From positions 62,001 to 126,000 of the forward strand of contig JAFGSK010000044.1 in the NCBI GenBank assembly GCA_016934635.1: a stretch of 64,000 nt of DNA, given 5' to 3'. Under the pieces are notes generated by a model. The model saw nothing but the letters and a program-made list of their open reading frames with translations. It made no database searches and was not told the DNA's origin. Source of the DNA: Caldifarciminota bacterium (GTDB lineage Bacteria; Hydrothermota; Tepidihabitantia; B3-TA06). How positions within the stretch are numbered: position 1 is the stretch's first letter; each line of letters starts with the position of its first letter. Positions 1 through 64,000 of the stretch are shown here, piece after piece. The translations under genes were made by a program, and so were the position numbers.

Positions 1-122
1 AATATGTCCTCTAGAATTTCCGGTGTTTCGAATACGATTTTTTCAAACTCCTCCTCGCTTTTGAATGGGGTGGATAGAAGGTTTTTAGTCTCATTTTGTG
101 TCTTCCAAAATAAATTTGCCAT
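1..122 (-). CDS. N-terminal fragment of unrecognised protein (cut by window start)
   Basis: A minus-strand reading frame begins with ATG at 122 and runs off the left edge, giving 40 residues that start MANLFWKTQNETKNLLS and continue with an acidic helix-like stretch. No family can be named from this piece. The start is supported by a promoter with TTGACA and TATAAG boxes whose -10 ends exactly 6 nt before the ATG, the same leaderless geometry seen at many other genes in this window. There is no Shine-Dalgarno sequence before the ATG. The plus-strand frame over the same bases has no such support. Confidence 0.6.
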   Translation of the reverse strand, partial: MANLFWKTQNETKNLLSTPFKSEEEFEKIVFETPEILEDI

Positions 123-128
123 AATATT

Positions 129-156
129 CTTATACAGAAATAAGGTATCTTGTCAA
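129..156 (-). promoter_or_regulatory. Leaderless promoter of the leftmost gene
   Basis: On the minus strand TTGACA (151-156) and TATAAG (129-134) are separated by 16 bp. The -10 box ends 6 nt before the ATG at 122. Confidence 0.65.
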
Positions 157-253
157 GACACCTGGTTTAATCAGCCTCCTTTATCTTCCACATCAAGTGG
201 GGTATCCTGTGTGTCGATGTGTCGGGAAAAGCGGGACCGAACGAAATATAATC

Positions 254-281
254 TTGACTCTCGTGTATAACAGTGTATAGT
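254..281 (+). promoter_or_regulatory. Promoter of the DUF3160 lipoprotein gene
   Basis: TTGACT and TATAGT are separated by 16 bp. Transcription should start near 288, leaving a short leader that carries the TAGGAGG ribosome site before the ATG at 303. Confidence 0.7.
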
Positions 282-302
282 GGTTGAAACTAGGAGGCAA
301 AC

Positions 303-2315
303 ATGCGTCTATTGTTAATCGCAGCCTTTACTATATGTGTAGGATTTGCGACTGCTTGTGCCGGTAAGCTGGACGGTCTCGACCTTTCGAAGACCCAGTA
401 CGATATTAACTACCGGCTAAAGGGGGACGGTCTTGACAAGATGGATGAGTTAGGGTTCGTGCTTTATCCCACCATGGAAGAGGAGATATACGATCTCTAC
501 GGCAGCTTCACCAGATCCTCCACAACACCTATATTCATCTCGGCAGACCTGCCCTACCATACACTGCACCTAATGGTCGACTACACCGTAAGGATAATGG
601 AGTTGGAGGAGCTCCTGCCGAAGCTTGAGGAGTTGACTGAAGGCATGCTGGCTGAAGCCGAACGGGATTACAAAAAAACCTCCGCTGATCTCAAGGAAGC
701 GGCAAGAGCCGAATTCATCTACTTTGCGGTTGCTGCCAAGCTCCTTGAGCTGGATGTCGAGCTTGCAGCCCAGGACGCAAAACTCGTCAAGAAAGAGCTC
801 GAAAAGATCGAAAGACACTCAGGTCTTGAAGACGTTTCGTTCCTGCCGGAGATAAAAGAGGACTACTCCCAGTACGTACCCCGAGGCCACTACACTCGGT
901 CGGAGGAGTTCGGACGCTACTTCAAGGCGATGATGTGGTTCGGCAGGCTGCCCCTGCACATACCCAAGGAGGATAAACCTCTTTTACCAATGCAGACAGC
1001 CCTGCTCATATCACTTAACCTTGAGGATAACGATGATCTTAAGACCCTTTGGAAAGAGATATACGAACCCACCGCCTTCTTCTTCGGTTGCGCGGACGAT
1101 TTGACCCCTGAGCAGTTGATCGAGGCCGCTGATGATTTCTACACCGAAAAGCTGAACCCAGATGTCTTTGCTGACGAGACAAGGCTGCGCGAGTTCGCCC
1201 AAGAACTCAGAAGTGACTTCAAACCGAAGATTCTTTCAGAGTTCGCACTGTCTACAGGAAAGGAACAGATAGAAATCCCCGTGTCTATGCGCTTCATGCC
1301 CCAGCGGTTCGTCCCGGATTCCTACATCTTCTCCCAGCTCACATTCGACAGGGTGACAGCCTATCAAGGGAAACCTGAACCTAAGCCCTTCACATGGGGC
1401 ATGACTGCGGTCGGTGCGATGCGCGTATTCCCGCGGGGGCTGGATGCGATGGGAGTTCTGGGCTGGGAAACAGCTGAGGAAATCCTGAGAAAAGACGGGG
1501 ATACCGAGTACATGGGCTACGAAGAACAGTACCAAAAGATGGTCAAATGGTACAATGGTCTGCCGGAAGAGGAACGCAAATCCTCGGTATACTTCAGGTG
1601 GTTCGAGCTGTTCAGGCTTTACCGCGAGGCATGTGCCCCGAAGAAGGTTGATGCCTGCGCCTGGGAGAGCAAGAAGCTTTTGACCGCACTGGGTTCGTGG
1701 ACCGAGCTTCGCCACGACGCGATACTTTACGCCAAACAGAGCTACACCGCGGTCGGAACCGCCGCCCCTCCCCCACCTCTGCGACTTGCGTACGTCGAGG
1801 AAGCGCCCGAACTTTACGAAGCAATGGCGGAATGCGCACGGGTGATTGCAGGTTTTGCCGAGGAAGGAAGCAGAATCGCCGATTCTTACGAGAGTTTTGC
1901 CATAACACTCGATAATCTGGCGGATTATGCCAGAAAGCAGCAAAAGGGGCAAAACTTGAGTGCTGAGGAGCACTCCTACCTGTGGTACGTTTCTTCCACA
2001 CTCCGTAACCTTCCTTACAATCTTGGAAACGTCGTTTTGTCTGACGCAGACCAGCGCATGGCGCTCGTTGCTGACGTTCACACCGACCTGAACTCAAGCC
2101 AGGTGCTTGAGGAAGCAACAGGCAGCCCAGCACGGATTCTCGTGCTGGTCGAAATTGACGGCAAATCCTACGTTGCGCAGGGCGGGACCTTTTCTTACTT
2201 TGAATTCAAGCATGACATGGCAGACAGGCTGACCGACGAGGCGTGGCAGCAGATGGTACAAGATGGAAAAACTCCGGATATGCCTACCTGGACTGAGGTT
2301 ATATTCGCGGAGTAG
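303..2315 (+). CDS. DUF3160 domain lipoprotein
   Basis: This 670-residue protein matches the DUF3160 family in overall pattern: a short N-terminal linker, then a long helical region rich in Glu, Leu and aromatic residues, with the recognisable early segment FISADLPYHTLH. The first 19 residues form a signal sequence ending in FATAC, a plausible lipobox with Cys19 as the lipidation site, so it is probably an envelope lipoprotein. Its biochemical role is not known; the family is uncharacterised. The start is fixed by TAGGAGG six bases upstream and by a good promoter. The gene stands alone: the next gene has its own promoter in the 183-bp gap that follows. No disruption is visible. Confidence 0.8.
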   Translation: MRLLLIAAFTICVGFATACAGKLDGLDLSKTQYDINYRLKGDGLDKMDELGFVLYPTMEEEIYDLYGSFTRSSTTPIFISADLPYHTLHLMVDYTVRIMELEELLPKLEELTEGMLAEAERDYKKTSADLKEAARAEFIYFAVAAKLLELDVELAAQDAKLVKKELEKIERHSGLEDVSFLPEIKEDYSQYVPRGHYTRSEEFGRYFKAMMWFGRLPLHIPKEDKPLLPMQTALLISLNLEDNDDLKTLWKEIYEPTAFFFGCADDLTPEQLIEAADDFYTEKLNPDVFADETRLREFAQELRSDFKPKILSEFALSTGKEQIEIPVSMRFMPQRFVPDSYIFSQLTFDRVTAYQGKPEPKPFTWGMTAVGAMRVFPRGLDAMGVLGWETAEEILRKDGDTEYMGYEEQYQKMVKWYNGLPEEERKSSVYFRWFELFRLYREACAPKKVDACAWESKKLLTALGSWTELRHDAILYAKQSYTAVGTAAPPPPLRLAYVEEAPELYEAMAECARVIAGFAEEGSRIADSYESFAITLDNLADYARKQQKGQNLSAEEHSYLWYVSSTLRNLPYNLGNVVLSDADQRMALVADVHTDLNSSQVLEEATGSPARILVLVEIDGKSYVAQGGTFSYFEFKHDMADRLTDEAWQQMVQDGKTPDMPTWTEVIFAE

Positions 2316-2464
2316 AGATTCGACCGTATTAATGGAATTAAACCGTAGGGGCTGACCTTCAGATCAACACGTATATTTACATGATCGACGAAAAAAAATC
2401 TGTGCTTACGAACCCTTCGAAATCTCTGACTTGACATGTGAGGATATGCTGGTCCTTTTAATGC

Positions 2465-2492
2465 TTGACACGGAATTCAAATCCGGTATGCT
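2465..2492 (+). promoter_or_regulatory. Leaderless promoter of the membrane protein pair
   Basis: TTGACA (2465-2470) and TATGCT (2487-2492) are spaced by 16 bp, and the ATG follows after 6 nt. No ribosome site is present. Confidence 0.7.
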
Positions 2493-2498
2493 CGTTCC

Positions 2499-3074
2499 AT
2501 GAGGCGTGATCCCGTATCGACCTGGCGGCTGGTTGTGTGTTTTCTCATTTGTTTTTTCCTGGCAGGAGTCGCCGAGATAATAATCCAGGCGATAAGCCTT
2601 GGCCAACTATCGTGGCTGAGGATACTCAAGACGGCAACGGCGGTAGGGTTCGTCGGCTTCACGGTCATAGCGCTTTCCGAAAAAGGTTTCTTCTATGCCC
2701 TGATAGCCGCCGCAGGAGGAGCCATGGTGACAGGTATCTTCTCCAACTACATCGTCTCCAAGATAATCCAGATCCTGCTTATATTCGCCTTTGAAATCCT
2801 TCTCGTCGCAATCATCTTTACAGTAGACCGGATAGCCAAACCCAGAAGGCTTTTTCGACTGCTTTTGGGCTTAGCAGGTGGGTTACTGGCTTCAGCTCTG
2901 GCGGCAGGCATAGCAGGCTCTGTCATACCTTCAATCCCAGGCTTCTGGCAGGGAATCGTTAAGAACTTCAATCTAATCGGGGAGTTTGGGGCAATCCCTG
3001 CGTTAGCCTTGTTTTTCACAAGGCTCCTGTTGGGTGAAAGAAAAAATATCAAACCAGAAGAGGAGTTGGAATGA
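2499..3074 (+). CDS. Small integral membrane protein, first of a paralogous pair
   Basis: The product is 191 residues with about five hydrophobic segments (roughly residues 10-28, 40-60, 65-85, 90-108 and 120-150) and a charged C-terminus. I do not recognise a named family. It resembles its downstream neighbour in length, spacing of membrane segments and the pattern of Gly-rich helices, so the two probably arose by duplication and may form a hetero-oligomer. The start at 2499 is chosen because a TTGACA/TATGCT promoter ends 6 nt before it, with no ribosome site, so the message is probably leaderless. The last four bases overlap the next gene (ATGA), indicating translational coupling. Confidence 0.7.
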   Translation: MRRDPVSTWRLVVCFLICFFLAGVAEIIIQAISLGQLSWLRILKTATAVGFVGFTVIALSEKGFFYALIAAAGGAMVTGIFSNYIVSKIIQILLIFAFEILLVAIIFTVDRIAKPRRLFRLLLGLAGGLLASALAAGIAGSVIPSIPGFWQGIVKNFNLIGEFGAIPALALFFTRLLLGERKNIKPEEELE

Positions 3075-3616
3075 AGAAGTCTACGAGTTGGCTCAAGATT
3101 ATTTTGGTTCTGGGGATCGCTTTTTTGGTGGCAGCTTTGCTCCACGGCCTGCTGCAGGGTCAGTGGTTCGCGGGTCTGGCGCTCAAGGCGGCCTTCCTGG
3201 CAACGGTACTGGGTTTCGTGGTCCTTGCCTGGGACGAGGCAGGATTCTTTTTCGCCCTTGGTAGTGCCGTTATACTTTCTCTGATGGCTGCCGTAACCGG
3301 CAGCCCGCCCCTGCTTAACGGCTTGTACACACTTATCTTCTTCACGTTGTTCGCAGGCCTTATGTTCCTGGGCGACTGGGTAAGCCGCAAGATACTTGTG
3401 TTGCGAGCTGTGGTGAGCCTGGCCGGAGGAGTGGTTGCCGGTGTTATCCTGGTTTATCTTCTTCCTCTAATAGTTTCAGGCATACCCCCGTTCATGCAGG
3501 GCCTTTCGGATAAGGCCGAGATAATCTCCTACATCGAGATTTCAGGTGGAGTTGCAGTTGCTGTACTGGTAGCTCGTCTCATCGGCGGAACCAAGAAGGA
3601 AAGCGAAAAGAAGTAA
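3071..3616 (+). CDS. Small integral membrane protein, second of a paralogous pair
   Basis: The 181-residue product has about five hydrophobic helices and a Lys/Glu tail. It starts inside the stop codon of the upstream gene and has GAGGAG as ribosome site within that gene, so both are made from one message. Like its partner it has no clear catalytic motif and no recognised family. An imperfect stem-loop overlaps its stop codon and may end transcription from either side, because the next gene runs convergently. Confidence 0.7.
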   Translation: MKKSTSWLKIILVLGIAFLVAALLHGLLQGQWFAGLALKAAFLATVLGFVVLAWDEAGFFFALGSAVILSLMAAVTGSPPLLNGLYTLIFFTLFAGLMFLGDWVSRKILVLRAVVSLAGGVVAGVILVYLLPLIVSGIPPFMQGLSDKAEIISYIEISGGVAVAVLVARLIGGTKKESEKK

Positions 3617-3638
3617 GGCCAGCCAGAAGGCCGGCCTT
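3615..3638. terminator. Stem-loop between convergent genes
   Basis: AAGGCC and GGCCTT form the outer stem, with GCC/GGC inside and an AGAA loop, leaving one A-C mismatch. There is no run of T on either side, so termination is plausible rather than certain. Confidence 0.4.
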
Positions 3639-3662
3639 AGGTTTAATCAACTCTTCTGTATT

Positions 3663-4842
3663 TTACTCTTCTTCAGGTACATCTGAGAAGGAAACCGCAA
3701 CCGAAGCGCGGTGAACCGGGGCAAGATACCAGTGCCACTCGAAGCTGTAATCGACGAAGATATTGTAGACTATGTCTTTGTAATAGGTGGTATCGTTAGC
3801 CATTAAACGAGTAGTCTTCTTGTCGACTACCCTGGAACTGAAAGGAACCTTCAAACCCATTCCGGCTGAAGGGCCGCGACTGTTCCGGTTGGACAGGATC
3901 TCTCGTATCAGATCCCCGGTCTCCATGGTAGAAGTCGAATCTTCTTCGTCGCCAAGCGAAGGTGCCGTATTGAGTCCCAAGCCTCCGCGCAGGAACAACT
4001 CTACATCGCTGATCCCTATTGCATACTCAAGACCTAAGGCGCCCTTGGCGGCCTGGTCAGAGAGATGGAAGAAATCTGCCTCCAGTGTCAGTCGTGACGC
4101 ATCGGTGTCAACCAAATCAAGGGCGATTCCTCCACCGAAGGTAAAGGGCAGACCGAAGGTCTCGGATTGAAAGTTAGCGGGTATATCCTCGGTTTGCAGG
4201 GTATCCTTGTTGGTATTGAAGAAAAGCCCTGAGCCTTTATAGGCCATGTCAGGACCGAAATTCTGGACAACGAAACCGATCCTCAGATTACTGAAGGGAA
4301 GCTCATAGGTGGCGCCAACATCCATACCCAATCCCCACGCAGCCACATTGTGAAGCGTGAGGTCGATCACCTTTACGGTTGCGCCTGCAGTAAACTTCTC
4401 AGTCATCTTCCGGGCGTAACTCAAACCTACGGCGTAGTTGTTGGCAGAGTAATAATTCCCGGTTCCTTGCTGATCTTCGTAGGTTGTTATCTCGATTGGT
4501 CCGGACAGATGGGCGAGTATTTGAACGCCCACTGCATCCATGGCTCCAACCGGCATCCCGACTGCGACGTTTTCCTCGAGCATGCCTGCGAAGAGCATGG
4601 CCTGGCCAAAGGAAGCAGAAGGGGCTTCCATCTTGGCTATACCGGCCGGATTCCAGTATAGAGCATCCGGACCGTCGGCCAGCGCCGTATATGCACAACC
4701 CATAGCTATCGGCCGTGCCCCGGCACCCATGCTCAAAAATGACGCTGACGCACCGGCTCCGCCAAGGCGCGCAGAAACAGGAACCGAAATTACAACCAGA
4801 GCCAGTATACCGAGGATTAGGAGTTTTTTCTCGCGTTTCATC
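3663..4842 (-). CDS. PorV/UPF0164-family outer-membrane beta-barrel protein
   Basis: The product (about 392 residues) has a signal peptide with a Lys-Arg N-terminus, then the typical family opening of a Gly/Ala-rich segment with GAGARPIAMG, ALADGPDALYWNPAGIA and the following Phe/Gly-rich strands. This is the pattern of PorV/PorQ-like and UPF0164 barrels, FadL-like proteins; in type IX secretion PorV shuttles cargo from the translocon to the attachment machinery. Alternating polar/aromatic strands continue to the C-terminus. The start at 4842 is chosen because GGAGG lies just upstream and a signal peptide follows; a longer frame upstream would overlap the preceding gene. It is the last gene of a three-gene operon and lies 10 bp after the large secreted protein, which suggests it handles or anchors that protein. 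Confidence 0.8.
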
Positions 4843-4852
4843 TCTTCCTCCT

Positions 4853-7800
4853 TTACCTTACGATGGCGAATTTGCCCCAGGCTTTTTCGCCATCCTCGGT
4901 TTCTACCTGCCAGATGTATAACCCGCTCGTGCAATCAAGGCCTTCCTCGGTCAAGAGGTCCCAGTTCTCGGAACCTGCCCCGCCGTAAAGGCCGACGCCG
5001 TCGTGCTCAATGGTTCTTATGAGTAATCCTGCGGTGTTGAAGATACGTATCTTACACTTTTCAGGCAGGTATTGGAAGACTACGTGCCGATCGTACTGGG
5101 TGCGATCCCATGGGGCGCGGACGTAGTATGGGTTTGGAACAACCTTGATGTCTTTCAGGGTTATGCTGGTATCGGTGGTGTCTATGAACGAGGTGTCGGT
5201 CGTGAACTCAAACAGGTCCTCAAGGGTGGTGGAACCGATGGTCTTGATCAGGAACTGCTCTCCAGCCTTTGGATTAATCACGAGCTGAATCGTATCCTCA
5301 GTAGTATCGTTGACTGTCTGGATATTCGTCACCGTATCTTTGAAAAATACGGTCAAGTTGGGATTCCCAGGGGCAAAATTCGGGTAATAGATACTGAATT
5401 TATTTCCGTCTTCAATCGGCCAGCCCCTCGTACTCAGCCATAGAACAATATCCTTGTTCGGGTTTTGGTCGATTAATACAAGGGTGTCATCTACACGCAC
5501 CCGCTGAACCGAGATGGGACATGTTTGGTCAGTACAGTCTTTACCGTTGGGGTCGATGGTGACAAGATAGCTCTGCACCATCGGGACAGGTTCACCTGCA
5601 TCGTCGCCTTCCCAACTAACATCGAAGTCCATATCGGTAGGTTCTTGTTCGTCCTTCTTGATCCAGCCGGTCTCGTAATCGTCGATTATCTCCTCTATGT
5701 CCAGGGTATCTATGGATATACCGGCTATTTGAATGAAGAGCCCGTCCAGTACCGGGCCGCTGAACTCGCCTGAACGCATGACGAAGTCGTCAAGAACAAC
5801 GGAATCACGGGTCATGTCTTTGACGTAAGCCAGACGGATTGTCCCGGTTGCAGGGTCTTCTTTGAAGCCGACCCTGTAGGTATGACCTGTTATCTGTTCC
5901 GGCGATACGACGCTGTCGGCAACCAGGGCGCTGCCTTCGCCTGCAATACGTCTTGCCGGAGTACAGGTCGATGTCTTCCACCTCATCGGGTTGCTTCGCG
6001 GAACCGCCCAGTAGGTCTTGCCGGACTTTCCGCCTTCCAGTGATTCGACACCCTCGGTTGGTTGAGGCCGTGAGTAGGAGGTCACCGAGTAATAGTATAT
6101 CTGACCGTTGTGGACATTCTCGTCGATGTAGAAGTGGCGTATTCCTTCCTGACCTCCAAGTGCTTCTGCAGGGTAGGTCATGATTACGAATTCCTCGCCG
6201 TGTACAGGTTCAAGGATGTCCCCTGGTTCCGCCTGGGCTGGATCGCCATCCTTGATCATGCACTGTACGCCGTCAATAAGGATTATATCGCCGGAATTGT
6301 AGATATAAGGAGGGTCTGTCAGAGGCTTCACACCGCCGTCTAGTCCGGTAAGTATACAAAAACCGCCTTCGTCAAGGGCGTTCTCGTTGTAATTCAAGAC
6401 CTTCAGCTCAGCCAGATCGTAGACTGTATAGCCAATGCCTGAATCTACAATAGTTGAGTCGAACGAGATTGTATAGATGTTGTAGCCGTAGCCTATCTTG
6501 TCTAAATCCACTCCGGAATGATAACCCAGATATTCGATGGTTGATTTGGTTGGACCAACAAAATGCCCGACTATAACCGTATCCGGGTTGTAGGAACCTG
6601 CAAGATCGTAGTCGGCCATGAGTTCCCAAGTCTCTGAGATTCCGGAAAGACTGCGGTAGACGCGGTACCCTTCGAATGTATTTTGACCGCTCATTGGATC
6701 GGTGTAGTTCTCAGGATCACTGTTCCAGTTCAGGTAAACCGTGCTGTCGCCCGGGATTACCGTAAGTGCCGGGTTGGGTGGAGGGGAGTAACCGAAGTAA
6801 CCGTTCTCGAACTGAATCTTGGCTGCAATTGCCTTCTCCCTCAATTCGTCAAGGGAGTAAGCCAGGATAATTGCATAGGTGATTTCGAGTTGGTCTCCGG
6901 TTTCGAGGTACGGCATCAGTGAATCCACAGGTCCGCAGTTCAGAAGCATCCTTACGTCGTTGGGATTTTCCCAGGTAACGAATTCCCTGGAAGCCATGTA
7001 TGAGTATTTCAGGCTGTCCGTTCCGTCGTTGTCGATATCGAATCCGTTTTGCCACGTCTCAAATCCGGTAAGACCGATTTCGACCCCGCGGTTGTCCTCA
7101 GGGGTCTCAAGCAATACGCAGCCGATATAACCTGCCGGGGTCACCCAACCCGACTCTGAACCGCCAGCATCATAGGTGTAGCCCATGTTGAGTCCCTCGT
7201 CGAATCCAATCAGATCATCCCAGCAACCGTCGTCACCAGCGACATTTCCGCCGGTTCCAACGTCGTTGTCCATGAAGAGTGAGATGTATACCGAATCGAG
7301 CGTGAAGTCGTTCATGTTTTGTATCTTGTAGTTAAAGTACACAAAGTCTTTGTTGTAGTTATAGTTCCAGCAGTATGTTCGCTGTTCGATCCTGATGCCT
7401 TGACCCCATATATCGTAAGGTCCCATGCTCCTGATCCAGATCACCGCCGCGTCCTGGGCAGGAATCCAGTCTCCTGCACAGGCGTATGTATCCTGAAACG
7501 AGATGATATCACCATTATCCGGATCAACCTCAGGCATCGAGATGGCCCTTCTCTTTTCATTGATGGCGGTATCTGCAAACGGCCACAAGGTCTGGTACTC
7601 CAAAGGCGTGGTTCCGCCCTGGGCAAAGAGATTGCCGCCTTGACCCACAAAACCGTACCCATCAGGGATAACCATGTCGCTGAAGTAAAAGCCGCGGTTG
7701 CTAATATCCTGCATACCGCCTGCGTTCTCCATCTCAGGCGCTGCCATAGCTCCAAGATCACTATAGAAACCGCCTTTGGAAACGTTAGGTCTGTAAGACC

Positions 7801-8197
7801 CGCCGCTTCCGCCTACTTCAGCTGGGTACCAGCTGCCCACCCACAGGCCGAACGCAAACCCGTAGAACTGCTCGGATCCTGCCGGGAACTCTATGTTATC
7901 ACCCCTTCCGTTGTCTCTGTGAGGAAGTCCCCAGTACGGATGTTCGTCAGCCGGGTGGCGTTTGAATACACCGCCTTGCAAGGTGTTACTAATTGGAATA
8001 TCACTGATGTTTCCACCGTCAACGAACCAGGTCATCCAGAACCAGGCAGGCTCATTGGTAGTCTCTGTCAGAAGACGAACAGGTTTTGGCTCCTTGACGT
8101 ATTCCAAATTCTGTTCGTAATTCATCTTGGCAAACGCCGGTAATGCAAGGGTTGCAAGGAGCGTTAAAACCAAGAAGGTTTTTCTTGTTTCCATCAT
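4853..8197 (-). CDS. Large secreted surface protein with C-terminal sorting domain
   Basis: The 1114-residue product starts with a signal peptide (MMETRKTFLVLTLLATLALP) and is dominated by Trp, Tyr, Asp and Gly. A fibronectin-III-like part near residues 480-540 carries YLNWNSDPENYTDPMSG. The last 80 residues have the form of a type IX sorting or FlgD-like domain: VVPNPYYVRAPWD, then IRIFNTAGLLIRTI, then a terminal SGLYIWQVETEDGEKAWGKF. It is therefore probably exported and displayed at the surface. It sits 13 bp after a TonB-dependent receptor and 10 bp before a PorV-like barrel on one message, so the three likely act together in binding and import of a large substrate, in the manner of SusC/SusD systems, though no SusD similarity is visible. 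The substrate is not evident. GGAGG precedes the ATG pair at 8194-8197. Confidence 0.75.
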   Translation of the reverse strand: MMETRKTFLVLTLLATLALPAFAKMNYEQNLEYVKEPKPVRLLTETTNEPAWFWMTWFVDGGNISDIPISNTLQGGVFKRHPADEHPYWGLPHRDNGRGDNIEFPAGSEQFYGFAFGLWVGSWYPAEVGGSGGSYRPNVSKGGFYSDLGAMAAPEMENAGGMQDISNRGFYFSDMVIPDGYGFVGQGGNLFAQGGTTPLEYQTLWPFADTAINEKRRAISMPEVDPDNGDIISFQDTYACAGDWIPAQDAAVIWIRSMGPYDIWGQGIRIEQRTYCWNYNYNKDFVYFNYKIQNMNDFTLDSVYISLFMDNDVGTGGNVAGDDGCWDDLIGFDEGLNMGYTYDAGGSESGWVTPAGYIGCVLLETPEDNRGVEIGLTGFETWQNGFDIDNDGTDSLKYSYMASREFVTWENPNDVRMLLNCGPVDSLMPYLETGDQLEITYAIILAYSLDELREKAIAAKIQFENGYFGYSPPPNPALTVIPGDSTVYLNWNSDPENYTDPMSGQNTFEGYRVYRSLSGISETWELMADYDLAGSYNPDTVIVGHFVGPTKSTIEYLGYHSGVDLDKIGYGYNIYTISFDSTIVDSGIGYTVYDLAELKVLNYNENALDEGGFCILTGLDGGVKPLTDPPYIYNSGDIILIDGVQCMIKDGDPAQAEPGDILEPVHGEEFVIMTYPAEALGGQEGIRHFYIDENVHNGQIYYYSVTSYSRPQPTEGVESLEGGKSGKTYWAVPRSNPMRWKTSTCTPARRIAGEGSALVADSVVSPEQITGHTYRVGFKEDPATGTIRLAYVKDMTRDSVVLDDFVMRSGEFSGPVLDGLFIQIAGISIDTLDIEEIIDDYETGWIKKDEQEPTDMDFDVSWEGDDAGEPVPMVQSYLVTIDPNGKDCTDQTCPISVQRVRVDDTLVLIDQNPNKDIVLWLSTRGWPIEDGNKFSIYYPNFAPGNPNLTVFFKDTVTNIQTVNDTTEDTIQLVINPKAGEQFLIKTIGSTTLEDLFEFTTDTSFIDTTDTSITLKDIKVVPNPYYVRAPWDRTQYDRHVVFQYLPEKCKIRIFNTAGLLIRTIEHDGVGLYGGAGSENWDLLTEEGLDCTSGLYIWQVETEDGEKAWGKFAIVR

Positions 8198-8210
8198 TCC
8201 TCCTAATGCC

Positions 8211-11200
8211 CTAGAAACTTACTCGGACACCGAAACGCATGATGCGTGGGTCACCATAGTTGCCGGGGTTCTGCCCATAGAAGGCTTCCCAATCCGCTAA
8301 ATCGGCTTCCCAATCCTGTTCCGGTACCAGGAAACCATTCCGTGCATAATTACGGTAAAGGGCAGGTTCAAAGACCGGCGCATCGCCGTGATCATCCGCC
8401 AGACCCGTGTTGGAGTAAACGTAAACTACGTTTTCCCAGTCGAACACATTGGTGACGTCGAAATAAAATCCCAAGCGTGTCCGTCCAAGGAAACCTTCCT
8501 TTCTGCTGAGCCCGAACCATTTCTCAAGCCTGAGATCCAAAGATTTTACAGGAGGAGTACGACGCGTGCCAAGTGGAATGGGATTGCCTTTCGAGTCTGT
8601 GGCCCAGTAGGGGTGGCCGGATGCTGCGGAAAACATGACGTTGAAGTTAAAATCACCTAACGCTCGAACAAGGAAGGGGGCGTCCGGTTTTGATACGGGC
8701 AGGTTGAAGTTGAGATTCGCCTTAACGGAATGAGGAACATCGAACTCCAATGGATACTCATGCTTGGGCGGTTGAAGGGTAGAGCCGCGGTAGCGGTAGT
8801 AGAATTCCCTTCCCGATGAGCCGGTGCCCTTGGCGTCCATAAAGGTATAAACAACGTATCCAGAGAAGTAGGTTCCCCTCTGGCGAACCTTTCTGACTCC
8901 TATATCCACTCCTTTGATCTTAGCAAAATCCTCAATCTGGTATACGGTGTAACTTGCCAGTTTGCGTTTGTAAAGGGTGGTAACTTCACGTGTAGCCAGA
9001 AGATTCTCCTGATCCCGGTAGTAGGCCTTGAGTGTCAATGCCCAGTTTTTTCCCTCATCCAAAGCCTGTTCATATCCTGCTTCATAAAAGATAGTCTTCT
9101 CAGGCGGAAGATTCGGATTCCCTAGCAGAGGTACACCGGTAGTGATATCGGCTTCCATGTTCTGATAGAGCTCGCTCAGTACGACGGGCTGGAACATGTG
9201 TCCGTAAGAGGCGTACATATTGGCCTTATCCGAGACGGCAAAGGAAAGTGACAGCCGAGGACTGAATTGAAGCTTGGCATCTGTAGGCGCTTTTCCGGAA
9301 TCTATGTTGTCTTCATCGATGTAGTACTCCGATTTAGGATCGAAATAATCGAATCTGAGACCGGCATCGAGTTCAAGATCCTCGTATCTTATCACGTCTG
9401 AGATATAAGCCGCAAGACTGATGGGTTTTACGTGATAGTCGTCAGAATAAGGATTCTCATTGATGAACTGGATGCTGGAATACTCGAGATCGTTAAAGGT
9501 GCCGTTAACACCAACCTCGATGCGGTTTATGGTGTCGGGCAGCCATGTAACCGATATATCCCCCTGGTAGTTTGTTGTCGACCGCTCAGACCACACAGGT
9601 GAGTAGTAATAGGAGAAACGGCGGAACAAAGGATCGGAGTTGTAGCGGCAGTAATACATGTTGCCCGAACCCTCAAGGCTGTCCTCGTAAGGATTCTCAA
9701 CCTCAATGGTGTCTCCGGTGGCCTGATCGATAATTATCGAATCCCAGTCTCGCCACAACTCGTAGTAGTGTCTGTATAAATCGTAGTCGAACAGGTGGTA
9801 GTGGACGCCTACCGTATCGTAGGTTGTATCGGCGCCTTCTATATTGATAACGACCGAAGGCCTCCACTCATTTACCTCGTACCAGCGTTCGTTTAGCGCC
9901 TCGAGTGCATCGGCCCAGCTGAACCAGGAAAATGCCTTGTCGCCTTCCTTATAGAAGCCTCTCGGATTCACGTATTCGTTATAAAAAAGCCAGACCAACG
10001 AATCAGGATAATCGACGGAAAGGGTATCAGGGAAAAGCGCGGAATAACGCTGCTTGACATTGATCGTATCTCCTTCGTTGGTAAGGAAAAGAAACAGGTT
10101 TTCGTCAGGGATGGTGAAGGTCATCGTGCTGGGATCGAAAAGGGTTTTCCAGGTCTTGTCGGTAAAGAGTATCGTATCCCGGACTGCGCCCATCTTTACC
10201 CTTATCGTGTCACCGACCACGACATCACCCGGGTAAAAGGTATCGGTTTCCGTATATATCGTATCTTCGAGGACAATAGTATCGCTAAGCGATTCCCACC
10301 ATCCTTGGGAAGAATCCATTGCCCAGCCGACCCAGGCCAACTGCTGCCGACCGAGCTGTTTAAAATCGTTGTAGTGAGCGCCGTCCTGGTATGAAAAAGA
10401 GGTGTGCGTGTTGAAGGTTCCTATGTTGATGTTGTATATCAGCTTCTCCGATAAGGAATGGTTGACATTGAGATTCAACTGATAGTTACCTCTCTGGGTG
10501 CGTGGTCCGAACTGTTCCAGCCAAACGCCCTTACTCATACTATGCACGTAGCTGTGATACCAGAGATCGGAGTAGTTGCCGGAAAGGGTAAATTTGGGTA
10601 GGCCTCCGGTCTTTAACGTATCTTTTCTTCCCATCGGCGCCCAGGTCAGCTTCAGAGTGCCGTTGAGACGGTGCTGATCCCTGAAAGGAAGACGGTTCTC
10701 GTGATCGGTCCAATTCCCGGAAACAAAGAAAGTCGCGCTTTCGCGTCCCGGGATAAGCGGTCCTCCGAACGCCGCCGAGGCCTTCTGGTGAAACATGTTC
10801 TCGTTAGGGAACTTGATAGGGTCTTTGCTCGTTCGTATCCCGCCGTCAGTCTCGTATTCCAGTATACCGGTATATCTCTTGGTGCCTTCGCGGGTAACGA
10901 TCTCGACGACTCCGCCCATCGCGTTGCCGTATTTTGCATTGAAGTTACCGGTATTGACCCTGACCTCTTGAATGGAGTTGTTATCGATGTCCACACCGGA
11001 TTGGCCTGTTACAGGATCGTTGGCGTTGATACCGTCTACCATGTAAACGAGCTCATTTTCGCGTCCGCCCAGAACGTGGATCTCGTCCGAGCCGGCAGCG
11101 CCTATGTTGACGGCTCCAGGTTCAATGCTAACCACGTCACCCATACCGTGGACTCCGGCGATTGTCTTTATCTCTTCGCCTGTTCTGGTTGGTTCTTTTG

Positions 11201-11597
11201 AACCCGTGAAAAACCGCTCTGTTGGGTTTATTACAACCACATCAATCCTGACGGCTACGTCGGTTCTGAGTTTGGGGTATAGACTGACCGTTTGACTTGA
11301 AGATATCTTGACATTATCAACTATGTACGATTTGTAGCCCATACAGGAGAACTCAACTTTGTATACACCGGGATAGATGTTGGAGATCAGGAAGTTTCCA
11401 TTCCCATCGGCGTAAGTTCCTCCAACCGATTTTCCATCAGGGGTTGTTACCTGGACTGCCGTAAAGCCCAGTCCTTTTCCAGTTGAGGCATCCTTGACTT
11501 GTCCTTTGAGTACCCCTGAGATGTCGACCCCGAAAGCCAGGCCGGGGCCGAGGAGTACAACAATTACGGTCAGAATGCCCAATATTCTTCGTTTCAC
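8211..11597 (-). CDS. TonB-dependent outer-membrane receptor, SusC-like
   Basis: The 1128-residue protein has a signal peptide (to about residue 23), a carboxypeptidase-regulatory-like domain (about 28-110, with GTYADGNGNFLISNIYPGVY), a plug domain (about 140-240, with IHVLGGRENELVYMVDGI and NAKYGNAMGGVVEIVTREG), and a long 22-strand-type barrel ending in an aromatic residue (FGVRVSF). Such receptors move large ligands across the outer membrane using TonB energy. The loop region from about 380 to 640 is unusually rich in Asp, Thr and Tyr. It starts at a GTG with AAGGAGG upstream and is the first gene of the operon with the surface protein and the PorV-like barrel. The promoter lies about 240 bp upstream, so a long folded leader precedes it. 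Confidence 0.9.
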   Translation of the reverse strand: MKRRILGILTVIVVLLGPGLAFGVDISGVLKGQVKDASTGKGLGFTAVQVTTPDGKSVGGTYADGNGNFLISNIYPGVYKVEFSCMGYKSYIVDNVKISSSQTVSLYPKLRTDVAVRIDVVVINPTERFFTGSKEPTRTGEEIKTIAGVHGMGDVVSIEPGAVNIGAAGSDEIHVLGGRENELVYMVDGINANDPVTGQSGVDIDNNSIQEVRVNTGNFNAKYGNAMGGVVEIVTREGTKRYTGILEYETDGGIRTSKDPIKFPNENMFHQKASAAFGGPLIPGRESATFFVSGNWTDHENRLPFRDQHRLNGTLKLTWAPMGRKDTLKTGGLPKFTLSGNYSDLWYHSYVHSMSKGVWLEQFGPRTQRGNYQLNLNVNHSLSEKLIYNINIGTFNTHTSFSYQDGAHYNDFKQLGRQQLAWVGWAMDSSQGWWESLSDTIVLEDTIYTETDTFYPGDVVVGDTIRVKMGAVRDTILFTDKTWKTLFDPSTMTFTIPDENLFLFLTNEGDTINVKQRYSALFPDTLSVDYPDSLVWLFYNEYVNPRGFYKEGDKAFSWFSWADALEALNERWYEVNEWRPSVVINIEGADTTYDTVGVHYHLFDYDLYRHYYELWRDWDSIIIDQATGDTIEVENPYEDSLEGSGNMYYCRYNSDPLFRRFSYYYSPVWSERSTTNYQGDISVTWLPDTINRIEVGVNGTFNDLEYSSIQFINENPYSDDYHVKPISLAAYISDVIRYEDLELDAGLRFDYFDPKSEYYIDEDNIDSGKAPTDAKLQFSPRLSLSFAVSDKANMYASYGHMFQPVVLSELYQNMEADITTGVPLLGNPNLPPEKTIFYEAGYEQALDEGKNWALTLKAYYRDQENLLATREVTTLYKRKLASYTVYQIEDFAKIKGVDIGVRKVRQRGTYFSGYVVYTFMDAKGTGSSGREFYYRYRGSTLQPPKHEYPLEFDVPHSVKANLNFNLPVSKPDAPFLVRALGDFNFNVMFSAASGHPYWATDSKGNPIPLGTRRTPPVKSLDLRLEKWFGLSRKEGFLGRTRLGFYFDVTNVFDWENVVYVYSNTGLADDHGDAPVFEPALYRNYARNGFLVPEQDWEADLADWEAFYGQNPGNYGDPRIMRFGVRVSF

Positions 11598-11839
11598 GTC
11601 AACCTCCTTGTCTTGGGTTGGGTGAGTTCTTTAACTTTAATTCATTCTTCTCTTGGAATACGCATGAAAAAATGCTGGACTGACCTCCTTGTAGTTGACA
11701 CACGTTTACACTTTTGCCTAAAACCATCTTAATCCGTCCTTTAATCCGGGCAACCCTAGAAAGCCCGTTGTGTTTTTTAAAGGAATCCGCTAAAGGAGGG
11801 TGACGATCTGACTCCTTCGTGCAGACTTCCTCTACTTTG
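11598..11839 (-). promoter_or_regulatory. Structured 5' leader of the TonB receptor operon
   Basis: Between the predicted transcription start (near 11833) and the GTG at 11597 lie about 235 nt without a gene. On the minus strand TCCTTTAA (11777-11784) can pair with TTAAAGGA (11737-11744), and inside that CGGGC can pair with GCCCG, forming a two-part stem. A second small hairpin GCAT/ATGC lies further down. AAGGAGG occurs twice, once at the gene start and once near 11685-11691. No known riboswitch was recognised. Confidence 0.4.
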
Positions 11840-11867
11840 AGTATAGTTTTCTTTTCGCACTTGTCAA
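11840..11867 (-). promoter_or_regulatory. Promoter of the TonB receptor operon
   Basis: On the minus strand TTGACA (11862-11867) and TATACT (11840-11845) are spaced by 16 bp. Confidence 0.7.
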
Positions 11868-11955
11868 GGGGGAAGGGCTTTTAGAAAACTCGCCAACCTG
11901 CCAAGCGCAACTTGCTAATGAGCGAAAACTTCCTGACGCGAGCAAATATCGATGA

Positions 11956-12278
11956 CTACGGTGCGCTCCAGACAGCGCCTTCTCCTTCTTTTTTCAGCTT
12001 TATTGACGGATTACCATCAATAACGACAGTTGTGCGGCCTGAATTATACAGCTCCAGTTTTCCACCATAGGCACCGCCGCCCAATCTGGCCTCTGGCCTG
12101 CCGCCGCGTTCGGAACGACAACGAACTCCTTTGCCTCGATCCGGTTAGGGACTGTATACTGCCCCATAAAGATACCTGCAATAAAGAGCAGACCCAGGGT
12201 AATACCCACGATCTTGAATATCCTCGTCTGACGTTCTGAACGATGGATTCGCTTTGTTAGTTCCTCGACAGATGACAC
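11956..12278 (-). pseudogene. Small single-pass membrane protein with a frameshift
   Basis: The frame opens at GTG 12278 behind a perfect AAGGAGGTGAT ribosome site. It encodes a charged N-terminus, one membrane helix (about residues 20-40) and the segment RIEAKEFVVV. After that the frame gives low-complexity Ala/Pro residues and stops at 12000. A shift near 12111-12114 restores a sensible sequence, ERGGRPEARLGGG, then KLELYNSGRTTVVIDG, and stops at 11956. The repaired product would be about 107 residues, with a membrane anchor and a short strand-rich domain typical of proteins reading E-x-K-F-V-x-D-x-x-G-R. One lost base explains it; it may be a true mutation or a sequencing error. Function unknown. 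Confidence 0.65.
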
Positions 12279-12332
12279 ATCACCTCCTTACGTTAATTAT
12301 CCCCGATAGTATCCGTGCAGTCCGGGCCCCTG

Positions 12333-12353
12333 CGGTACTGCGAAGCAGTACCG
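12333..12353. repeat. Perfect hairpin with 9-bp stem
   Basis: CGGTACTGC and GCAGTACCG flank a GAA loop. The core ACTGCGAAGCAG recurs near 54989, so this may be a REP-like palindrome. It lies between cobO and the frameshifted membrane gene. Confidence 0.6.
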
Positions 12354-12372
12354 TGGAGTGGTTTGTCGCAGT

Positions 12373-12403
12373 CCCCAAAGAAACACTCCGTGTTTCTTTG
12401 GGG
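12373..12403 (-). terminator. Perfect 14-bp hairpin just after cobO
   Basis: CCCCAAAGAAACAC and GTGTTTCTTTGGGG pair perfectly around a 3-base loop. It starts 6 bp after the cobO stop codon on the minus strand. No T-run follows, so it may act as a terminator of another type or as a message stabiliser. Confidence 0.5.
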
Positions 12404-12408
12404 CTAAG

Positions 12409-12957
12409 TTAATATTCAATACCCTTCCTTGCCTTTACACCCTGCTTATAGTAGTGCTTGATCTCGAGCATCTCCGTAACCAGGTCCGCTGACATCACAA
12501 GTTCCGCAGGTGCACCTCTTCCGGTGCAAACCACATCGAGACCGTGAGGTCGATCGATTATCGCCTTCATTACCTTTGCCGTATCGATAAGACCTGCAGA
12601 AAGAATCACGTTTATCTCATCCAGGATGAGTAAATCGACTAGCTCTTCACCTTTCAGGTATTCGAGGGCAGACTTCCAGCCCTTTAAAGCCTGACTAACG
12701 TGCTCAGCGTTGTCTTCGCCCTCCTTGATCCAGCCCTCTGCACCGAACTGCATACATGCAACACCGAGCTTTTTCAACGAGTCGAACTCTGAAGAGGAAC
12801 CCGGCTTGGCAAACTGGATGAACGCGACCTCGAGCCCCTGTGCCGCGGCGCGAACAGCAAGCCCCACGGCCGCGGTCGTCTTGCCCTTGCCAGGACCGGT
12901 GTAAACCTGAAGCAGACCTAAGGCAGAGTCGGATTCGGAATGTTCTTTTTCTTGCAT
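12409..12957 (-). CDS. cobO: Cob(I)yrinic acid a,c-diamide adenosyltransferase
   Basis: The 182-residue product is a CobO/BtuR/CobA-type adenosyltransferase. It transfers the 5'-deoxyadenosyl group of ATP to the cobalt of reduced corrinoids and so makes coenzyme B12. The P-loop is GPGKGKTTAAVGLAVRA at about residues 22-38; the family signatures VAFIQFAKPG, LLILDEINV and VVCTGRGAP follow in order, and the length is normal. There are no other cobalamin genes nearby, which suggests salvage or a scattered pathway. The GLM-type ATPase at 39685 may belong to a B12-dependent enzyme system. The start ATG lies 5 nt after a -10 box with no ribosome site, so the message appears leaderless. Confidence 0.95.
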   Translation of the reverse strand: MQEKEHSESDSALGLLQVYTGPGKGKTTAAVGLAVRAAAQGLEVAFIQFAKPGSSSEFDSLKKLGVACMQFGAEGWIKEGEDNAEHVSQALKGWKSALEYLKGEELVDLLILDEINVILSAGLIDTAKVMKAIIDRPHGLDVVCTGRGAPAELVMSADLVTEMLEIKHYYKQGVKARKGIEY

Positions 12958-12962
12958 AGATA

Positions 12963-12991
12963 AGGATACAGGGAGGAATGGGTGGAGTCAA
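12963..12991 (-). promoter_or_regulatory. Leaderless promoter of cobO
   Basis: On the minus strand TTGACT (12986-12991) and TATCCT (12963-12968) are spaced by 17 bp; the ATG follows 5 nt later. Confidence 0.55.
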
Positions 12992-13123
12992 GTTGACAAC
13001 TTTGAGGAGATAGGGTCTTAAAATAGCAAGCGCCAGAACAGGGTGACCATAATACTTTCAAGGAAAGGATATGAGTGAAAGGTAATCCACGGGCACTTCT
13101 CGGTACAGCCTGATTAGAATTAG

Positions 13124-14233
13124 TTAATAGCTTTTCAAAAGATCAGCCCATTCTCTGCGATCCCTGAGTCTGGAGCCATATTTATCTAAAACTTCTCCGA
13201 CATTAATCATGAATTTTCTTCGTCCTACTTCACCTAGGAAAACGAATATCGTGGGGAGAAGCTCGGTCAGTCTCAAGATATAAATATTCTGACCACTTGC
13301 GAACTCCTTTTTAATGAGATCTTCGATTTTTGATCCATTCTCTGCTACCACACCTTTCTGAGCCAGGAAAAGAATTTCAGAAACACTTCGGGAACGAATC
13401 ATTGGAAGTTTATCCTGGATTTGAGTGAAGGATAATTGTTTATCTTTAACTTCAACCGCTATAACAATCTCCCCGTCTGAATCGCAGCATTCGATATCGG
13501 CAACTAGTCCTGATGTAGAATCCGCGGCATTAATGTTGAACCTTCTAACCTTTGAGAAAATATTGAAAACTTCACCCACTGTCTCGAGTAACGCTGTAGA
13601 AACGCTTAACACTCGATCACCACCTGAACCAACCTTAATGAATTCATCGATCATAGCCAGTAATTGATCTGCGCTTATTCTTTTAGGAACCGAGTAAGTA
13701 ACCTCCGTTTGGATAAGGCGTTTGTAAATCTCCTGAAGGACTTGTCTAAAAATAGCCTGTGTGTATTTTTCATTTCCTTCCTCTTCTATCGTCTCAACAA
13801 TTAGACAGAGATCGTCCCAACCCACCTTATCCTTTTGTTGATTGCGATATTTCAACGACAATTCAGGACATCGTAATGGATTATTCACGTAAGGTTCAGG
13901 AGAGCCTCCTAAAACGTTTTCGTTGTCTTTGTCAAAAGGTACAATTACTTTGTGGGCAACCGATCTGGCGTCAAACGCTCCAACTCCGCCACGACCTGTC
14001 TGAAGACATCTAGCATCAAGCATCGGATTGGCTAATTTAGCAACAACTTGAGTTGGAAGCACGTATCGATAGCTCTTTGTTTTACTATTAATCGATCTGT
14101 TAATTGTGTCAGTGATGTCTTTGGATAGTTTATATTCCGTTTCTAGAAATCCTTCGGAAGAGAAAACCTTATCCCATTCTCCCTTAAGAATACTACTGCA
14201 TTTTTCAACCAATTCAGATATGCTCGAAACCAT
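13124..14233 (-). CDS. Type II restriction endonuclease, SacI-like family
   Basis: The 369-residue product resembles the SacI restriction endonuclease family: GAFDARSVAHKVIVPFD followed by NVLGGSPEPYVNNPLR at about residues 85-121 is the segment I recognise. A PD-(D/E)XK-type catalytic set is visible as Asp246 (VADIE), Glu261 and Lys263 (AVEVKDK). It starts 3 bp after the stop of an adenine methyltransferase gene on the same message, so the two form a restriction-modification pair. Its target may be GAGCTC as for SacI, but this is inference; the partner methylates adenine whereas I recall the SacI partner as a cytosine enzyme. The pair is more AT-rich than the flanking genes, suggesting acquisition by transfer. 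Confidence 0.75.
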   Translation of the reverse strand: MVSSISELVEKCSSILKGEWDKVFSSEGFLETEYKLSKDITDTINRSINSKTKSYRYVLPTQVVAKLANPMLDARCLQTGRGGVGAFDARSVAHKVIVPFDKDNENVLGGSPEPYVNNPLRCPELSLKYRNQQKDKVGWDDLCLIVETIEEEGNEKYTQAIFRQVLQEIYKRLIQTEVTYSVPKRISADQLLAMIDEFIKVGSGGDRVLSVSTALLETVGEVFNIFSKVRRFNINAADSTSGLVADIECCDSDGEIVIAVEVKDKQLSFTQIQDKLPMIRSRSVSEILFLAQKGVVAENGSKIEDLIKKEFASGQNIYILRLTELLPTIFVFLGEVGRRKFMINVGEVLDKYGSRLRDRREWADLLKSY

Positions 14234-14236
14234 GAA

Positions 14237-15088
14237 TTAATAGTTCATCCAGAGAGCCTCTTGACGCGGCTTCTTTATTGAGTGACATATCTTTTTAGGT
14301 GCATCAGCACGTCGCCAACTACAGTATAAATCATCCATTAGCTTGCATCGGTATCCGGAAATCGCAACCTTTCCTTTGCACTCCCTCAATACCATAGCTA
14401 ACTTTTTGTGTTCCTTCTCGGTCATTTCAAACCCGTATGCTTTGGAATCCCCCCTGCTTTCATGGGGGTACGGCGGATCACAATAAAATAAAGTGTCTTT
14501 GTCATCGTAAAGATTAATTACTTCAATTGCCGGTCTATTCTCAATCTGAACACGCAGAAGTCTTGTTGCGATATCTGGTAGTTTCTCTACGCTACCCAAC
14601 CATCTGGAAACCACACCTGACATCCCCGCTCTCGATGTCCTCTTGCAATTTGCCCATCTGCCTAAAGAAGCAGTTTGTGCAAGACCTGTACGAACCTGAC
14701 GGGCCCTGACAAAAAATCTCCGTGCCCTTTCCAGATCGGATAACTTCTCTTCGGATTCCGATACGGCTAATGCAAACTCTTCCCTGGAAAAGGGGGTGAG
14801 ACCTATCGCTTCAATGAGTTGTTCCTTTTGCTCTCTGAGAACCCGGAAGAAATTTACTACCTCACCGTCGATATCGTTGTACGTCTCTACATGAGAGGGT
14901 TCTCTGTTGAGTAAAACTGCGGCCGAACCGCCAAATGGTTCACAGTAATGATGCGCCTTTGGAAGGAAGGGAAGTAACCACTTGAGGTGACTATACTTAC
15001 CTCCGTACCACCCGAAAGCTATCAACTTCTTCCTACTTAATTCTGGATACTGGATTTCTAAAAGAGATTTATCCCGGCTATCATTCAT
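14237..15088 (-). CDS. Adenine-specific DNA methyltransferase, D12 (Dam) class
   Basis: The 283-residue product shows the D12-class order: FGWYGGKYSHLKWLLPFLP (residues 25-43), the AdoMet motif EPFGGSAAVLLNREP (50-64), the target region, and the catalytic CDPPYPHES (203-211). It methylates N6 of adenine. It precedes the SacI-like endonuclease by 3 bp, and expression of the methylase first fits protection of the host DNA. The ATG at 15088 lies 6 nt after a TATGAT box without a ribosome site, so it is probably translated from a leaderless message, while the endonuclease behind it must be translated by coupling. Confidence 0.93.
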   Translation of the reverse strand: MNDSRDKSLLEIQYPELSRKKLIAFGWYGGKYSHLKWLLPFLPKAHHYCEPFGGSAAVLLNREPSHVETYNDIDGEVVNFFRVLREQKEQLIEAIGLTPFSREEFALAVSESEEKLSDLERARRFFVRARQVRTGLAQTASLGRWANCKRTSRAGMSGVVSRWLGSVEKLPDIATRLLRVQIENRPAIEVINLYDDKDTLFYCDPPYPHESRGDSKAYGFEMTEKEHKKLAMVLRECKGKVAISGYRCKLMDDLYCSWRRADAPKKICHSIKKPRQEALWMNY

Positions 15089-15094
15089 CGTATA

Positions 15095-15122
15095 ATCATA
15101 TGTTTAATTAATCCTAAGTCAA
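15095..15122 (-). promoter_or_regulatory. Leaderless promoter of the SacI-like restriction pair
   Basis: On the minus strand TTGACT (15117-15122) and TATGAT (15095-15100) are spaced by 16 bp, with 6 nt to the ATG. It stands back to back with the lemA promoter. Confidence 0.7.
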
Positions 15123-15137
15123 GTTCAATTTAATAAG

Positions 15138-15165
15138 TTGACAACCTCCGATTCTCACCTATTAT
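15138..15165 (+). promoter_or_regulatory. Promoter of lemA-htpX
   Basis: TTGACA (15138-15143) and TATTAT (15160-15165) with a 16-bp spacer; a short leader with AAGGAGG follows. Confidence 0.7.
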
Positions 15166-15198
15166 CTAATCTAGTTTGTTATTTAAGGAGGAAATCCT

Positions 15199-15762
15199 AT
15201 GTGGATATTATGGGTATTTCTGGGGCTGATAGTCCTTCTGGTTATAATTGCCATCGGCATTTATAATGCCCTGGTAGTCAAGCGCAACCGCGTACGAAAT
15301 GCCTGGCACCAGATAGACGTTCAGCTCCGACGAAGATACGACCTCATACCCAACATCGTTGAGACGGTCAAGGGCTACGCCAAGCACGAGCGCGAGACCC
15401 TCGAAAACGTCATTGCCGCGCGCAAGCTGGGTATGGACGCAAAGACCGTTCAGGATGCAGCCAAAGCCAACAACATGTTGACAGATACGTTGAAGTCCTT
15501 GTTCGCGGTGGCCGAGGCGTATCCTGATCTCAAGGCCAACCAGAACTTCATGGCCCTGCAGGAAGAGCTTCGTTCGACCGAAGACAAGCTGGCCTACTCG
15601 CGTCAGTTCTACAACGACGTTACAATGGACTACAACACCGCGACCGAGAAGTTCCCGGCGGTGATATTCGCGCGCATGTTCGGCTTCAAGCGCTTCGAGT
15701 TCTGGGAGATACCTGAGGAAGAAAAGGCCGCCCGCGGCCCGGTAGAAGTCAAGTTCGACTAG
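15199..15762 (+). CDS. lemA: LemA family membrane protein
   Basis: The 187-residue protein has one N-terminal membrane helix (about residues 3-22) and the LemA signatures [40 protein letters not shown] and [20 protein letters not shown]. Length and helical layout are normal for the family. LemA proteins commonly sit beside HtpX-type proteases, as here, where they are thought to take part in membrane protein quality control; the exact activity is unknown. AAGGAGG lies 7 bp before the ATG. The htpX-like gene follows after 24 bp and shares the message. Confidence 0.95.
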
Positions 15763-15786
15763 TAGGCCTCAAACATACGTACGACG

Positions 15787-17052
15787 ATGCAACCGCGCAG
15801 GCATCTTTATAACCTTATAGCGGCCAACAAGTGGAAGACCTTCTTCTTCGTGCTGCTTTTTGCAATAATCATCGCCTTCATCGGCGTGGTTATCATATTC
15901 CTGTTAACAGAAACCTGGACCGGATTCATTATCTGGTGCGCTATCCTTGGTCTATTTCTCATCGGTTATAACCTCGTCTTCTTCTTCTCATCAAAGAAGC
16001 TTGCCCTTGCCGCCAATGGGGCACGCAAGGCCGATCCTGAGCAGTACAAGAGGTTGCACAACGTCGTGGAGGAGATGTCCATCGCCTCAGGGCTACCCAA
16101 GCCCGAGGTATACATAGTCAACGACCCGTCGCCTAACGCTTTCGCGACGGGCAGAAATCCAAAACACGCCGCAGTTGCCGTAACGACCGGCTTATACGAG
16201 ATGATGGACCGTGCCGAGCTTCAGGGCGTAATCGCCCACGAGATGTCCCACATCAAGAACCACGACATCCTGCTTATGACCATCGTAGCCATCATGGTTG
16301 GCGCCGTTGTCCTTGGCCGGGACATAATGCTGCGCTGGGGACTCTTCTTCGGCGGAGGTCGTTCCCGCTCATCGGGCAGAGGCGGCGGATACACGGTCAT
16401 CATCCGTTTTCTTATTATTATCGCTCTGTTGATCCTTGCCTCGATTGCGGTACTTCTCATACGCGCGGCAATATCGAGACAGCGCGAGTATCTAGCCGAC
16501 GCCTCGGGTGCGATGATGACCCGCAATCCCGAAGGCCTTGCACGCGCTCTCGAGAAGATAGGCGGCACGTACCAGAAGATTCAACGCAAGACTTCGGCCA
16601 CCGCACACCTCTACATCTCCTCGCCCGAGTGCAAAGACAGGCTCAACCCCCAAAAACCGCATAAGAAGATCAAATCGAACGCCTGGTCTACCCATCCTCC
16701 TATACAATTAAGGGTGGAGCGTTTGCGTCAGCTCGATCCGACATCGGAGTACGCCCAACGCCTTGCCTGGGCGCGTGACGAGGCTGATCCGCCCTCCTCC
16801 CATTTCACCTCGACTGCTTCCGGGGCAGCGATTCCAGGTGGTGGTGTTACGGGTGGAAGTGTTACGGGTACGGGTGGTGTTACGGGTACGGGGATGGGGC
16901 TGGTTGCCGAGGCAGAAAGTTCAGAGGGGCGTTCGGAACCTCAATCCGGTCCACCTGCCCAGAATCAAGGTTCTCCTCAGAAAGACCCGCCCACCGACGA
17001 GGACCCCTCAAAGGTCGAGCGGATAATAGACGATTACTTTGAAGAAAACTGA
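15787..17052 (+). CDS. htpX: M48 family zinc metalloprotease, HtpX-like, with long C-terminal tail
   Basis: The 421-residue membrane protease has two N-terminal membrane helices (about 20-40 and 45-65), the zinc motif HEMSHIKNHD at about residues 147-156, two more helices (about 160-180 and 205-225), and the third ligand region REYLADASGAMMTRNPEGLA. It should cleave damaged or misfolded membrane proteins. The catalytic part ends near residue 330; the remaining 90 residues are a Gly/Thr/Val-rich stretch (GGGVTGGSVTGTGG) and a Pro/Ser/acidic tail, longer than the usual near-290-residue HtpX. No clear ribosome site precedes the ATG, so translation may be coupled to lemA. Confidence 0.9.
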   Translation: MQPRRHLYNLIAANKWKTFFFVLLFAIIIAFIGVVIIFLLTETWTGFIIWCAILGLFLIGYNLVFFFSSKKLALAANGARKADPEQYKRLHNVVEEMSIASGLPKPEVYIVNDPSPNAFATGRNPKHAAVAVTTGLYEMMDRAELQGVIAHEMSHIKNHDILLMTIVAIMVGAVVLGRDIMLRWGLFFGGGRSRSSGRGGGYTVIIRFLIIIALLILASIAVLLIRAAISRQREYLADASGAMMTRNPEGLARALEKIGGTYQKIQRKTSATAHLYISSPECKDRLNPQKPHKKIKSNAWSTHPPIQLRVERLRQLDPTSEYAQRLAWARDEADPPSSHFTSTASGAAIPGGGVTGGSVTGTGGVTGTGMGLVAEAESSEGRSEPQSGPPAQNQGSPQKDPPTDEDPSKVERIIDDYFEEN

Positions 17053-17112
17053 AGCCGTACTCTGACGTCAATCCTCCGTCAAGCCGACAACATGAATTAT
17101 GTGGATGGATGA

Positions 17113-18684
17113 TTATTGCATTACAACTACCTTTTTGCTTTGAGCCCCGAACGGAGTACTCACCCTCACGAAGTACACCCCTGCCGGAGCGTCGAAGGTA
17201 AATGTGTATTCGCCTTCGTTCAGGATTTCGTTGCAGAGGTTTTCAAAAAGCCTTCCAGAGGCATCGAAGACATCTACCCTGGTCATGCCGGATTGCGGCA
17301 GTCCAAGCTGAACCGAAACCATATCTTGGAATAGAGATTTCGTCTCAAGTACAATTGGTTCAGGGGGGAATTCCTCGGGTTCGGTGACAGAGGAATAACC
17401 CCTCATTTCCAGGGTAGCGTCGCCCAGAAGGCACATCCCCATGAACCAGGCCTTTGCCGAACCGAAGTCCGGGAAAAAAGTCAACCAGTAGTTGGTCCAT
17501 ACCCGGAACGCATCCCCCCAGGAGTATCCTTCGGCGAGAGGTTGATTGAAAAAAGAAAAATGAAGCATCGAACCGGTCTTGGTCGAGCCGACCACTGCGA
17601 GTCCGTTCCCGAAGAGGTTATATACGCTCCCCATGCAATTGGTCTCCACCCATCGGCAGTTAGAGCAGGCAAAAAGGTTGTAGAAACCGAACTTGGGATC
17701 TGAGACACATATCTCCCAGTTGTAAACCATGTCGGCATATCCGATGTTAGCCTTTTGAAAGTAATGCGCTTCAGGACTCGAATGAACGCATACCGTCAGA
17801 AAAAGCCCTTGCTCTTTAATACGAGACCTGTAATCTTTCGCATCGGTGATGAATGTATCGCGAATCTCTTCGTAGTCTTCAGTGACAAGGTTCATCTCAG
17901 TATCATAGTAACCTTGGGACCAATCCTGATCTATGTAAAACAGGCCCTTTGACGGCAATCTGAACGTCTCTTGCCGGTAGCCGTGAACCCTTTCAAAGTA
18001 ATCGGCGTATATATCCAACTCTGAATCATATGAAATACTGGAGGCGTCTATCCTGGCCACCCAGATCTCGGCTTCCAGGGGACCGGTATGCGAATCAAAG
18101 ACGCCGTCCGAGCCTTGATTCATTGGACCGGGACCTGCATATACCGAATCGTCTCTCCACTCACCGTCGAGATCTGAAAGATACAGATCGCACGGAAACT
18201 CCTCGTATTGCTCTTCGTCAAGGTCAAATATTCCGTTGTCGTTCCAATCGTCGTTGAGCTGGAACCATGGAACCGGCTGGTCTCCCACAAGCACGGCACC
18301 AACAAGTCCTGAGTTAAGCCTTTCAGCGAGGTACGCTCTCAGCGCCTCGACCGTACCGGCCGTGGAAAAGATACTCATTTCCACCGAGTAACCGGCGTCC
18401 TGGAGGTCTTGGGTGTATTGATCCAGATGAAACTTGAGGTTTCGAGCGATGTCCGGCGTAACAACGACGGCTATCAGGCCGTCGCTGACGGACCTTGTTC
18501 GGGAAGCCCGCCGGTAAATCACGCTGGGACCGCCCTTAAGGCTCCCGGTTTCAGGATGCAGCGAACGCCATTCACTGTAGGTCACGTAATCCGGATCAGA
18601 CCTCAAGTCCCTGGTCAACTTGACGTCCGACTCGGCCCAACTGGAAGTCATAAACAATATAATGAATATTATAATTTTCTTCAT
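17113..18684 (-). CDS. Gingipain-like C25 family cysteine peptidase with sorting domain
   Basis: The 523-residue protein has a signal peptide, a pro-like segment, and a C25-type catalytic domain: VGAVLVGDQPVPWF, the acidic YLSDLDGEW segment, a histidine at about residue 300 (VCVHSSPEAH) and a cysteine at about 339 (LFACSNCRW), then AVVGSTKTGS. The His-Cys spacing fits gingipain and clan CD peptidases. The last 75 residues are a type IX sorting domain (VDVFDASGRLFE and a terminal AGVYFVRVSTPFG). It is therefore a predicted secreted or surface peptidase. It lies 12 bp after nadE on one message, an unexpected pairing. A ribosome site AAAGGAAAA precedes the ATG. Confidence 0.85.
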   Translation of the reverse strand: MKKIIIFIILFMTSSWAESDVKLTRDLRSDPDYVTYSEWRSLHPETGSLKGGPSVIYRRASRTRSVSDGLIAVVVTPDIARNLKFHLDQYTQDLQDAGYSVEMSIFSTAGTVEALRAYLAERLNSGLVGAVLVGDQPVPWFQLNDDWNDNGIFDLDEEQYEEFPCDLYLSDLDGEWRDDSVYAGPGPMNQGSDGVFDSHTGPLEAEIWVARIDASSISYDSELDIYADYFERVHGYRQETFRLPSKGLFYIDQDWSQGYYDTEMNLVTEDYEEIRDTFITDAKDYRSRIKEQGLFLTVCVHSSPEAHYFQKANIGYADMVYNWEICVSDPKFGFYNLFACSNCRWVETNCMGSVYNLFGNGLAVVGSTKTGSMLHFSFFNQPLAEGYSWGDAFRVWTNYWLTFFPDFGSAKAWFMGMCLLGDATLEMRGYSSVTEPEEFPPEPIVLETKSLFQDMVSVQLGLPQSGMTRVDVFDASGRLFENLCNEILNEGEYTFTFDAPAGVYFVRVSTPFGAQSKKVVVMQ

Positions 18685-18696
18685 GGGTTTTCCTTT

Positions 18697-20394
18697 CTAC
18701 CCTTCATACCGGTTTGTTACCGGCATTCTGCGACCAAAACCAAAAGCCCTGGGGGTGATTTTAAGGATCGGTGCCGCCTGGCGGCGTTTGAACTCGGCTT
18801 TATCGATGCGACGGATAACCGAATGAACCAGTTCTTCATCGAATCCTTTCTCACGGATCTCCTTGGAAGACAGGTTTTCTTCAACATACAGTTCAAGAAC
18901 CTGGTCAAGGAGTTCGTATGGCGGCAGATCATCCTGGTCACGCTGACCTGGTGCAAGCTCCGCAGATGGCGCGCGTTGTAAAATACCTGCGGGAATCTGA
19001 TCGGTTCCCTCTCTTGCGTTGTACCAGCGTACAAGCTCGTAAACCAACGTTTTGGGTACGTCGCCGATGGGCGCCAGGCCGCCTGCCATATCGCCGTATA
19101 AGGTGGCGTAACCGGTGGCCAGTTCTGACTTGTTTCCCGTAGCCAGGACAAGATGGCCGAATTTATTAGAGAAGGCCATGAGTAAGTTACCCCGAATGCG
19201 CGCCTGGATGTTCTGCACGGTGACGTCAGGCTTCGAGATGTCCATGTATTCTGCAAGGCTCTTCTTGTATGCCTCCACCAGATCATCGATGGGTAAGGGC
19301 TCGGTCTTTATCCTGAGGTTGTTAGTTAAAAGAAGTGCATCCTTCAGACTCTGCTTCGATGTATAACGTGACGGCATCACTAGACCTAACACGTTTTCCG
19401 AACCCAGAGCCTCGGCTGTCAGGACGGCCACCAGGGCGGAATCTATGCCGCCGGAGATTCCCAAGACCACCTTTGTGAAACCGTTCTTATGTACGTAATC
19501 GCGCAAACCCAGAACCAACGCGTGCCAGATTTCTTCCGATTCCCCAATCTCATGCTGGATTTCCCTGGTACCTCCGTCATAAATCAACAAATCCTCCTCA
19601 AATCCCCTGGCCAGGGCAACTACCTTCCCCTCTTCGGTTACCACCACAGAGCGGCCGTCGAATATCAAATCGTCCTGTCCGCCCACCGCGTTCACGTACA
19701 CCAGGGGTAATCCGACTTCCCCGGCCCTCCTTGAGAGCATGTCCAGCCTGGATTGAAACTTGCGCGCATAGAAAGGGGATGCTGAGATATTCACAACCAG
19801 GTCGGCTCCAAGCCCTTTCATACATGAAGCGGGGCCTTGCTCAACCCATATATCCTCACAGATCGTAATGCCTGCTTTTACTCCACTCGACAATTCTGTT
19901 ACAGAATCAGATGTTACACTGCATTCGGCAGACTTTGGCATGCTGGGGGGTCCAGAAAAATACCTCATTTCATCAAACACGTCATAGTCAGGAAGGTGTG
20001 TCTTATGAATACGGCGCTCTATTTTTCCGTTCCTAAGCAGAACAGCCGAGTTAAAGAGCTTCCATCGAACGTTCGCTCGAGCGGAGAGATCATACAGATC
20101 ATGATTATGTGTTGGATCTCGAGGAAGAAAATGTACGCAACCTACGATCACCGGTACGTCTGAAGTAACTGCTGCAATCTCCTCGAGCCTCTCCCGCTGT
20201 TCTTCAAGGAATCTCGTCTTGAGCAGAAGATCCTTGGGCGGGTAGCCGATCAACGACAGTTCAGGGAAGACGATGAGTTCTGCACCCTCGGATTGTGCTT
20301 TATTGATCCATTCGGTGATCTTCCGCGCGTTGCCGCGCAGGTCGCCCACGGTCGAGTTTATCTGGCACAGCGCGATCTTAGGAAATCTATTCAC
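18697..20394 (-). CDS. nadE: Glutamine-dependent NAD+ synthetase
   Basis: The 565-residue enzyme makes NAD from deamido-NAD, ATP and glutamine. The N-terminal nitrilase-type glutaminase domain (about 1-270) shows its triad: Glu in VFPELSLIGYPP, Lys in HKTHLPDYDVF and Cys in GITICEDIW. The synthetase domain (about 290-565) carries the pyrophosphatase loop LGISGGIDSALVAVL near residue 311 and ATGNKSELATGYATLYGDM. Length fits the fused bacterial form. The GTG start lies 7 nt after a TATACT box and there is no ribosome site, so the message is probably leaderless. A C25 peptidase follows in the same operon. Confidence 0.97.
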   Translation of the reverse strand: MNRFPKIALCQINSTVGDLRGNARKITEWINKAQSEGAELIVFPELSLIGYPPKDLLLKTRFLEEQRERLEEIAAVTSDVPVIVGCVHFLPRDPTHNHDLYDLSARANVRWKLFNSAVLLRNGKIERRIHKTHLPDYDVFDEMRYFSGPPSMPKSAECSVTSDSVTELSSGVKAGITICEDIWVEQGPASCMKGLGADLVVNISASPFYARKFQSRLDMLSRRAGEVGLPLVYVNAVGGQDDLIFDGRSVVVTEEGKVVALARGFEEDLLIYDGGTREIQHEIGESEEIWHALVLGLRDYVHKNGFTKVVLGISGGIDSALVAVLTAEALGSENVLGLVMPSRYTSKQSLKDALLLTNNLRIKTEPLPIDDLVEAYKKSLAEYMDISKPDVTVQNIQARIRGNLLMAFSNKFGHLVLATGNKSELATGYATLYGDMAGGLAPIGDVPKTLVYELVRWYNAREGTDQIPAGILQRAPSAELAPGQRDQDDLPPYELLDQVLELYVEENLSSKEIREKGFDEELVHSVIRRIDKAEFKRRQAAPILKITPRAFGFGRRMPVTNRYEG

Positions 20395-20401
20395 AATCCT
20401 G

Positions 20402-20429
20402 AGTATAGATAGTGTTCAATGACTGTCAA
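20402..20429 (-). promoter_or_regulatory. Leaderless promoter of nadE
   Basis: On the minus strand TTGACA (20424-20429) and TATACT (20402-20407) are spaced by 16 bp, with 7 nt to the GTG. Confidence 0.65.
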
Positions 20430-20577
20430 CACGCCGAGGGCGAGCGACAGCCATAAGGATCTGCCTGGAATCATCTGCAACGTGATTGGATACGGCGCTT
20501 CCCTCATATTACGTCCCCAACATCCGTCTTAACCAAGGGAATTTCTGGATTCTTACCGACTGAACCGGAATCCGGGA

Positions 20578-22965
20578 TCAATTACCTACCGGCTTATCCC
20601 ACTCGTATATAGTACAGGCTGGCAATGCTCGCTTGAGCCGTGATAGTCCTTCCTGACCCATGTCCTCAATAATGAATCCATCCAAATAAAGACGCTTCAG
20701 TTTCGGAAGATTAGCAAGTTCCAACAATGTCTCCCAGTCGTAGTAGAAGTGATACGATTCTGAAATATCCAAAACCTCAAGATTAGTTAGTTCTGATAGG
20801 GCTTTTACTTCTTCATCATCAAGTCCATTGTTGTGGATATACAGGTTTCTCAGATTCTTCAATTTAGCAATCTGGATGATCCCTTTCAAACCGATGTCGT
20901 TATTTGAAAGATTCAGTTTTTCCAGATTGTCTAATCCGCCAATCCAGCGTATGTCGGAAGAGTAAAGATCGTTATTGTTTAGATCAAGAACCCTCAAGTT
21001 CTTCAGGTTGGCGAGCCAGGCAAGACCTTCACCCCGGGTGTTTATTTCTTCGAGGTAAAGTTCTTCGATACTCGAAAGCGACGCAAGCTGCCTGAGACCT
21101 TCATCTGATATATACGTATTACTGAGGTTAAGCGACCTAAGATTCTCGATTTTTGCCAGATGTTTAATCGCGTTGTCCGTAATCAGGTTTTCAGACAGAT
21201 CAAGGTAAGACAAGTGAGGGAGGTTGGACAAATACTTCAACTGACCGTTCCAGATAAAGCCGGACGAGAGATCCAAACCTCTCAAATTCACGAAGCTTGC
21301 GATATGCTTGAGCGTGCCTAAACCGAGAAGCGAATTCGTTAACCCAAGTTCCCTTAAGTAAGGTGTCTGGTAAAGATACTCGATACCTTGTCCGGTTATT
21401 TTAGATCCGTCAAGATTAAAAGCCCTTAACCCAGGCATGTCATTTAACCATCTCAATTCATCGTCAGAGACGGCGTCGGTTTTCAAATTTAGAACCCTGA
21501 GTTCCTTAACGCTTCCTGCAGTGATTGTTCGTAGAGGGTCATAGTCGTAAATCTCATTGATTCCCAGGCTTATCAACTTAAGATAAGGATAATCCAGGTC
21601 CGGAACCGATGTTAAACTGTTTATTTGTCTTGCATGATAATACATTAATGAATCACCATCCCTGCTCATTATAGTAAGAAAGAATCTTTCCTGCGCCTTT
21701 TCGACGTAATTAACCGTTATTATCGCTTGTGCAATTGTATCGGGCAGCGGAAAATCGAATCCTTCTTTATAGTTGACTTTTACTGCGGGCCTACCGTTGA
21801 CTTCAACCACATAAACACCTTCGGATTCAGTATATGTCTCGTAATCGATCTTTTCTTCACCTTGCCAGATATAGGGCAGATTCCCGAACCATAAGAAATC
21901 CTTACCCGGCTCTCTGCCTGACATGAATTCGGTTGATACAGTCAACCCCTCCTGTTTGATAACCGTTTTCTCTACACCTGATTCGGGTAAGAGCGGCAGT
22001 TCTGGTCCCTTCGGCGCTTTAGGCAGCAGGATGCTCACGGTCAGGAGCAAAGCGAGCGCCACGAAGGCCGAAATACCCAAAAGAACCTGAAGGAACGGAG
22101 AAAAGGATACTCTACTTGCAGAGCTTTCTGAGCCGTAGTCTTCACTTAAAACGTCTGCAGACGCATGTCTGATCTCTGGGATGCGGTGGCGCTTCAGGCG
22201 CTTCGCTATCCGCACGGCCTCCCTTGCGTCAACCTCCCTCAGTGCCATAAGAAGCTCGGCGCACAGATGAGGACGCCTTTCCGGTTCTCGAAGCTCGGAT
22301 CTCAGCATGGATAGACATGTACTCCTGTCTAAAAGATGCAAGGTCGACAAGGAACGCAAGGCATCCACCCTTGCCTGTGTCGGTGATCCGGTATCCTTGA
22401 GTTTGCCGATGAGTTCCTTGCGTTCTCGCTCCATAGGAAAATGGGTATTGCAGTGGGGGCAAATCTCTGCATCCAATGGAGCATGATGACCGCAGTATGG
22501 GCATTGCTTGGAAGACCCGGCTCTCCTTCTCTCTTCTCCACCACGGACCGACTTTATAACACCCATTATTATCCCTTTGATGATAGCTGAGACTATCATG
22601 AACCCTATATACAAAGCACCTGCAGTACCGACCATTGCAACCATCATGATAATATACGTATTCGGGAACAATTCATAGGTAGCTGTCAGGAGTATAAAAA
22701 TACCGGCAAACACGACGGCGAATACAGACCAGATAATCGCAGTAGGGTTCGCTCCCTTCTTCCTGAACAGGTACAGTAAAGCGGTAATAGACGCCAAAGC
22801 CAGGAATCCATAGATTACGAATTTGACCCATTCGTAATCCCAGTCGATGTAGGAAAAGAAATTCATGTGAGCAAGCCAGAGAAGTATCCCGCCCCAGATT
22901 GAAATCCATACACCACCTCTTACGATCGACTCAATTACGCTCAGGTTCTTGGATTTTGCGGCCAA
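20578..22965 (-). CDS. Membrane protein with zinc ribbon, HEAT-like and leucine-rich-repeat domains
   Basis: The 795-residue protein has, in order, four membrane helices (to about residue 140), a double zinc ribbon (CPYCGHHAPLDAEICPHCN, about 153-171), a helical segment of HEAT type (about 185-270), one more membrane helix (about 285-305), a strand-rich region, and at least a dozen leucine-rich repeats (about 445-780; for example LRGLDLSSG and LSYLDLSENLITDNAIKHLA). The start is a TTG with AGGAGG five bases upstream. I know no protein with this full order. It is probably a sensor or scaffold with a cytoplasmic ribbon/HEAT part and an external LRR part. A disrupted sibling without the LRR part lies just upstream. 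Confidence 0.75.
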   Translation of the reverse strand: MAAKSKNLSVIESIVRGGVWISIWGGILLWLAHMNFFSYIDWDYEWVKFVIYGFLALASITALLYLFRKKGANPTAIIWSVFAVVFAGIFILLTATYELFPNTYIIMMVAMVGTAGALYIGFMIVSAIIKGIIMGVIKSVRGGEERRRAGSSKQCPYCGHHAPLDAEICPHCNTHFPMERERKELIGKLKDTGSPTQARVDALRSLSTLHLLDRSTCLSMLRSELREPERRPHLCAELLMALREVDAREAVRIAKRLKRHRIPEIRHASADVLSEDYGSESSASRVSFSPFLQVLLGISAFVALALLLTVSILLPKAPKGPELPLLPESGVEKTVIKQEGLTVSTEFMSGREPGKDFLWFGNLPYIWQGEEKIDYETYTESEGVYVVEVNGRPAVKVNYKEGFDFPLPDTIAQAIITVNYVEKAQERFFLTIMSRDGDSLMYYHARQINSLTSVPDLDYPYLKLISLGINEIYDYDPLRTITAGSVKELRVLNLKTDAVSDDELRWLNDMPGLRAFNLDGSKITGQGIEYLYQTPYLRELGLTNSLLGLGTLKHIASFVNLRGLDLSSGFIWNGQLKYLSNLPHLSYLDLSENLITDNAIKHLAKIENLRSLNLSNTYISDEGLRQLASLSSIEELYLEEINTRGEGLAWLANLKNLRVLDLNNNDLYSSDIRWIGGLDNLEKLNLSNNDIGLKGIIQIAKLKNLRNLYIHNNGLDDEEVKALSELTNLEVLDISESYHFYYDWETLLELANLPKLKRLYLDGFIIEDMGQEGLSRLKRALPACTIYEWDKPVGN

Positions 22966-22986
22966 CTCTTCCTCCTAGCTTACGAG

Positions 22987-23014
22987 ATACTACACTGAAA
23001 ACACCTGTCGTCAA
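22987..23014 (-). promoter_or_regulatory. Promoter of the zinc-ribbon/LRR gene
   Basis: On the minus strand TTGACG (23009-23014) and TAGTAT (22987-22992) with a 16-bp spacer. Confidence 0.55.
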
Positions 23015-23198
23015 GTTATCAATAAACGAATCAATCGTTCTCTTAGCTGTATCGGGCTCGCACTCGTTTTACTGTCTCACAACCTTCACGTTTTCAATCG
23101 ACTGTTAAAATTACTCAAGGTGATACGTAGATCGGACACCCGCGCCTTTTGCCTAGACACCGCTATTAACGCAAGGTTCCGAGATCGGGAAACGAGGA

Positions 23199-24194
23199 CT
23201 ATTCAAGTATCTCCTCCGCCGCCTTGCGCACTACTGCGAACTTGTCATTCTTCATCCTTTCTGCAAACTGCAATGCCTTCCTGCGATCCTGCCTTGCCAG
23301 CGCTCGCAGCAATACTACCATCAAATCCGGACCGGACATAGGGTTCCCGGCCTCCTCTTCCAGCACCTTTATGATCTCCCTCTTGTCAAGGCTGCCGGAT
23401 TCTAAAAGGTAGTTGAATGCCGTGACGCGGTGAGAAGTCGGTGCCGTCTTTTCTTGAAATGTTCATTTAGCAAGTTCGTTGGTCCTCGTTGCGGGAAAGG
23501 TCTGCCCACATATATCACAATTTTTTTCAGCGAACTCCATCTCGTATCCACACTACGGGCATCTCTTGGTGAATTCCTTGACCTTAGGTCTAAGAAAGTT
23601 TTTTGTGAAGTAATTGGAGTATATTGTCCAAACAGCCAGGTTAATCCCTGCCATAACCAGCCAGTAAACCCCAATATCGTCGATGATAATCAATTCCTCG
23701 TAGGAAAGCTCCACGGTACGGTTCAAGATGAAGCCGACTATGCCTCCTGCAAGCAGGGCAACCATCACAATCCCGACCCTTCTATTCATGTATATTGACA
23801 GCCTGCCTCTCCTTTTCTTGCGGAAAAGATAACTGGCGATCATCCAGCCAATAACCATGGCCGGAAAAACGAAAGCGAATACTTTCTCGATGGTTTCAAG
23901 GAAATAAAACCGCTGGAACATCAAAAATAGCAGCCCTCCCTCTCCCGCAAAACAGGACAGGGCGGCAACCCAGATCACCGCCATCCTTGCCTATCTTACG
24001 CGGGCGATCAATAATCCCAGCAGTCCAAGATAAAAGGCGATTGCGGCGACATTGATCAGGATTGAGCATGTTTCCTTCCAGCCCAAAGAAAGCAAAGGAC
24101 GCACCACAACGACCAAACCCCACAATCCCCAAGCCACCATTTCGATTACTGTGATTTGAGGTTCACTGGGTTTTTGCTCTTTCATCTCAGCCAA
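23199..24194 (-). pseudogene. Membrane/zinc-ribbon/HEAT-like protein interrupted by three in-frame stops
   Basis: A single reading frame of 332 codons runs from TTG 24194 (AGAGG upstream) to TAG 23199 and is broken at TAG 23991, TAG 23553 and TGA 23463, with no frameshift. Read through, it gives two membrane helices, then about four more, then a double zinc ribbon whose second residue pair is split by the second stop (CP-stop-CG, then NCDICGQTF), then a HEAT-like domain (VTAFNYLLESGSLDKREIIK, RKALQFAERMKNDKF). The same order is found in the first 270 residues of the neighbour at 20578. An ATG at 23984 could restart translation after the first stop, so that boundary might be two real genes. 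Either the locus is decaying by substitutions only, or the stops are read through. Confidence 0.7.
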
Positions 24195-24211
24195 TCGTTC
24201 CTCTTTCCCGA

Positions 24212-24239
24212 AGTATACCGCCTAAACATATGTTGTCAA
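24212..24239 (-). promoter_or_regulatory. Promoter of the stop-interrupted membrane gene
   Basis: On the minus strand TTGACA (24234-24239) and TATACT (24212-24217) are spaced by 16 bp; the promoter is intact although the gene is not. Confidence 0.65.
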
Positions 24240-24470
24240 CCGGATTCATCAGGAGAATCCCTGCATTATTCGAGAGTTGGGATAGGTTGATGAGGCCATA
24301 AGTCTCAGTCGCTCAATCGATTGTGAAAAGAACACGGAATTACACCGTATTTAACGGAATAAAATACACCAAATTCGAGTATAAGCTTAAGGTAGTCTGG
24401 TAAGTGTAGGCTTCCAAAAATCAACAAATGATACCTTAAACGTCGGGTTTGCCCGAAAGGAGGATAAGTC

Positions 24471-25280
24471 ATGAGGTATCCAATCATCTTCTTACTGATA
24501 GGCGGACTTACTGTGTCTGTCTTTCCCCAAGAAATCTTCAGAACCAATCTCGAAGGTGTGGCTGTGCAGAACTTTACAGCAAGTCAGCCCATCGACGGTT
24601 TCAGCGTGGAAGGCCCGGACGAAGAGGGCTACGTGTATCTGGTGGCTCATTCAGGCTGCGAGTCCGGCAAGATCGTCAGAAACCGCTGGCAGGGCACCGG
24701 GTTTCAACCATTGAGCATGTCCGAGGGCGAGTATCTGACAGGCTTCGATGTACGAGGACCTGATGAGAACGGCTACGTATATCTTAACGCTCTGGGATCA
24801 GAAGGTACCTCAGGTGATATTCTCAGGAGTCTGTGGTCCAGAATCTCATTTTGTCCTTTACCGGAATCATTGCTGGAAGGCATAACGAGCCTTAAAGTCT
24901 CAGGTCCTGACGAGGAAGGCTGTGTATATCTGAGTGCAGGTAATTCTGTAATTGATCCTGACGCTTCCAATCAAACTCGGATTGAATATCCCGAATTCGC
25001 ACTCGGAGAGATCCCTAATCCTGTGACCGGCGTTATCCGCATCTCGTACTCGCTGGCTGAATCTTGCCGTACAAACATCGTCGTCTACGATCCGTCGGGA
25101 AGGCTTGTGGTGACCCTGGTTGACGGCGAAATACCGACCGGGAATCACTCCTTGACCTGGAACGGGATTAACGAGTCCGGGCAACTTGTGAACTCCGGCG
25201 TGTATTTCGTGAAGATGAACGCCGTCGATAAGGCAACCGGTGGGTTCACAGCCACCCGAAAACTTGTCCTGGTAAAGTAA
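24471..25280 (+). CDS. Secreted three-repeat protein with C-terminal sorting domain
   Basis: The 269-residue product has a signal peptide and three copies of a repeat of about 48 residues whose core reads GFSVEGPDEEGYVYL, GFDVRGPDENGYVYL and LKVSGPDEEGCVYL (about residues 45, 92 and 140). The last 90 residues are a FlgD/type IX sorting-like domain (NIVVYDPSGRLVVTLVDG, NSGVYFVKMNAVD, TRKLVLVK). It is probably a surface protein; the binding partner is unknown. AAAGGAGG precedes the ATG. It is followed after 26 bp by the two head-repeat proteins, with which it may be co-transcribed. Confidence 0.75.
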   Translation: MRYPIIFLLIGGLTVSVFPQEIFRTNLEGVAVQNFTASQPIDGFSVEGPDEEGYVYLVAHSGCESGKIVRNRWQGTGFQPLSMSEGEYLTGFDVRGPDENGYVYLNALGSEGTSGDILRSLWSRISFCPLPESLLEGITSLKVSGPDEEGCVYLSAGNSVIDPDASNQTRIEYPEFALGEIPNPVTGVIRISYSLAESCRTNIVVYDPSGRLVVTLVDGEIPTGNHSLTWNGINESGQLVNSGVYFVKMNAVDKATGGFTATRKLVLVK

Positions 25281-25306
25281 CAGATCAAAAACAAAGAGAG
25301 GATAAA

Positions 25307-26782
25307 GTGAAAAAAAGATTAGTATTAATTACTGCCTGCATACTTGTTCTTGCAGGAGGGTTTTTTGCCGCAGCTGGCAACGAAACTGAGACAGCACCCG
25401 TATCTCAATCAGGTTGGATCGAAGGCACCCACCCGGTGGAAACCGAGGCATCCGAAGGCGGAAAAATAATGACCGTCGACACCTGGTGGCGTACGTCCGG
25501 TAACGCAGAAACCACTCCGGGTACACACTTCCTCGGAACCACTGACAGCACCGCTCTGGAGATAAAGGTCGACGAGGAAAGAGCGATGCGTATAGAGCCC
25601 GCCTCCTACTCACCTAATATTGTAGGAGGGTCTTCCTGGAACAGCGTGGGTTCCGGATCGTACGGTAACGTTATCAGCGGCGGAGGAAGGTATTTCTACC
25701 CGAACCAGATAACGGACGGCGCGAATTATGCCGCCATCGGTGGAGGTTACCGGAATTCCGCTAGCGACTGGTGTACAACGATCGGCGGTGGATACTACAA
25801 CAGTGCAAGCGATCAAGAGGCGACTGTCGGCGGTGGATTTCAAAACAACGCAAGCGGCAATTACAGCGCCGTTGGAGGAGGTCTTTATAATTCAGCGAGC
25901 GGCCCTCGGAGTATGGTCAGCGGCGGTCAGGATAACCTGGCGAGTGGATCTTTTTCCGTTGTTGGAGGCGGCGAAGATAATACTGCAAGTGAGAGGTACG
26001 CCACAGTCGGCGGAGGTTTGGACAATATAGCAAGCGGCGATAACACTACGGTCGGCGGCGGCTACAGCAATGAAGCGAACTATGATTATTCAACCGTCGG
26101 CGGAGGTTTCGATAACACCTCAAGCGGTTATGCCGCCACCGTTGCCGGAGGAAGAAACAATACGGCAAGCGGTTATGCGGCTGTGATCCCCGGAGGCTAC
26201 AACAACCAGGCGTCGGGTTCATACTCCTTTGCAGCAGGATACCGGGCGAAAGCCAACTCCAACGGTTCCTTTGTCTGGGGTGACTACCAGGCTTCCGATA
26301 TCGTATCGACCGGGAGTAACGAGTTTATTGTTCGAGCCAATGGCGGCATATGGTTCGGCACCAACTCCTCGCCGTCCACGCCTACAGATCGTTTCATAAA
26401 CACCTCGACCGGAGCCTACCTTTCTTCGGGCGGAACCTGGACCAACGCATCTGACCGGAATCTCAAGGAAGGGTTTCAGCCGGTCGACGAGGTAGAGATC
26501 CTCGCCAAGGTAGCCGAGCTTCCCATTACCTCCTGGAACTACAAGTCCGAAGACCCATCCGTCACTCACATAGGCCCGGTGGCCCAGGATTTCCACGCAG
26601 CATTCAATCTGGGCAATGACGATCGGTCCATCTCCACGGTTGACGCCTCGGGAGTTGCCCTGGTGTCCATCCAGGCATTGTACAAGGAGAACTTGGAACT
26701 CAAGAGTCAACTTGAAACCCAAGAGAAGTATCTGGAAGACCTCGAGGCACGTCTTGAAACCCTTGAGGAAATCTCAAAGTGA
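25307..26782 (+). CDS. Surface fibre protein: YadA-like head repeats and S74 chaperone end (copy 1)
   Basis: The 491-residue protein has a signal peptide, a conserved WIEGTHPVETEASEGGK segment, then about thirteen head repeats of 14-16 residues of the type GGGYxNxASGxYSxV (about residues 140-305), as in trimeric YadA/Hep-Hag heads. A transition region leads to a C-terminal domain with SDRNLKEGFQPVD (about 382) and HIGPVAQDFHAAF, the signature of the endosialidase-type intramolecular chaperone (peptidase S74), which trimerises and cuts itself off before the Ser-Asp pair. The end is a coiled coil of about 35 residues. No membrane anchor barrel is present, so this is a secreted trimeric fibre and not a classic autotransporter. 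A close paralogue follows after 10 bp. Confidence 0.85.
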   Translation: MKKRLVLITACILVLAGGFFAAAGNETETAPVSQSGWIEGTHPVETEASEGGKIMTVDTWWRTSGNAETTPGTHFLGTTDSTALEIKVDEERAMRIEPASYSPNIVGGSSWNSVGSGSYGNVISGGGRYFYPNQITDGANYAAIGGGYRNSASDWCTTIGGGYYNSASDQEATVGGGFQNNASGNYSAVGGGLYNSASGPRSMVSGGQDNLASGSFSVVGGGEDNTASERYATVGGGLDNIASGDNTTVGGGYSNEANYDYSTVGGGFDNTSSGYAATVAGGRNNTASGYAAVIPGGYNNQASGSYSFAAGYRAKANSNGSFVWGDYQASDIVSTGSNEFIVRANGGIWFGTNSSPSTPTDRFINTSTGAYLSSGGTWTNASDRNLKEGFQPVDEVEILAKVAELPITSWNYKSEDPSVTHIGPVAQDFHAAFNLGNDDRSISTVDASGVALVSIQALYKENLELKSQLETQEKYLEDLEARLETLEEISK

Positions 26783-26792
26783 GGAGGCAAAA

Positions 26793-28385
26793 ATGAAACC
26801 GAAACTTTCAACAATATTCGCCTTGATCCTGATACTTGCTGGCGGACTTCCCGCCGCATCAGGTATGGGATCGGACGAAACGGTTCCGATGATTCAATCC
26901 GGATGGATTGAAGGCACCAGACCTGTGGAAACCGAGGCGTCCGAAGGCGGAAAGATAATGACCGTCGACACCTGGTGGCGAACAGCCGGCAACTCGGAAA
27001 CCGTCCCTGGAACTCATTTCTTGGGAACAATCGACAACAAGGCGTTGGAGATAAGAGTCAATAATCAGCGGGCATTCCGGCTGGAACCGAACTACTCCGC
27101 ACCCAACGTTATCGGCGGGTACTCGGGTAACTCGATAGCCTCGGGCAAATGCGGTTCGACCATTTCAGGCGGCGGCGTTCAATACGGAGTTAACGCTATC
27201 AACGATAACTACAGCACTATCGGCGGGGGAAAAGGCAACTCGACCGACAGTATTTATGCGACGGTATCCGGCGGCTGGGTTAATATTGCGGGTGGATACG
27301 GTGCATCGGTAGGAGGTGGTTCATCCAACAGTGCGGATGCACGCTACTGTGTAGTGTCCGGCGGGTACGACAACGAGGCTGACAGCAACTACGCTTCGAT
27401 CGGCGGCGGATACCACAATCTGGCGAATGGTCAATACGCCAGGGTCGATGGCGGCAGGAACAATACCGCAGATTCTCAATACTGTTTTGTCGGTGCCGGC
27501 TACTCCAATCTGGCAAGCGACCGTTACGCGACCATAGGAGGCGGCTACGACAATTCTGCGGAAGCGGATTACACCTTCATAGGAGGCGGCTATATTAACA
27601 AAGCCAGAGGCAACTATGCTGTAGCTTCCGGCGGAAGATTCAGTTATGCCGACGGCGATTACTCGGTAGTGGCCGGAGGCAACGGAAACGACGCCGTCGG
27701 CAACTATTCCGTAGTATGCGGCGGATTCTCCAACGAAGCAACGGGCGGCTACAGTACTATCGGCGGGGGATATTCTTGTGAAGCAAGTGGAATTCACGCA
27801 ACAGTACCCGGAGGGAACGACAACGAAGCCAATGGGTATTCCTCCTTTGCCGCAGGATATAAGGCCAGGGCTAACCATAGCGGTAGTTTTGTGTGGGCAG
27901 ATTACCAAAACGGCGAGGAGATTGCTTCTACCGGAAACGACCAGTTCATCGTTAGAGCTGAGGGTGGCGTATGGTTCGGCACACACTCTTCACCGAGCTG
28001 GCCCACAGGCAGCTTCATAGCAACCTCCACCGGTGCCTACCTGTCCTCGGGCGGCACCTGGACCAACGCCTCTGACCGCAACCTCAAGGAAGGTTTCCAA
28101 CCGGTCGACCAGGACGACATCCTGGAAAAAGTCGCCGAGCTTCCCATAACCTCCTGGAACTACAAGTCGGAAAACAACTCGGTCAAGCACATCGGGCCCG
28201 TGGCCCAGGACTTCCACGCCGCGTTCGGTGTCGGTACGGATGACAAGTCTATCTCAACGATTGATGCAGACGGCGTGGCATTGGTGGCTATCCAGGCGCT
28301 TTACAAGGAGCTTAAGGAAAAGGACGCCGAGATTGCGGAACTAACTGCTCGTCTGGAAGCTTTGGAGGCATCACAAAACAAGTAA
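26793..28385 (+). CDS. Surface fibre protein: YadA-like head repeats and S74 chaperone end (copy 2)
   Basis: The 530-residue paralogue has the same plan: signal peptide, WIEGTRPVETEASEGGK, about fifteen head repeats (for example VSGGYDNEADSNYASIGGG), then SDRNLKEGFQPVD near residue 427, HIGPVAQDFHAAF and a terminal coiled coil. Start and end are nearly identical to copy 1 while the repeat block differs in length and sequence, as expected of a binding region under variation. The start at 26793 is chosen because GAGGAGG stands before it and a signal peptide follows; the open frame upstream overlaps copy 1 and is a shadow. A strong terminator follows 20 bp after the stop. Confidence 0.87.
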   Translation: MKPKLSTIFALILILAGGLPAASGMGSDETVPMIQSGWIEGTRPVETEASEGGKIMTVDTWWRTAGNSETVPGTHFLGTIDNKALEIRVNNQRAFRLEPNYSAPNVIGGYSGNSIASGKCGSTISGGGVQYGVNAINDNYSTIGGGKGNSTDSIYATVSGGWVNIAGGYGASVGGGSSNSADARYCVVSGGYDNEADSNYASIGGGYHNLANGQYARVDGGRNNTADSQYCFVGAGYSNLASDRYATIGGGYDNSAEADYTFIGGGYINKARGNYAVASGGRFSYADGDYSVVAGGNGNDAVGNYSVVCGGFSNEATGGYSTIGGGYSCEASGIHATVPGGNDNEANGYSSFAAGYKARANHSGSFVWADYQNGEEIASTGNDQFIVRAEGGVWFGTHSSPSWPTGSFIATSTGAYLSSGGTWTNASDRNLKEGFQPVDQDDILEKVAELPITSWNYKSENNSVKHIGPVAQDFHAAFGVGTDDKSISTIDADGVALVAIQALYKELKEKDAEIAELTARLEALEASQNK

Positions 28386-28405
28386 TTACACCCCCGAATA
28401 ACACA

Positions 28406-28433
28406 AAGGCTGGTCTGGGACCAGCCTTTTTTT
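28406..28433 (+). terminator. Intrinsic terminator after the fibre genes
   Basis: AAGGCTGGTC and GACCAGCCTT pair perfectly around TGG, followed by a T-run on the plus strand. Confidence 0.9.
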
Positions 28434-28448
28434 AATAAATTGAACTCG

Positions 28449-30179
28449 CTATCTGAGAAGAACCAACTTCTCAGTCAGCACAAAACCCTCAGTTTCCAGA
28501 CGGCAGAAATACAGTCCGGGCGCAGCCTGAGCTGAGTTCCAAGATACCGTGTATGTCCCGTCAAGTTGAGTACCGGTGAATATGGTCGTGACTTTACGAC
28601 CGTCTGTTGTGTAGATGGAAAGGTTAACCCGCGACTCACGCGGGATCGTATACCTGATTTGATAATTATCCTCAGTGGAAATCGACATAATATCCAGTCG
28701 GGTAACCGAACCTTTCCTAACCGGTGATTCGGCAATACCCGAGACCGCGTTTGAATATCCTGACCAGTTCATGCACTCGTCTCGAGCCTTAACCATGAAT
28801 ACGCCTGTGTAACCGGGTTCGAGCACGAAGGTCTCCTTTGAGCCCGGGGAGGAGGGTGCAGGCGGATTGGAAACGCTTTCGGCCTTGTTGTACCACCAGT
28901 CGAACGTGTCTGTCCCAACGGGTTCATTAGAGTAGCGGACCTCGTAGAGATAGGCGTTCCCCTGGGTGCCGTCGTCGCCCGGCGCTGTCCAGGAAAGCTT
29001 AATGCCTCCATTAACCTCTATTTCGAGGTCTGTGATGTCTGCGGGAGGTTCATCGTCGTCTGCGAAGATGTCACCCTGGGTTATACCGTACATAGACGGG
29101 CGAAGTTTCATGCCCGCGGTCGTCCCGATCGTATCGCCCGTTATGCGGTGCACCGCGATAGCCCGGCAATCGTAATGGCTGTAAATATCGGAATTAAAAA
29201 CGTAATAACTGCCGCTGAAGTAATAACCTTCACGAACCTTGGTGGCTGATGTCGTACTCCACTCCATGGGATCAAGGTAGACGACCTGTCCCGAAGGAGG
29301 GTCAAGTGTTATCTCAGCATCGGGTATGGGTGTACCGTTCAGGTTGAGTACCCTGCCGAAGACGAATGCCTTTAATGTATCCTGCTCGAACCCGAACGTA
29401 TCCCTGGCATATTCTTTTAAGTACTCCCAATCTGCGCGTTCAATCAGAAAAACAGGTTCCACTTCCAGACCCTCGTCATCCGGGATCACGAAATGACAGT
29501 AGGTGGCAAGGTGACTTGTATCTATCGAAGCATACGCTTCAGTGGTGCCTTCGAAGTTTGCGACTATGTTCAGATGACCTGTGGATGTGCCTGTGTATCT
29601 GTAAAATCCGTACTCGTTGGTGGTGGTGTTGGCGATTCCACAGAGATGGACCGACACACCCGATCCGATGGGGTTCTGGGTTCTCCAGTTCACGAGTGTC
29701 CCCTGTACCGTACCGACAGGCAGTTTCGGGGCGTTAATATTGACTAATCCAGCGGCCTTGAGATGGAGAACACTGCATTGCTTCCAACCCTCGGCAGGAT
29801 GATCGAAGAGAGAGTTTTCCAGAGCTACTCTCACGGTGTCGCCCGTTTCAGGGTTAATTATGTAAAAATCGCTGATCTCAAAGTCACTCGATTCGTTGAA
29901 TGTGTTAAGGAACTTATCTTTGTTAGTCATAGCTTCGAAGCTGTAGCCGACGATCGACTTCTCGAAGGAATATCGGGCGGTTGTAGCCACGGTTAAAGAT
30001 TTGTTGCTGTTGATATCCTTGAGTACTATCCGAACTTGCAGATCCTTGGGGCGTTCCAGTCCTTCAACAGCCAGATACACCTGGAATTTCAGGTACGGGG
30101 TCATCCCGTCGCACCTCTGACCTAATGATAGTAGCGCTGCTGCGAGCAAGGTGCAAAACATTATGAGCTTTCTTCTCAC
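28449..30179 (-). CDS. Secreted protein with carboxypeptidase-regulatory-like and Fn3-like domains and sorting domain
   Basis: The product (576 residues) has a signal peptide ending near LLSLGQRCDG, a strand-rich N-terminal domain, two carboxypeptidase-regulatory-like stretches (about 150-210, GTLVNWRTQNPIGSGVSVHL; about 260-330, VFGRVLNLNGTPIPDAEI), a fibronectin-III-like domain (about 380-470, DLEIEVNGGIKLSWTAPGDD) and a type IX-like sorting domain at the end (VNLSIYTTDGRKVTTIF, GLYFCRLETEGFVLTEKL). It is probably surface-bound. The start is the GTG at 30179, seven bases after AGGAGG; a longer frame from 30209 would place the ribosome site inside the gene. It has its own promoter, divergent from the gene at 30378. 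Confidence 0.75.
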   Translation of the reverse strand: MRRKLIMFCTLLAAALLSLGQRCDGMTPYLKFQVYLAVEGLERPKDLQVRIVLKDINSNKSLTVATTARYSFEKSIVGYSFEAMTNKDKFLNTFNESSDFEISDFYIINPETGDTVRVALENSLFDHPAEGWKQCSVLHLKAAGLVNINAPKLPVGTVQGTLVNWRTQNPIGSGVSVHLCGIANTTTNEYGFYRYTGTSTGHLNIVANFEGTTEAYASIDTSHLATYCHFVIPDDEGLEVEPVFLIERADWEYLKEYARDTFGFEQDTLKAFVFGRVLNLNGTPIPDAEITLDPPSGQVVYLDPMEWSTTSATKVREGYYFSGSYYVFNSDIYSHYDCRAIAVHRITGDTIGTTAGMKLRPSMYGITQGDIFADDDEPPADITDLEIEVNGGIKLSWTAPGDDGTQGNAYLYEVRYSNEPVGTDTFDWWYNKAESVSNPPAPSSPGSKETFVLEPGYTGVFMVKARDECMNWSGYSNAVSGIAESPVRKGSVTRLDIMSISTEDNYQIRYTIPRESRVNLSIYTTDGRKVTTIFTGTQLDGTYTVSWNSAQAAPGLYFCRLETEGFVLTEKLVLLR

Positions 30180-30209
30180 GGATCTCCTCCTTTGGTTTGG
30201 TTTATCCAA

Positions 30210-30237
30210 ACAATACCGATAAAGTGAATGTTGTCAA
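30210..30237 (-). promoter_or_regulatory. Promoter of the secreted Fn3-like protein
   Basis: On the minus strand TTGACA (30232-30237) and TATTGT (30210-30215) with a 16-bp spacer. Confidence 0.7.
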
Positions 30238-30344
30238 CCCTTTGGCAAGGCTGCAGATATTATGAAGTTAAGCGGCATGTCACCCCCTCTTACCTTTCCT
30301 GCAGCGAGGCTTTATCCCCGGTCAAGGCGGAGATATTAAGCGGC

Positions 30345-30372
30345 TTGACAAATGGCTTTGGAAACTCATTAT
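30345..30372 (+). promoter_or_regulatory. Probable leaderless promoter of the nuclease-like gene
   Basis: TTGACA (30345-30350) and CATTAT (30367-30372) are spaced by 16 bp, and the ATG at 30378 follows after 5 nt. The -10 is weaker than elsewhere. Confidence 0.5.
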
Positions 30373-30377
30373 ATAGT

Positions 30378-31574
30378 ATGGAATCCAAAGGAGAAGAACT
30401 TCTTCGGCTGTTCAATAGTAACTATTTCTTGAAAGAGTTTACATTTCGAAAAAAGGAAGTAGACAGTAATGAATTCACCGATGGTTTCATTTGGTTAAGA
30501 GATTATTTGCTTATCTGGGAACACAAGGAGAGAAACCCAAAGATAGCAACGTGTTGGCCACCATCTAAAGAAAGTCAGAGAAGGTGGTTTAAAAACAAGG
30601 TTCTCCGAATAGCAAAAGATCAAATTAAGGAAGATAAGGAGTTTTTTGATAAGATAATTAACACCAAATTTGCAAACCTCCGAGCACAAAAAATAGAACT
30701 AAGTTTCGATACAGTAAAAGAAAAACATTACTTGATCATTTATGATCCTCGTCACCCTATTCCTTCTGATTGCTTGGCTCAAAAACACTACCGGACAAAG
30801 AGCAAAACTTTCATTCACTTAATACATGTATATAATTGGGCTTGGATATGTAAATACTTGCAAACTCCGATGGAGACTATAGAATATTTGAGTTTTCGGA
30901 AACGATTTCTTACTTACTACCCAGATGCAAGAAATAAAAGTGAGAAATGGCTGTTAGGAAGGTTCTTAGCATCACCTAACGTACCTGATCCTGATTATGA
31001 TAATTTCCAAGAAGACTATGAAAAATGGGTTGACGATTTAGAGAATAAGGATGAAACTCTAAGAAAATTTGACTTTATTCTTAAGAACCTCTATGAAAAA
31101 ATAGATACAAAGAGAATGACAACAGAAGAATACTTCAAGTTATTATTGGAACTTGCACTTTTAGATCGGGTTGAGCGAGAAACATTCATAGAGCGTTTTG
31201 ATATAACACTCAAACAAGCCTGTGATGAATACTGTACACCTAATCGGGTCGTCTTTCATCGTGATTCTGGTGAAGTTGCTTTTGCATTTTGTCCACTTCC
31301 AAGAAATGAGTCTAAGGAGAGGCAAGCTGAATGGCTTAAGGCCTTCATGCAAATATGCAAGTATGATTTAAAGGTTGATAAATGTTTTGGTATCTGTATT
31401 AGAGCGGAATCGGATCGTGGTTTTTGGATTGAATGGGGGCTTATCTCTGATATCTGGAAATTCGATAAAAGAATGGAGGTAATTGTAGAAAAAGCAAGAA
31501 ATGATGGTGTATTAAGTAAAATGAAAGGCCCTCAAAAAATAAAGCGTTACAAATTCCGGAATGAAATTCAGTAA
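30378..31574 (+). CDS. AT-rich orphan protein with a PD-(D/E)XK-like motif
   Basis: The 398-residue protein is not recognised. Near the N-terminus DGFIWLRDYLLIWEHKER (about residues 35-52) has the spacing of a PD-(D/E)XK nuclease core: Asp42, Glu48 and Lys50. The rest is rich in Lys, Glu and aromatic residues, with no membrane helix or repeats. The gene is distinctly more AT-rich than its neighbours, which suggests recent transfer. The start at 30378 is chosen because it lies just after a promoter and because the longer frame to 30228 reads through the divergent promoter of the opposite gene. It may be a solitary restriction-type nuclease. It ends 4 bp from the convergent gltX. Confidence 0.6.
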   Translation: MESKGEELLRLFNSNYFLKEFTFRKKEVDSNEFTDGFIWLRDYLLIWEHKERNPKIATCWPPSKESQRRWFKNKVLRIAKDQIKEDKEFFDKIINTKFANLRAQKIELSFDTVKEKHYLIIYDPRHPIPSDCLAQKHYRTKSKTFIHLIHVYNWAWICKYLQTPMETIEYLSFRKRFLTYYPDARNKSEKWLLGRFLASPNVPDPDYDNFQEDYEKWVDDLENKDETLRKFDFILKNLYEKIDTKRMTTEEYFKLLLELALLDRVERETFIERFDITLKQACDEYCTPNRVVFHRDSGEVAFAFCPLPRNESKERQAEWLKAFMQICKYDLKVDKCFGICIRAESDRGFWIEWGLISDIWKFDKRMEVIVEKARNDGVLSKMKGPQKIKRYKFRNEIQ

Positions 31575-31578
31575 AGAA

Positions 31579-33012
31579 CTACCTCGGCAGCTTCCCCAAC
31601 CTCTCGAGCACCCTTTCCCTGCCCAATAGCACCAGGCAGTCGAACAAGGGAGGCCCTACGGTGCGGCCGGTTACTGCAAGGCGGACGGGGTGGATGAGGA
31701 GTCCTGCCTTGACGTCGAGTTCCTCGACTAGCTGGCGGAGCGCTTCCTCGGTGGACTCGACCGTCCACTCGTCGAGTTCCTCGATCTTGTCTCGGTAGAG
31801 TTTCAGTCGTTGGCTGACCGTATCCGGATCCTTGCGAAAGTGCTTTTCGAGTCCGCTCTCATCGTATGTGAGGTCATCGGAAATAAAAGGAAGGAGAGCG
31901 TCGTATATCTCGGCTAACGTCCTTGAGCGTTCGCCTATCATCGGCACTGCCTTGGACAGAAGCTCCTGTGTCGCGTACTCCGAAGGCAACTCGGTTCTCG
32001 TATACGCCAGCCAGTCGGTAAAAGCCCTTATAAGGTCTTCCGGATTCATACGCCGCATGTACTCGCCGTTCATCCAGGTAAGCTTTTGCATATCGAACAC
32101 TGCGTTTGATGTATTTATGCGCTCGAGTGAAAACAGATCCTCGAGTTCTGCGCGTGTCATAACCTCCCTGTCCTCACCAGGCGACCAACCCAGGAGTGCC
32201 AGGAAATTGACCAGGGCGTCGGGAAGATAGCCGAGTCTGCGGAATTCATCTAAGGACATGGCACCATGGCGCTTGGAAAGTTTTTTCTTGTCTTCACCTA
32301 GGATCAGCGGCAGGTGGGCGAATTTGGGTTCATCCCATCCCAGGGCTTTGTAGAGAAGAACTTGCTTGAAGGTATTGGAGATGTGCTCGACCGCGCGGAG
32401 AACGTGGGTCATCTTCATAAGATGATCGTCGATGACAACAACGAAGTTGTAGGTCGGGATGCCGTTCGATCTCACCGCAACGAAATCGTCGATATCCTTT
32501 GCTTCCCTCGTTATCTCGCCGTGGATTAGGTCGGAAAATGTGGTCGGACCGTCCGGGATACGCAACCGGATTGCCGGCTTTATTCCCTGCGCCTCGAAGG
32601 AGGCTTTTTCACTATCGGTTAGATTAAGGCAGCGGCGATCGTAGCGCCACACCCTGCGCTCGGTCTCGGCTCTCTTTCGTTCTTCTTCAAGTCGCTCCTG
32701 AGTGCAGTAGCATTTATATGCATGGCTTGTTTGCAGGAGCTTTTCAGCGTAGCTCTTGTATAAATCCATCCGCTGTGACTGGTAGTAGGGACCTTCGTCA
32801 AAGCGGATCCCGAGCCAGCCGAGACCTTTGATGATTGCCTGGGCAGACTCCTCGGTGGAACGGTCGAAATCGGTATCTTCAATGCGCAGGACGAAGGTAC
32901 CTTTGTTTTTGTGTGCGAAGAGGTAGTTGTAAAGTGCAGTACGCGCAAGACCTACGTGTATGGCACCGGTAGGTGATGGTGCTATTCTTACACGAACATT
33001 TTCCTCAGACAT
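31579..33012 (-). CDS. gltX: Glutamyl-tRNA synthetase
   Basis: The 477-residue class I synthetase charges tRNA-Glu (or tRNA-Glu and tRNA-Gln where amidation is used). Its signatures are APSPTGAIHVGLARTALYNY (HIGH-type, residues 10-29), GNxxxVVRSNG-like YNFVVVIDDHLMKMTHVLR near 190, and KKLSKRHG (KMSKS-type) near residue 245. The anticodon-binding region follows to the C-terminus, and the length is normal. TAGGAG precedes the ATG. The upstream 120 bp hold degenerate AGATT repeats. The gene is convergent with the AT-rich nuclease-like gene, with almost no gap between the stops. Confidence 0.97.
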   Translation of the reverse strand: MSEENVRVRIAPSPTGAIHVGLARTALYNYLFAHKNKGTFVLRIEDTDFDRSTEESAQAIIKGLGWLGIRFDEGPYYQSQRMDLYKSYAEKLLQTSHAYKCYCTQERLEEERKRAETERRVWRYDRRCLNLTDSEKASFEAQGIKPAIRLRIPDGPTTFSDLIHGEITREAKDIDDFVAVRSNGIPTYNFVVVIDDHLMKMTHVLRAVEHISNTFKQVLLYKALGWDEPKFAHLPLILGEDKKKLSKRHGAMSLDEFRRLGYLPDALVNFLALLGWSPGEDREVMTRAELEDLFSLERINTSNAVFDMQKLTWMNGEYMRRMNPEDLIRAFTDWLAYTRTELPSEYATQELLSKAVPMIGERSRTLAEIYDALLPFISDDLTYDESGLEKHFRKDPDTVSQRLKLYRDKIEELDEWTVESTEEALRQLVEELDVKAGLLIHPVRLAVTGRTVGPPLFDCLVLLGRERVLERLGKLPR

Positions 33013-33034
33013 CAGAACTCCTAAGATACTGTCT

Positions 33035-33084
33035 TAAAGATTCGAAGATTGGAAGATTACAAGATTTCAAGATTAGAAATTGGT
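33035..33084. repeat. Degenerate AGATT-type tandem repeat
   Basis: Five or so imperfect units of the form GAAGATTxxAAGATT lie between gltX and the decayed four-helix gene. Similar units occur at about 33450-33550 (other strand) and 61584-61638. Confidence 0.6.
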
Positions 33085-33442
33085 AGACTTTAGATACTTG
33101 ATGAATCCGGCAATGGACTTTGATATCTTCTCGCATAGCTTTTAGCCTTTATCAAATGTGACTATATCCAAATACTCTAAATCCGAGGCAACGTACAATT
33201 GACTTCTCAACTCGCCGCTCGATGCTTTAGCGATATTGAGGTATTGTATGTACTCTTTCTTGGACTGTCTTTCAAATCCCTCAGCTATGTTCGACATTAT
33301 CGAAACCGCACTCCTTTGAAGTTGATCTCTCAAGCCAAAATCCTTTGACAACTTGGTCTTTCCGGATAACTCGTAAATCTACTTTACCAGTTTCCTTTGC
33401 CAACTGCCAAACTTCCAGATCCTCGAACCTTTTAATTGCCAC
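33073..33442 (-). pseudogene. Decayed four-helix-bundle (23S rRNA intervening-sequence type) protein
   Basis: Pieces of the family are found in order: a start VAIKRFEDLEVWQLAK, then after a frameshift [57 protein letters not shown] and, after a further stop, KLCEKISKSIAGFIKYLK. At least one frameshift, a TAG in the second segment and a TAA near 33142 break the gene. The intact family is about 120 residues and is found in 23S rRNA insertions and elsewhere; its role is unknown. The remaining open frame of 69 codons is a shortened remnant. It lies between degenerate repeats and tRNA-Ser, a typical landing and decay site. Confidence 0.75.
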
Positions 33443-33555
33443 CCTTTAATCTCCGAATCTGCTATCTTTCAATCTGTAATCATCAACCGAAGGAAGACGA
33501 GTGAAACGAGTCGTCATCTGATATCTTAAAATCTTTGAATTTTCAAATCATCAAA

Positions 33556-33644
33556 CGGAGAGGGGGGGATTCGAACCCCCGGTACGGTTTTACCCGTACA
33601 ACCGCTTAGCAAGCGGGCCCCTTCGACCACTCGGGCACCTCTCC
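33556..33644 (-). tRNA. tRNA-Ser (GCT anticodon)
   Basis: On the minus strand the acceptor GGAGAGG pairs with CCTCTCC, followed by discriminator G. The anticodon stem-loop CGCTTGCTAAGCG gives GCT. A long variable arm (GTACGGGTAAAACCGTAC) and the T arm GGGGGTTCGAATCCCCC are present. The long arm and discriminator are typical of serine tRNAs. CCA is not encoded. Confidence 0.97.
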
Positions 33645-33687
33645 GATCATTATTCTAACGTGAAATTATACTGAGGCTATGGAAATG

Positions 33688-34146
33688 TCAACCAGGGGAT
33701 ATGAAACTTGGCATTGCCAGGGCGGCAGCGTAACTTAAGCCCATTACTACCACCGAGAGTAAATGGAGAATCAATATGACAACCGCCAGGATGGATACCG
33801 TTCTGAGCCTTCGCTGGTAGTAAATGAGTGATAACAAATCGCTTCCGGTAACAAAGGATTCGGCGTCATGGGCTGCACGAATCAGAACAATCCCGATGGG
33901 GATTAAAATGAATGAACATAGGACTGACAGGAAGCTCGAGCCGAAACCCACGAGCATGCCGTACCCGAGATCGGTAAATCCATCTACCAGACCGGCCATC
34001 AAGAGAACCGTTAACACGACCTGGACAAGAGCCAGAAGCCCGTAGACGAGTACAAGCCAGCCCAGGGCCAGTGTCCATCCCCTCGAACGCCAGATTTCTG
34101 CTTTGAGAAGCTCTATACCCTCTTTCAATTCAGATAAGTTAGCCAC
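33688..34146 (-). CDS. Small membrane protein, unrecognised
   Basis: The 152-residue product has an amphipathic N-terminus with a charged helix (ELKEGIELLKAEIWRSRG) and four hydrophobic segments at about 25-55, 62-90, 92-105 and 118-145. No family was recognised. It starts at GTG 34146 with GGAGGAA upstream. It is transcribed away from the protease-TPR gene, sharing a 113-bp divergent intergenic region. A TTGACT box near 34205 may be its -35 element, but the -10 is unclear. Confidence 0.6.
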   Translation of the reverse strand: MANLSELKEGIELLKAEIWRSRGWTLALGWLVLVYGLLALVQVVLTVLLMAGLVDGFTDLGYGMLVGFGSSFLSVLCSFILIPIGIVLIRAAHDAESFVTGSDLLSLIYYQRRLRTVSILAVVILILHLLSVVVMGLSYAAALAMPSFISPG

Positions 34147-34225
34147 AATTCCTCCGCGATAAGTTTACGGTACACCAGGAATAAGACTACGCACAAATAG
34201 GAAAAGTCAACTTAATCTTCATGGA

Positions 34226-34253
34226 TTGACACCGCCCAGGAATGAACTATATT
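34226..34253 (+). promoter_or_regulatory. Leaderless promoter of the first protease-TPR gene
   Basis: TTGACA (34226-34231) and TATATT (34248-34253) are spaced by 16 bp, with 6 nt to the GTG at 34260. An ATG at 34242 lies inside the promoter and cannot be the start. Confidence 0.75.
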
Positions 34254-34259
34254 TACTTC

Positions 34260-35513
34260 GTGAGGTACAAAAGCTCCATTAACAAAGGACTGTGGGGAGG
34301 TCTGGTACTGCTCCTTTCTGTGTTCAATCTGCTTCCGGCTCAAGCGAGCGTATCATCGATCGTAACCCGGCTGAAATCTTCCACCGTCACCATTATTACC
34401 TACGACGTAGAAGGCGAGTATCTGAGTACCGGTTGCGGTTTCTTCACATCCAAACAGGACGTTGTCACCGCAAGGCACGTAATCAAAGGGGCTTACTCCG
34501 CAGAGATTCAAACTTCAAATGGCAGATCATATTCGGTGAAAGAGGTGGTTGCCGAAGACAAGGAAGGAGATCTCGTAAGATTATCGGTTGACATACCGTC
34601 TGAGCTGGTGGATGTTATTGTAACTACCCCTGTTCCTGCTCAGGCAGGGGAGGGAATCGTGGTGGTAGGTCCTGAAACCTCGAACCGCTCCAAGGGGCGC
34701 GAGATCCTGGAAGGAAAGGTCTCGGCGGTTCGGCTGATTCAGGGGTTCGGGACCATCATTGAGATATCCGCACCCCTGACACCGGGCTACAGCGGGAGCC
34801 CGGTAGTCAACATGGCGGGCGACGTGATCGGGATTGCCACCTTCCAGGTCGTAGCGGAAGAGCAGGTTAACTTTGCAGTACCGGCTGAGCGGGTGTCACG
34901 CCTCATCCCAAGGGATCCTAAATCGCTGGGTCTCTGGGAGGCCGAACGCTCAAGGTCAGTCAAGGCATTAAAAGAAGACCTTTACCTTACTGGGATAGGC
35001 CTCTTGTGGGCAGAAGAATGGGAAACGGCCCTTTACTGTTTTAAGGGGGTTGTAACGGAAGATCCCCTTTATGTAATAGCCTATCCCTTGATAGGCCTGT
35101 GTAATCTGCAGTTGGGACGTTGGGATGATGCAGCCCAGGCCTACCGACAAACGCTCCTTATAGACCCTGACGACGCTACGGCATACAATCATCTCGCCAC
35201 TGCATACGCCAAGATGGAGCGTTGGGGTGAAGCGGTTGCCGCTTACAGGCAGGCGGCCAGGCTTGAGCCGGACGAACCTGCACATCTGTTTGGTTTGGGC
35301 ATCGCCTATAGCAAAGTGGGTGAGTGGACCAATGCTAGGGAAAGTTTTAAAGGGGCATTAGACCTGGATCCTCGTTTTGCGCAAGCGCATTACGGTCTTG
35401 GACTCTGTTACTGGGCTCTTGAAGACGATGATGCCGCCTGGCAAGAGTACTGGACCCTAAAGGAACTCGATGTCTATCTGGCAGAGGAACTGCTCGAAAC
35501 CCTGAAACAATGA
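34260..35513 (+). CDS. Exported trypsin-like serine protease with TPR repeats (copy 1)
   Basis: The 417-residue protein has a signal peptide (MRYKSSINKGLWGG, hydrophobic core, PAQA cleavage site) and a chymotrypsin-fold domain. The catalytic triad is visible: His in VVTARHVIKGA, Asp in AEDKEGDLVRLSV and Ser in LTPGYSGSPVVN. After about residue 235 come about five TPR units (for example AYNHLATAYAKMERWGEAV). There is no PDZ domain, unlike DegP/HtrA. It probably acts in the periplasm, with the TPR part selecting substrates or partners. The GTG start is fixed by the leaderless promoter; upstream ATG choices would put coding sequence in that promoter. A paralogue with its own promoter follows after 87 bp. 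Confidence 0.85.
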   Translation: MRYKSSINKGLWGGLVLLLSVFNLLPAQASVSSIVTRLKSSTVTIITYDVEGEYLSTGCGFFTSKQDVVTARHVIKGAYSAEIQTSNGRSYSVKEVVAEDKEGDLVRLSVDIPSELVDVIVTTPVPAQAGEGIVVVGPETSNRSKGREILEGKVSAVRLIQGFGTIIEISAPLTPGYSGSPVVNMAGDVIGIATFQVVAEEQVNFAVPAERVSRLIPRDPKSLGLWEAERSRSVKALKEDLYLTGIGLLWAEEWETALYCFKGVVTEDPLYVIAYPLIGLCNLQLGRWDDAAQAYRQTLLIDPDDATAYNHLATAYAKMERWGEAVAAYRQAARLEPDEPAHLFGLGIAYSKVGEWTNARESFKGALDLDPRFAQAHYGLGLCYWALEDDDAAWQEYWTLKELDVYLAEELLETLKQ

Positions 35514-35566
35514 TCCTAATCTCGGTCTGGAAGCACAGGTCTTGCGACAGCCGAATAAAACCCAAG

Positions 35567-35594
35567 TTGACACCCCAGGCTTTTATCCTATAGT
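35567..35594 (+). promoter_or_regulatory. Leaderless promoter of the second protease-TPR gene
   Basis: TTGACA (35567-35572) and TATAGT (35589-35594) are spaced by 16 bp, with 6 nt to the GTG at 35601. Confidence 0.75.
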
Positions 35595-35600
35595 ACAGGT

Positions 35601-37475
35601 GTGAACGTGAGAACACTCTCTAATGCACTGCGGGGTGGTGCTTTTTTCTCGGTACTGGTTATCTCCCCGCTTTTGGCAGAGACTTCACTCCTCAAGGTCG
35701 CCCAGAAGGCCGAGCCTTCTACAGTGGTCGTCGTGCCCTATGACGATGAAGGTATGGTTAGAGGTGAAGGCAGCGGGTTTTTCATTTCGAGTACAGGCGA
35801 CGTCATAACCAATCGCCATGTAATCGAAGGAGCTTACGGGGCGGAAATCAAGGCATCGGACGGCAAGGTCTACCAGGTATCCTTCATCACGGCCGAGGAC
35901 AAGAATGGTGACCTTGTCAAGCTTTCGGTCAGGATCGGGACGGATAAAGTGAAGCCTTTAGCCTTAGCAAGGACGGCTCCCGGGGTTGGTGACAGAATCG
36001 TCGTTGCAGGAAGCGGGCTTTCCGACGAATCCTCGACCGGCCGTCGCTCAAGGATTATTGAAGGTGAGGTGACTGCAAATCGATATATCCCGGGGTTCGG
36101 CAAGATAATTGAGGTATCCGCTTCCCTGTCCCCTGGGTTCAGCGGAAGTCCGATACTGAACATGAATGGTGAAGTCGTAGGGGTGGCCTCATTCTCGGTA
36201 ATCAGGGAGGAAACCCACAACTTTGCCTTGCCTTCAGAAAGGGTTATGAGTATTACCCCGGTTAAAAGACAATCCATCGCTGAATGGGAAAAGACCCGCT
36301 CAAGTAAAGAGATAGCCGCTGCTGAAGACCTGCACGCAACAGGTCTTCGTTTTCTCTGGGCAGGAGACTATACGCAGGCACTGGAGTACTTCCAAAAAGC
36401 AATCAAGGAAGCCCCCCTTCACGTCATATCCTATCAATTCATCGGTTTCTGCAGTCTGGAGCTGGGCAAGTTGCGGGATGCGATAGAGGCCTTCCTGCAG
36501 TCAATCGGAGTAAATCCCGAGAACCCTCATCTTTACAGCGGCTTGGGTTTGGCTTATACCGGGATACAGCAATACCATAAAGCAATAGAGGCTTATAAAA
36601 ATGCCCTGGGTATTGACTCAACCGACCCTCGAACACACTACAATATAGGTCTGGCATATGCTAACCTGGGAAAGAACCGGGAAGCAATAAGCTACTACCA
36701 ACGGGCCATACAGCTTGACAACACATTTGTACTGGCTCATCAGAACCTGGGAATAGCATACGGAGAATTGGGACGATGGGAAGATGCGATTGCTTCTTTG
36801 AAACAGGCTAACCTTCTTGCCCCTGATGACGCTAATATTTACTTTAATCTCGGACTCATCTATCTGGAAGTTGAGCGCTACAGCTACGCCATAGAATCAT
36901 TACAGCAGGCAAGCATTCTAGATCCTGACCATACACCTTCCTATTTTGCACTGGGAATGGCATACGGAAAGATAGGCGACTGGGAAGAGGCAGTGACCTA
37001 TCTAAAGATGGGTTTAAACAGGGATTCTTCCTATGCTGAGGCATACTATACCTTGGGAGCTGCATACATGGAGATGGAGAAATTTGCAGATGCGATAGCG
37101 GCCTACAGGAAGGTTTTAAGCCTGAATCCGGCTAATGCCGATGCTCATTACGCGTTGGGAGCCGTTTACGCCAGGGTCGCCGATTACGAGCGAGCCATTA
37201 CCAGCTTCAAGAATGCAACAACCTATGACCCATCCCTGGCAGCCGCCCATTACTCGATGGGGTTTGCTTACACCGAACTCGAACGGTGGGACGAGGCGAT
37301 CTCCTCATTCAAACAGGTTGTACGTATCGATCCTGACAATGCGCCGGCGCATTACAGCCTTGGTCTGCTTTACCTTATTACAAGCAACCGCACTGCAGCC
37401 CTTAGCGAACAGGCCATCCTCAAGTCGTTAGACCCTGACATGGCTCGAGAGCTTCTCGAGGCCATAAATCGGTAA
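35601..37475 (+). CDS. Exported trypsin-like serine protease with about eleven TPR repeats (copy 2)
   Basis: The 624-residue paralogue has a signal peptide, then the protease domain with His in VITNRHVIEGA, Asp in AEDKNGDLVKLSV and Ser in LSPGFSGSPILN, and from about residue 225 to the end some eleven TPR units (such as THYNIGLAYANLGKNREAI). Compared with copy 1 it has about six more repeats, so the pair diverged by expansion of the repeat arm. It probably degrades or checks periplasmic proteins recruited by the TPR arm. GTG is the start, placed 6 nt after the -10 box with no ribosome site. Both genes therefore appear to be separate leaderless transcription units. Confidence 0.88.
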   Translation: MNVRTLSNALRGGAFFSVLVISPLLAETSLLKVAQKAEPSTVVVVPYDDEGMVRGEGSGFFISSTGDVITNRHVIEGAYGAEIKASDGKVYQVSFITAEDKNGDLVKLSVRIGTDKVKPLALARTAPGVGDRIVVAGSGLSDESSTGRRSRIIEGEVTANRYIPGFGKIIEVSASLSPGFSGSPILNMNGEVVGVASFSVIREETHNFALPSERVMSITPVKRQSIAEWEKTRSSKEIAAAEDLHATGLRFLWAGDYTQALEYFQKAIKEAPLHVISYQFIGFCSLELGKLRDAIEAFLQSIGVNPENPHLYSGLGLAYTGIQQYHKAIEAYKNALGIDSTDPRTHYNIGLAYANLGKNREAISYYQRAIQLDNTFVLAHQNLGIAYGELGRWEDAIASLKQANLLAPDDANIYFNLGLIYLEVERYSYAIESLQQASILDPDHTPSYFALGMAYGKIGDWEEAVTYLKMGLNRDSSYAEAYYTLGAAYMEMEKFADAIAAYRKVLSLNPANADAHYALGAVYARVADYERAITSFKNATTYDPSLAAAHYSMGFAYTELERWDEAISSFKQVVRIDPDNAPAHYSLGLLYLITSNRTAALSEQAILKSLDPDMARELLEAINR

Positions 37476-37494
37476 TTTGCCCTTGCCAATTGGA

Positions 37495-37590
37495 AATCCA
37501 CAGGGCACACAAGGAACACAGAGAACTTTTTGGGATTCATAAACACTCCATGTACTCAGTGTTCTCTGCGGTAAAAAAAGTGAATGGAGG
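37495..37590. repeat. Dispersed CACAGAG/TCTGTG-type intergenic repeat
   Basis: This stretch contains CACAAGGAACACAGAGAAC and TCAGTGTTCTCTGCGGT in inverted order. Similar sequences lie at 49129-49160, 60639-60665 and 61706-61735. Confidence 0.6.
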
Positions 37591-37630
37591 ATACCCTCTC
37601 AGTGTGTCCGGGCAGACAGATGTTATCCTT

Positions 37631-38419
37631 TCAATGATCAGAACGTATGCGGTTTGGCCACATGAGATATTCTTCGAGGTTATGGTAGGGAACTTTTGAA
37701 TCTATTGCCCTTGCCATGTCCTTAGTGAGATAATTCATCCAATAGTCGTCAAAAACATTCTTGTCGTATGCCACGAATGGTCCCTTACCCTCGATTAGGT
37801 CCCCAATGTTAGTGATCGACCCTATATTCTTCGTATTTCCGCTTCCAGGCCTATCACTGGCTATTCTCCACTTTTCCTGCAGAAGGAAGTCAAAATCTTC
37901 GGCAACCGACACAATGCTTTGCAAGTCCTCCAAATTATGCAACTTAATCTCATCTGAAGCTTCTTCCTTCCGGCTATATATGACGCCTAAAACCAGATGA
38001 GCGGCATATTCTTTATAGGCAAATTTGATGTTCTTGGTAGAATCTCTTTGACGAAAATAACCTGTGAATGCACTCAGGGTAAATCCGTTTACCTTTACAC
38101 CATCCTTACGATAAGTGCTTTTGAGATCAAGGGCGATCTTTGAACTATCTCGAGCTATAAAGCTTACATCAGGGTAGTGGTTCTGATAATCGCTGAGCAC
38201 CATTTGAAAGCTGTGATCGACTGCAAAACGCGAAATCAGAGGAAACAGCATAAGCTCTATTATCTTCGAGACGACCTTGGTATCTCGAGAAATGGTGTAA
38301 ATGTTACGGTAAACATCAATGAATCCTTTAACTGTCCAATCCCCGGAATCCGTAACCAAGCAATGCTTAAACTCATCGAAGTGAGTTAATAGTTCCTTTC
38401 TAATACCCTCAACATCCAT
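37631..38419 (-). CDS. Type II restriction endonuclease, EcoRV family
   Basis: The 262-residue product aligns by eye with EcoRV over its length. The Q-loop and first catalytic Asp are in YQNHYPDV (Gln79, Asp84, matching Gln69 and Asp74), the second Asp and Lys are in IALDLKSTY (Asp98, Lys100, matching Asp90 and Lys92), and the recognition loop GSGNTKNIGS (192-201) matches EcoRV residues 182-186 exactly. The C-terminal LDYW-type segment is FDDYWMNYL. It should cut GATATC bluntly. The start at 38419 is chosen because it lies 1 bp after the stop of the methyltransferase gene; a longer frame would overlap it. Its AT-rich base use suggests transfer. GATATC occurs several times in the window (for example 7505 and 45961), so those sites must be methylated if the enzyme is active. 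Confidence 0.92.
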   Translation of the reverse strand: MDVEGIRKELLTHFDEFKHCLVTDSGDWTVKGFIDVYRNIYTISRDTKVVSKIIELMLFPLISRFAVDHSFQMVLSDYQNHYPDVSFIARDSSKIALDLKSTYRKDGVKVNGFTLSAFTGYFRQRDSTKNIKFAYKEYAAHLVLGVIYSRKEEASDEIKLHNLEDLQSIVSVAEDFDFLLQEKWRIASDRPGSGNTKNIGSITNIGDLIEGKGPFVAYDKNVFDDYWMNYLTKDMARAIDSKVPYHNLEEYLMWPNRIRSDH

Positions 38420-38420
38420 T

Positions 38421-39497
38421 CTAATCCGTCCCGACCAAGAGCATTTCACCCGCGTCCGAGTTTGTGGATAGAACGTAGCGGTAATTGTCGTAATGTTCTA
38501 CCCTAACTTTATTTTTATGTTTACGTAGAATATGCACCAAATCCCCCTCCGAAGGAATGCCGTCCTTTCTATATGAAACGACAAGAATGCTTTCGTGATA
38601 TCTCTGGAATAAGCGGTCGAAAGCTTTATGTATCCTGTTCTTGTTGGTCCAATCGTTCGGTCGCGGTTTCAGGCGACGGTGTTTTGAGTCCTCGTCAAGG
38701 TAACCTCCCCATTCTTCATACATCGTCAACCCCTCTAGGAAATGATAAAAATCAAGGTAGTCAACCGCCACTCCCTTGCTTGAAATATAAGGCGTATCTA
38801 TGTAAACTAAATCGAAAACCCCAGGAACCTCAACTGCGTCATGGTTGAATGCCCGATTTCTTTCCCCGTTATCGAATACGGCTCGATTAGCTTCCTCCAC
38901 GAAGATACGGAACCACTCCTCAAATGGCTTGTCCCAAGTTGTCTTGTTGCCGAACGAACGCTCTACATCCGCAAAACGAATGTAGAGGTTCTTGCGATGG
39001 AACAAGTTGTATGGACGTTTAATAATGCACGCCTGACAAAGCGCAAAGAACGCCATCGCAAACTTATGAGGGTCTTTCAAATGCTTGATATTAGTGATCG
39101 TTTGATCAATCCATGCGTTCTCCTCGTCGGTAAAATATATATCTGCAAAATTGTCTTGGACGAATCTTGGATAGGTTATTTCCGGGTGTCTTTGGAGAGT
39201 CCATTTAACCTCGCTCGGATCCAAATGAACCTTGTCGTTCTCAATCAACGCTTTCCCGAAATAATAGTTGAACCTGAGCAGGTCATTATATGCAACATCC
39301 TTGCTTTCCTCTTTGAAGCGATACGCGACTGCGCCGGTGCCTCCGAATGCATCGAGGCAGGTCTTGAAGTCTAAATTAGCAATTTGCCCCCAAATCCAAT
39401 CCATCAGCTTAGCCTTGCTCCCCTGGTAGCGGGTTGAAGGAAATCGGACCGTTAACTCCGGGAAGAGTGCGCGTTGATAGATTGAACCTTTTTCCAC
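38421..39497 (-). CDS. Adenine-specific DNA methyltransferase, D12 class, partner of the EcoRV-like enzyme
   Basis: The 358-residue enzyme carries STRYQGSKAKLMDWIW (about 20-35), the AdoMet-binding motif LDAFGGTGAVAYRFK (about 43-57) and motif IV as VYIDTPYIS near residue 235. The usual D-P-P-Y is D-T-P-Y here, a known but less common variant. It should methylate adenine in GATATC and so protect the host DNA from the endonuclease that starts 1 bp later. Expression begins at GTG 39497, 6 nt after a TTATAT box without a ribosome site, so the methylase is translated from a leaderless message and the endonuclease by coupling. Confidence 0.9.
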   Translation of the reverse strand: MEKGSIYQRALFPELTVRFPSTRYQGSKAKLMDWIWGQIANLDFKTCLDAFGGTGAVAYRFKEESKDVAYNDLLRFNYYFGKALIENDKVHLDPSEVKWTLQRHPEITYPRFVQDNFADIYFTDEENAWIDQTITNIKHLKDPHKFAMAFFALCQACIIKRPYNLFHRKNLYIRFADVERSFGNKTTWDKPFEEWFRIFVEEANRAVFDNGERNRAFNHDAVEVPGVFDLVYIDTPYISSKGVAVDYLDFYHFLEGLTMYEEWGGYLDEDSKHRRLKPRPNDWTNKNRIHKAFDRLFQRYHESILVVSYRKDGIPSEGDLVHILRKHKNKVRVEHYDNYRYVLSTNSDAGEMLLVGTD

Positions 39498-39503
39498 CTA
39501 TGA

Positions 39504-39531
39504 ATATAAACGAAGTTTAGTGACTTGTCAA
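39504..39531 (-). promoter_or_regulatory. Leaderless promoter of the EcoRV-like restriction pair
   Basis: On the minus strand TTGACA (39526-39531) and TTATAT (39504-39509) are spaced by 16 bp, with 6 nt to the GTG. Confidence 0.7.
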
Positions 39532-39635
39532 CCGTGGAATTTAAGCCTTTTCATATTTGAGCAAAAGCCTCAAAGTCTCTAAAGATCATCCTTGTGGGAC
39601 GAGGAGGACAGACTTTGAACCTCGCCTCCATCAGC

Positions 39636-39664
39636 TTGACAACCAAGATATTACTATGCATAAT
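39636..39664 (+). promoter_or_regulatory. Promoter of the GlmL/MutL-type gene
   Basis: TTGACA (39636-39641) and CATAAT (39659-39664) with a 17-bp spacer. A GGAGG site precedes the ATG. Confidence 0.5.
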
Positions 39665-39684
39665 AGGTTCGTGATGGAGGTTGG

Positions 39685-42561
39685 ATGAAGTTAGAAAAAG
39701 AAAAGTACATCCTCGTAACCGATGTGGGAAGCACCACGACCAAGGCGGTGCTTATCGTTAACCAAAAAGGCAAGCTTCACATTTTGGGTGGGTACAACGT
39801 GCCGACCACGGTGGAGAAGCCCGCAGAAGACGTAAAGATAGGTGTAGGGGAATCCGCACGCAAGCTCCAGGCGACAACCAAGGTTCAAATATTAAATAAA
39901 GACGGACACATAGCAATCCCCTACCTGACCACCAGTTCTGCAGGCGGCGGTCTGCAGATACTCGTTTTCGGCTTATCTTCGACCGAAACAGGCAGGGTTG
40001 CCCAGATGACTGCCTACGGTGCAGGCGGGGTGATTTTAAAAACCCTGACCGTCGACGATCAGATACGGGCCGTGGACAAGATGCGGCTGATTCGTCAACT
40101 GCATCCGGACATGGTGCTCATGGCAGGTGGACTGGACGGCGGGGCAATCGCGGGGGTGGTTAGGCTGGCCGAACTCCTGACCCTGGCAGACCCGGAGCCC
40201 AAGTTCAGACAGAAGGAAAAGATACCTTTGGTTTTCTGCGGCAACGTCGACGCCCGACAGTTCGTTCGCAAAACCTTACAGGACGTTTTTGACGTGCACG
40301 TCGTGGATAACGTTCGACCAGACACCTTGAATCTTAATACCGGCCCGGCCAAGGGAAAGGTACACGAGCTTTTCATGGAAAACGTTATGGAGCGCGCTCC
40401 CGGGTATGCCGAGCTAAAAAAGTGGACGGTTTCAGACATCATCCCGACCCCGGCCGGGGTGGAGAACATCCTCAGACTCTACGGAGATAAAATAGGAAAG
40501 AACGTGATGATGGTCGACATCGGGGGTGCGACCACCGACATATTCTCCAACATCGCAGGGGATTATCACCGCACAGTAGCCGCCAATATCGGGATGAGTT
40601 ACTCTATCTCCAACGTCCTGGCCCAGGCGGGCATAGAAAAAATCACGAGACATCTGCCTCGATCATTCACCGAACGCGAGATTAGGGACTACATAGCCAA
40701 TAAAACCCTTAACCCCACCTGGGTTCCGGAAACCGACGCAGAGAATCTTACCGAGCAAGCCGTCGCAATCGAAGGTATCAACGTGGCCTGGAACCAGCAC
40801 CTTGATATGAACTTCAAGATAGTAAGGCTTGGTTTACTCGACAAGAAAAAACTCATCGAGGAGTACAACAAATTCGAGGATACCTTCTTTCTGACCACTA
40901 AGAAGTATTTCCAGCTTTCAGACATAGATTTAATAATCGGTTCGGGCGGGGTTCTTTCCTTTGCAAAGAGTTCAGAGGAGGCGATCTGGATGCTGACCGA
41001 GGGTTTCAAGCCTTCAGGCATCACCAAGTTGGCTCTGGATTCCTCGTTCAGAAGTCCCCATCTGGGTGTACTTGCAGAGGTTGACCCTGAGTCCGCACTG
41101 AAGCTCTTCTTGGATGAGTGTCTTAGGGAGATAGGCTATGTTGTGGCTCCCACCGGAAGGATTCAACCCAAGAAAAAGGTGCTTAACGTAAAGAACCTTA
41201 CCGATGACCAAAACCACACCCTCTGCGGCGGTGATTTCCTGTACCTGCCTGAAGGCGGCAACCTGGAAATTACACTTGGTAAACACGTTTGCCTTTCATG
41301 TAACGGTGATACCTCCAAGCTGGAAACCAAGCTGCCCGTGCTATTCGACTGCCGGGGCAGGGAAGGGCGGACTATCAAGCAGGCCCGAATGCTGGACACC
41401 CCGCTTTCAAAATCGGGTATCGAAGCGTTTTCACCAAAGGTTAAGGAATTTCGCTCCAACATCCGACCCTCAAGACCTGAGATCAAGAAGGGTGCCTTCG
41501 AGATCGAGCGCCGCCTGCCTTACGAGGGTCAGATATTCGTTGCCAGACGTCAGACGGTAAAATCCGACGACGTAATCGGGGAAAACCGCTTTGCCCCTCC
41601 CAGGTTGTACATCATCGATCTGAATCGGATTGCAGGCTACTCCAGACCGTTGACCGAAGCCGAAGTCACCCAGGGACTTCTCGTAAATGTAGGGGATAAC
41701 GTTGATCTGGGTCAGGCAATCTTCAGGGTAAAGCCGGAAGGCGGCTTCAAGATACCATTCAACTACCTTTCACAGGTTAGAGCAAGGGTTTCAAAGATAG
41801 AACCCCAGGGACTTGTAATCCTGCGTGAGATACAGGATTACGACGGCAAACCGCATACTGTAAAAGCGGCCAAGGCCTTGCGGGTCAACCCTAAACATAT
41901 CCGTACCTATCTGAAGGTAAAGGAAGGGGACTTCGTCGATGCTGATCGAATTCTCGCTCAGAGGCTCTCCTCAGGTGTACCCGCTATCGTAAAATCGCCC
42001 AGCACCGGAACGGTGAAGGAGATCGATACAGAGAAAGGCACCGTTACCGTCCAGTACGACATCACCCCGGTTCCCCTTAAGGCCTTCGTTCAGGGCGAGG
42101 TTGTCCGGGTTAAGCCTAATTATGCTGCTTGGGTAAAAACCAAGGGCGCCACCCTTTACGGCATCATAGGCTTCGGCGGCGAGGCATCGGGAAAGATTAC
42201 CCTACTGAAGGACACTCGTGATCTCGATCCTTCAAAGAAAGGGAAGGTCATCGTAACCGAGCGCTCGATCGACGAGGAGTTCTTGAGACGAGCTGCCGAG
42301 GCCCAGGTCTCAGGGATCATCGCGCCCTCCATCCATAACTCGGACTGGGTGGCCTACTACGGCCAAGAACTCGGTGTAGCCTTGACCGGAGACGAGCAGC
42401 TGCCGTTTACGTTGATACTTACCGAGGGATTCGGCGAATTCGAGATGAACGATGAGTATCGCAAGTTCCTTTTGAAGATGCACGGCAAACAAGCCAGCCT
42501 TTCGGGCAGGACCCAGATTCGCGCCGGGGTAACTAGGCCGATGGTGATAGTAAGCGATTAA
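39685..42561 (+). CDS. GlmL/MutL-type ATPase with long C-terminal extension
   Basis: The N-terminal half (to about residue 460) is the GlmL/MutL family of the ASKHA fold: TDVGSTTTKAVLIVNQKGK (phosphate 1, residues 8-26), VLMAGGLDGGAIAGVV, VMMVDIGGATTDIFSN (phosphate 2, about 272-287) and IIGSGGVLSF. These proteins accompany B12-dependent glutamate mutases and are thought to repair or reactivate them. The protein here is 958 residues, about twice the usual length. A cysteine-bearing segment (CGGDFLYLPEGG and CLSCNGD) follows near 515-545, then lipoyl- or barrel-sandwich-like domains (about 635-800), and a further domain to the end (IIAPSIHNSDWVAYYG). No mutase subunit is nearby. It probably forms an operon with the epimerase 18 bp downstream. 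Confidence 0.75.
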   Translation: MKLEKEKYILVTDVGSTTTKAVLIVNQKGKLHILGGYNVPTTVEKPAEDVKIGVGESARKLQATTKVQILNKDGHIAIPYLTTSSAGGGLQILVFGLSSTETGRVAQMTAYGAGGVILKTLTVDDQIRAVDKMRLIRQLHPDMVLMAGGLDGGAIAGVVRLAELLTLADPEPKFRQKEKIPLVFCGNVDARQFVRKTLQDVFDVHVVDNVRPDTLNLNTGPAKGKVHELFMENVMERAPGYAELKKWTVSDIIPTPAGVENILRLYGDKIGKNVMMVDIGGATTDIFSNIAGDYHRTVAANIGMSYSISNVLAQAGIEKITRHLPRSFTEREIRDYIANKTLNPTWVPETDAENLTEQAVAIEGINVAWNQHLDMNFKIVRLGLLDKKKLIEEYNKFEDTFFLTTKKYFQLSDIDLIIGSGGVLSFAKSSEEAIWMLTEGFKPSGITKLALDSSFRSPHLGVLAEVDPESALKLFLDECLREIGYVVAPTGRIQPKKKVLNVKNLTDDQNHTLCGGDFLYLPEGGNLEITLGKHVCLSCNGDTSKLETKLPVLFDCRGREGRTIKQARMLDTPLSKSGIEAFSPKVKEFRSNIRPSRPEIKKGAFEIERRLPYEGQIFVARRQTVKSDDVIGENRFAPPRLYIIDLNRIAGYSRPLTEAEVTQGLLVNVGDNVDLGQAIFRVKPEGGFKIPFNYLSQVRARVSKIEPQGLVILREIQDYDGKPHTVKAAKALRVNPKHIRTYLKVKEGDFVDADRILAQRLSSGVPAIVKSPSTGTVKEIDTEKGTVTVQYDITPVPLKAFVQGEVVRVKPNYAAWVKTKGATLYGIIGFGGEASGKITLLKDTRDLDPSKKGKVIVTERSIDEEFLRRAAEAQVSGIIAPSIHNSDWVAYYGQELGVALTGDEQLPFTLILTEGFGEFEMNDEYRKFLLKMHGKQASLSGRTQIRAGVTRPMVIVSD

Positions 42562-42579
42562 TTAATACGGAGTTGACAT

Positions 42580-43572
42580 ATGGCTAAAAAGAAGCTCCTG
42601 ATACTTGGAGGAACGCGATTTTTGGGCAGGCGTCTGGTGAATGCCGCATTGGAGGAGAGATTCGAGGTCACACTGTTCAACCGGGGCAAGTCGAATCCTC
42701 GTCTCTTTCCAAATGTGGAAACCTTGATAGGCGACCGCGACGGCAATCTCCTACCCCTTAAAGGCCGTCAATGGGACGTAGTGATCGATACCTGCGGCTT
42801 CGTTCCCCGCGTGGTCAGGGACTCGACAGCTTTCCTTGCGGATTCGGTCAAACAATATACCTTCATATCTTCCATCAGTGTATATGCCGATACTCACACC
42901 ACAGATCAAAACGAGGAGGCGGCCCTTTCAAGGCTCGATCACGACACCGAGGAGGTATCAGGCGAAACCTACGGTGCGCTCAAGGCCTTGTGTGAGGAGG
43001 AAGTGCTGAAGGTCTTCCCCCATGATAGAAACGCACTCATCGTTCGTCCGGGCTTCATCGTAGGTTCATGGGATCCCATGGATCGTTTCACCTACTGGGT
43101 GGATAGAATGGGACGAGGAGGCGAGGTACTCGCACCCGGGTCTGCGGATAGACCACTGCAGTACATCGACGTGCGGGACCTTGCCGGATGGACGGTATGG
43201 ATGGCCAAAAAGCACCGTCCGGGTATCTTCAATGCGGTCGGTCCATACGAGGTGGTTACGATGGGGCACTTTTTGGAAACCTGCAAGGAAATCACCGCAA
43301 GCGACGTAGAAATCACGTGGGTGAGTGAGGAGTTCCTTATTACCGAAGGCATCAATCTGCCTCTGTGGGTTCCTGAATCATATATTGGTATCCAAACCGT
43401 TGACAACAGGAAATTCATCTCCTCAGGAGCCAACCTGCGTTCGCTTGAGGACACCATCGCCGACCTGCAGATGTGGATAGGCCGGGAGCGCGAATATGCG
43501 CCGTTCAAGGACGGCCTCACCAGGGAAAGGGAAGCGGAGCTCCTGGCCAAGTGGCGTAGTCAGGGAAACTGA
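42580..43572 (+). CDS. NAD-dependent epimerase/dehydratase family protein
   Basis: The 330-residue product has an N-terminal Rossmann fold with LLILGGTRFLGRRLVNAALE (residues 5-24), NRGKSNPRLFP, DVVIDTCGFVP, and FISSISVYADTH at about 95-106; the Tyr-x-x-x-Lys pair appears as TYGALK near 130. It belongs to the atypical SDR branch that acts on sugar nucleotides or quinone-like substrates; the exact substrate is unclear. It starts 18 bp after the GlmL-type gene, without a promoter between, so it is probably co-expressed. The ribosome site is GGAG, spaced 9 bp. Confidence 0.85.
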   Translation: MAKKKLLILGGTRFLGRRLVNAALEERFEVTLFNRGKSNPRLFPNVETLIGDRDGNLLPLKGRQWDVVIDTCGFVPRVVRDSTAFLADSVKQYTFISSISVYADTHTTDQNEEAALSRLDHDTEEVSGETYGALKALCEEEVLKVFPHDRNALIVRPGFIVGSWDPMDRFTYWVDRMGRGGEVLAPGSADRPLQYIDVRDLAGWTVWMAKKHRPGIFNAVGPYEVVTMGHFLETCKEITASDVEITWVSEEFLITEGINLPLWVPESYIGIQTVDNRKFISSGANLRSLEDTIADLQMWIGREREYAPFKDGLTREREAELLAKWRSQGN

Positions 43573-43898
43573 TTTCCAAAAGAGACCTGAAAAAACCTAC
43601 CGTAGGAACCCGAAGGTAAATATCGAAAAGCTGCAAGTTAAGGCATGTATCTGATCAACTTGCTTTTATCTGTAATCTGATAAACCTGGAGATATGCATT
43701 TTGTGAGGACCGGTAGGATTAATATCACACAGCGAACTTTTCATCATTTGAATTAAAAAGGTGAACCCGGGCTTGAACTCACCGGTGATCGAGGTATAAT
43801 TATAATTAGGAATCGGAAATAAGGGTCGGACTTATCTCGAGTGTGGCTCGGCGTGCAGGATAAGTACCCTGTTTATTCCGAAGGAATAGGAGTAATTA
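43573..43898 (+). promoter_or_regulatory. Gap with promoter and hairpin-bearing leader for the GNAT gene
   Basis: TTGAAC (43773-43778) and TATAAT (43795-43800) with a 16-bp spacer lie in the second half. The leader of about 90 nt holds two perfect hairpins: ACTTATC/GATAAGT (43830-43865) and TATTCC/GGAATA (43874-43888). The second ends where the AGGAG ribosome site begins (43888-43892). Nothing else is seen in the first half of the gap. Confidence 0.5.
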
Positions 43899-44342
43899 AT
43901 GGAACTCGTTGATCTCAAAGAATCCCTGGAGGAGCCGGCGATAAGAAAGCTACTGGCGTTGTCCATAGAATTTCCTACGCCCATGCAAATCAGAAGGTTA
44001 TGCGAGACATACAAATCTCATGATTCTTGGCAGATATTAGGATGTAAGACAAACGATCATTTTTCTGGCTGCATCGGTATCCAACTCAAGGGCGAAGGCT
44101 CGGCTCACATACATCACCTATCGGTGATGCCAGAGAAGCAAAATCACGGTATAAGGAGCAGAATGATAGATGAGGTTTGCAAGCGATTCTCGTTAACCCA
44201 CCTCACCGCCGAGACAGAAGGTGAAGGTGTCGAAATCTACAAACGGTGCGGCTTCGAGGTAAAGAACCTGGGTGAGGCTTATCTGGGAATAGATCGCTAC
44301 TTCTGCGAGAAAGGCCAGGCTCCGGAGCCGGTCAACGCCTGA
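43899..44342 (+). CDS. GNAT family N-acetyltransferase
   Basis: The 147-residue product has the GNAT fold order: an N-terminal helix, a strand with ILGCKTNDHFSGCIG, then IHHLSVMPEKQNHGIRSRMI (about 78-97), where QNHGIR is the acetyl-CoA loop (Q/R-x-x-G-x-G/A with Arg at the last place), followed by the conserved EGVEIYKRCGFEV near 120. It should transfer acetyl from acetyl-CoA to an amine; the substrate is unknown. AGGAG precedes the ATG, adjacent to a hairpin in the leader. Confidence 0.85.
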   Translation: MELVDLKESLEEPAIRKLLALSIEFPTPMQIRRLCETYKSHDSWQILGCKTNDHFSGCIGIQLKGEGSAHIHHLSVMPEKQNHGIRSRMIDEVCKRFSLTHLTAETEGEGVEIYKRCGFEVKNLGEAYLGIDRYFCEKGQAPEPVNA

Positions 44343-44504
44343 GGAGGAAGGTTGGTCTTACACTGTAGCTCGTTACTCTCAGCAAACCTGCTATTCCAAG
44401 GATTTACTCTTTACTTCATACAACCGGTTAATATTTGTCGCAGGGTCAAGTTCCTTTATTGCATTTAGAGCCTGATCTACCGTTTTGACACATTATCTTT
44501 AAGA

Positions 44505-45065
44505 TCAGTCATTATCTCCCCTTTGCCCTTTCTCAAATTCCTTCTTTCCTGGACACGGTTCGTTGAATATCCAGTTCAAGTCCATCACGTCGAGTTCGCC
44601 GCTGGAATCAAGATCGGAACATTCAAGGGTGCCTCGGCACCCATGACATTCGTAAAGAAGTTTTAGCAGTTTGCCTTCAACCAGTCGAGGAATTTCATTC
44701 CTACGTTCTTTACCGAACCATGTGAATACGTCTCGTCCGCCCTTTGAGCTGTTGCATTTCCGACAACACTTCACCAAGTTGTGTATTTCGTGAACCTTGC
44801 AGTCTTCAGGTGCCTTGATTTTTTGAGGAATAATATGATCCCACGTTAAATCCTCAGCTGAACCGCAGTACGCACAACTACTTTCGTCAACCATCTTCAG
44901 ATCTTCTCGCGTTACATCAGACCAACTCTTTCGTCCGGTCTGCAAGTCCTTGAAGGTTTTCATAATAAACCCATACTGTTTCCCCATCCCGGCAGATCGA
45001 GCGATCAACTTGGCATACTGCCAAAAGATAAGGTCCCGCACGGTCTTTACGACTTTAGGTGGCAT
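44505..45065 (-). CDS. HNH endonuclease
   Basis: The 186-residue product has an N-terminal helical region and an HNH domain: CAYCGSAEDLTWDHIIPQK (about 69-87), then NLVKCCRKCNSSKGGRD. The Asp-His pair and the four zinc cysteines are present. It is probably a DNA endonuclease of a defence or mobile-element type. GGAGGAA precedes the ATG, and the promoter lies 24 bp upstream of the start. There is no methylase partner beside it. It ends 8 bases before a region of about 160 bp without features that separates it from the GNAT gene. Confidence 0.88.
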   Translation of the reverse strand: MPPKVVKTVRDLIFWQYAKLIARSAGMGKQYGFIMKTFKDLQTGRKSWSDVTREDLKMVDESSCAYCGSAEDLTWDHIIPQKIKAPEDCKVHEIHNLVKCCRKCNSSKGGRDVFTWFGKERRNEIPRLVEGKLLKLLYECHGCRGTLECSDLDSSGELDVMDLNWIFNEPCPGKKEFEKGQRGDND

Positions 45066-45088
45066 AAGTTCCTCCTCGATAATAGGAA

Positions 45089-45116
45089 ACTATAGATTTA
45101 TCCTCCTCCTTGTCAA
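45089..45116 (-). promoter_or_regulatory. Promoter of the HNH gene
   Basis: On the minus strand TTGACA (45111-45116) and TATAGT (45089-45094) with a 16-bp spacer. Confidence 0.75.
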
Positions 45117-45233
45117 CCCCACAACCTTGATTTATATCTTAACATGCAGCGTATAGATAACCTGATTCCCCCTGCACCTGTGGAGGTTTCACGCTACCGG
45201 TCACTCATAAATTGTCGCTCAGGGCATCCTGCC

Positions 45234-46319
45234 CTAGAAAGAACCGGCTACGGATAACGCCCCTGTTGCCAGAAGCCCAAGAGAATTTAGGATCTCCTTC
45301 AACGCCTTCAACCGATCCAACGCCAAATACAAATCTTCCACCTTGAGATAACCGACCGACCTCTTGAAATTCTCATCCAGCGAGGAAATCTCTTCGGCGA
45401 AGATACCGAGCTCCCTTTCCGTGGAAACCAGATAAACCTTCTGGATGGACGGATCTCTCCACACCCTCTGAAGATTGAGGATTGCGGAGTCACGACTGCC
45501 CCGGCGGTGAACCTCGAAAGCGTAAGAGATCGTACCCAGGTTACCCACCCTCGATACCCATACAGCGTCTATCTTGCAACCGCGAGAAACCGTCACCTCC
45601 TGACGCACCTGGAAGCCCAAACCTTCACCCAATTCGAGAATCATCTGGACTGCCCGGTCGTGATCCAATTCATCGAAGATGGAAACGCTGCTGAACAAAT
45701 CGGGCAACTCGACCAACTCCGGGGTAGCCAGGTAGAGAAGGAGGAAATCCAGGTCAAAAAAGTCTTTCACTTCGGGGGCACCTAGCTTTATCCGATCGTA
45801 CAAATCACGCATCAAACCGCAATACCACTTGTACTGGTTTCCACTGATGCACCTCGATTTGGGCAACATCGTAACTGGAACACCTAAAGCAATCAATCCT
45901 TTCTTAGCTTTCTGAGACCAGATAGGGAACCTCATACAGTCATGGTGGGCCAGAATCTCCGATATCCCGGCCGGTCCCATCATCCTCACGTTTCTCAAGA
46001 CGTGGTCGAATCGTTCGTCGATGGGATCATCGTCGAATAAAAGGTAGGTGAATGCCTTTTGAATGATATCCATATGTGATTTAAGCATCTCCCGGTAAAG
46101 GTAATCCTTGTTGGCCCATCTTCTGTAGGCCCACAGGATTTGAATCAGTTCACGTAGTGCCCTCTGATCGAGTTCCGGGATTCTTTTTCTCGTGAATCTT
46201 TTTGCAAAAAAACGGTCCTTCTCTTCCCTTTCTTGCCTCATTTTTTTCCCTTTGGTCTTGATCCCCTCCCGGATTAGAGGCATCAACTGAAACACCTTTT
46301 CACTGTTAACCTTCAACAT
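45234..46319 (-). CDS. Unrecognised protein with restriction-nuclease-like C-terminal part
   Basis: The product (361 residues) starts at ATG 46319, with AAGGAG upstream. The N-terminal half is helical and basic (KGKKMRQEREEKDRFFAKRF); the middle has MRFPIWSQKAKKGLIALG, a helix pattern often found in restriction-type proteins. The C-terminal domain (about 240-330) has CKIDAVWVSRVGNLGTI then AFEVHRRGSRDSAILNLQRV, similar in spacing to a PD-(D/E)XK fold with Asp and Glu but with His where Lys is expected, so cutting activity is doubtful. No operon partner is seen. It may be a defence component. Confidence 0.55.
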   Translation of the reverse strand: MLKVNSEKVFQLMPLIREGIKTKGKKMRQEREEKDRFFAKRFTRKRIPELDQRALRELIQILWAYRRWANKDYLYREMLKSHMDIIQKAFTYLLFDDDPIDERFDHVLRNVRMMGPAGISEILAHHDCMRFPIWSQKAKKGLIALGVPVTMLPKSRCISGNQYKWYCGLMRDLYDRIKLGAPEVKDFFDLDFLLLYLATPELVELPDLFSSVSIFDELDHDRAVQMILELGEGLGFQVRQEVTVSRGCKIDAVWVSRVGNLGTISYAFEVHRRGSRDSAILNLQRVWRDPSIQKVYLVSTERELGIFAEEISSLDENFKRSVGYLKVEDLYLALDRLKALKEILNSLGLLATGALSVAGSF

Positions 46320-46384
46320 AGGTTTCTCCTTCCACAAACGTAACCCTTAACGGATGTTTTCTACCCCTAATCCTCCAGAATAAA

Positions 46385-46412
46385 ACTATAGAAAAATTCT
46401 GATGCCTGTCAA
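46385..46412 (-). promoter_or_regulatory. Promoter of the nuclease-like gene
   Basis: On the minus strand TTGACA (46407-46412) and TATAGT (46385-46390) with a 16-bp spacer. Confidence 0.75.
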
Positions 46413-46574
46413 GGCTTACTATGTTAATTCGACTTCAGAAAGGTTTTATATGTTTACCTTTGGACTTACTTGAATCAACCACTCAATCCACACTGTTATA
46501 ATTCGTTACTGAAACCTTGCGGGCGCATGTCGCGTCTTTCATAAAGACAAATTCACCAACCAAGAGGAGACGAC

Positions 46575-48854
46575 TTGAATTTTCTCACGTTAGCACTTAC
46601 GGTGCTTGCAGCCCAGGCAAAACCCGGTAGCATCGCCGGTCAGATAACCGATGCAGGTACCGGACAGAGGCTTTACGGCGTCTACGTCATCCTTCGGGAT
46701 CAGGAAATGGGGGCCTCGACAGACGGAAACGGTATCTATAAGATCGAAGATATCCCTCCTGGCGAGTACGCCGTCGAGGTTTCTATAATAGGCTACCAGA
46801 CACAGGTCTTGACATCGGTTGAGGTTCTGCCCGGACGTACCGTGTTCCTTGATTTCAAGCTCAGGCAGGAATCGATTGCGGTGGGCGGGGTCACGGTACG
46901 ACCCCAGTACTTCGAGAAGGACCCTGCCGTTACCGTCTCGGACATTACGCTCGATTATCACGAGATGCGCAATCATCCGGAAGGCTATAACGTGGCCCGG
47001 ACCGTAGCCTCGCTTCCAGGTGTCGCGACCGGGTTCGACTTTTCCTCGGATATTGTCGTTCGTGGAGGTGATCCTGACGAAAACCTGACCATTATCGATA
47101 ACGTTCCCGTGCCTTACCCGGTTCACTTTCCGGCAATCGGTGGTGGTATGGGTCAGGCGTCCATCGTAAACGTTGAGGTTCTCGACAAGGTGGAGTTCTC
47201 CGCAGGCGGCTACGCTGCACGTCACGGGGACAAGCTTTCCTCACTCATGGACATAAATCTTCGTGACGGAAACAAGGACCGCCTCGAGGCCCTGTTTGAC
47301 TTGAATATGTCGGCGATGGACGTTACCGTAGAAGGTCCAATAGGTCATAAGATCAACTGGATAGGCGGTTACCGCAAATCGTTCTTGACGCTGGTTGATC
47401 TCGTTTCCGACATAGGCGACGTAATTCCTTCATACGATGATTTCTACCTGCGTCTGGCTTATACTCCGAACGGCAATCACAAGATATGGGGCTTCGGGAT
47501 CCAGACCCTTGACAGGATGAATGTGCCTCCTGACGCTTATACTCCGGAAGACACAATGACCTGGCAGGGTTACCAGACTATTTCGGGCATTAACTGGAGG
47601 GCCAGAGTAGGAGAAATAGGCTATTCGACACTTACCCTGGGCGGAACGAACCTCGAGAATAAACTACTCGCCGATGATACGCTGGAGGGCGATCTCTACT
47701 TCTCCTACATCCCTAAGGAAACACACCTGTATCTGATCGAGTCGGTGAAGCTAGCGCCCTCAAGGATCCACGAATTCCAGATCGGGTTCCAGGGCGGTTA
47801 CTCGAAAACGAGCTACGAGTATTACCAGCACGAGTTCACCGCCATAGACGGCAGTATCGTAGAAACCCAGGGAGATACGACTCAAGGGGATTGGTTCTCC
47901 GGACATACCTATGCACAGTACATATTCTCACCCTTCCGCTGGCTCAAGCTTACGCCAGGTCTTCGAGTCGGGTACAACACCTTGAACGAGCAATTCGATG
48001 TCGAACCCCGCGGCGGTATATCGATAAAGCCTCTGCTCGCTTTGGCGTCTCCCCGCCTGAAAAGAATCGAGGCCTCGGATGATGCAGAAATCAACCTGAA
48101 ATGGCTGACCTCTACGACCCTTAACTTCAACTTCGGCATCTACAATCAACTGCAGGAGTACGACATCTCAATAAACCATCCTGAGATCGCGTCTAAGAAA
48201 GCGATTCATTACATAGCCGGGATAGAGCAGCTCGTTTCCGACGACATCAAGCTCTCGGTCGAAGGTTACTACAAGCAACTCTCCAACCTTCTGTACTACG
48301 ACGACTCTGCCGAAACCTACTTGTCAGAAGAGACGGGCGAGGCATACGGTCTCGAGTTCTTCGCACAGAAAAAGATGGGCAAATACCTTCTCGGACAGGC
48401 TTCCTACTCGCTGGCGTTCTCGAATCGTGAAAACCCGGATGACGGTTCCTATCCTGCAGACTGGGACATCAGGCACATAATAACCCTTATCGGGGGTGTA
48501 AAGTTTCTCAAACACTTCGAGGCCAGCGTCAAGTACAGCTATCACTCGGGCCAGCCCTGGACCCCATACGACGAGGAGAACGTCAGGCAAAATCCTGCAA
48601 ACGATCTCTGGATAGTCGAAAGGGTTGCCGAACGCAACAGCGGACGCCTGCCTGCATATTCAAGGCTCGATCTGCAGCTCGGACATACCTCCTACACGAA
48701 AGGAGGCATCGCCATCACCGGGTTCGTAAACATCCAGAACACCCTGGACCACGTGAACGTAATGAGTTACGGTTGGAACCCGGAGGAAGGCAAGCTTGTG
48801 CCTTGGGAGAACTTCCGGTTCATGCCGGTGGGCGGGATAACGGTAAGCTTTTAG
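46575..48854 (+). CDS. TonB-dependent outer-membrane receptor
   Basis: The 759-residue protein has a short signal peptide (TTG start, MNFLTLALTVLAAQA), a carboxypeptidase-regulatory-like domain (about 17-100), a plug domain (about 115-235, with DIVVRGGDPDENLTIIDNVP and GGYAARHGDKLSSLMDI) and a barrel ending FMPVGGITVSF. It probably imports a siderophore, vitamin or peptide. GAGGAG lies six bases before the TTG. A TATAAT box near 46496 could be its -10, but no good -35 is visible, which may mean an activator is needed. It is convergent with the receptor/lipoprotein pair that follows. Confidence 0.9.
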   Translation: MNFLTLALTVLAAQAKPGSIAGQITDAGTGQRLYGVYVILRDQEMGASTDGNGIYKIEDIPPGEYAVEVSIIGYQTQVLTSVEVLPGRTVFLDFKLRQESIAVGGVTVRPQYFEKDPAVTVSDITLDYHEMRNHPEGYNVARTVASLPGVATGFDFSSDIVVRGGDPDENLTIIDNVPVPYPVHFPAIGGGMGQASIVNVEVLDKVEFSAGGYAARHGDKLSSLMDINLRDGNKDRLEALFDLNMSAMDVTVEGPIGHKINWIGGYRKSFLTLVDLVSDIGDVIPSYDDFYLRLAYTPNGNHKIWGFGIQTLDRMNVPPDAYTPEDTMTWQGYQTISGINWRARVGEIGYSTLTLGGTNLENKLLADDTLEGDLYFSYIPKETHLYLIESVKLAPSRIHEFQIGFQGGYSKTSYEYYQHEFTAIDGSIVETQGDTTQGDWFSGHTYAQYIFSPFRWLKLTPGLRVGYNTLNEQFDVEPRGGISIKPLLALASPRLKRIEASDDAEINLKWLTSTTLNFNFGIYNQLQEYDISINHPEIASKKAIHYIAGIEQLVSDDIKLSVEGYYKQLSNLLYYDDSAETYLSEETGEAYGLEFFAQKKMGKYLLGQASYSLAFSNRENPDDGSYPADWDIRHIITLIGGVKFLKHFEASVKYSYHSGQPWTPYDEENVRQNPANDLWIVERVAERNSGRLPAYSRLDLQLGHTSYTKGGIAITGFVNIQNTLDHVNVMSYGWNPEEGKLVPWENFRFMPVGGITVSF

Positions 48855-49003
48855 CGCCCCACGACATTACTGCGTAATGCCGCGGGAACCCAGAATACAA
48901 TCCCAACGGCTAAAAGGCAGGAGAGCGCCAAGTTATTATGTAAGGTTTCTACGTTGACGGGCTACGAGAGTCTTCGTAATAGTATGTCGGAAGAGGTTAG
49001 AAA

Positions 49004-49088
49004 GTAGTGCGAGACTTCAGTCTCGCGGCGAAGCTAATACTCTTTGAACGCATCGAGCGTTAAAGGGGCACGTTGAGCTTCGCACTAC
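49004..49088. repeat. Nested inverted-repeat element (REP-like)
   Basis: GTAGTGCGA (49004-49012) is mirrored by TCGCACTAC (49080-49088). Inside lie the perfect hairpin GCGAGACT/AGTCTCGC (49009-49026) and the pair GCGAAGCT/AGCTTCGC (49028-49035 with 49076-49083). Confidence 0.6.
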
Positions 49089-49128
49089 ATGCCGTCAGTT
49101 CGATGCCGGTAAACCTTCATAATGTACA

Positions 49129-49160
49129 CCGTGTCCTCTGTGGCTTTTGTGGTGAAAACC
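49129..49160. repeat. Dispersed TCTGTGG-type intergenic repeat
   Basis: CCGTGTCCTCTGTGGC followed by TTTTGTGGTG is one copy of the dispersed family also found at 37495, 60639 and 61706. Confidence 0.6.
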
Positions 49161-49162
49161 CT

Positions 49163-49999
49163 TCAATCAAGCACGTACCGTCTGGTTTTCTTTACCAGCT
49201 GGGACCCGAAAACCCCCCAGGCACCTTCGATATGCATGTAGTCGTCCAGTTTGAGGTCCCTGAACCCCTTGTAGACTTCGTAGTAGAGGTAGTCGTAGGC
49301 GTTGGAGTCCAGGGCGGCCACGTGAAACTCCATGGAATCAAATACAAAGAACTCGAATATAAACTCAACCGCCGTGAATTGACATGTGTCGCCCATGAAC
49401 CGGGAAGCGTAAGTAGTATCGTAGGCTTCCGGGTCGTCCTCCCACTGCCATCGTCCCCACTGCTTAGAGGTCACAATGTAGCCCCCGGCTTTCTCGGCAG
49501 GGTTCCATCTCAAGGTATCGAAGAATCCCAAAGTGTCCTGCTCCGGAGCGGAAATCTCGAAGTCGCCGACAATGGCACTCACGGCAGAGATCTTTTCCCC
49601 GGTCGGATACTTAATCTCGAGCGTCCAGGTCTGGTTGGGCAAAACCCCCAAGGAGTCCAACCTGTAATAGCCTGCTGAATCATCTTCTATTAAGGTATAA
49701 CTCTCATTCTCATTCCTCAGGGTAACATCCGCCTCGCTGACCCCGTTCCAGGGATAACGTGTTTGATTCCAGACGTGAAACGTAGAATCGTCGTACCACA
49801 CGGTATCGTAGACAGTATCCAACTCGATGGTGTCTGTTATGGAAATCGTTCTTCCTACCATCACGGTTACCGTTGAGGAATCCGAGTAAATGAAGGAGTA
49901 GATGTTAGGTTCTCCGACGTAGTTCTCGGACGTAACGTCGCAGCCAAGCCATACTGTAGCCACGACGAAGCCCAAAATCAAAGGCAGGTATCTTTTCAT
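49163..49999 (-). CDS. DUF4249-like lipoprotein, partner of a TonB receptor
   Basis: The 278-residue protein starts MKRYLPLILGFVVATVWLGC, a lipoprotein signal with the cysteine at residue 20. What follows is strand-rich, with Ig-like segments ADVTLRNENESYTLIED and YYRLDSLGVLPNQTWTLEI, the layout of DUF4249 lipoproteins that usually accompany TonB receptors with CarboxypepD-reg-like domains. It overlaps the receptor gene by one base (TGATG), so translation is coupled. It is probably a surface-exposed ligand-binding or plug-assisting lipoprotein; the ligand is unknown. Confidence 0.75.
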   Translation of the reverse strand: MKRYLPLILGFVVATVWLGCDVTSENYVGEPNIYSFIYSDSSTVTVMVGRTISITDTIELDTVYDTVWYDDSTFHVWNQTRYPWNGVSEADVTLRNENESYTLIEDDSAGYYRLDSLGVLPNQTWTLEIKYPTGEKISAVSAIVGDFEISAPEQDTLGFFDTLRWNPAEKAGGYIVTSKQWGRWQWEDDPEAYDTTYASRFMGDTCQFTAVEFIFEFFVFDSMEFHVAALDSNAYDYLYYEVYKGFRDLKLDDYMHIEGAWGVFGSQLVKKTRRYVLD

Positions 50000-52401
50000 C
50001 AGAACCTCCCTCTTATGCCGAAACTGGGCAAGGGAATCGGTATCGAGTACACAGGGGACCTGCGAGTGGTGCCGGTTGAATCCACATCATAATCATAGAA
50101 CAAAACGTTTTTTCGCCAGTAGGCGTTGAGCACCTGGAAGTAGAACTCTGCATCGATCTTCTTACATATCTTGAAATCCTTGGTAAACCCCACATCAAGA
50201 CGGTGATAGGCCGGATAGCGGACGTTACTTCGGGCGCCTGTGATGGGTTCCCAGTACGGTTCCCCGTACCAATTGACCGCCTGGTACCATCCTATCTGGG
50301 CTGTGTAAGGAAGCCCTGAGGAAAAAATCCACGCGGTATTGAATCCCCACCCTTTTCCAAGAGGCAGACTGAACGAGAAGTTGAGGTTGTGTCTGGAATC
50401 GTGTAAGGGGTAGAACCAGTCGTCCTCACCGAATTTGAATTTCGTTACAGAGTAGGAGTACCCGAGCCAGGACGATCCCTGTTTGAGCATCACCTCGCCG
50501 CCGTAGGAGTAGCCTCGTCCCATGTTGAACACGTTGCTGTCCGCATCGTCCACGATTATGATTCCTCCGCCCTGGAATCTCGACTCACGGATGTTGCGAA
50601 TATCCTTATAGTAGCCTTCAACCGACAAGCTGAGGTCCGGAATCTGCAGCCCTAGGATACGCAGATTATTCGGTAGCTGATACTCGGAGCCGAGGATAAA
50701 CATCGTGGAGTGAAGCGGCGGGTAGTTGGAATCCGCGGGCAGCCACTGCTGGTTGAACTGTAACGGCAGCTTCATGGATTCCTCGTCACGCGGATAAGGT
50801 ACGTAGAGATATTGATTGTAGATGCCTGCGCCGAACTTCAAGGCCCAGTCCGGCGTGAGACGGCGCTTTACACCGAGCCTCGGTTCGAGCCTGAAGTAGT
50901 CGCCGTTCGAGAAGTAAGTCCCCCGAAGCCCTGTTTCGATAACCCAGAAAGGGGTGGGCTCCCAGCGATCTTCGAGATAGCAGGAAGCCAGGAAGAAGGT
51001 ATCCTTCACGTCCAGCCAGACCGTGTCCAGAACCTCATCCTCGTCGAGCCTCATCATGGTACGCACATAGTTCGAGGCCTCTATCCCCTTTCCCTCCACT
51101 CCGAACTCGATGCGATGCTCCGGGCTAGTGAACCATGTCAATCCCCATTTGGTCGATAGTTCACCTATACCTGAACGCAGATCCAGGCGGGAATCTTCAG
51201 TTTCTTCGCCGGTGGAATCGTTCATACTGGTTTCCACGAGACCCACGTTTATCCTGTAGCGAGAGGCATTGAATCTAAGGATTGAAAAGAGGTCGGGTGT
51301 GAATAAATAACGCCATTCCCCGCCCATGGTGCCGTTCCCCCAGATCACGTCCATGTCGCTTTCGCTGCCTGAGGCTTGTTTGGTGTGGAACGCAAGAACG
51401 TCGTCTCCGAAAAGGCCTGAGACGGTGAAGCGGGAACGCTCGGTGGCTTCCCAGTTTACCTTGGCGTGCAGGTCGTAGAAGTGATAAGGAAGGTAGATTG
51501 ACTCAAGGTCGCTTTCTTCTATTGCCTTTTTGAATATCTTATCCAGAGACCACGTTATTACATCGATGTAGGTTCGTCTGCCCGCAACCATCCACGAACC
51601 CTTGCCCCATGGTATGGGACCCTCGAGAACGAGTCTGGAGGTCAACAACCCGATCTCGCCAGCCGCTGAAAAACGTTCGCTGTTTCCCGCCTTCATATCC
51701 ACGTCGAGGACGGACGATATGGCCCCGCCGTAGCGTGCCGGGTACCCGCCGGTGTAGAGTTCAGCACCCTTGACGGATTCGAGGATGAATGTCGAGTAGA
51801 AACCCAGAAGATGGTAAGGATTGTAAACCGTAACCCCGTCCAGGAGCACGAGGTTCTGGTCCGCCGTGCCGCCCCGGATATACATTGCCGAGGAGAAGTC
51901 TGATACGGATACGACGGCTGGCAGCATCTGCAGGGAACGGAATAAATCCTGCTCAACGAGACCTGGAATGTTTCGCATCTGGTCGAAGTCTATCCTCTGG
52001 ACGCCAACATCTACCTCGTGCTCGAACCGGTAGCGATCGGCAGTGATTTCGACGCCTTCCACATTTACCGTCTGCCGACTCAAGATGAAATCCCGGCGCA
52101 GCTTCTGGCCTGCCTTTACGTTGATATCCACCCTCTGTTCGCCGTAGCCTATCATCGAGGCAACGAGGGTATAGGCACCAGGAAGTATATCTGAAATAAC
52201 GTAGTAGCCCTGCTTGTTGGATGCAGCGCCGCCCACCCCGCCCTCAAGATACACGTTAACGTAGCTTAGGAACTCGCCCGAGGACGCATCCCTGCAGAAA
52301 CCGGCGATCATCCCGGTTTCCGCGGCTGTAAGCATCGTAAGGCAAAGTAATACTCCGACAATCACGCTCCTCTTCAGCGAACTTTTTTTCTTCTCCGACA
52401 C
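49999..52401 (-). CDS. TonB-dependent outer-membrane receptor
   Basis: The 800-residue protein has a signal peptide (about 1-28), a carboxypeptidase-regulatory-like domain (about 30-115; GYYVISDILPGAYTLVASMI), a plug (about 130-245; MYIRGGTADQNLVLLDGVTV and GGYPARYGGAISSVLDV) and a barrel ending PSFGIRGRF. It is paralogous to the receptor at 46575, with which it is convergent. The start is a GTG with GGCGG before it. It forms an operon with the DUF4249-like lipoprotein. No consensus promoter was found upstream. Confidence 0.9.
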   Translation of the reverse strand: MSEKKKSSLKRSVIVGVLLCLTMLTAAETGMIAGFCRDASSGEFLSYVNVYLEGGVGGAASNKQGYYVISDILPGAYTLVASMIGYGEQRVDINVKAGQKLRRDFILSRQTVNVEGVEITADRYRFEHEVDVGVQRIDFDQMRNIPGLVEQDLFRSLQMLPAVVSVSDFSSAMYIRGGTADQNLVLLDGVTVYNPYHLLGFYSTFILESVKGAELYTGGYPARYGGAISSVLDVDMKAGNSERFSAAGEIGLLTSRLVLEGPIPWGKGSWMVAGRRTYIDVITWSLDKIFKKAIEESDLESIYLPYHFYDLHAKVNWEATERSRFTVSGLFGDDVLAFHTKQASGSESDMDVIWGNGTMGGEWRYLFTPDLFSILRFNASRYRINVGLVETSMNDSTGEETEDSRLDLRSGIGELSTKWGLTWFTSPEHRIEFGVEGKGIEASNYVRTMMRLDEDEVLDTVWLDVKDTFFLASCYLEDRWEPTPFWVIETGLRGTYFSNGDYFRLEPRLGVKRRLTPDWALKFGAGIYNQYLYVPYPRDEESMKLPLQFNQQWLPADSNYPPLHSTMFILGSEYQLPNNLRILGLQIPDLSLSVEGYYKDIRNIRESRFQGGGIIIVDDADSNVFNMGRGYSYGGEVMLKQGSSWLGYSYSVTKFKFGEDDWFYPLHDSRHNLNFSFSLPLGKGWGFNTAWIFSSGLPYTAQIGWYQAVNWYGEPYWEPITGARSNVRYPAYHRLDVGFTKDFKICKKIDAEFYFQVLNAYWRKNVLFYDYDVDSTGTTRRSPVYSIPIPLPSFGIRGRF

Positions 52402-52540
52402 TTTACCGCCTCTTTTATTGGTTTTTTTCTTGGACCTTTGGTCCCTTATTGGTTAAGTTGACGGATAGTGTCTGGCAAATGTTGCGTAGTCTTCAAGGAA
52501 ATGTACTTCATAAGACTCCTTTGCGTTACATTCCAGACAG

Positions 52541-52562
52541 AAAAAAGCCGGAACAATTCCGG
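52541..52562 (-). terminator. Intrinsic terminator after the small membrane protein
   Basis: On the minus strand CCGGAA and TTCCGG pair around a 3-base loop and are followed by a run of six T (52541-52546 read in reverse). Confidence 0.75.
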
Positions 52563-52633
52563 TAATATGAGACACTTGGGAACTGTTTAAAATGAAAATA
52601 AAACAACAATCTAATCCCATGCAGCGCCCAGGG

Positions 52634-52993
52634 CTAGATAGCGCAGATGAAGAAGCAGCCCGCGATGTAACCGATGAGAATAAGGAATGACGTTATCAAG
52701 ACAAGGAAAATGAATTGGAGAACATCCAGGACTTTAAGCATCTTCCGTACTCCTGCATATCCATTCAAGTCCTCGGGGCTGAGTCCAGACGGCTTGAGTA
52801 ACCGTAACGCTCTATAGGCTTTGGAGAAAAGAATCGCACCGGCCACAACCTGACCCAGAGAAACAAGGAAAAACAAAAGTGCTGTAACTCGTTTAAAGGT
52901 CGGTTGACGTTCCAGGAAACACAAAACCATGCCGAACGCACAAACCGCTCCAATAAGGATGAGGGATATCCCTTTGAATCTGGCTTCTTCCAC
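52634..52993 (-). CDS. Small four-helix membrane protein, unrecognised
   Basis: The 119-residue product has four hydrophobic segments (about 8-25, 36-58 and 88-118, the last possibly two) and no recognised motif. The GTG at 52993 has no clear ribosome site. A weak GATGAT box ends 6 nt before it, which would fit the leaderless geometry, but no good -35 exists. The deleted insertion element lies 70 bp upstream and may have disturbed its control region. A good terminator follows 70 bp after the stop. Confidence 0.5.
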   Translation of the reverse strand: MEEARFKGISLILIGAVCAFGMVLCFLERQPTFKRVTALLFFLVSLGQVVAGAILFSKAYRALRLLKPSGLSPEDLNGYAGVRKMLKVLDVLQFIFLVLITSFLILIGYIAGCFFICAI

Positions 52994-53060
52994 TCATTGA
53001 TCATCAGATCGCATGTATCGTCAGTAATCTTCGATCCTCAGGTTGGTTGTGTTTCACATC

Positions 53061-54035
53061 TCGTGGAAATTTCCACGTTTGATAAAAAGATATTCATTCA
53101 AGCAGCCTTGTCAAGCCCTGACGGCAGAGTATCAGGCATGTTTTCGTAACCCGTCATCTTTCTCATGACACCGAAGGACGACGCTAGCGGAGTAATCTGA
53201 CCTGTAGCGACCAGGCCGTAGAGAAGGGCTAATACCGCTTCTTCCGTAGGCAGAGCGCCTTGGGTCTTTACCCTGCGTCTGAACTCACCATACAACCGCT
53301 CTATCACATTGGTGCTCCGCAAGCTCCTCCACTGGGTATCAGGAAAGTAATAGAAGGTCAGAAGCTCGAACCCTTGAGCCACAATCCCATAAGCTTCTTC
53401 TCTCCCTTTCCGTTAACACCCACAGCCGCAAGAATCGATACCCGCGAACACCGACCAGCTACCCTCACCTTCACGCTGAAACCGTCAAGGTAAAGATAAC
53501 GCATATCCTCCTCAGCCAAAGAGCGTTTGCGCCAGGTCTCGAAGTGTTCCTTGAGTGCGGAGACTATCCGACTCACCGTGCTCGCTGAAAGCTCCGCATT
53601 ACCTAAAAGCGGCCTGAGAGCCTTCTTGATGCGGCGGGTGTTCACCCCGGCAAGATAAAGCTCCATTATCGCAAGGTCGATGTCCCTGGTGCGTCGCTGG
53701 TAACGACCTATAAGGAAGCTCCGCCACTCCTCTTCAGCGCCGTCCTGAGCCTTGATGCGACCGCGAGGCATCTTGAACTCACTGGGACCAAGCGATGTCA
53801 ATATACTACGTTCCTCAGAGCCATGACGGTAGCCCTTGCGGTCATCGCTGCGGGCATAAGGCTCCGCATCCAACGCTGCTCGAAGCTCAGCCCTGAGAAC
53901 CCGCTCCATCGCTGACCTTAATTCATTGCGAAACGCAGCAACCAATGGCTCTTCTTCCTTCTCAAACCGGTTCTTCTCGCTCATGGAAACTCCTTTCTTT
54001 CCTTAGCTCCATTATACTCACTAGAATTTCCACGA
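53061..54035 (-). mobile_element. Internally deleted IS256-type insertion element
   Basis: TCGTGGAAATT at 53061-53071 is repeated in inverted form at 54025-54035 and flanks the remains of a Mutator/IS256 transposase. The span of 975 bp is shorter than a usual element of about 1.3-1.4 kb because the middle of the transposase gene is missing. No target duplication is visible outside the ends. Confidence 0.75.
53098..53984 (-). pseudogene. IS256/Mutator-family transposase, internally deleted
   Basis: The N-terminal 208 residues (MSEKNRFEKEEEPLV, GKMPRGR-type segment, YLAGVNTRRIKKALRPLLG, STVSRIVSALKEHFETWRKR, LYLDGFSVKV with the first catalytic Asp) are joined out of frame near 53358-53382 to the C-terminal 94 residues (FYYFPDTQWRSLRSTNVIER with the catalytic Glu, and EFRRRVKTQGALPTEEAV). 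About 100-150 residues between them, including the second catalytic Asp, are absent. The enzyme cannot be active; the element could only move with a helper. Confidence 0.85.
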
Positions 54036-54135
54036 CAATTGGCACACTACCCCAGGTTCGTATATCACACCGCCTATTGCAACCAATGTATACATTCTGC
54101 TTGAGATAACTCGAATGTCAATCAAGATGTGACCC

Positions 54136-54163
54136 TTGCATGAATCGCGGGTTTAGATATAAT
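54136..54163 (+). promoter_or_regulatory. Promoter of the small secreted barrel-like protein
   Basis: TTGCAT (54136-54141) and TATAAT (54158-54163) with a 16-bp spacer. Confidence 0.6.
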
Positions 54164-54176
54164 GACTTAAACATAG

Positions 54177-54917
54177 ATGGGAGTGATGATGAATGCTTTG
54201 ATGTTAGTCTTGACCCTGGTTTCAGCGCCGTGGCATTTCGGGATAAGAGGAGGGTGGAGTGCAGGGCTTTACGGCTGGAACGCCGAGACCGGGACTTACG
54301 AGAATCCTAATTCCCACTGCCTGGTTATCGTTTCAAGACCCGCTATTCCTCCGCCCGGATTCGGAAGGTTCGGCTTTTCCCTGGAAGACGAACGTTCGAT
54401 CGGCTACACACTCGACTTCGGGATACACTACAAGACCTATCCAGCCGACGGCTACGTCACGAACATCCCGTACATGCCTGATTCCCTAAGGATGAATATC
54501 AACGAGTATGTTCCATACGTACACGTACAGGGAGGGCTCGGGATACAAAAAACCCTCAGGGTGGCGGAAGGCCGGATACACATTCCGCTTGGATTTCAGT
54601 TGACCTACAATTATTTCATCCCTGCCCTGACCCAGGATCTCGTGGATACCTATGCCGAGGACCTTACCGAGATGCTCAGAAGTGATTTCATTTCTGCTCT
54701 CGATTGGGTCAATGATCCGTATCTGATAATCCAATACGTTGACGAGCACAAGATGGGGATGCGTGTAAACTTCGGATTCCTGGGTGCAATCGTGCATTCC
54801 GACCACTTCAACTGGCTCGCGGGCGCCAACCTGGACTGGAACGTGTTCTTCGGTCGAAACCGTAATAACCTGGCGCTTTATCCTGAGTTCGGGCTGTCAA
54901 CAGGTTTTGTTTTCTAA
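54177..54917 (+). CDS. Secreted beta-rich protein, possible small outer-membrane barrel
   Basis: The product is about 242-246 residues, with a signal peptide (MNALMLVLTLVSAPWHF) and then alternating strands rich in Gly, Tyr and Phe (GIRGGWSAGLYGWNAE, YTLDFGIHYKTYPADGY, FGFLGAIVHSDHFNWLAG) and a C-terminal aromatic end (EFGLSTGFVF), which fits a small outer-membrane barrel. I do not recognise a family. Three starts are possible at 54177, 54186 and 54189; GGGAG lies between the first and the others, favouring 54186 or 54189. The gene is a single transcription unit with its own promoter. Confidence 0.6.
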   Translation: MGVMMNALMLVLTLVSAPWHFGIRGGWSAGLYGWNAETGTYENPNSHCLVIVSRPAIPPPGFGRFGFSLEDERSIGYTLDFGIHYKTYPADGYVTNIPYMPDSLRMNINEYVPYVHVQGGLGIQKTLRVAEGRIHIPLGFQLTYNYFIPALTQDLVDTYAEDLTEMLRSDFISALDWVNDPYLIIQYVDEHKMGMRVNFGFLGAIVHSDHFNWLAGANLDWNVFFGRNRNNLALYPEFGLSTGFVF

Positions 54918-55026
54918 AAAAATCTCAATTAAACAAAGTCTATGTCAATAACCCTTTGGTGAAGAGCAGGATAATAGAGATTGCGATCTTTACTGCGAAG
55001 CAGCGACGGAGCAAGATGTATTGAAG

Positions 55027-55054
55027 TTGACAATCGATGCGGTATGGGTATAGT
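55027..55054 (+). promoter_or_regulatory. Promoter of the fumarase beta gene
   Basis: TTGACA (55027-55032) and TATAGT (55049-55054) with a 16-bp spacer; a short leader with AAGGAGG follows. Confidence 0.8.
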
Positions 55055-55078
55055 CTGGGAAAAAATCTAAGGAGGCTC

Positions 55079-55636
55079 ATGTCCGAACGCAAGAAGATAA
55101 CCGCACCGTTTGCCGACGAGGTTGTTAAAGAGTTGAAGATGGGCGACGGCGTGTTGATGAGTGGAGTCATCTATACGGCTCGTGACGCTGCGCATAAGAA
55201 ACTGGTGGAATTAATCAATGAAGGCAAGGAGCTGCCCTTTGACATGCAAGGCGCAGTCATCTACTACGTGGGACCATCCCCTGCCCCTCCAGGCTATGCA
55301 ATAGGCTCGGCAGGCCCGACCACAAGTTACCGCATGGACCCTTATGCCCCGCTTTTAATTGAACACGGGATGAAAGGAATGATCGGCAAGGGCCAGCGCA
55401 ACCAGGCTGTCCTTGACGCAATGCAGAAGTACGGCGCCGTGTACTTTGCGGCAACAGGCGGCACTGCCGCTCTCATCGCACGCTCAATAAAAAAGGCGGA
55501 AGTTATCGCCTATCCAGAGCTGGGTGCCGAAGCCATCCGTCGTCTGGAAGTCGAGGACTTCCCGTGCATCGTGGCTAACGACGCCCACGGAGGTAACCTG
55601 TTCGCCGAAGGTCCGGAGAAGTACAAGGAAGCCTAG
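55079..55636 (+). CDS. Fumarate hydratase class I, beta subunit (C-terminal domain type)
   Basis: The 185-residue product is the beta subunit of iron-sulphur fumarate/tartrate hydro-lyases. It shows LKMGDGVLMSGVIYTARDAAHKK (core DGVLMSGVIYTARDAAH), then the signature GSAGPTTSYRMDPY, GMIGKGQRN and ATGGTAALIARSIKK, in the expected order. It works with an alpha subunit carrying the 4Fe-4S cluster to convert fumarate and malate. The alpha gene is usually adjacent but is not found in this window. AAGGAGG precedes the ATG at 55079; a longer frame from 55037 would start inside the promoter. It is followed by lipoprotein genes. Confidence 0.93.
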   Translation: MSERKKITAPFADEVVKELKMGDGVLMSGVIYTARDAAHKKLVELINEGKELPFDMQGAVIYYVGPSPAPPGYAIGSAGPTTSYRMDPYAPLLIEHGMKGMIGKGQRNQAVLDAMQKYGAVYFAATGGTAALIARSIKKAEVIAYPELGAEAIRRLEVEDFPCIVANDAHGGNLFAEGPEKYKEA

Positions 55637-55669
55637 GCTGACTTACTCAGGTATCGGAGAGGGTAGTCG

Positions 55670-56146
55670 ATGAGAAGGTTGGCTATCGTTGGTGTTCAGT
55701 TGGCTATAGGTATTGACTCTGTTGCTTGTACGCATCCCTCAATGCGCAGGGATAAATCCAACGTGGAGGAATCCTTAACAGACATATTAAAAGGAAGTAT
55801 TGACGACGAATCTGTCGATATAAACCTGGATTTGAAAGGAAAACCCCCTAAAAAATCCCCCCAGGGAACTCGCTTATCCTGAGGCAAGGCGCACTGGTTC
55901 TTTCTTTGCGGTGTCGGAAGAAAGCTATGGAGGAATGACTTCCTTTGAGGCGAATGATCCATCCGAACACGTTCGTAATTACTATAAAAACCTGAAAGGA
56001 TGGTCTTTTGAGGATACAATCGAGGAATCCTCCGACGAAGCCGGTTGTTATGTTATGACTCTCACGAGAAAGGATGTAACAACAGTCATAGTCATATCGG
56101 TTGATGATGGAAAATAACTATCGGTATTGCATATGAAGAGGAGTAA
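55670..56146 (+). pseudogene. Frameshifted paralogue of the downstream lipoprotein
   Basis: The reading frame begins at ATG 55670 and encodes a signal-like N-terminus ending near VAC, then DINLDLKGKPPKKSP, and stops early at 55882. In a second frame the sequence continues ELAYPEARRTGSFFAVSEES and VRNYYKNLKGW to 56117, and a third frame supplies the end, ITIGIAYEEE, stopping at 56144-56146. The three pieces line up with the intact protein at 56289. Both shifts fall in homopolymers: A6/C6 near 55848-55864 and A4 near 56111. They may be true mutations or sequencing errors. Confidence 0.8.
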
Positions 56147-56162
56147 TCGTTACCCCAGTCTC

Positions 56163-56190
56163 TTGCTAAATCCCCAATCCTAGTTATAAT
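56163..56190 (+). promoter_or_regulatory. Promoter of the intact lipoprotein and yebC
   Basis: TTGCTA (56163-56168) and TATAAT (56185-56190) with a 16-bp spacer. Confidence 0.6.
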
Positions 56191-56288
56191 GTGGTGTTCG
56201 AGAGGGGATCAAAAAGGAGTAATGGATGTTAGCGGGCGGCCCAGAAGGGTCAAGCGAATGCAAAACCAAAATGACGGAGGAATAAGTC

Positions 56289-56762
56289 ATGAAAAAAACC
56301 TTGATTCTTGCCCTGATTGCCGCATTTGTGGCTGTCTTAACCCTTAGCTGCTGCGGTAAGATGATGGAGAAAGCGATAGAGGAGGCGATAGAAGAGGAAG
56401 GCGGCGAAGATGTCGATATCGACATAGGCGGTATGATGGGCGGAAAACCCCCAAAGAACTTTCCCAAGGATCTTATTTATCCCGGTGCAAAATCGACCGG
56501 ATTCGTTTCCGGAACCACCGAAGAAGGCTCAGGCGGTTGGGGTGCACTTGAATCCAGCGCCTCGCTTTCAAGGATAGTAAAATACTACGAAGGTCTGGAA
56601 AGCAAAGGCTGGACTAACGAGGGCTCCTTCGAAGCCTCTACCGAAGAAGGTGAATCCTACATGTTGACCTTGTCCAAGGGCGATTTCAGCGCCGTAGTAA
56701 CCATCTCAGAAGACAGTGAATCCGGGAAGACAATAATAGGCTTCATGTACGGAGAAGAATAG
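56289..56762 (+). CDS. Small lipoprotein, unrecognised
   Basis: The 157-residue product has a lipoprotein signal (hydrophobic run ending LTLSC, with Cys near residue 21), an acidic helical stretch (AIEEAIEEEGGEDVDID), a Gly-rich linker with KPPKNFPKDLIYPGAK, and a domain of about 85 residues with IVKYYEGLESKGWTNEG and ESYMLTLSKGDFSAVVTI. The last part resembles small periplasmic domains that contain a Tyr-Tyr/Trp pair. The function is unknown. GGAGG precedes the ATG. The gene lies 20 bp before yebC, and a frameshifted paralogue lies just upstream. Confidence 0.7.
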   Translation: MKKTLILALIAAFVAVLTLSCCGKMMEKAIEEAIEEEGGEDVDIDIGGMMGGKPPKNFPKDLIYPGAKSTGFVSGTTEEGSGGWGALESSASLSRIVKYYEGLESKGWTNEGSFEASTEEGESYMLTLSKGDFSAVVTISEDSESGKTIIGFMYGEE

Positions 56763-56782
56763 CTAAAACTGAGAGGAGCGAA

Positions 56783-57538
56783 ATGTCCGGACATTCAAAG
56801 TGGTCGACAATAAAGCACAAAAAGGCCGCTGCCGATGCTAAACGGGGCAAGCTCTTCTCCAAGTTGATTCGCGAAATCACGACGGCGGCAAAGGCTGGCG
56901 GCGGGGATCCCGCCGCCAACCCCCGTCTTAGAACAGCAATGGATGCGGCAAAGGCCGCAAACATGCCCTCGGAGAACATCGACAGGGCTGTAAAACGAGG
57001 CACCGGAGAACTACCCGGTGTTATATACGAAGAGGTAACCTACGAGGCCTACGGACCAGCCGGTGTTGCATTAGTTATAGAAGTGCTGACCGATAACAAG
57101 AATCGTACCCTGGGAGAGATTAAGCATACACTTTCGCGTCATAACGGCAGTCTTGGAGGTACAGGAAGCGTATCCTGGCAGTTTAAGGCCTGCGGCATCA
57201 TACATCTGCCTACAGATAAATACGATGAGGATCAAGCCCTGGAGATGGCTTTGGATGCAGGCGCCGAGGATTTTAGACGCGATGGGTCAATCTACGAGGT
57301 TCGCACCGAACCGACCGAATTCGGAGCGGTCCGTGACGCTTTAGAGAATAAAGGCGCTGAGATACTCTCCGCTGAACTAACCCAGCTTCCTCAAAACACC
57401 GTGGCGCTTACCGAAAAGGATGCAGCCAAGATATTAAAGCTCATCGATGCCCTGGAAGACCTGGACGACGTTCAGACGGTCTATGCCAATTTCGATATCT
57501 CCGAGGAGGTAATGGAGAAGCTTGCCGCCCAGGCTTAA
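56783..57538 (+). CDS. yebC: YebC/PmpR-family DNA-binding protein
   Basis: The 251-residue product has the family opening MSGHSKWSTIKHKKAAADAK (residues 1-20), then AAKAANMPSENIDRAVKRG, YEAYGPAGVALVIEVLTDNK and NKNRTLGEIKHTLSRHNGSL. YebC-type proteins are described as transcription factors and, for some, as ribosome-associated factors that ease translation of proline stretches. Length and domains are normal. GAGAGGAG lies before the ATG. An intrinsic terminator stands about 45 bp after the stop. Confidence 0.97.
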   Translation: MSGHSKWSTIKHKKAAADAKRGKLFSKLIREITTAAKAGGGDPAANPRLRTAMDAAKAANMPSENIDRAVKRGTGELPGVIYEEVTYEAYGPAGVALVIEVLTDNKNRTLGEIKHTLSRHNGSLGGTGSVSWQFKACGIIHLPTDKYDEDQALEMALDAGAEDFRRDGSIYEVRTEPTEFGAVRDALENKGAEILSAELTQLPQNTVALTEKDAAKILKLIDALEDLDDVQTVYANFDISEEVMEKLAAQA

Positions 57539-57582
57539 GCAGGCTAAAAAATTCATGGGGAAGGACTAATAGATTATCACGA

Positions 57583-57613
57583 GACAAGGGGCAAAAGCCC
57601 CTTGTCTTTTTTT
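57583..57613 (+). terminator. Intrinsic terminator after yebC
   Basis: GACAAGGGGC and GCCCCTTGTC pair around AAAA, followed by seven T. Confidence 0.93.
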
Positions 57614-57641
57614 ATTGTCGAAATCACCGCGTGGGGTGGAG

Positions 57642-58583
57642 TTATTGGTTGTCTTCGCCTCCGTCGTCGGGGAGTTCAAGACCTTCCTTGGCTACAACGT
57701 AAGGAAATGCAATAGCATAGGATGAGTATTCGGCTGCCGAATCACCATCCAGGGTTTCGGCAAGGATAATGTCTATTGCCGCATGCCGGACGGTAATGTC
57801 CCTGTTTAACAGATAATCATCGGCAGTCACCCAGATACCGGTGAACTTCTTGTGATCTTGCTCATCCCTATTGAAAACCTCGCGGCGGTGACGGAACTTG
57901 AGTCGGAAGTGACGTCCGTGGTGAAGGTATGCCCAAGCTTCTACGTCAGTTGCAAGGGTTACCTCTACGGTAACCGTATCCTCGGGGGTGAACCTGGGAA
58001 TATCGTCCGGTCCGTACCAGTCAACCGTACTCGTTATCTCGAAATCCTCTCCTGAGGTGGAAGTAATCTTTACGCTGGCGATCTCAACCGCAGTGGTGGG
58101 ATTGTTAGTCCATATCTTAACCGGGGTAATCTTTTCAATCTTCCAGCCTCTGAAGAGCTTTCCTTTCCCTCGGGAGAGTACGATACGACGGTAAGTGCTA
58201 TCATCGATTGGATGTTCCCATACGGTATCATTCTCAATGTCGCGGACATAGATCGTTCCCTGGAAGTAATTTGTGATAACGGCGAAGGCTGAATCACCAA
58301 CTACATCGTCCTCGGAGATATCAACGTAGCGACCGAAAGAAGTAATCACTCGTCCCCACTTTTGGTGCCCGCTGTCCGGCATTGGGAAAAGAAGTGCCAT
58401 CGAAGCCTCGACATCAGCCGTGCTGTCGTTGGTTACTCTGTCTGAGCCGTCGCCGGTGAAGTAAGAGTTCAACAGGAGGTCTCTTATCTGTTCGATGTCC
58501 TCGGTGACATCGCCTCCGCATTGCAAACCCATAAGTCCCGTTAATACAAGTATTGTGCAAAGAAGCATCGCAAGCTTCTTCAT
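57642..58583 (-). CDS. Putative envelope protein, last gene of an ECF sigma operon
   Basis: The 313-residue product begins with a signal sequence (MKKLAMLLCTILVLTGLMGL) and a following Cys, which may be lipidated, though Gln before the Cys is not the usual lipobox. The rest is strand-rich with WGRVITSFGRYVDI, a nuclear-transport-factor-like beginning (IEQIRDLLLNSYFTGDG) and DDIPRFTPEDTVTVEVTLA. I do not recognise the family. It overlaps the upstream Spy-like gene by 4 bases, with AAGGAGG inside that gene, and so belongs to the sigma-factor operon; it is probably an envelope-stress product. Confidence 0.7.
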   Translation of the reverse strand: MKKLAMLLCTILVLTGLMGLQCGGDVTEDIEQIRDLLLNSYFTGDGSDRVTNDSTADVEASMALLFPMPDSGHQKWGRVITSFGRYVDISEDDVVGDSAFAVITNYFQGTIYVRDIENDTVWEHPIDDSTYRRIVLSRGKGKLFRGWKIEKITPVKIWTNNPTTAVEIASVKITSTSGEDFEITSTVDWYGPDDIPRFTPEDTVTVEVTLATDVEAWAYLHHGRHFRLKFRHRREVFNRDEQDHKKFTGIWVTADDYLLNRDITVRHAAIDIILAETLDGDSAAEYSSYAIAFPYVVAKEGLELPDDGGEDNQ

Positions 58584-59089
58584 TCTGTCCTCCTTGGTTG
58601 ATTTTCATTCTCGAGTTCTTGGTTCCCCGGTTCACCCCTGACGCGGTTAATCAACTCCTTGAGTTCCTTCTCAAACTGAATCTCAAAGACGATGAACCGC
58701 GCCTGCTGCTCTACGGTCAGAGTCTGCATTATTTCCTCACGAACGCGCTCAAGTTCCGCTTGATAGGCCTGTTCGCGTTCCTGCATCCTGGTCATGATCT
58801 CGCCTATCCTGCGTTCGTTGGGTGTACGCTTACCAAGCTCGGTCTCCAACGATTGATAGTCTACCGACTGTTCCTTGCGACAGGCTATCTCGAGGGAGTC
58901 CCGCTCACGTAACCGAGGTAGGATAGTGGCAATCTGTTCGTCACTGAGACCCAACTCCTGAGTCATCCTGGTTATGCGATAGGCGCTGATCATCTCAAGC
59001 ACCCTGCCTCCGCCTCTATCCATACCCGGTCTCGGTTGTGCAAAACCTGCAACCGCAGCAAAAATCAACAAAAACAACGCTCGTTTCAT
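58580..59089 (-). CDS. Spy/CpxP-like periplasmic protein
   Basis: The 169-residue product has a signal peptide (cleaved near GFAQP), then long charged helices with MTQELGLSDEQIATILPRLR (about 43-62), and near the end IMQTLTVEQQARFIVFEIQF, where LTVEQQ matches the LTxxQ motif of the Spy/CpxP chaperone family. Such proteins bind unfolded polypeptides in the periplasm. It lies between an anti-sigma-like gene (4 bp upstream) and an envelope protein gene (4-bp overlap). Confidence 0.75.
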   Translation of the reverse strand: MKRALFLLIFAAVAGFAQPRPGMDRGGGRVLEMISAYRITRMTQELGLSDEQIATILPRLRERDSLEIACRKEQSVDYQSLETELGKRTPNERRIGEIMTRMQEREQAYQAELERVREEIMQTLTVEQQARFIVFEIQFEKELKELINRVRGEPGNQELENENQPRRTE

Positions 59090-59092
59090 AGG

Positions 59093-59635
59093 CTAACTCC
59101 TTTTAAGTTCCAGCATCTTCTCTTCAAGCAAGAAGATCAGGACTTCTTCCTCTTCCTCGTCCAACCCCATCAGTTCATTATAAATATCAGTCGGCTTACG
59201 CTCGGTATAGTCCAGCATTACTTCTCTTAACTCTTCATCCTCCGACATGATCAACGTGATAAGCTGAATACCCTCGTCCCGGGACAAGGTGTCGCCGTTA
59301 ATCATCACAAACTCGGCTTCTCTAGCCCCCTCGAATAGAGTCTTCCCACCAAAGACCAAAAATCCGATTATCGCGACCGTCACCGCGGCCGGGGCGACAA
59401 CCCAGCGCCACCAGCGAATTCGAGGGCGGGAAGGAACAGACCACATCACAGGTTTGAGGTCGGGAGCGGTGTCCACCTTGGTAAGGGCAAGGACCTGTTT
59501 AAGACTGTCGAGTTCCCGTCGATAGAGAGCGGATTCCTTGAGCTTCTTCGCTACCTTTGAACGCTCCTTTACATCCAGTTCTCCATCCAGAAAGGCAATA
59601 AGCTTTTCCCTTGTCTCAGTATCTATCTTCTTCAT
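59093..59635 (-). CDS. Putative membrane anti-sigma factor
   Basis: The 180-residue product has a cytoplasmic N-terminal helical region (TREKLIAFLDGELDVKERSK, residues 7-26, the layout of anti-sigma helical domains though without zinc ligands), one membrane helix (about 78-96) and a mostly acidic external part ending in repeated Glu (LDEEEEEVLIFLLEEK). It starts 11 bp after an ECF sigma gene, the usual order for a sigma and its inhibitor. The role as inhibitor is inferred from position and layout. Confidence 0.75.
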   Translation of the reverse strand: MKKIDTETREKLIAFLDGELDVKERSKVAKKLKESALYRRELDSLKQVLALTKVDTAPDLKPVMWSVPSRPRIRWWRWVVAPAAVTVAIIGFLVFGGKTLFEGAREAEFVMINGDTLSRDEGIQLITLIMSEDEELREVMLDYTERKPTDIYNELMGLDEEEEEVLIFLLEEKMLELKRS

Positions 59636-59646
59636 CTCTATCCTTA

Positions 59647-60180
59647 CTAATCGACGAATCCCTTCAGGCTCTCGCGGAGCTTGAGAATCGCGTGGTGATA
59701 ACTCGCCTTGACCGCACCTTCGGAAAGCCCAAGAACCTCGGCGATCTCCGCATGGGGGCGTTCCTCTTCGTAGCGCATGTGAAATATCGCCCGCTGCCTG
59801 GGTGGAAGATCGTTTATTGCCCGGGTGGCCGCTTGCTTTAATTCTTGCTGCCGTGCGGAGTTTTCAGGATTATTCGAGGTTTCCACCTGTTCCATATCCA
59901 TCTCGGTCCGCTTCAGCTTCGAGCCTCTGCGCAGCTTGTTGAGGATGAGGTTAACCGTTATCCGATAAAGCCAGGTAGAGAACTGTGCATCGCCTCGAAA
60001 TTTCTTAAGCGATCGATAGGCTTTCATAAATGCCTCCTGGACTGCATCTTCCACGTCGGCACGGTTATGAAGCATCCTCCATGCCAGAGCGCACAGCTTT
60101 TTCTCGTATCTGCGCACCAGGATCTCGAACAGGTCGGCTTGACCCTTCTTGACTCTTTCAACAACTTCATGATCTTCCAT
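59647..60180 (-). CDS. ECF RNA polymerase sigma factor
   Basis: The product (177 residues) has region 2 (VRRYEKKLCALAWRMLHNRA, DVEDAVQEAFMKAYRSLKKF, FSTWLYRITVNLILNKLRRG; about 22-100) and region 4 (LPPRQRAIFHMRYEEERPHA, EIAEVLGLSEGAVKASYHHA, KLRESLKGF; about 125-175). It directs RNA polymerase to envelope-stress type promoters. The start is ATG 60180, with GGTGAT six bases before it; a TTG at 60204 is also in frame. The promoter lies about 60 nt upstream of the start. It heads an operon with the anti-sigma-like, Spy-like and envelope genes. Confidence 0.93.
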   Translation of the reverse strand: MEDHEVVERVKKGQADLFEILVRRYEKKLCALAWRMLHNRADVEDAVQEAFMKAYRSLKKFRGDAQFSTWLYRITVNLILNKLRRGSKLKRTEMDMEQVETSNNPENSARQQELKQAATRAINDLPPRQRAIFHMRYEEERPHAEIAEVLGLSEGAVKASYHHAILKLRESLKGFVD

Positions 60181-60246
60181 CTCCTCATCACCATTTAGAC
60201 ACAAAAAAAGGCGAATAGTTTAATCGCTCAATGCGGTACATAATCT

Positions 60247-60274
60247 ATAATAGTGAGGTTACGGGCACTGTCAA
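60247..60274 (-). promoter_or_regulatory. Promoter of the sigma-factor operon
   Basis: On the minus strand TTGACA (60269-60274) and TATTAT (60247-60252) are spaced by 16 bp. The boxes match the housekeeping pattern of this window, not a typical ECF pattern. Confidence 0.7.
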
Positions 60275-60701
60275 GTGAAAAAGTGCTCGTTCCCGCCGCA
60301 GGCGGACGCTTGCGAACCGGAGGTTCAAAGATCGCAGACGGCCTTCGGATGAGCTCGCTTCTGACTCTGGGAGAGGATTAAAGGTAAGACAAACACTCTT
60401 GTTTGTCTAGGACAGGTAAGAGTGCCTTTCCTACATGATTAAAAAAACACACAACCCGTGAAGTTCGCAATTTGCGAGATTAAAAAGCATCAGCCGAAGG
60501 CGGAGATAAACTCGCATGCGACCTCCGCCCACATTTTTCAAGGCTGAGGATTAATTAGAATGGTTCGACAGATGCAGGATAGATTGACACCCTGAGAGGG
60601 TGTCCTCCATTCTCCGCAGGTTGTGAATAAGATTCAGCTCTGTGTCCTCTGTGATCTCTGTGTTTAATAATACCCTATAGATGAGAGCTCAACCTTAACC
60701 G
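60275..60701. other. Gap with perfect hairpins and a dispersed repeat
   Basis: No gene is supported. Perfect hairpins are AGACAAACA/TGTTTGTCT (60387-60408) and GACACCCT/AGGGTGTC (60586-60604). A TCTGTG-type dispersed repeat lies at 60639-60665. The two hairpins have no T-run and are not clear terminators. Confidence 0.55.
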
Positions 60702-61538
60702 CTAAAACCTGATACTCACCAGCTGTATCGATATCTGCATGGTTGAGGTTCCTGGCGTTGAACCTTCTATCGCATTCCCAGGATACGGACAGTTATCCTC
60801 ACCCATTGACCAGGTTGCGTATACGGCTCCAGTTCCATGGTTACTTTGCTCCTCAGGCTTCCACCACAGCTGGTATGAGTAGAAAAAGAGCGCCGTGCCC
60901 GCGCCCAGGATAGAGCCGGCGATTACGTCGCCCGGGTAGTGCCGGTTGTCTTTTATCCGGGTATAGCCTATCCATCCCGCTCCCGTAGCTAAAAGGGCGG
61001 TAATTCCGGATTTGACCGCCACTGCCCATGGATCGTCCGACCGCCACTCGTCCCAGGTATAAAGCGCAAGGTAGGTGGCGGTTGTGAAGGCGTGGGTTGC
61101 GTGTCCTGATGGAAAGCTCTTGCGGGCCTTTTTAACCTCGATTCCCTGCTGGATACGGTCATAATAGTCCGGGCGGGGACGGCCAAAAAAGATTTTGCCA
61201 AAGTCTTTGATAAAGAATCCTACGGTGAGCGCCTGGATCCCACCTTTCAGATGGCGGTAGCTGCGGTCATTGAGCCAGCCGTCCTGGTTGGGTAAGAGAC
61301 TAACCAACCCCACTCCGGCAAGCCCGCCTGCAAGCACCCATGAATTAGGTATCAGGTCCTCTTTATAGGGCTTATCACCAGGGCCTTCTATCAAGGGCTT
61401 TTCAAATATTGGATAAGATAATGCGCACAAACCACCACCTAAGGTGGAGCCCCCAATTATTCCCCAGTCCAAGGCCTCCCTCTGCCAGGAAGCGGAAACG
61501 AGTACAGGTACCAGGATAACGACAATCTTTCCTATCAT
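60702..61538 (-). CDS. PAP2-family membrane phosphatase
   Basis: The 278-residue product has a signal-like N-terminus, several membrane helices and the three phosphatase motifs in order: KIFFGRPRPDYYDRI (K-x6-R-P), SFPSGHATHAF (PSGH) and RIKDNRHYPGDVIAG (the R-x5-H-x3-D motif), at about residues 115, 140 and 190. It probably removes phosphate from lipid phosphates such as undecaprenyl diphosphate or phosphatidic acid. The ATG lies 6 nt after a -10 box without a ribosome site. The C-terminal tail of about 45 residues after the last membrane helix is unusual. Confidence 0.9.
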   Translation of the reverse strand: MIGKIVVILVPVLVSASWQREALDWGIIGGSTLGGGLCALSYPIFEKPLIEGPGDKPYKEDLIPNSWVLAGGLAGVGLVSLLPNQDGWLNDRSYRHLKGGIQALTVGFFIKDFGKIFFGRPRPDYYDRIQQGIEVKKARKSFPSGHATHAFTTATYLALYTWDEWRSDDPWAVAVKSGITALLATGAGWIGYTRIKDNRHYPGDVIAGSILGAGTALFFYSYQLWWKPEEQSNHGTGAVYATWSMGEDNCPYPGNAIEGSTPGTSTMQISIQLVSIRF

Positions 61539-61544
61539 CAGCGT

Positions 61545-61572
61545 ACTCTATTGGGGTATAAGAGGTTGTCAA
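61545..61572 (-). promoter_or_regulatory. Leaderless promoter of the PAP2 phosphatase
   Basis: On the minus strand TTGACA (61567-61572) and TAGAGT (61545-61550) are spaced by 16 bp, with 6 nt to the ATG at 61538. Confidence 0.6.
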
Positions 61573-61583
61573 GTAATTCGTTT

Positions 61584-61893
61584 GATTGAAGATTGAAAGA
61601 TTATACGACTGAAAGATTTGAAGATTATAAGATTCCAAGGTTACTCCTTGTGGTAGCTCTAACATTTACTAAACTCATTTCTCAAACACATGCAAATTGT
61701 CTCGTTCATCTCTGAGTTCTCTGTGTTAAAAAAACACCAGCTCCATGGAGACAACTCCGTCGCCTTCACTCGCTTCGACCTACGCCCTCAGCTCGTGTTC
61801 CTTGTGGTTAGTCCCTTCCTGTCTTGTGCTATAAGCCGTCGGCTGGTAACCGTGAGCCGGTAGCTGTCAGCGACCAGCGGTTGGCGGTACGCG
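61584..61893. repeat. Mosaic of three degenerate repeat types
   Basis: Three unrelated degenerate repeats lie in one gap: AGATT units at 61584-61638, a TCTGAGTTCTCTGTG unit at 61706-61735, and GCCGTCGGCTGG/AGCCGGTAGCTGTCAGC-type units at 61831-61893. No gene is supported. Confidence 0.6.
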
Positions 61894-61899
61894 GTTCAA

Positions 61900-61928
61900 T
61901 TGACTTTTTTGACCTGTTTCAGTATAGT
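61900..61928 (+). promoter_or_regulatory. Leaderless promoter of the first antiporter
   Basis: TTGACT (61900-61905) and TATAGT (61923-61928) are spaced by 17 bp, with 6 nt to the GTG at 61935. Confidence 0.7.
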
Positions 61929-61934
61929 CTATTC

Positions 61935-63701
61935 GTGAGTATCCTAGGAGAGCACGACATCCTCATTTTCCTTTTAGAATTGGCATTCCTTTTGGGTGCG
62001 GCAAGGCTTGCAGGCGAGCTTTGCAAGAAGATACATCAGCCTGCACTGGTCGGTGAACTCCTGGTCGGCATCTTATTCGGGCCGACCGTTTTGGGTCGGC
62101 TGATACCTCAAGAGACTGCCCAGCTTCTTTACGTGGATTCGTCCCAGATGCTGGATACGGTTGCATGGCTCGGCGGCTTTTTCCTGCTTCTTGTCATAGG
62201 TTTCGACGTCGATATAGGCGCTATCTGGAAAAGGAAGCGCTCGTCCCTGACCATCGGCATCGCAGGAGTGCTTATACCCTTGATTATGGGCATCGGTCTG
62301 GCATTCTTATTGCCGCAGGCGTACAAGCTGCTACCGACGGGAATCCCTAGCCTTGTTCCAGAAACCACCGAACCCTGGATATTTGCCCTGTTCCTGGGGA
62401 CCGCGGTAGCAATATCGGCAATCCCTGTGATAGCGCGCGCCCTGCACGACCTTGACATCCTTAAAAGCGACCTCGGACTCGACATACTTTCCGCCTTCGC
62501 GGTGAACGACATCATCGGCTGGGCCGCGTTTACCATCATACTGGGTCTTGCGGTACAATCGAGGTTCAACTGGTTCACCCTTCTCAAGGTTCTTGGAGGA
62601 ACCGCGGTGTTCGTGGGAGTTTGCCTGACCCTGGGCCGCAGGTTCGTGAACTGGGTGGTTCTGAAATTCAACCGCAGCCGCCTGCCCAAACCCGGTATAG
62701 TCTTGACCTTTATCTTCGTTCTGGGTGCGTTGTGCGGGGTCGTTACGCATTACATAGGCATCCACGCATCCCTGGGGTTCCTCCTGGCCGGGATGATGGC
62801 CGGCTCCTCACACCAGATAAAAGGCCGCAGCCGCGACATCATCAGCCAGCTTGTACACGCGGTATTCGTTCCCCTTTTCTTCACGAATATCGGCATCAAG
62901 GTCAACTTCTGGGAGAACTTCGATCTCCTGCTCGTCGGTACGGTCACAGCCGTAGCAATAGGCGGCAAGTTCCTGGGGGCATGGGCAGGTTCAAGGTTTT
63001 CGGGTATTCCCAGGCAGGACTCTGTCTCTATAGGATTCGCCCACATACCGGGCGGGGCCATGGAGATAATCGTCGCCTATCTCGCGCTTGAGGCCGGGAT
63101 CATCAATCCCCCGGTGTTCGAGGCGATACTGGTCGCGGCAATCATCTCCTCGGTCCTCGTGGGACCGCTCCTGACCCTTTCACTGCGCCTGCGCAGGGGA
63201 TTCGACGCGCGGGAGTTCCTTGCCGAGGATGCGGTCCTGTCATCTCTTCATGCCAGAACGCCCGAGGAAGCCATCGCAGAGCTTTGCGAGGCAATAGCAA
63301 GGCATCCCGGGATGCCTCGGGCAAAAGCCTCCTGCGCCGCTGTCGATTTAAGGGAGGAGCTCATGAGTACCGGCATGGAGCTGGGGATAGCCATCCCGCA
63401 CGCAAGGATGCCCGAGCTTGCCAATCCCGTCTTTGCCTTCGGACGCTCGTTGAGAGGCTTGGACTGGAACACCCCTGACGACCTGCCTGTAAAGTTCGTG
63501 TTCCTGATACTCACGCCTGAGCCTGACCGAAAGGACGACCAGGTAAAGATACTGGCCGCTATAGCAAGGGCGTGGAGCGATCCCGCTGTCAGGGAAAAGA
63601 TGCTCGCCGCCGAGGGCCGGGACGAGATGCTTTCGGTATTCAACGCCTCACTCAGGCGAGACTTGCACCGCTTCCGCGGTCGGATTGGATCCCTAAGATA
63701 A
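61935..63701 (+). CDS. CPA2-type cation/proton antiporter fused to a PTS EIIA-like domain
   Basis: The 588-residue protein has about twelve membrane helices (residues 1-400), with the family patterns HQPALVGELLVGILFGPTVL, VNDIIGWAAF (the charged Asp in helix 5 region) and GFLLAGMMAGS. After a linker, the last 150 residues (about 430-585) form an EIIA-like domain with a histidine at IAIPHARMPE (about 496), which is the phosphoryl-acceptor site in PTS enzymes. It may let the phosphotransferase system sense or control the transporter. The start GTG 61935 is chosen because of the leaderless promoter; upstream codons lie in repeat sequence. A second, similar gene starts at 63937. Confidence 0.88.
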   Translation: MSILGEHDILIFLLELAFLLGAARLAGELCKKIHQPALVGELLVGILFGPTVLGRLIPQETAQLLYVDSSQMLDTVAWLGGFFLLLVIGFDVDIGAIWKRKRSSLTIGIAGVLIPLIMGIGLAFLLPQAYKLLPTGIPSLVPETTEPWIFALFLGTAVAISAIPVIARALHDLDILKSDLGLDILSAFAVNDIIGWAAFTIILGLAVQSRFNWFTLLKVLGGTAVFVGVCLTLGRRFVNWVVLKFNRSRLPKPGIVLTFIFVLGALCGVVTHYIGIHASLGFLLAGMMAGSSHQIKGRSRDIISQLVHAVFVPLFFTNIGIKVNFWENFDLLLVGTVTAVAIGGKFLGAWAGSRFSGIPRQDSVSIGFAHIPGGAMEIIVAYLALEAGIINPPVFEAILVAAIISSVLVGPLLTLSLRLRRGFDAREFLAEDAVLSSLHARTPEEAIAELCEAIARHPGMPRAKASCAAVDLREELMSTGMELGIAIPHARMPELANPVFAFGRSLRGLDWNTPDDLPVKFVFLILTPEPDRKDDQVKILAAIARAWSDPAVREKMLAAEGRDEMLSVFNASLRRDLHRFRGRIGSLR

Positions 63702-63903
63702 CCTTCCTTAAGCGACCGATATATTGTGGATTGGTATCATTCTTTTTCGTGACATAGGGTACATGTAATTCCTTTGGAGCGTCCTTGAACTTTCGCAATC
63801 TTCTTAACTTCTCCGAGCCTCAAGTGTTCGCGAAATGAAAAAAGGGGCATTGTTTTCGGGCTCCCTGCGGAGTTGCACAGCAACGGCGTAGGGTTTAAAA
63901 TTA

Positions 63904-63931
63904 TTGACATGTTATTCAGATTGTATATATT
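63904..63931 (+). promoter_or_regulatory. Leaderless promoter of the second antiporter
   Basis: TTGACA (63904-63909) and TATATT (63926-63931) are spaced by 16 bp, with 5 nt to the GTG at 63937. Confidence 0.65.
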
Positions 63932-63936
63932 GAGCC

Positions 63937-64000
63937 GTGCACTTCCTTGCTGAACATAACCTTTTGATCTTTCTCCTTCAACTCGTCGTACTTTTGCTCG
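63937..64000 (+). CDS. N-terminal fragment of a second cation/proton antiporter (cut by window end)
   Basis: GTG 63937 opens a frame of 21 codons, beginning MHFLAEHNLLIFLLQLVVLL. It matches the start of the antiporter at 61935 (SILGEHDILIFLLELAFLL) residue by residue, so a paralogue lies in tandem. The leaderless promoter just upstream supports the start. Confidence 0.75.
   Translation, partial: MHFLAEHNLLIFLLQLVVLLL

Follow-up and report, generated by a model that had tools for sequence, protein, structure and literature searches.

Organization of the Stop-Interrupted Frame

The window, that is, the whole stretch of 64,000 nt analysed here, comes from contig C67; the assembly totals 3.33 Mb in 90 contigs and is 90.7% complete. 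Translation from position 24194 to 23199 revealed a single frame of 331 codons with no frameshift. The in-frame TAG, TAG, and TGA codons described in an earlier note on this DNA were thus confirmed, and the frame was assigned to the minus strand (Table 1). The same stretch contains 5-19 stops in each of the other five frames, with codon-usage scores below 0. The four segments of the frame scored 0.087, 0.212, 0.058, and 0.218 per codon, in order, all within the range of the 44 window genes used as the reference (mean 0.17, sd 0.075). Because stops crowd the other five frames and its codon usage is gene-like, the frame is more than a chance opening.

Table 1. Features of the locus, its intact paralogues, and the surrounding block
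Feature	Position	Strand	Description
Promoter-like site	24212..24239	-	TTGACA-16-TATACT, consensus match only
ORF 1	23991..24194	-	Starts at TTG behind Shine-Dalgarno site AAAGAGG; 67 codons with two predicted membrane helices; closed by TAG 23991
First stop	23991-23993	-	In-frame TAG, from translation
ORF 2	23553..23984	-	ATG start, 143 codons, four predicted membrane helices, TAG cuts first CxxC of zinc ribbon
Second stop	23553-23555	-	In-frame TAG, from translation
Remnant, rest of zinc ribbon	23463..23552	-	29 codons, ended by TGA 23463-23465
Third stop	23463-23465	-	In-frame TGA, from translation
Remnant, HEAT-like segment	23199..23462	-	87 codons, ends at TAG 23199, ungapped match to neighbour
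Final stop	23199-23201	-	TAG that closes the frame, from translation
Intact neighbour paralogue	20578..22965	-	795 codons: four membrane helices, zinc ribbon, HEAT-like segment, fifth helix, leucine-rich repeats
Intact C18 paralogue	L058:7449-8129		226 codons, three predicted helices
Intact C7 paralogue	L088:2099-2833		244 codons: helices, zinc ribbon, related tail; reached by profile search
Variable block	20395..28448	no strand	Missing from this position in G001 (L064), a genome of the same genus

The Shine-Dalgarno site of ORF 1, which is either a small gene in its own right or the former N-terminus, lies 5 nt upstream of the TTG at 24194. The promoter had been called intact; 11 of its 12 positions agree with the consensus, but this is a consensus match alone, and the site is better termed promoter-like. 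At the other end of the frame, the earliest possible in-frame start for the HEAT-like segment is a GTG at 23366.

The read-through frame matched the neighbour (E 2.4e-12) and the open C18 gene (E 3.5e-5), and its last segment alone aligned with the neighbour without gaps (32% identity over 80 residues, E 4.5e-11). Membrane helices were predicted by hydropathy in the read-through frame and in the paralogues, and the order of helices, four cysteines, and HEAT-like segment is common to them. The order that had been proposed from the neighbour thus stood. The proposed double zinc ribbon did not: there is one, with four cysteines in two CxxC knuckles, all of which line up in the paralogue alignment. 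The second stop falls between CP and CG of the first knuckle, exactly as had been read. The zinc-ribbon matches to Pfam were all below the cut-off, and the HEAT label is borrowed from the paralogues, whose own Pfam matches also fall below it.

A Paralogous Family with a Second Broken Member

The family is multi-copy in this genome, with six members seen, at least two of which are broken. The C18 gene is followed downstream by two more family members. The first of these is the second broken paralogue (delimited as L058:8164-8709 or L058:8164-8816, the latter equivalent to C18:80163-80815); it has a HEAT-like part that shifts to another frame after about L058:8590, and the member at L058:8817-9314 is without the zinc ribbon. 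The stops within the C7 and C54 matches were also considered as lesions and rejected, since the former match runs past the end of the open 244-codon paralogue and the latter overruns a short open frame consisting of a helix and a zinc ribbon. To judge by their layout alone, the intact relatives may have a membrane-anchored role in metal and protein binding.

A search for the family in other genomes of the same taxonomic family yielded nothing beyond one short zinc-ribbon match, and an orthologue search of 40 relatives, 65 class genomes, and the genome_contigs, viral_contigs, and phages sets found none. In other genomes of the class, the profile matched (E 1e-3 to 6e-5) short zinc-ribbon stretches, several of them in MscL-like channels. 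Proteins from this genome and from genomes of the class (L059:5299-5739, L071, and L072) resemble MscL-type channels and carry a C-terminal zinc ribbon.

Genomic Setting

In G001, the NAD synthase gene and the counterpart of the window gene at 28449-30209 adjoin, 78 bp apart. Here, the same two genes flank 8 kb that hold the neighbour, the stop-bearing frame, and three surface-protein-like genes. Because the flanks are adjacent in G001, the 8-kb block is variable within the genus, having been either gained here or lost in G001. The region 25307-28385 comprises two tandem genes that have similar ends and a repeat-rich body in common. Pfam matches in the first of them are to Peptidase_S74 (endosialidase chaperone) and to UspA1 repeats. 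In the G001 region (L064:2018-2070), the counterpart of the window gene at 17113-18684 extends over two reading frames and is either frameshifted or mis-assembled. A minus-strand open stretch of the window (53107-53370) resembles the C-terminus of a transposase of the mutator type and is a possible insertion-sequence remnant. By inspection of 185 kb of this genome, most other stop-interrupted frames were either shadow frames antisense to genes or ordinary junctions between genes.

Stop Codon Usage and Suppressor tRNAs

The 44 window genes terminate with TAA (16), TAG (14), and TGA (14), so that neither codon inside the frame is rare as a terminator, in agreement with the earlier note, which had thought a genome-wide code change unlikely. 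No tRNA with a stop-reading anticodon (CUA or UCA) was present among 42 typed tRNA matches in the genome; the window's own tRNA is a tRNA-Ser. A change of the genetic code was rejected on these two grounds. Selenocysteine was likewise rejected, as the genome search for tRNA-Sec stayed below the cut-off and its best matches coincide with ordinary tRNAs. Among the papers listed by a literature search on recoding in WOR-3, none mentions WOR-3. Suppression of the stops, which had been offered as one explanation, gained no support from these results, although at 90.7% completeness the assembly could have missed a suppressor tRNA.

The First Stop as a Possible Gene Boundary

The ATG at 23984 follows the first stop after two codons (six bases) and has an AGG five bases on its 5' side. 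Four hydrophobic helices precede the zinc ribbon when the frame is read from this ATG, as in the neighbour and the C7 paralogue, and the first cysteine is reached after about 142 residues (about 154 in both the neighbour and the C7 paralogue). Ordinary same-frame junctions of this genome (window 18699, L019, and L089) have an ATG 4-5 codons past the stop. The earlier suggestion that the first stop might be a normal boundary is favoured by these findings: with an ATG right after it and a layout from there equal to that of the intact paralogues, it is plausibly ordinary. The odds are about even that it is a natural boundary between two genes and not a third lesion. The second and third stops are probably disabling and the first not, as both lie inside the homologous part from the zinc ribbon to the HEAT-like segment.

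Premature Stops without Frameshifts

Neutral substitution was simulated on intact window genes. Three stops within 331 codons required about 0.066 changes per site, and two within 263 codons about 0.052. When the indel/substitution ratio was low to moderate (0.03-0.1, assumed values and not this organism's own), a frame with three stops escaped frameshift with a probability of 0.03-0.23 and one with two stops with a probability of 0.10-0.38; a ratio of 0.2 lowered these to about 0.005 and 0.04, respectively. Among the disrupting mutations in pseudogenes of Sodalis symbionts, nonsense mutations account for 16-19% and internal indels for 53% (PMC3499248). Applied by arithmetic, this spectrum gives a probability of no frameshift of roughly 0.02 for three stops and 0.06 for two. 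Stops without a frameshift are thus mildly uncommon and by themselves no signal, and the pattern is further weakened as a signal because the locus was picked for it. The argument from the lack of indels in 1 kb holds to the extent that the pattern is somewhat unusual, but only mildly so.

Interpretation of the Locus

Taken together, the locus is probably a pseudogene in early decay, belonging to a lineage-specific membrane-protein family of one candidate WOR-3/Stahlbacteria lineage; it looks ordinary, and its stops do not look like a new reading of the code. Its homology is recognisable and broken by premature stops, and intact homologues exist, supplied by the paralogues alone (20578, C18, and C7). 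For decay, homology continues past the stops, three paralogues are intact, another is broken, and the block is absent from this place in G001; in addition, no suppressor tRNA was seen, stop usage is ordinary, the first stop resembles normal same-frame junctions, and position 23366 is the earliest at which the HEAT-like segment could start. Recent decay, the first option of the earlier note, is favoured accordingly. Against it stand the absence of a frameshift and the gene-like codon usage and homology beyond the last premature stop, and an endosymbiont-like lesion spectrum (PMC3499248) would make decay by nonsense mutations only uncommon.

Proteins of this family would be anchored in the membrane by helices, followed by a four-cysteine zinc ribbon and then a HEAT-like repeat. 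The locus may be transcribed from its own promoter now, or may have been until recently. Translation would yield two products: a peptide of 67 residues with two helices and, starting at ATG 23984, a protein of 143 residues with four helices that ends within the zinc ribbon. Neither a whole zinc ribbon nor the HEAT-like part would be produced any longer, a loss that is probably recent. This copy could be lost at little cost, since it sits in a variable 8-kb block, an intact paralogue adjoins it, and others exist elsewhere in the genome.

These two shortened proteins could also still be useful, with only the soluble part decayed. The promoter-like site, the strong Shine-Dalgarno site of ORF 1, the well-spaced AGG before ATG 23984, and the six-base gap between stop and start are consistent with this reading, as is the varying domain content of the family, one member of which (L058:8817-9314) does without the zinc ribbon. 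However, a stop that splits CP from CG in the first knuckle for metal binding makes an unlikely functional end, and the truncation looks young because the part downstream keeps a coding-like score (0.218 per codon); we consider continued use unlikely. The stops might instead be assembly errors or the consensus of a minority strain, given that assembly errors underlie many internal-stop pseudogenes in public assemblies (PMC11017572) and that this genome is in 90 contigs. The 44 window genes, with 18,357 codons, are nevertheless all open, and it would be odd for two or three separate substitution errors to gather in a single gene within a lineage-specific block, which makes such an artefact decidedly improbable.

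Readthrough giving a low level of full-length protein would fit the absence of a frameshift and the frame and coding signal kept to the end, and conserved in-frame stops that bear marks of selection have been reported in bacteria (PMC7918605). We regard it as very unlikely here: no suppressor tRNA was seen, the tRNA-Sec search stayed below the cut-off, small efficiencies multiply over two or three successive stops, and the intact paralogues have no need of readthrough. The second stop, moreover, stands in a TAG-T context. TAG-T is a context of efficient termination. Deliberate production of graded forms through leaky stops (two-helix, four-helix, and a rare read-through protein with zinc ribbon and HEAT-like part) would explain the absence of frameshifts, if real, but is extremely improbable. 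Were readthrough real, it would be remarkable for a single bacterial gene to carry two or three leaky stops when no suppressor tRNA is there, but no evidence here demands readthrough. As a case of decay, the locus has little import beyond annotation: it reveals, in a candidate phylum, a membrane protein family that is small and changes fast, at least 2 of its 6 members being broken.

Comparison with Known Systems

The frame is close to the intact paralogues (20578-22965, C18, and C7), with which it has membrane helices, a cysteine zinc ribbon, and a HEAT-like segment in common at about 24-30% identity. Unlike it, the paralogues are open frames; the neighbour carries an extra helix and leucine-rich repeats, and the C18 protein has three predicted helices. 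The suspected-readthrough stops of other bacteria (PMC7918605) resemble those found here in being in-frame, with the frame kept on both sides, but those cases rest on conservation, and here no orthologue was found to share the stops. Like the nonsense pseudogenes of Sodalis (PMC3499248), the locus has premature in-frame stops, a gene-like remnant frame, a dispensable copy, and intact relatives; in Sodalis, however, indels dominate, whereas this locus has stops only, with no indel in about 1 kb.
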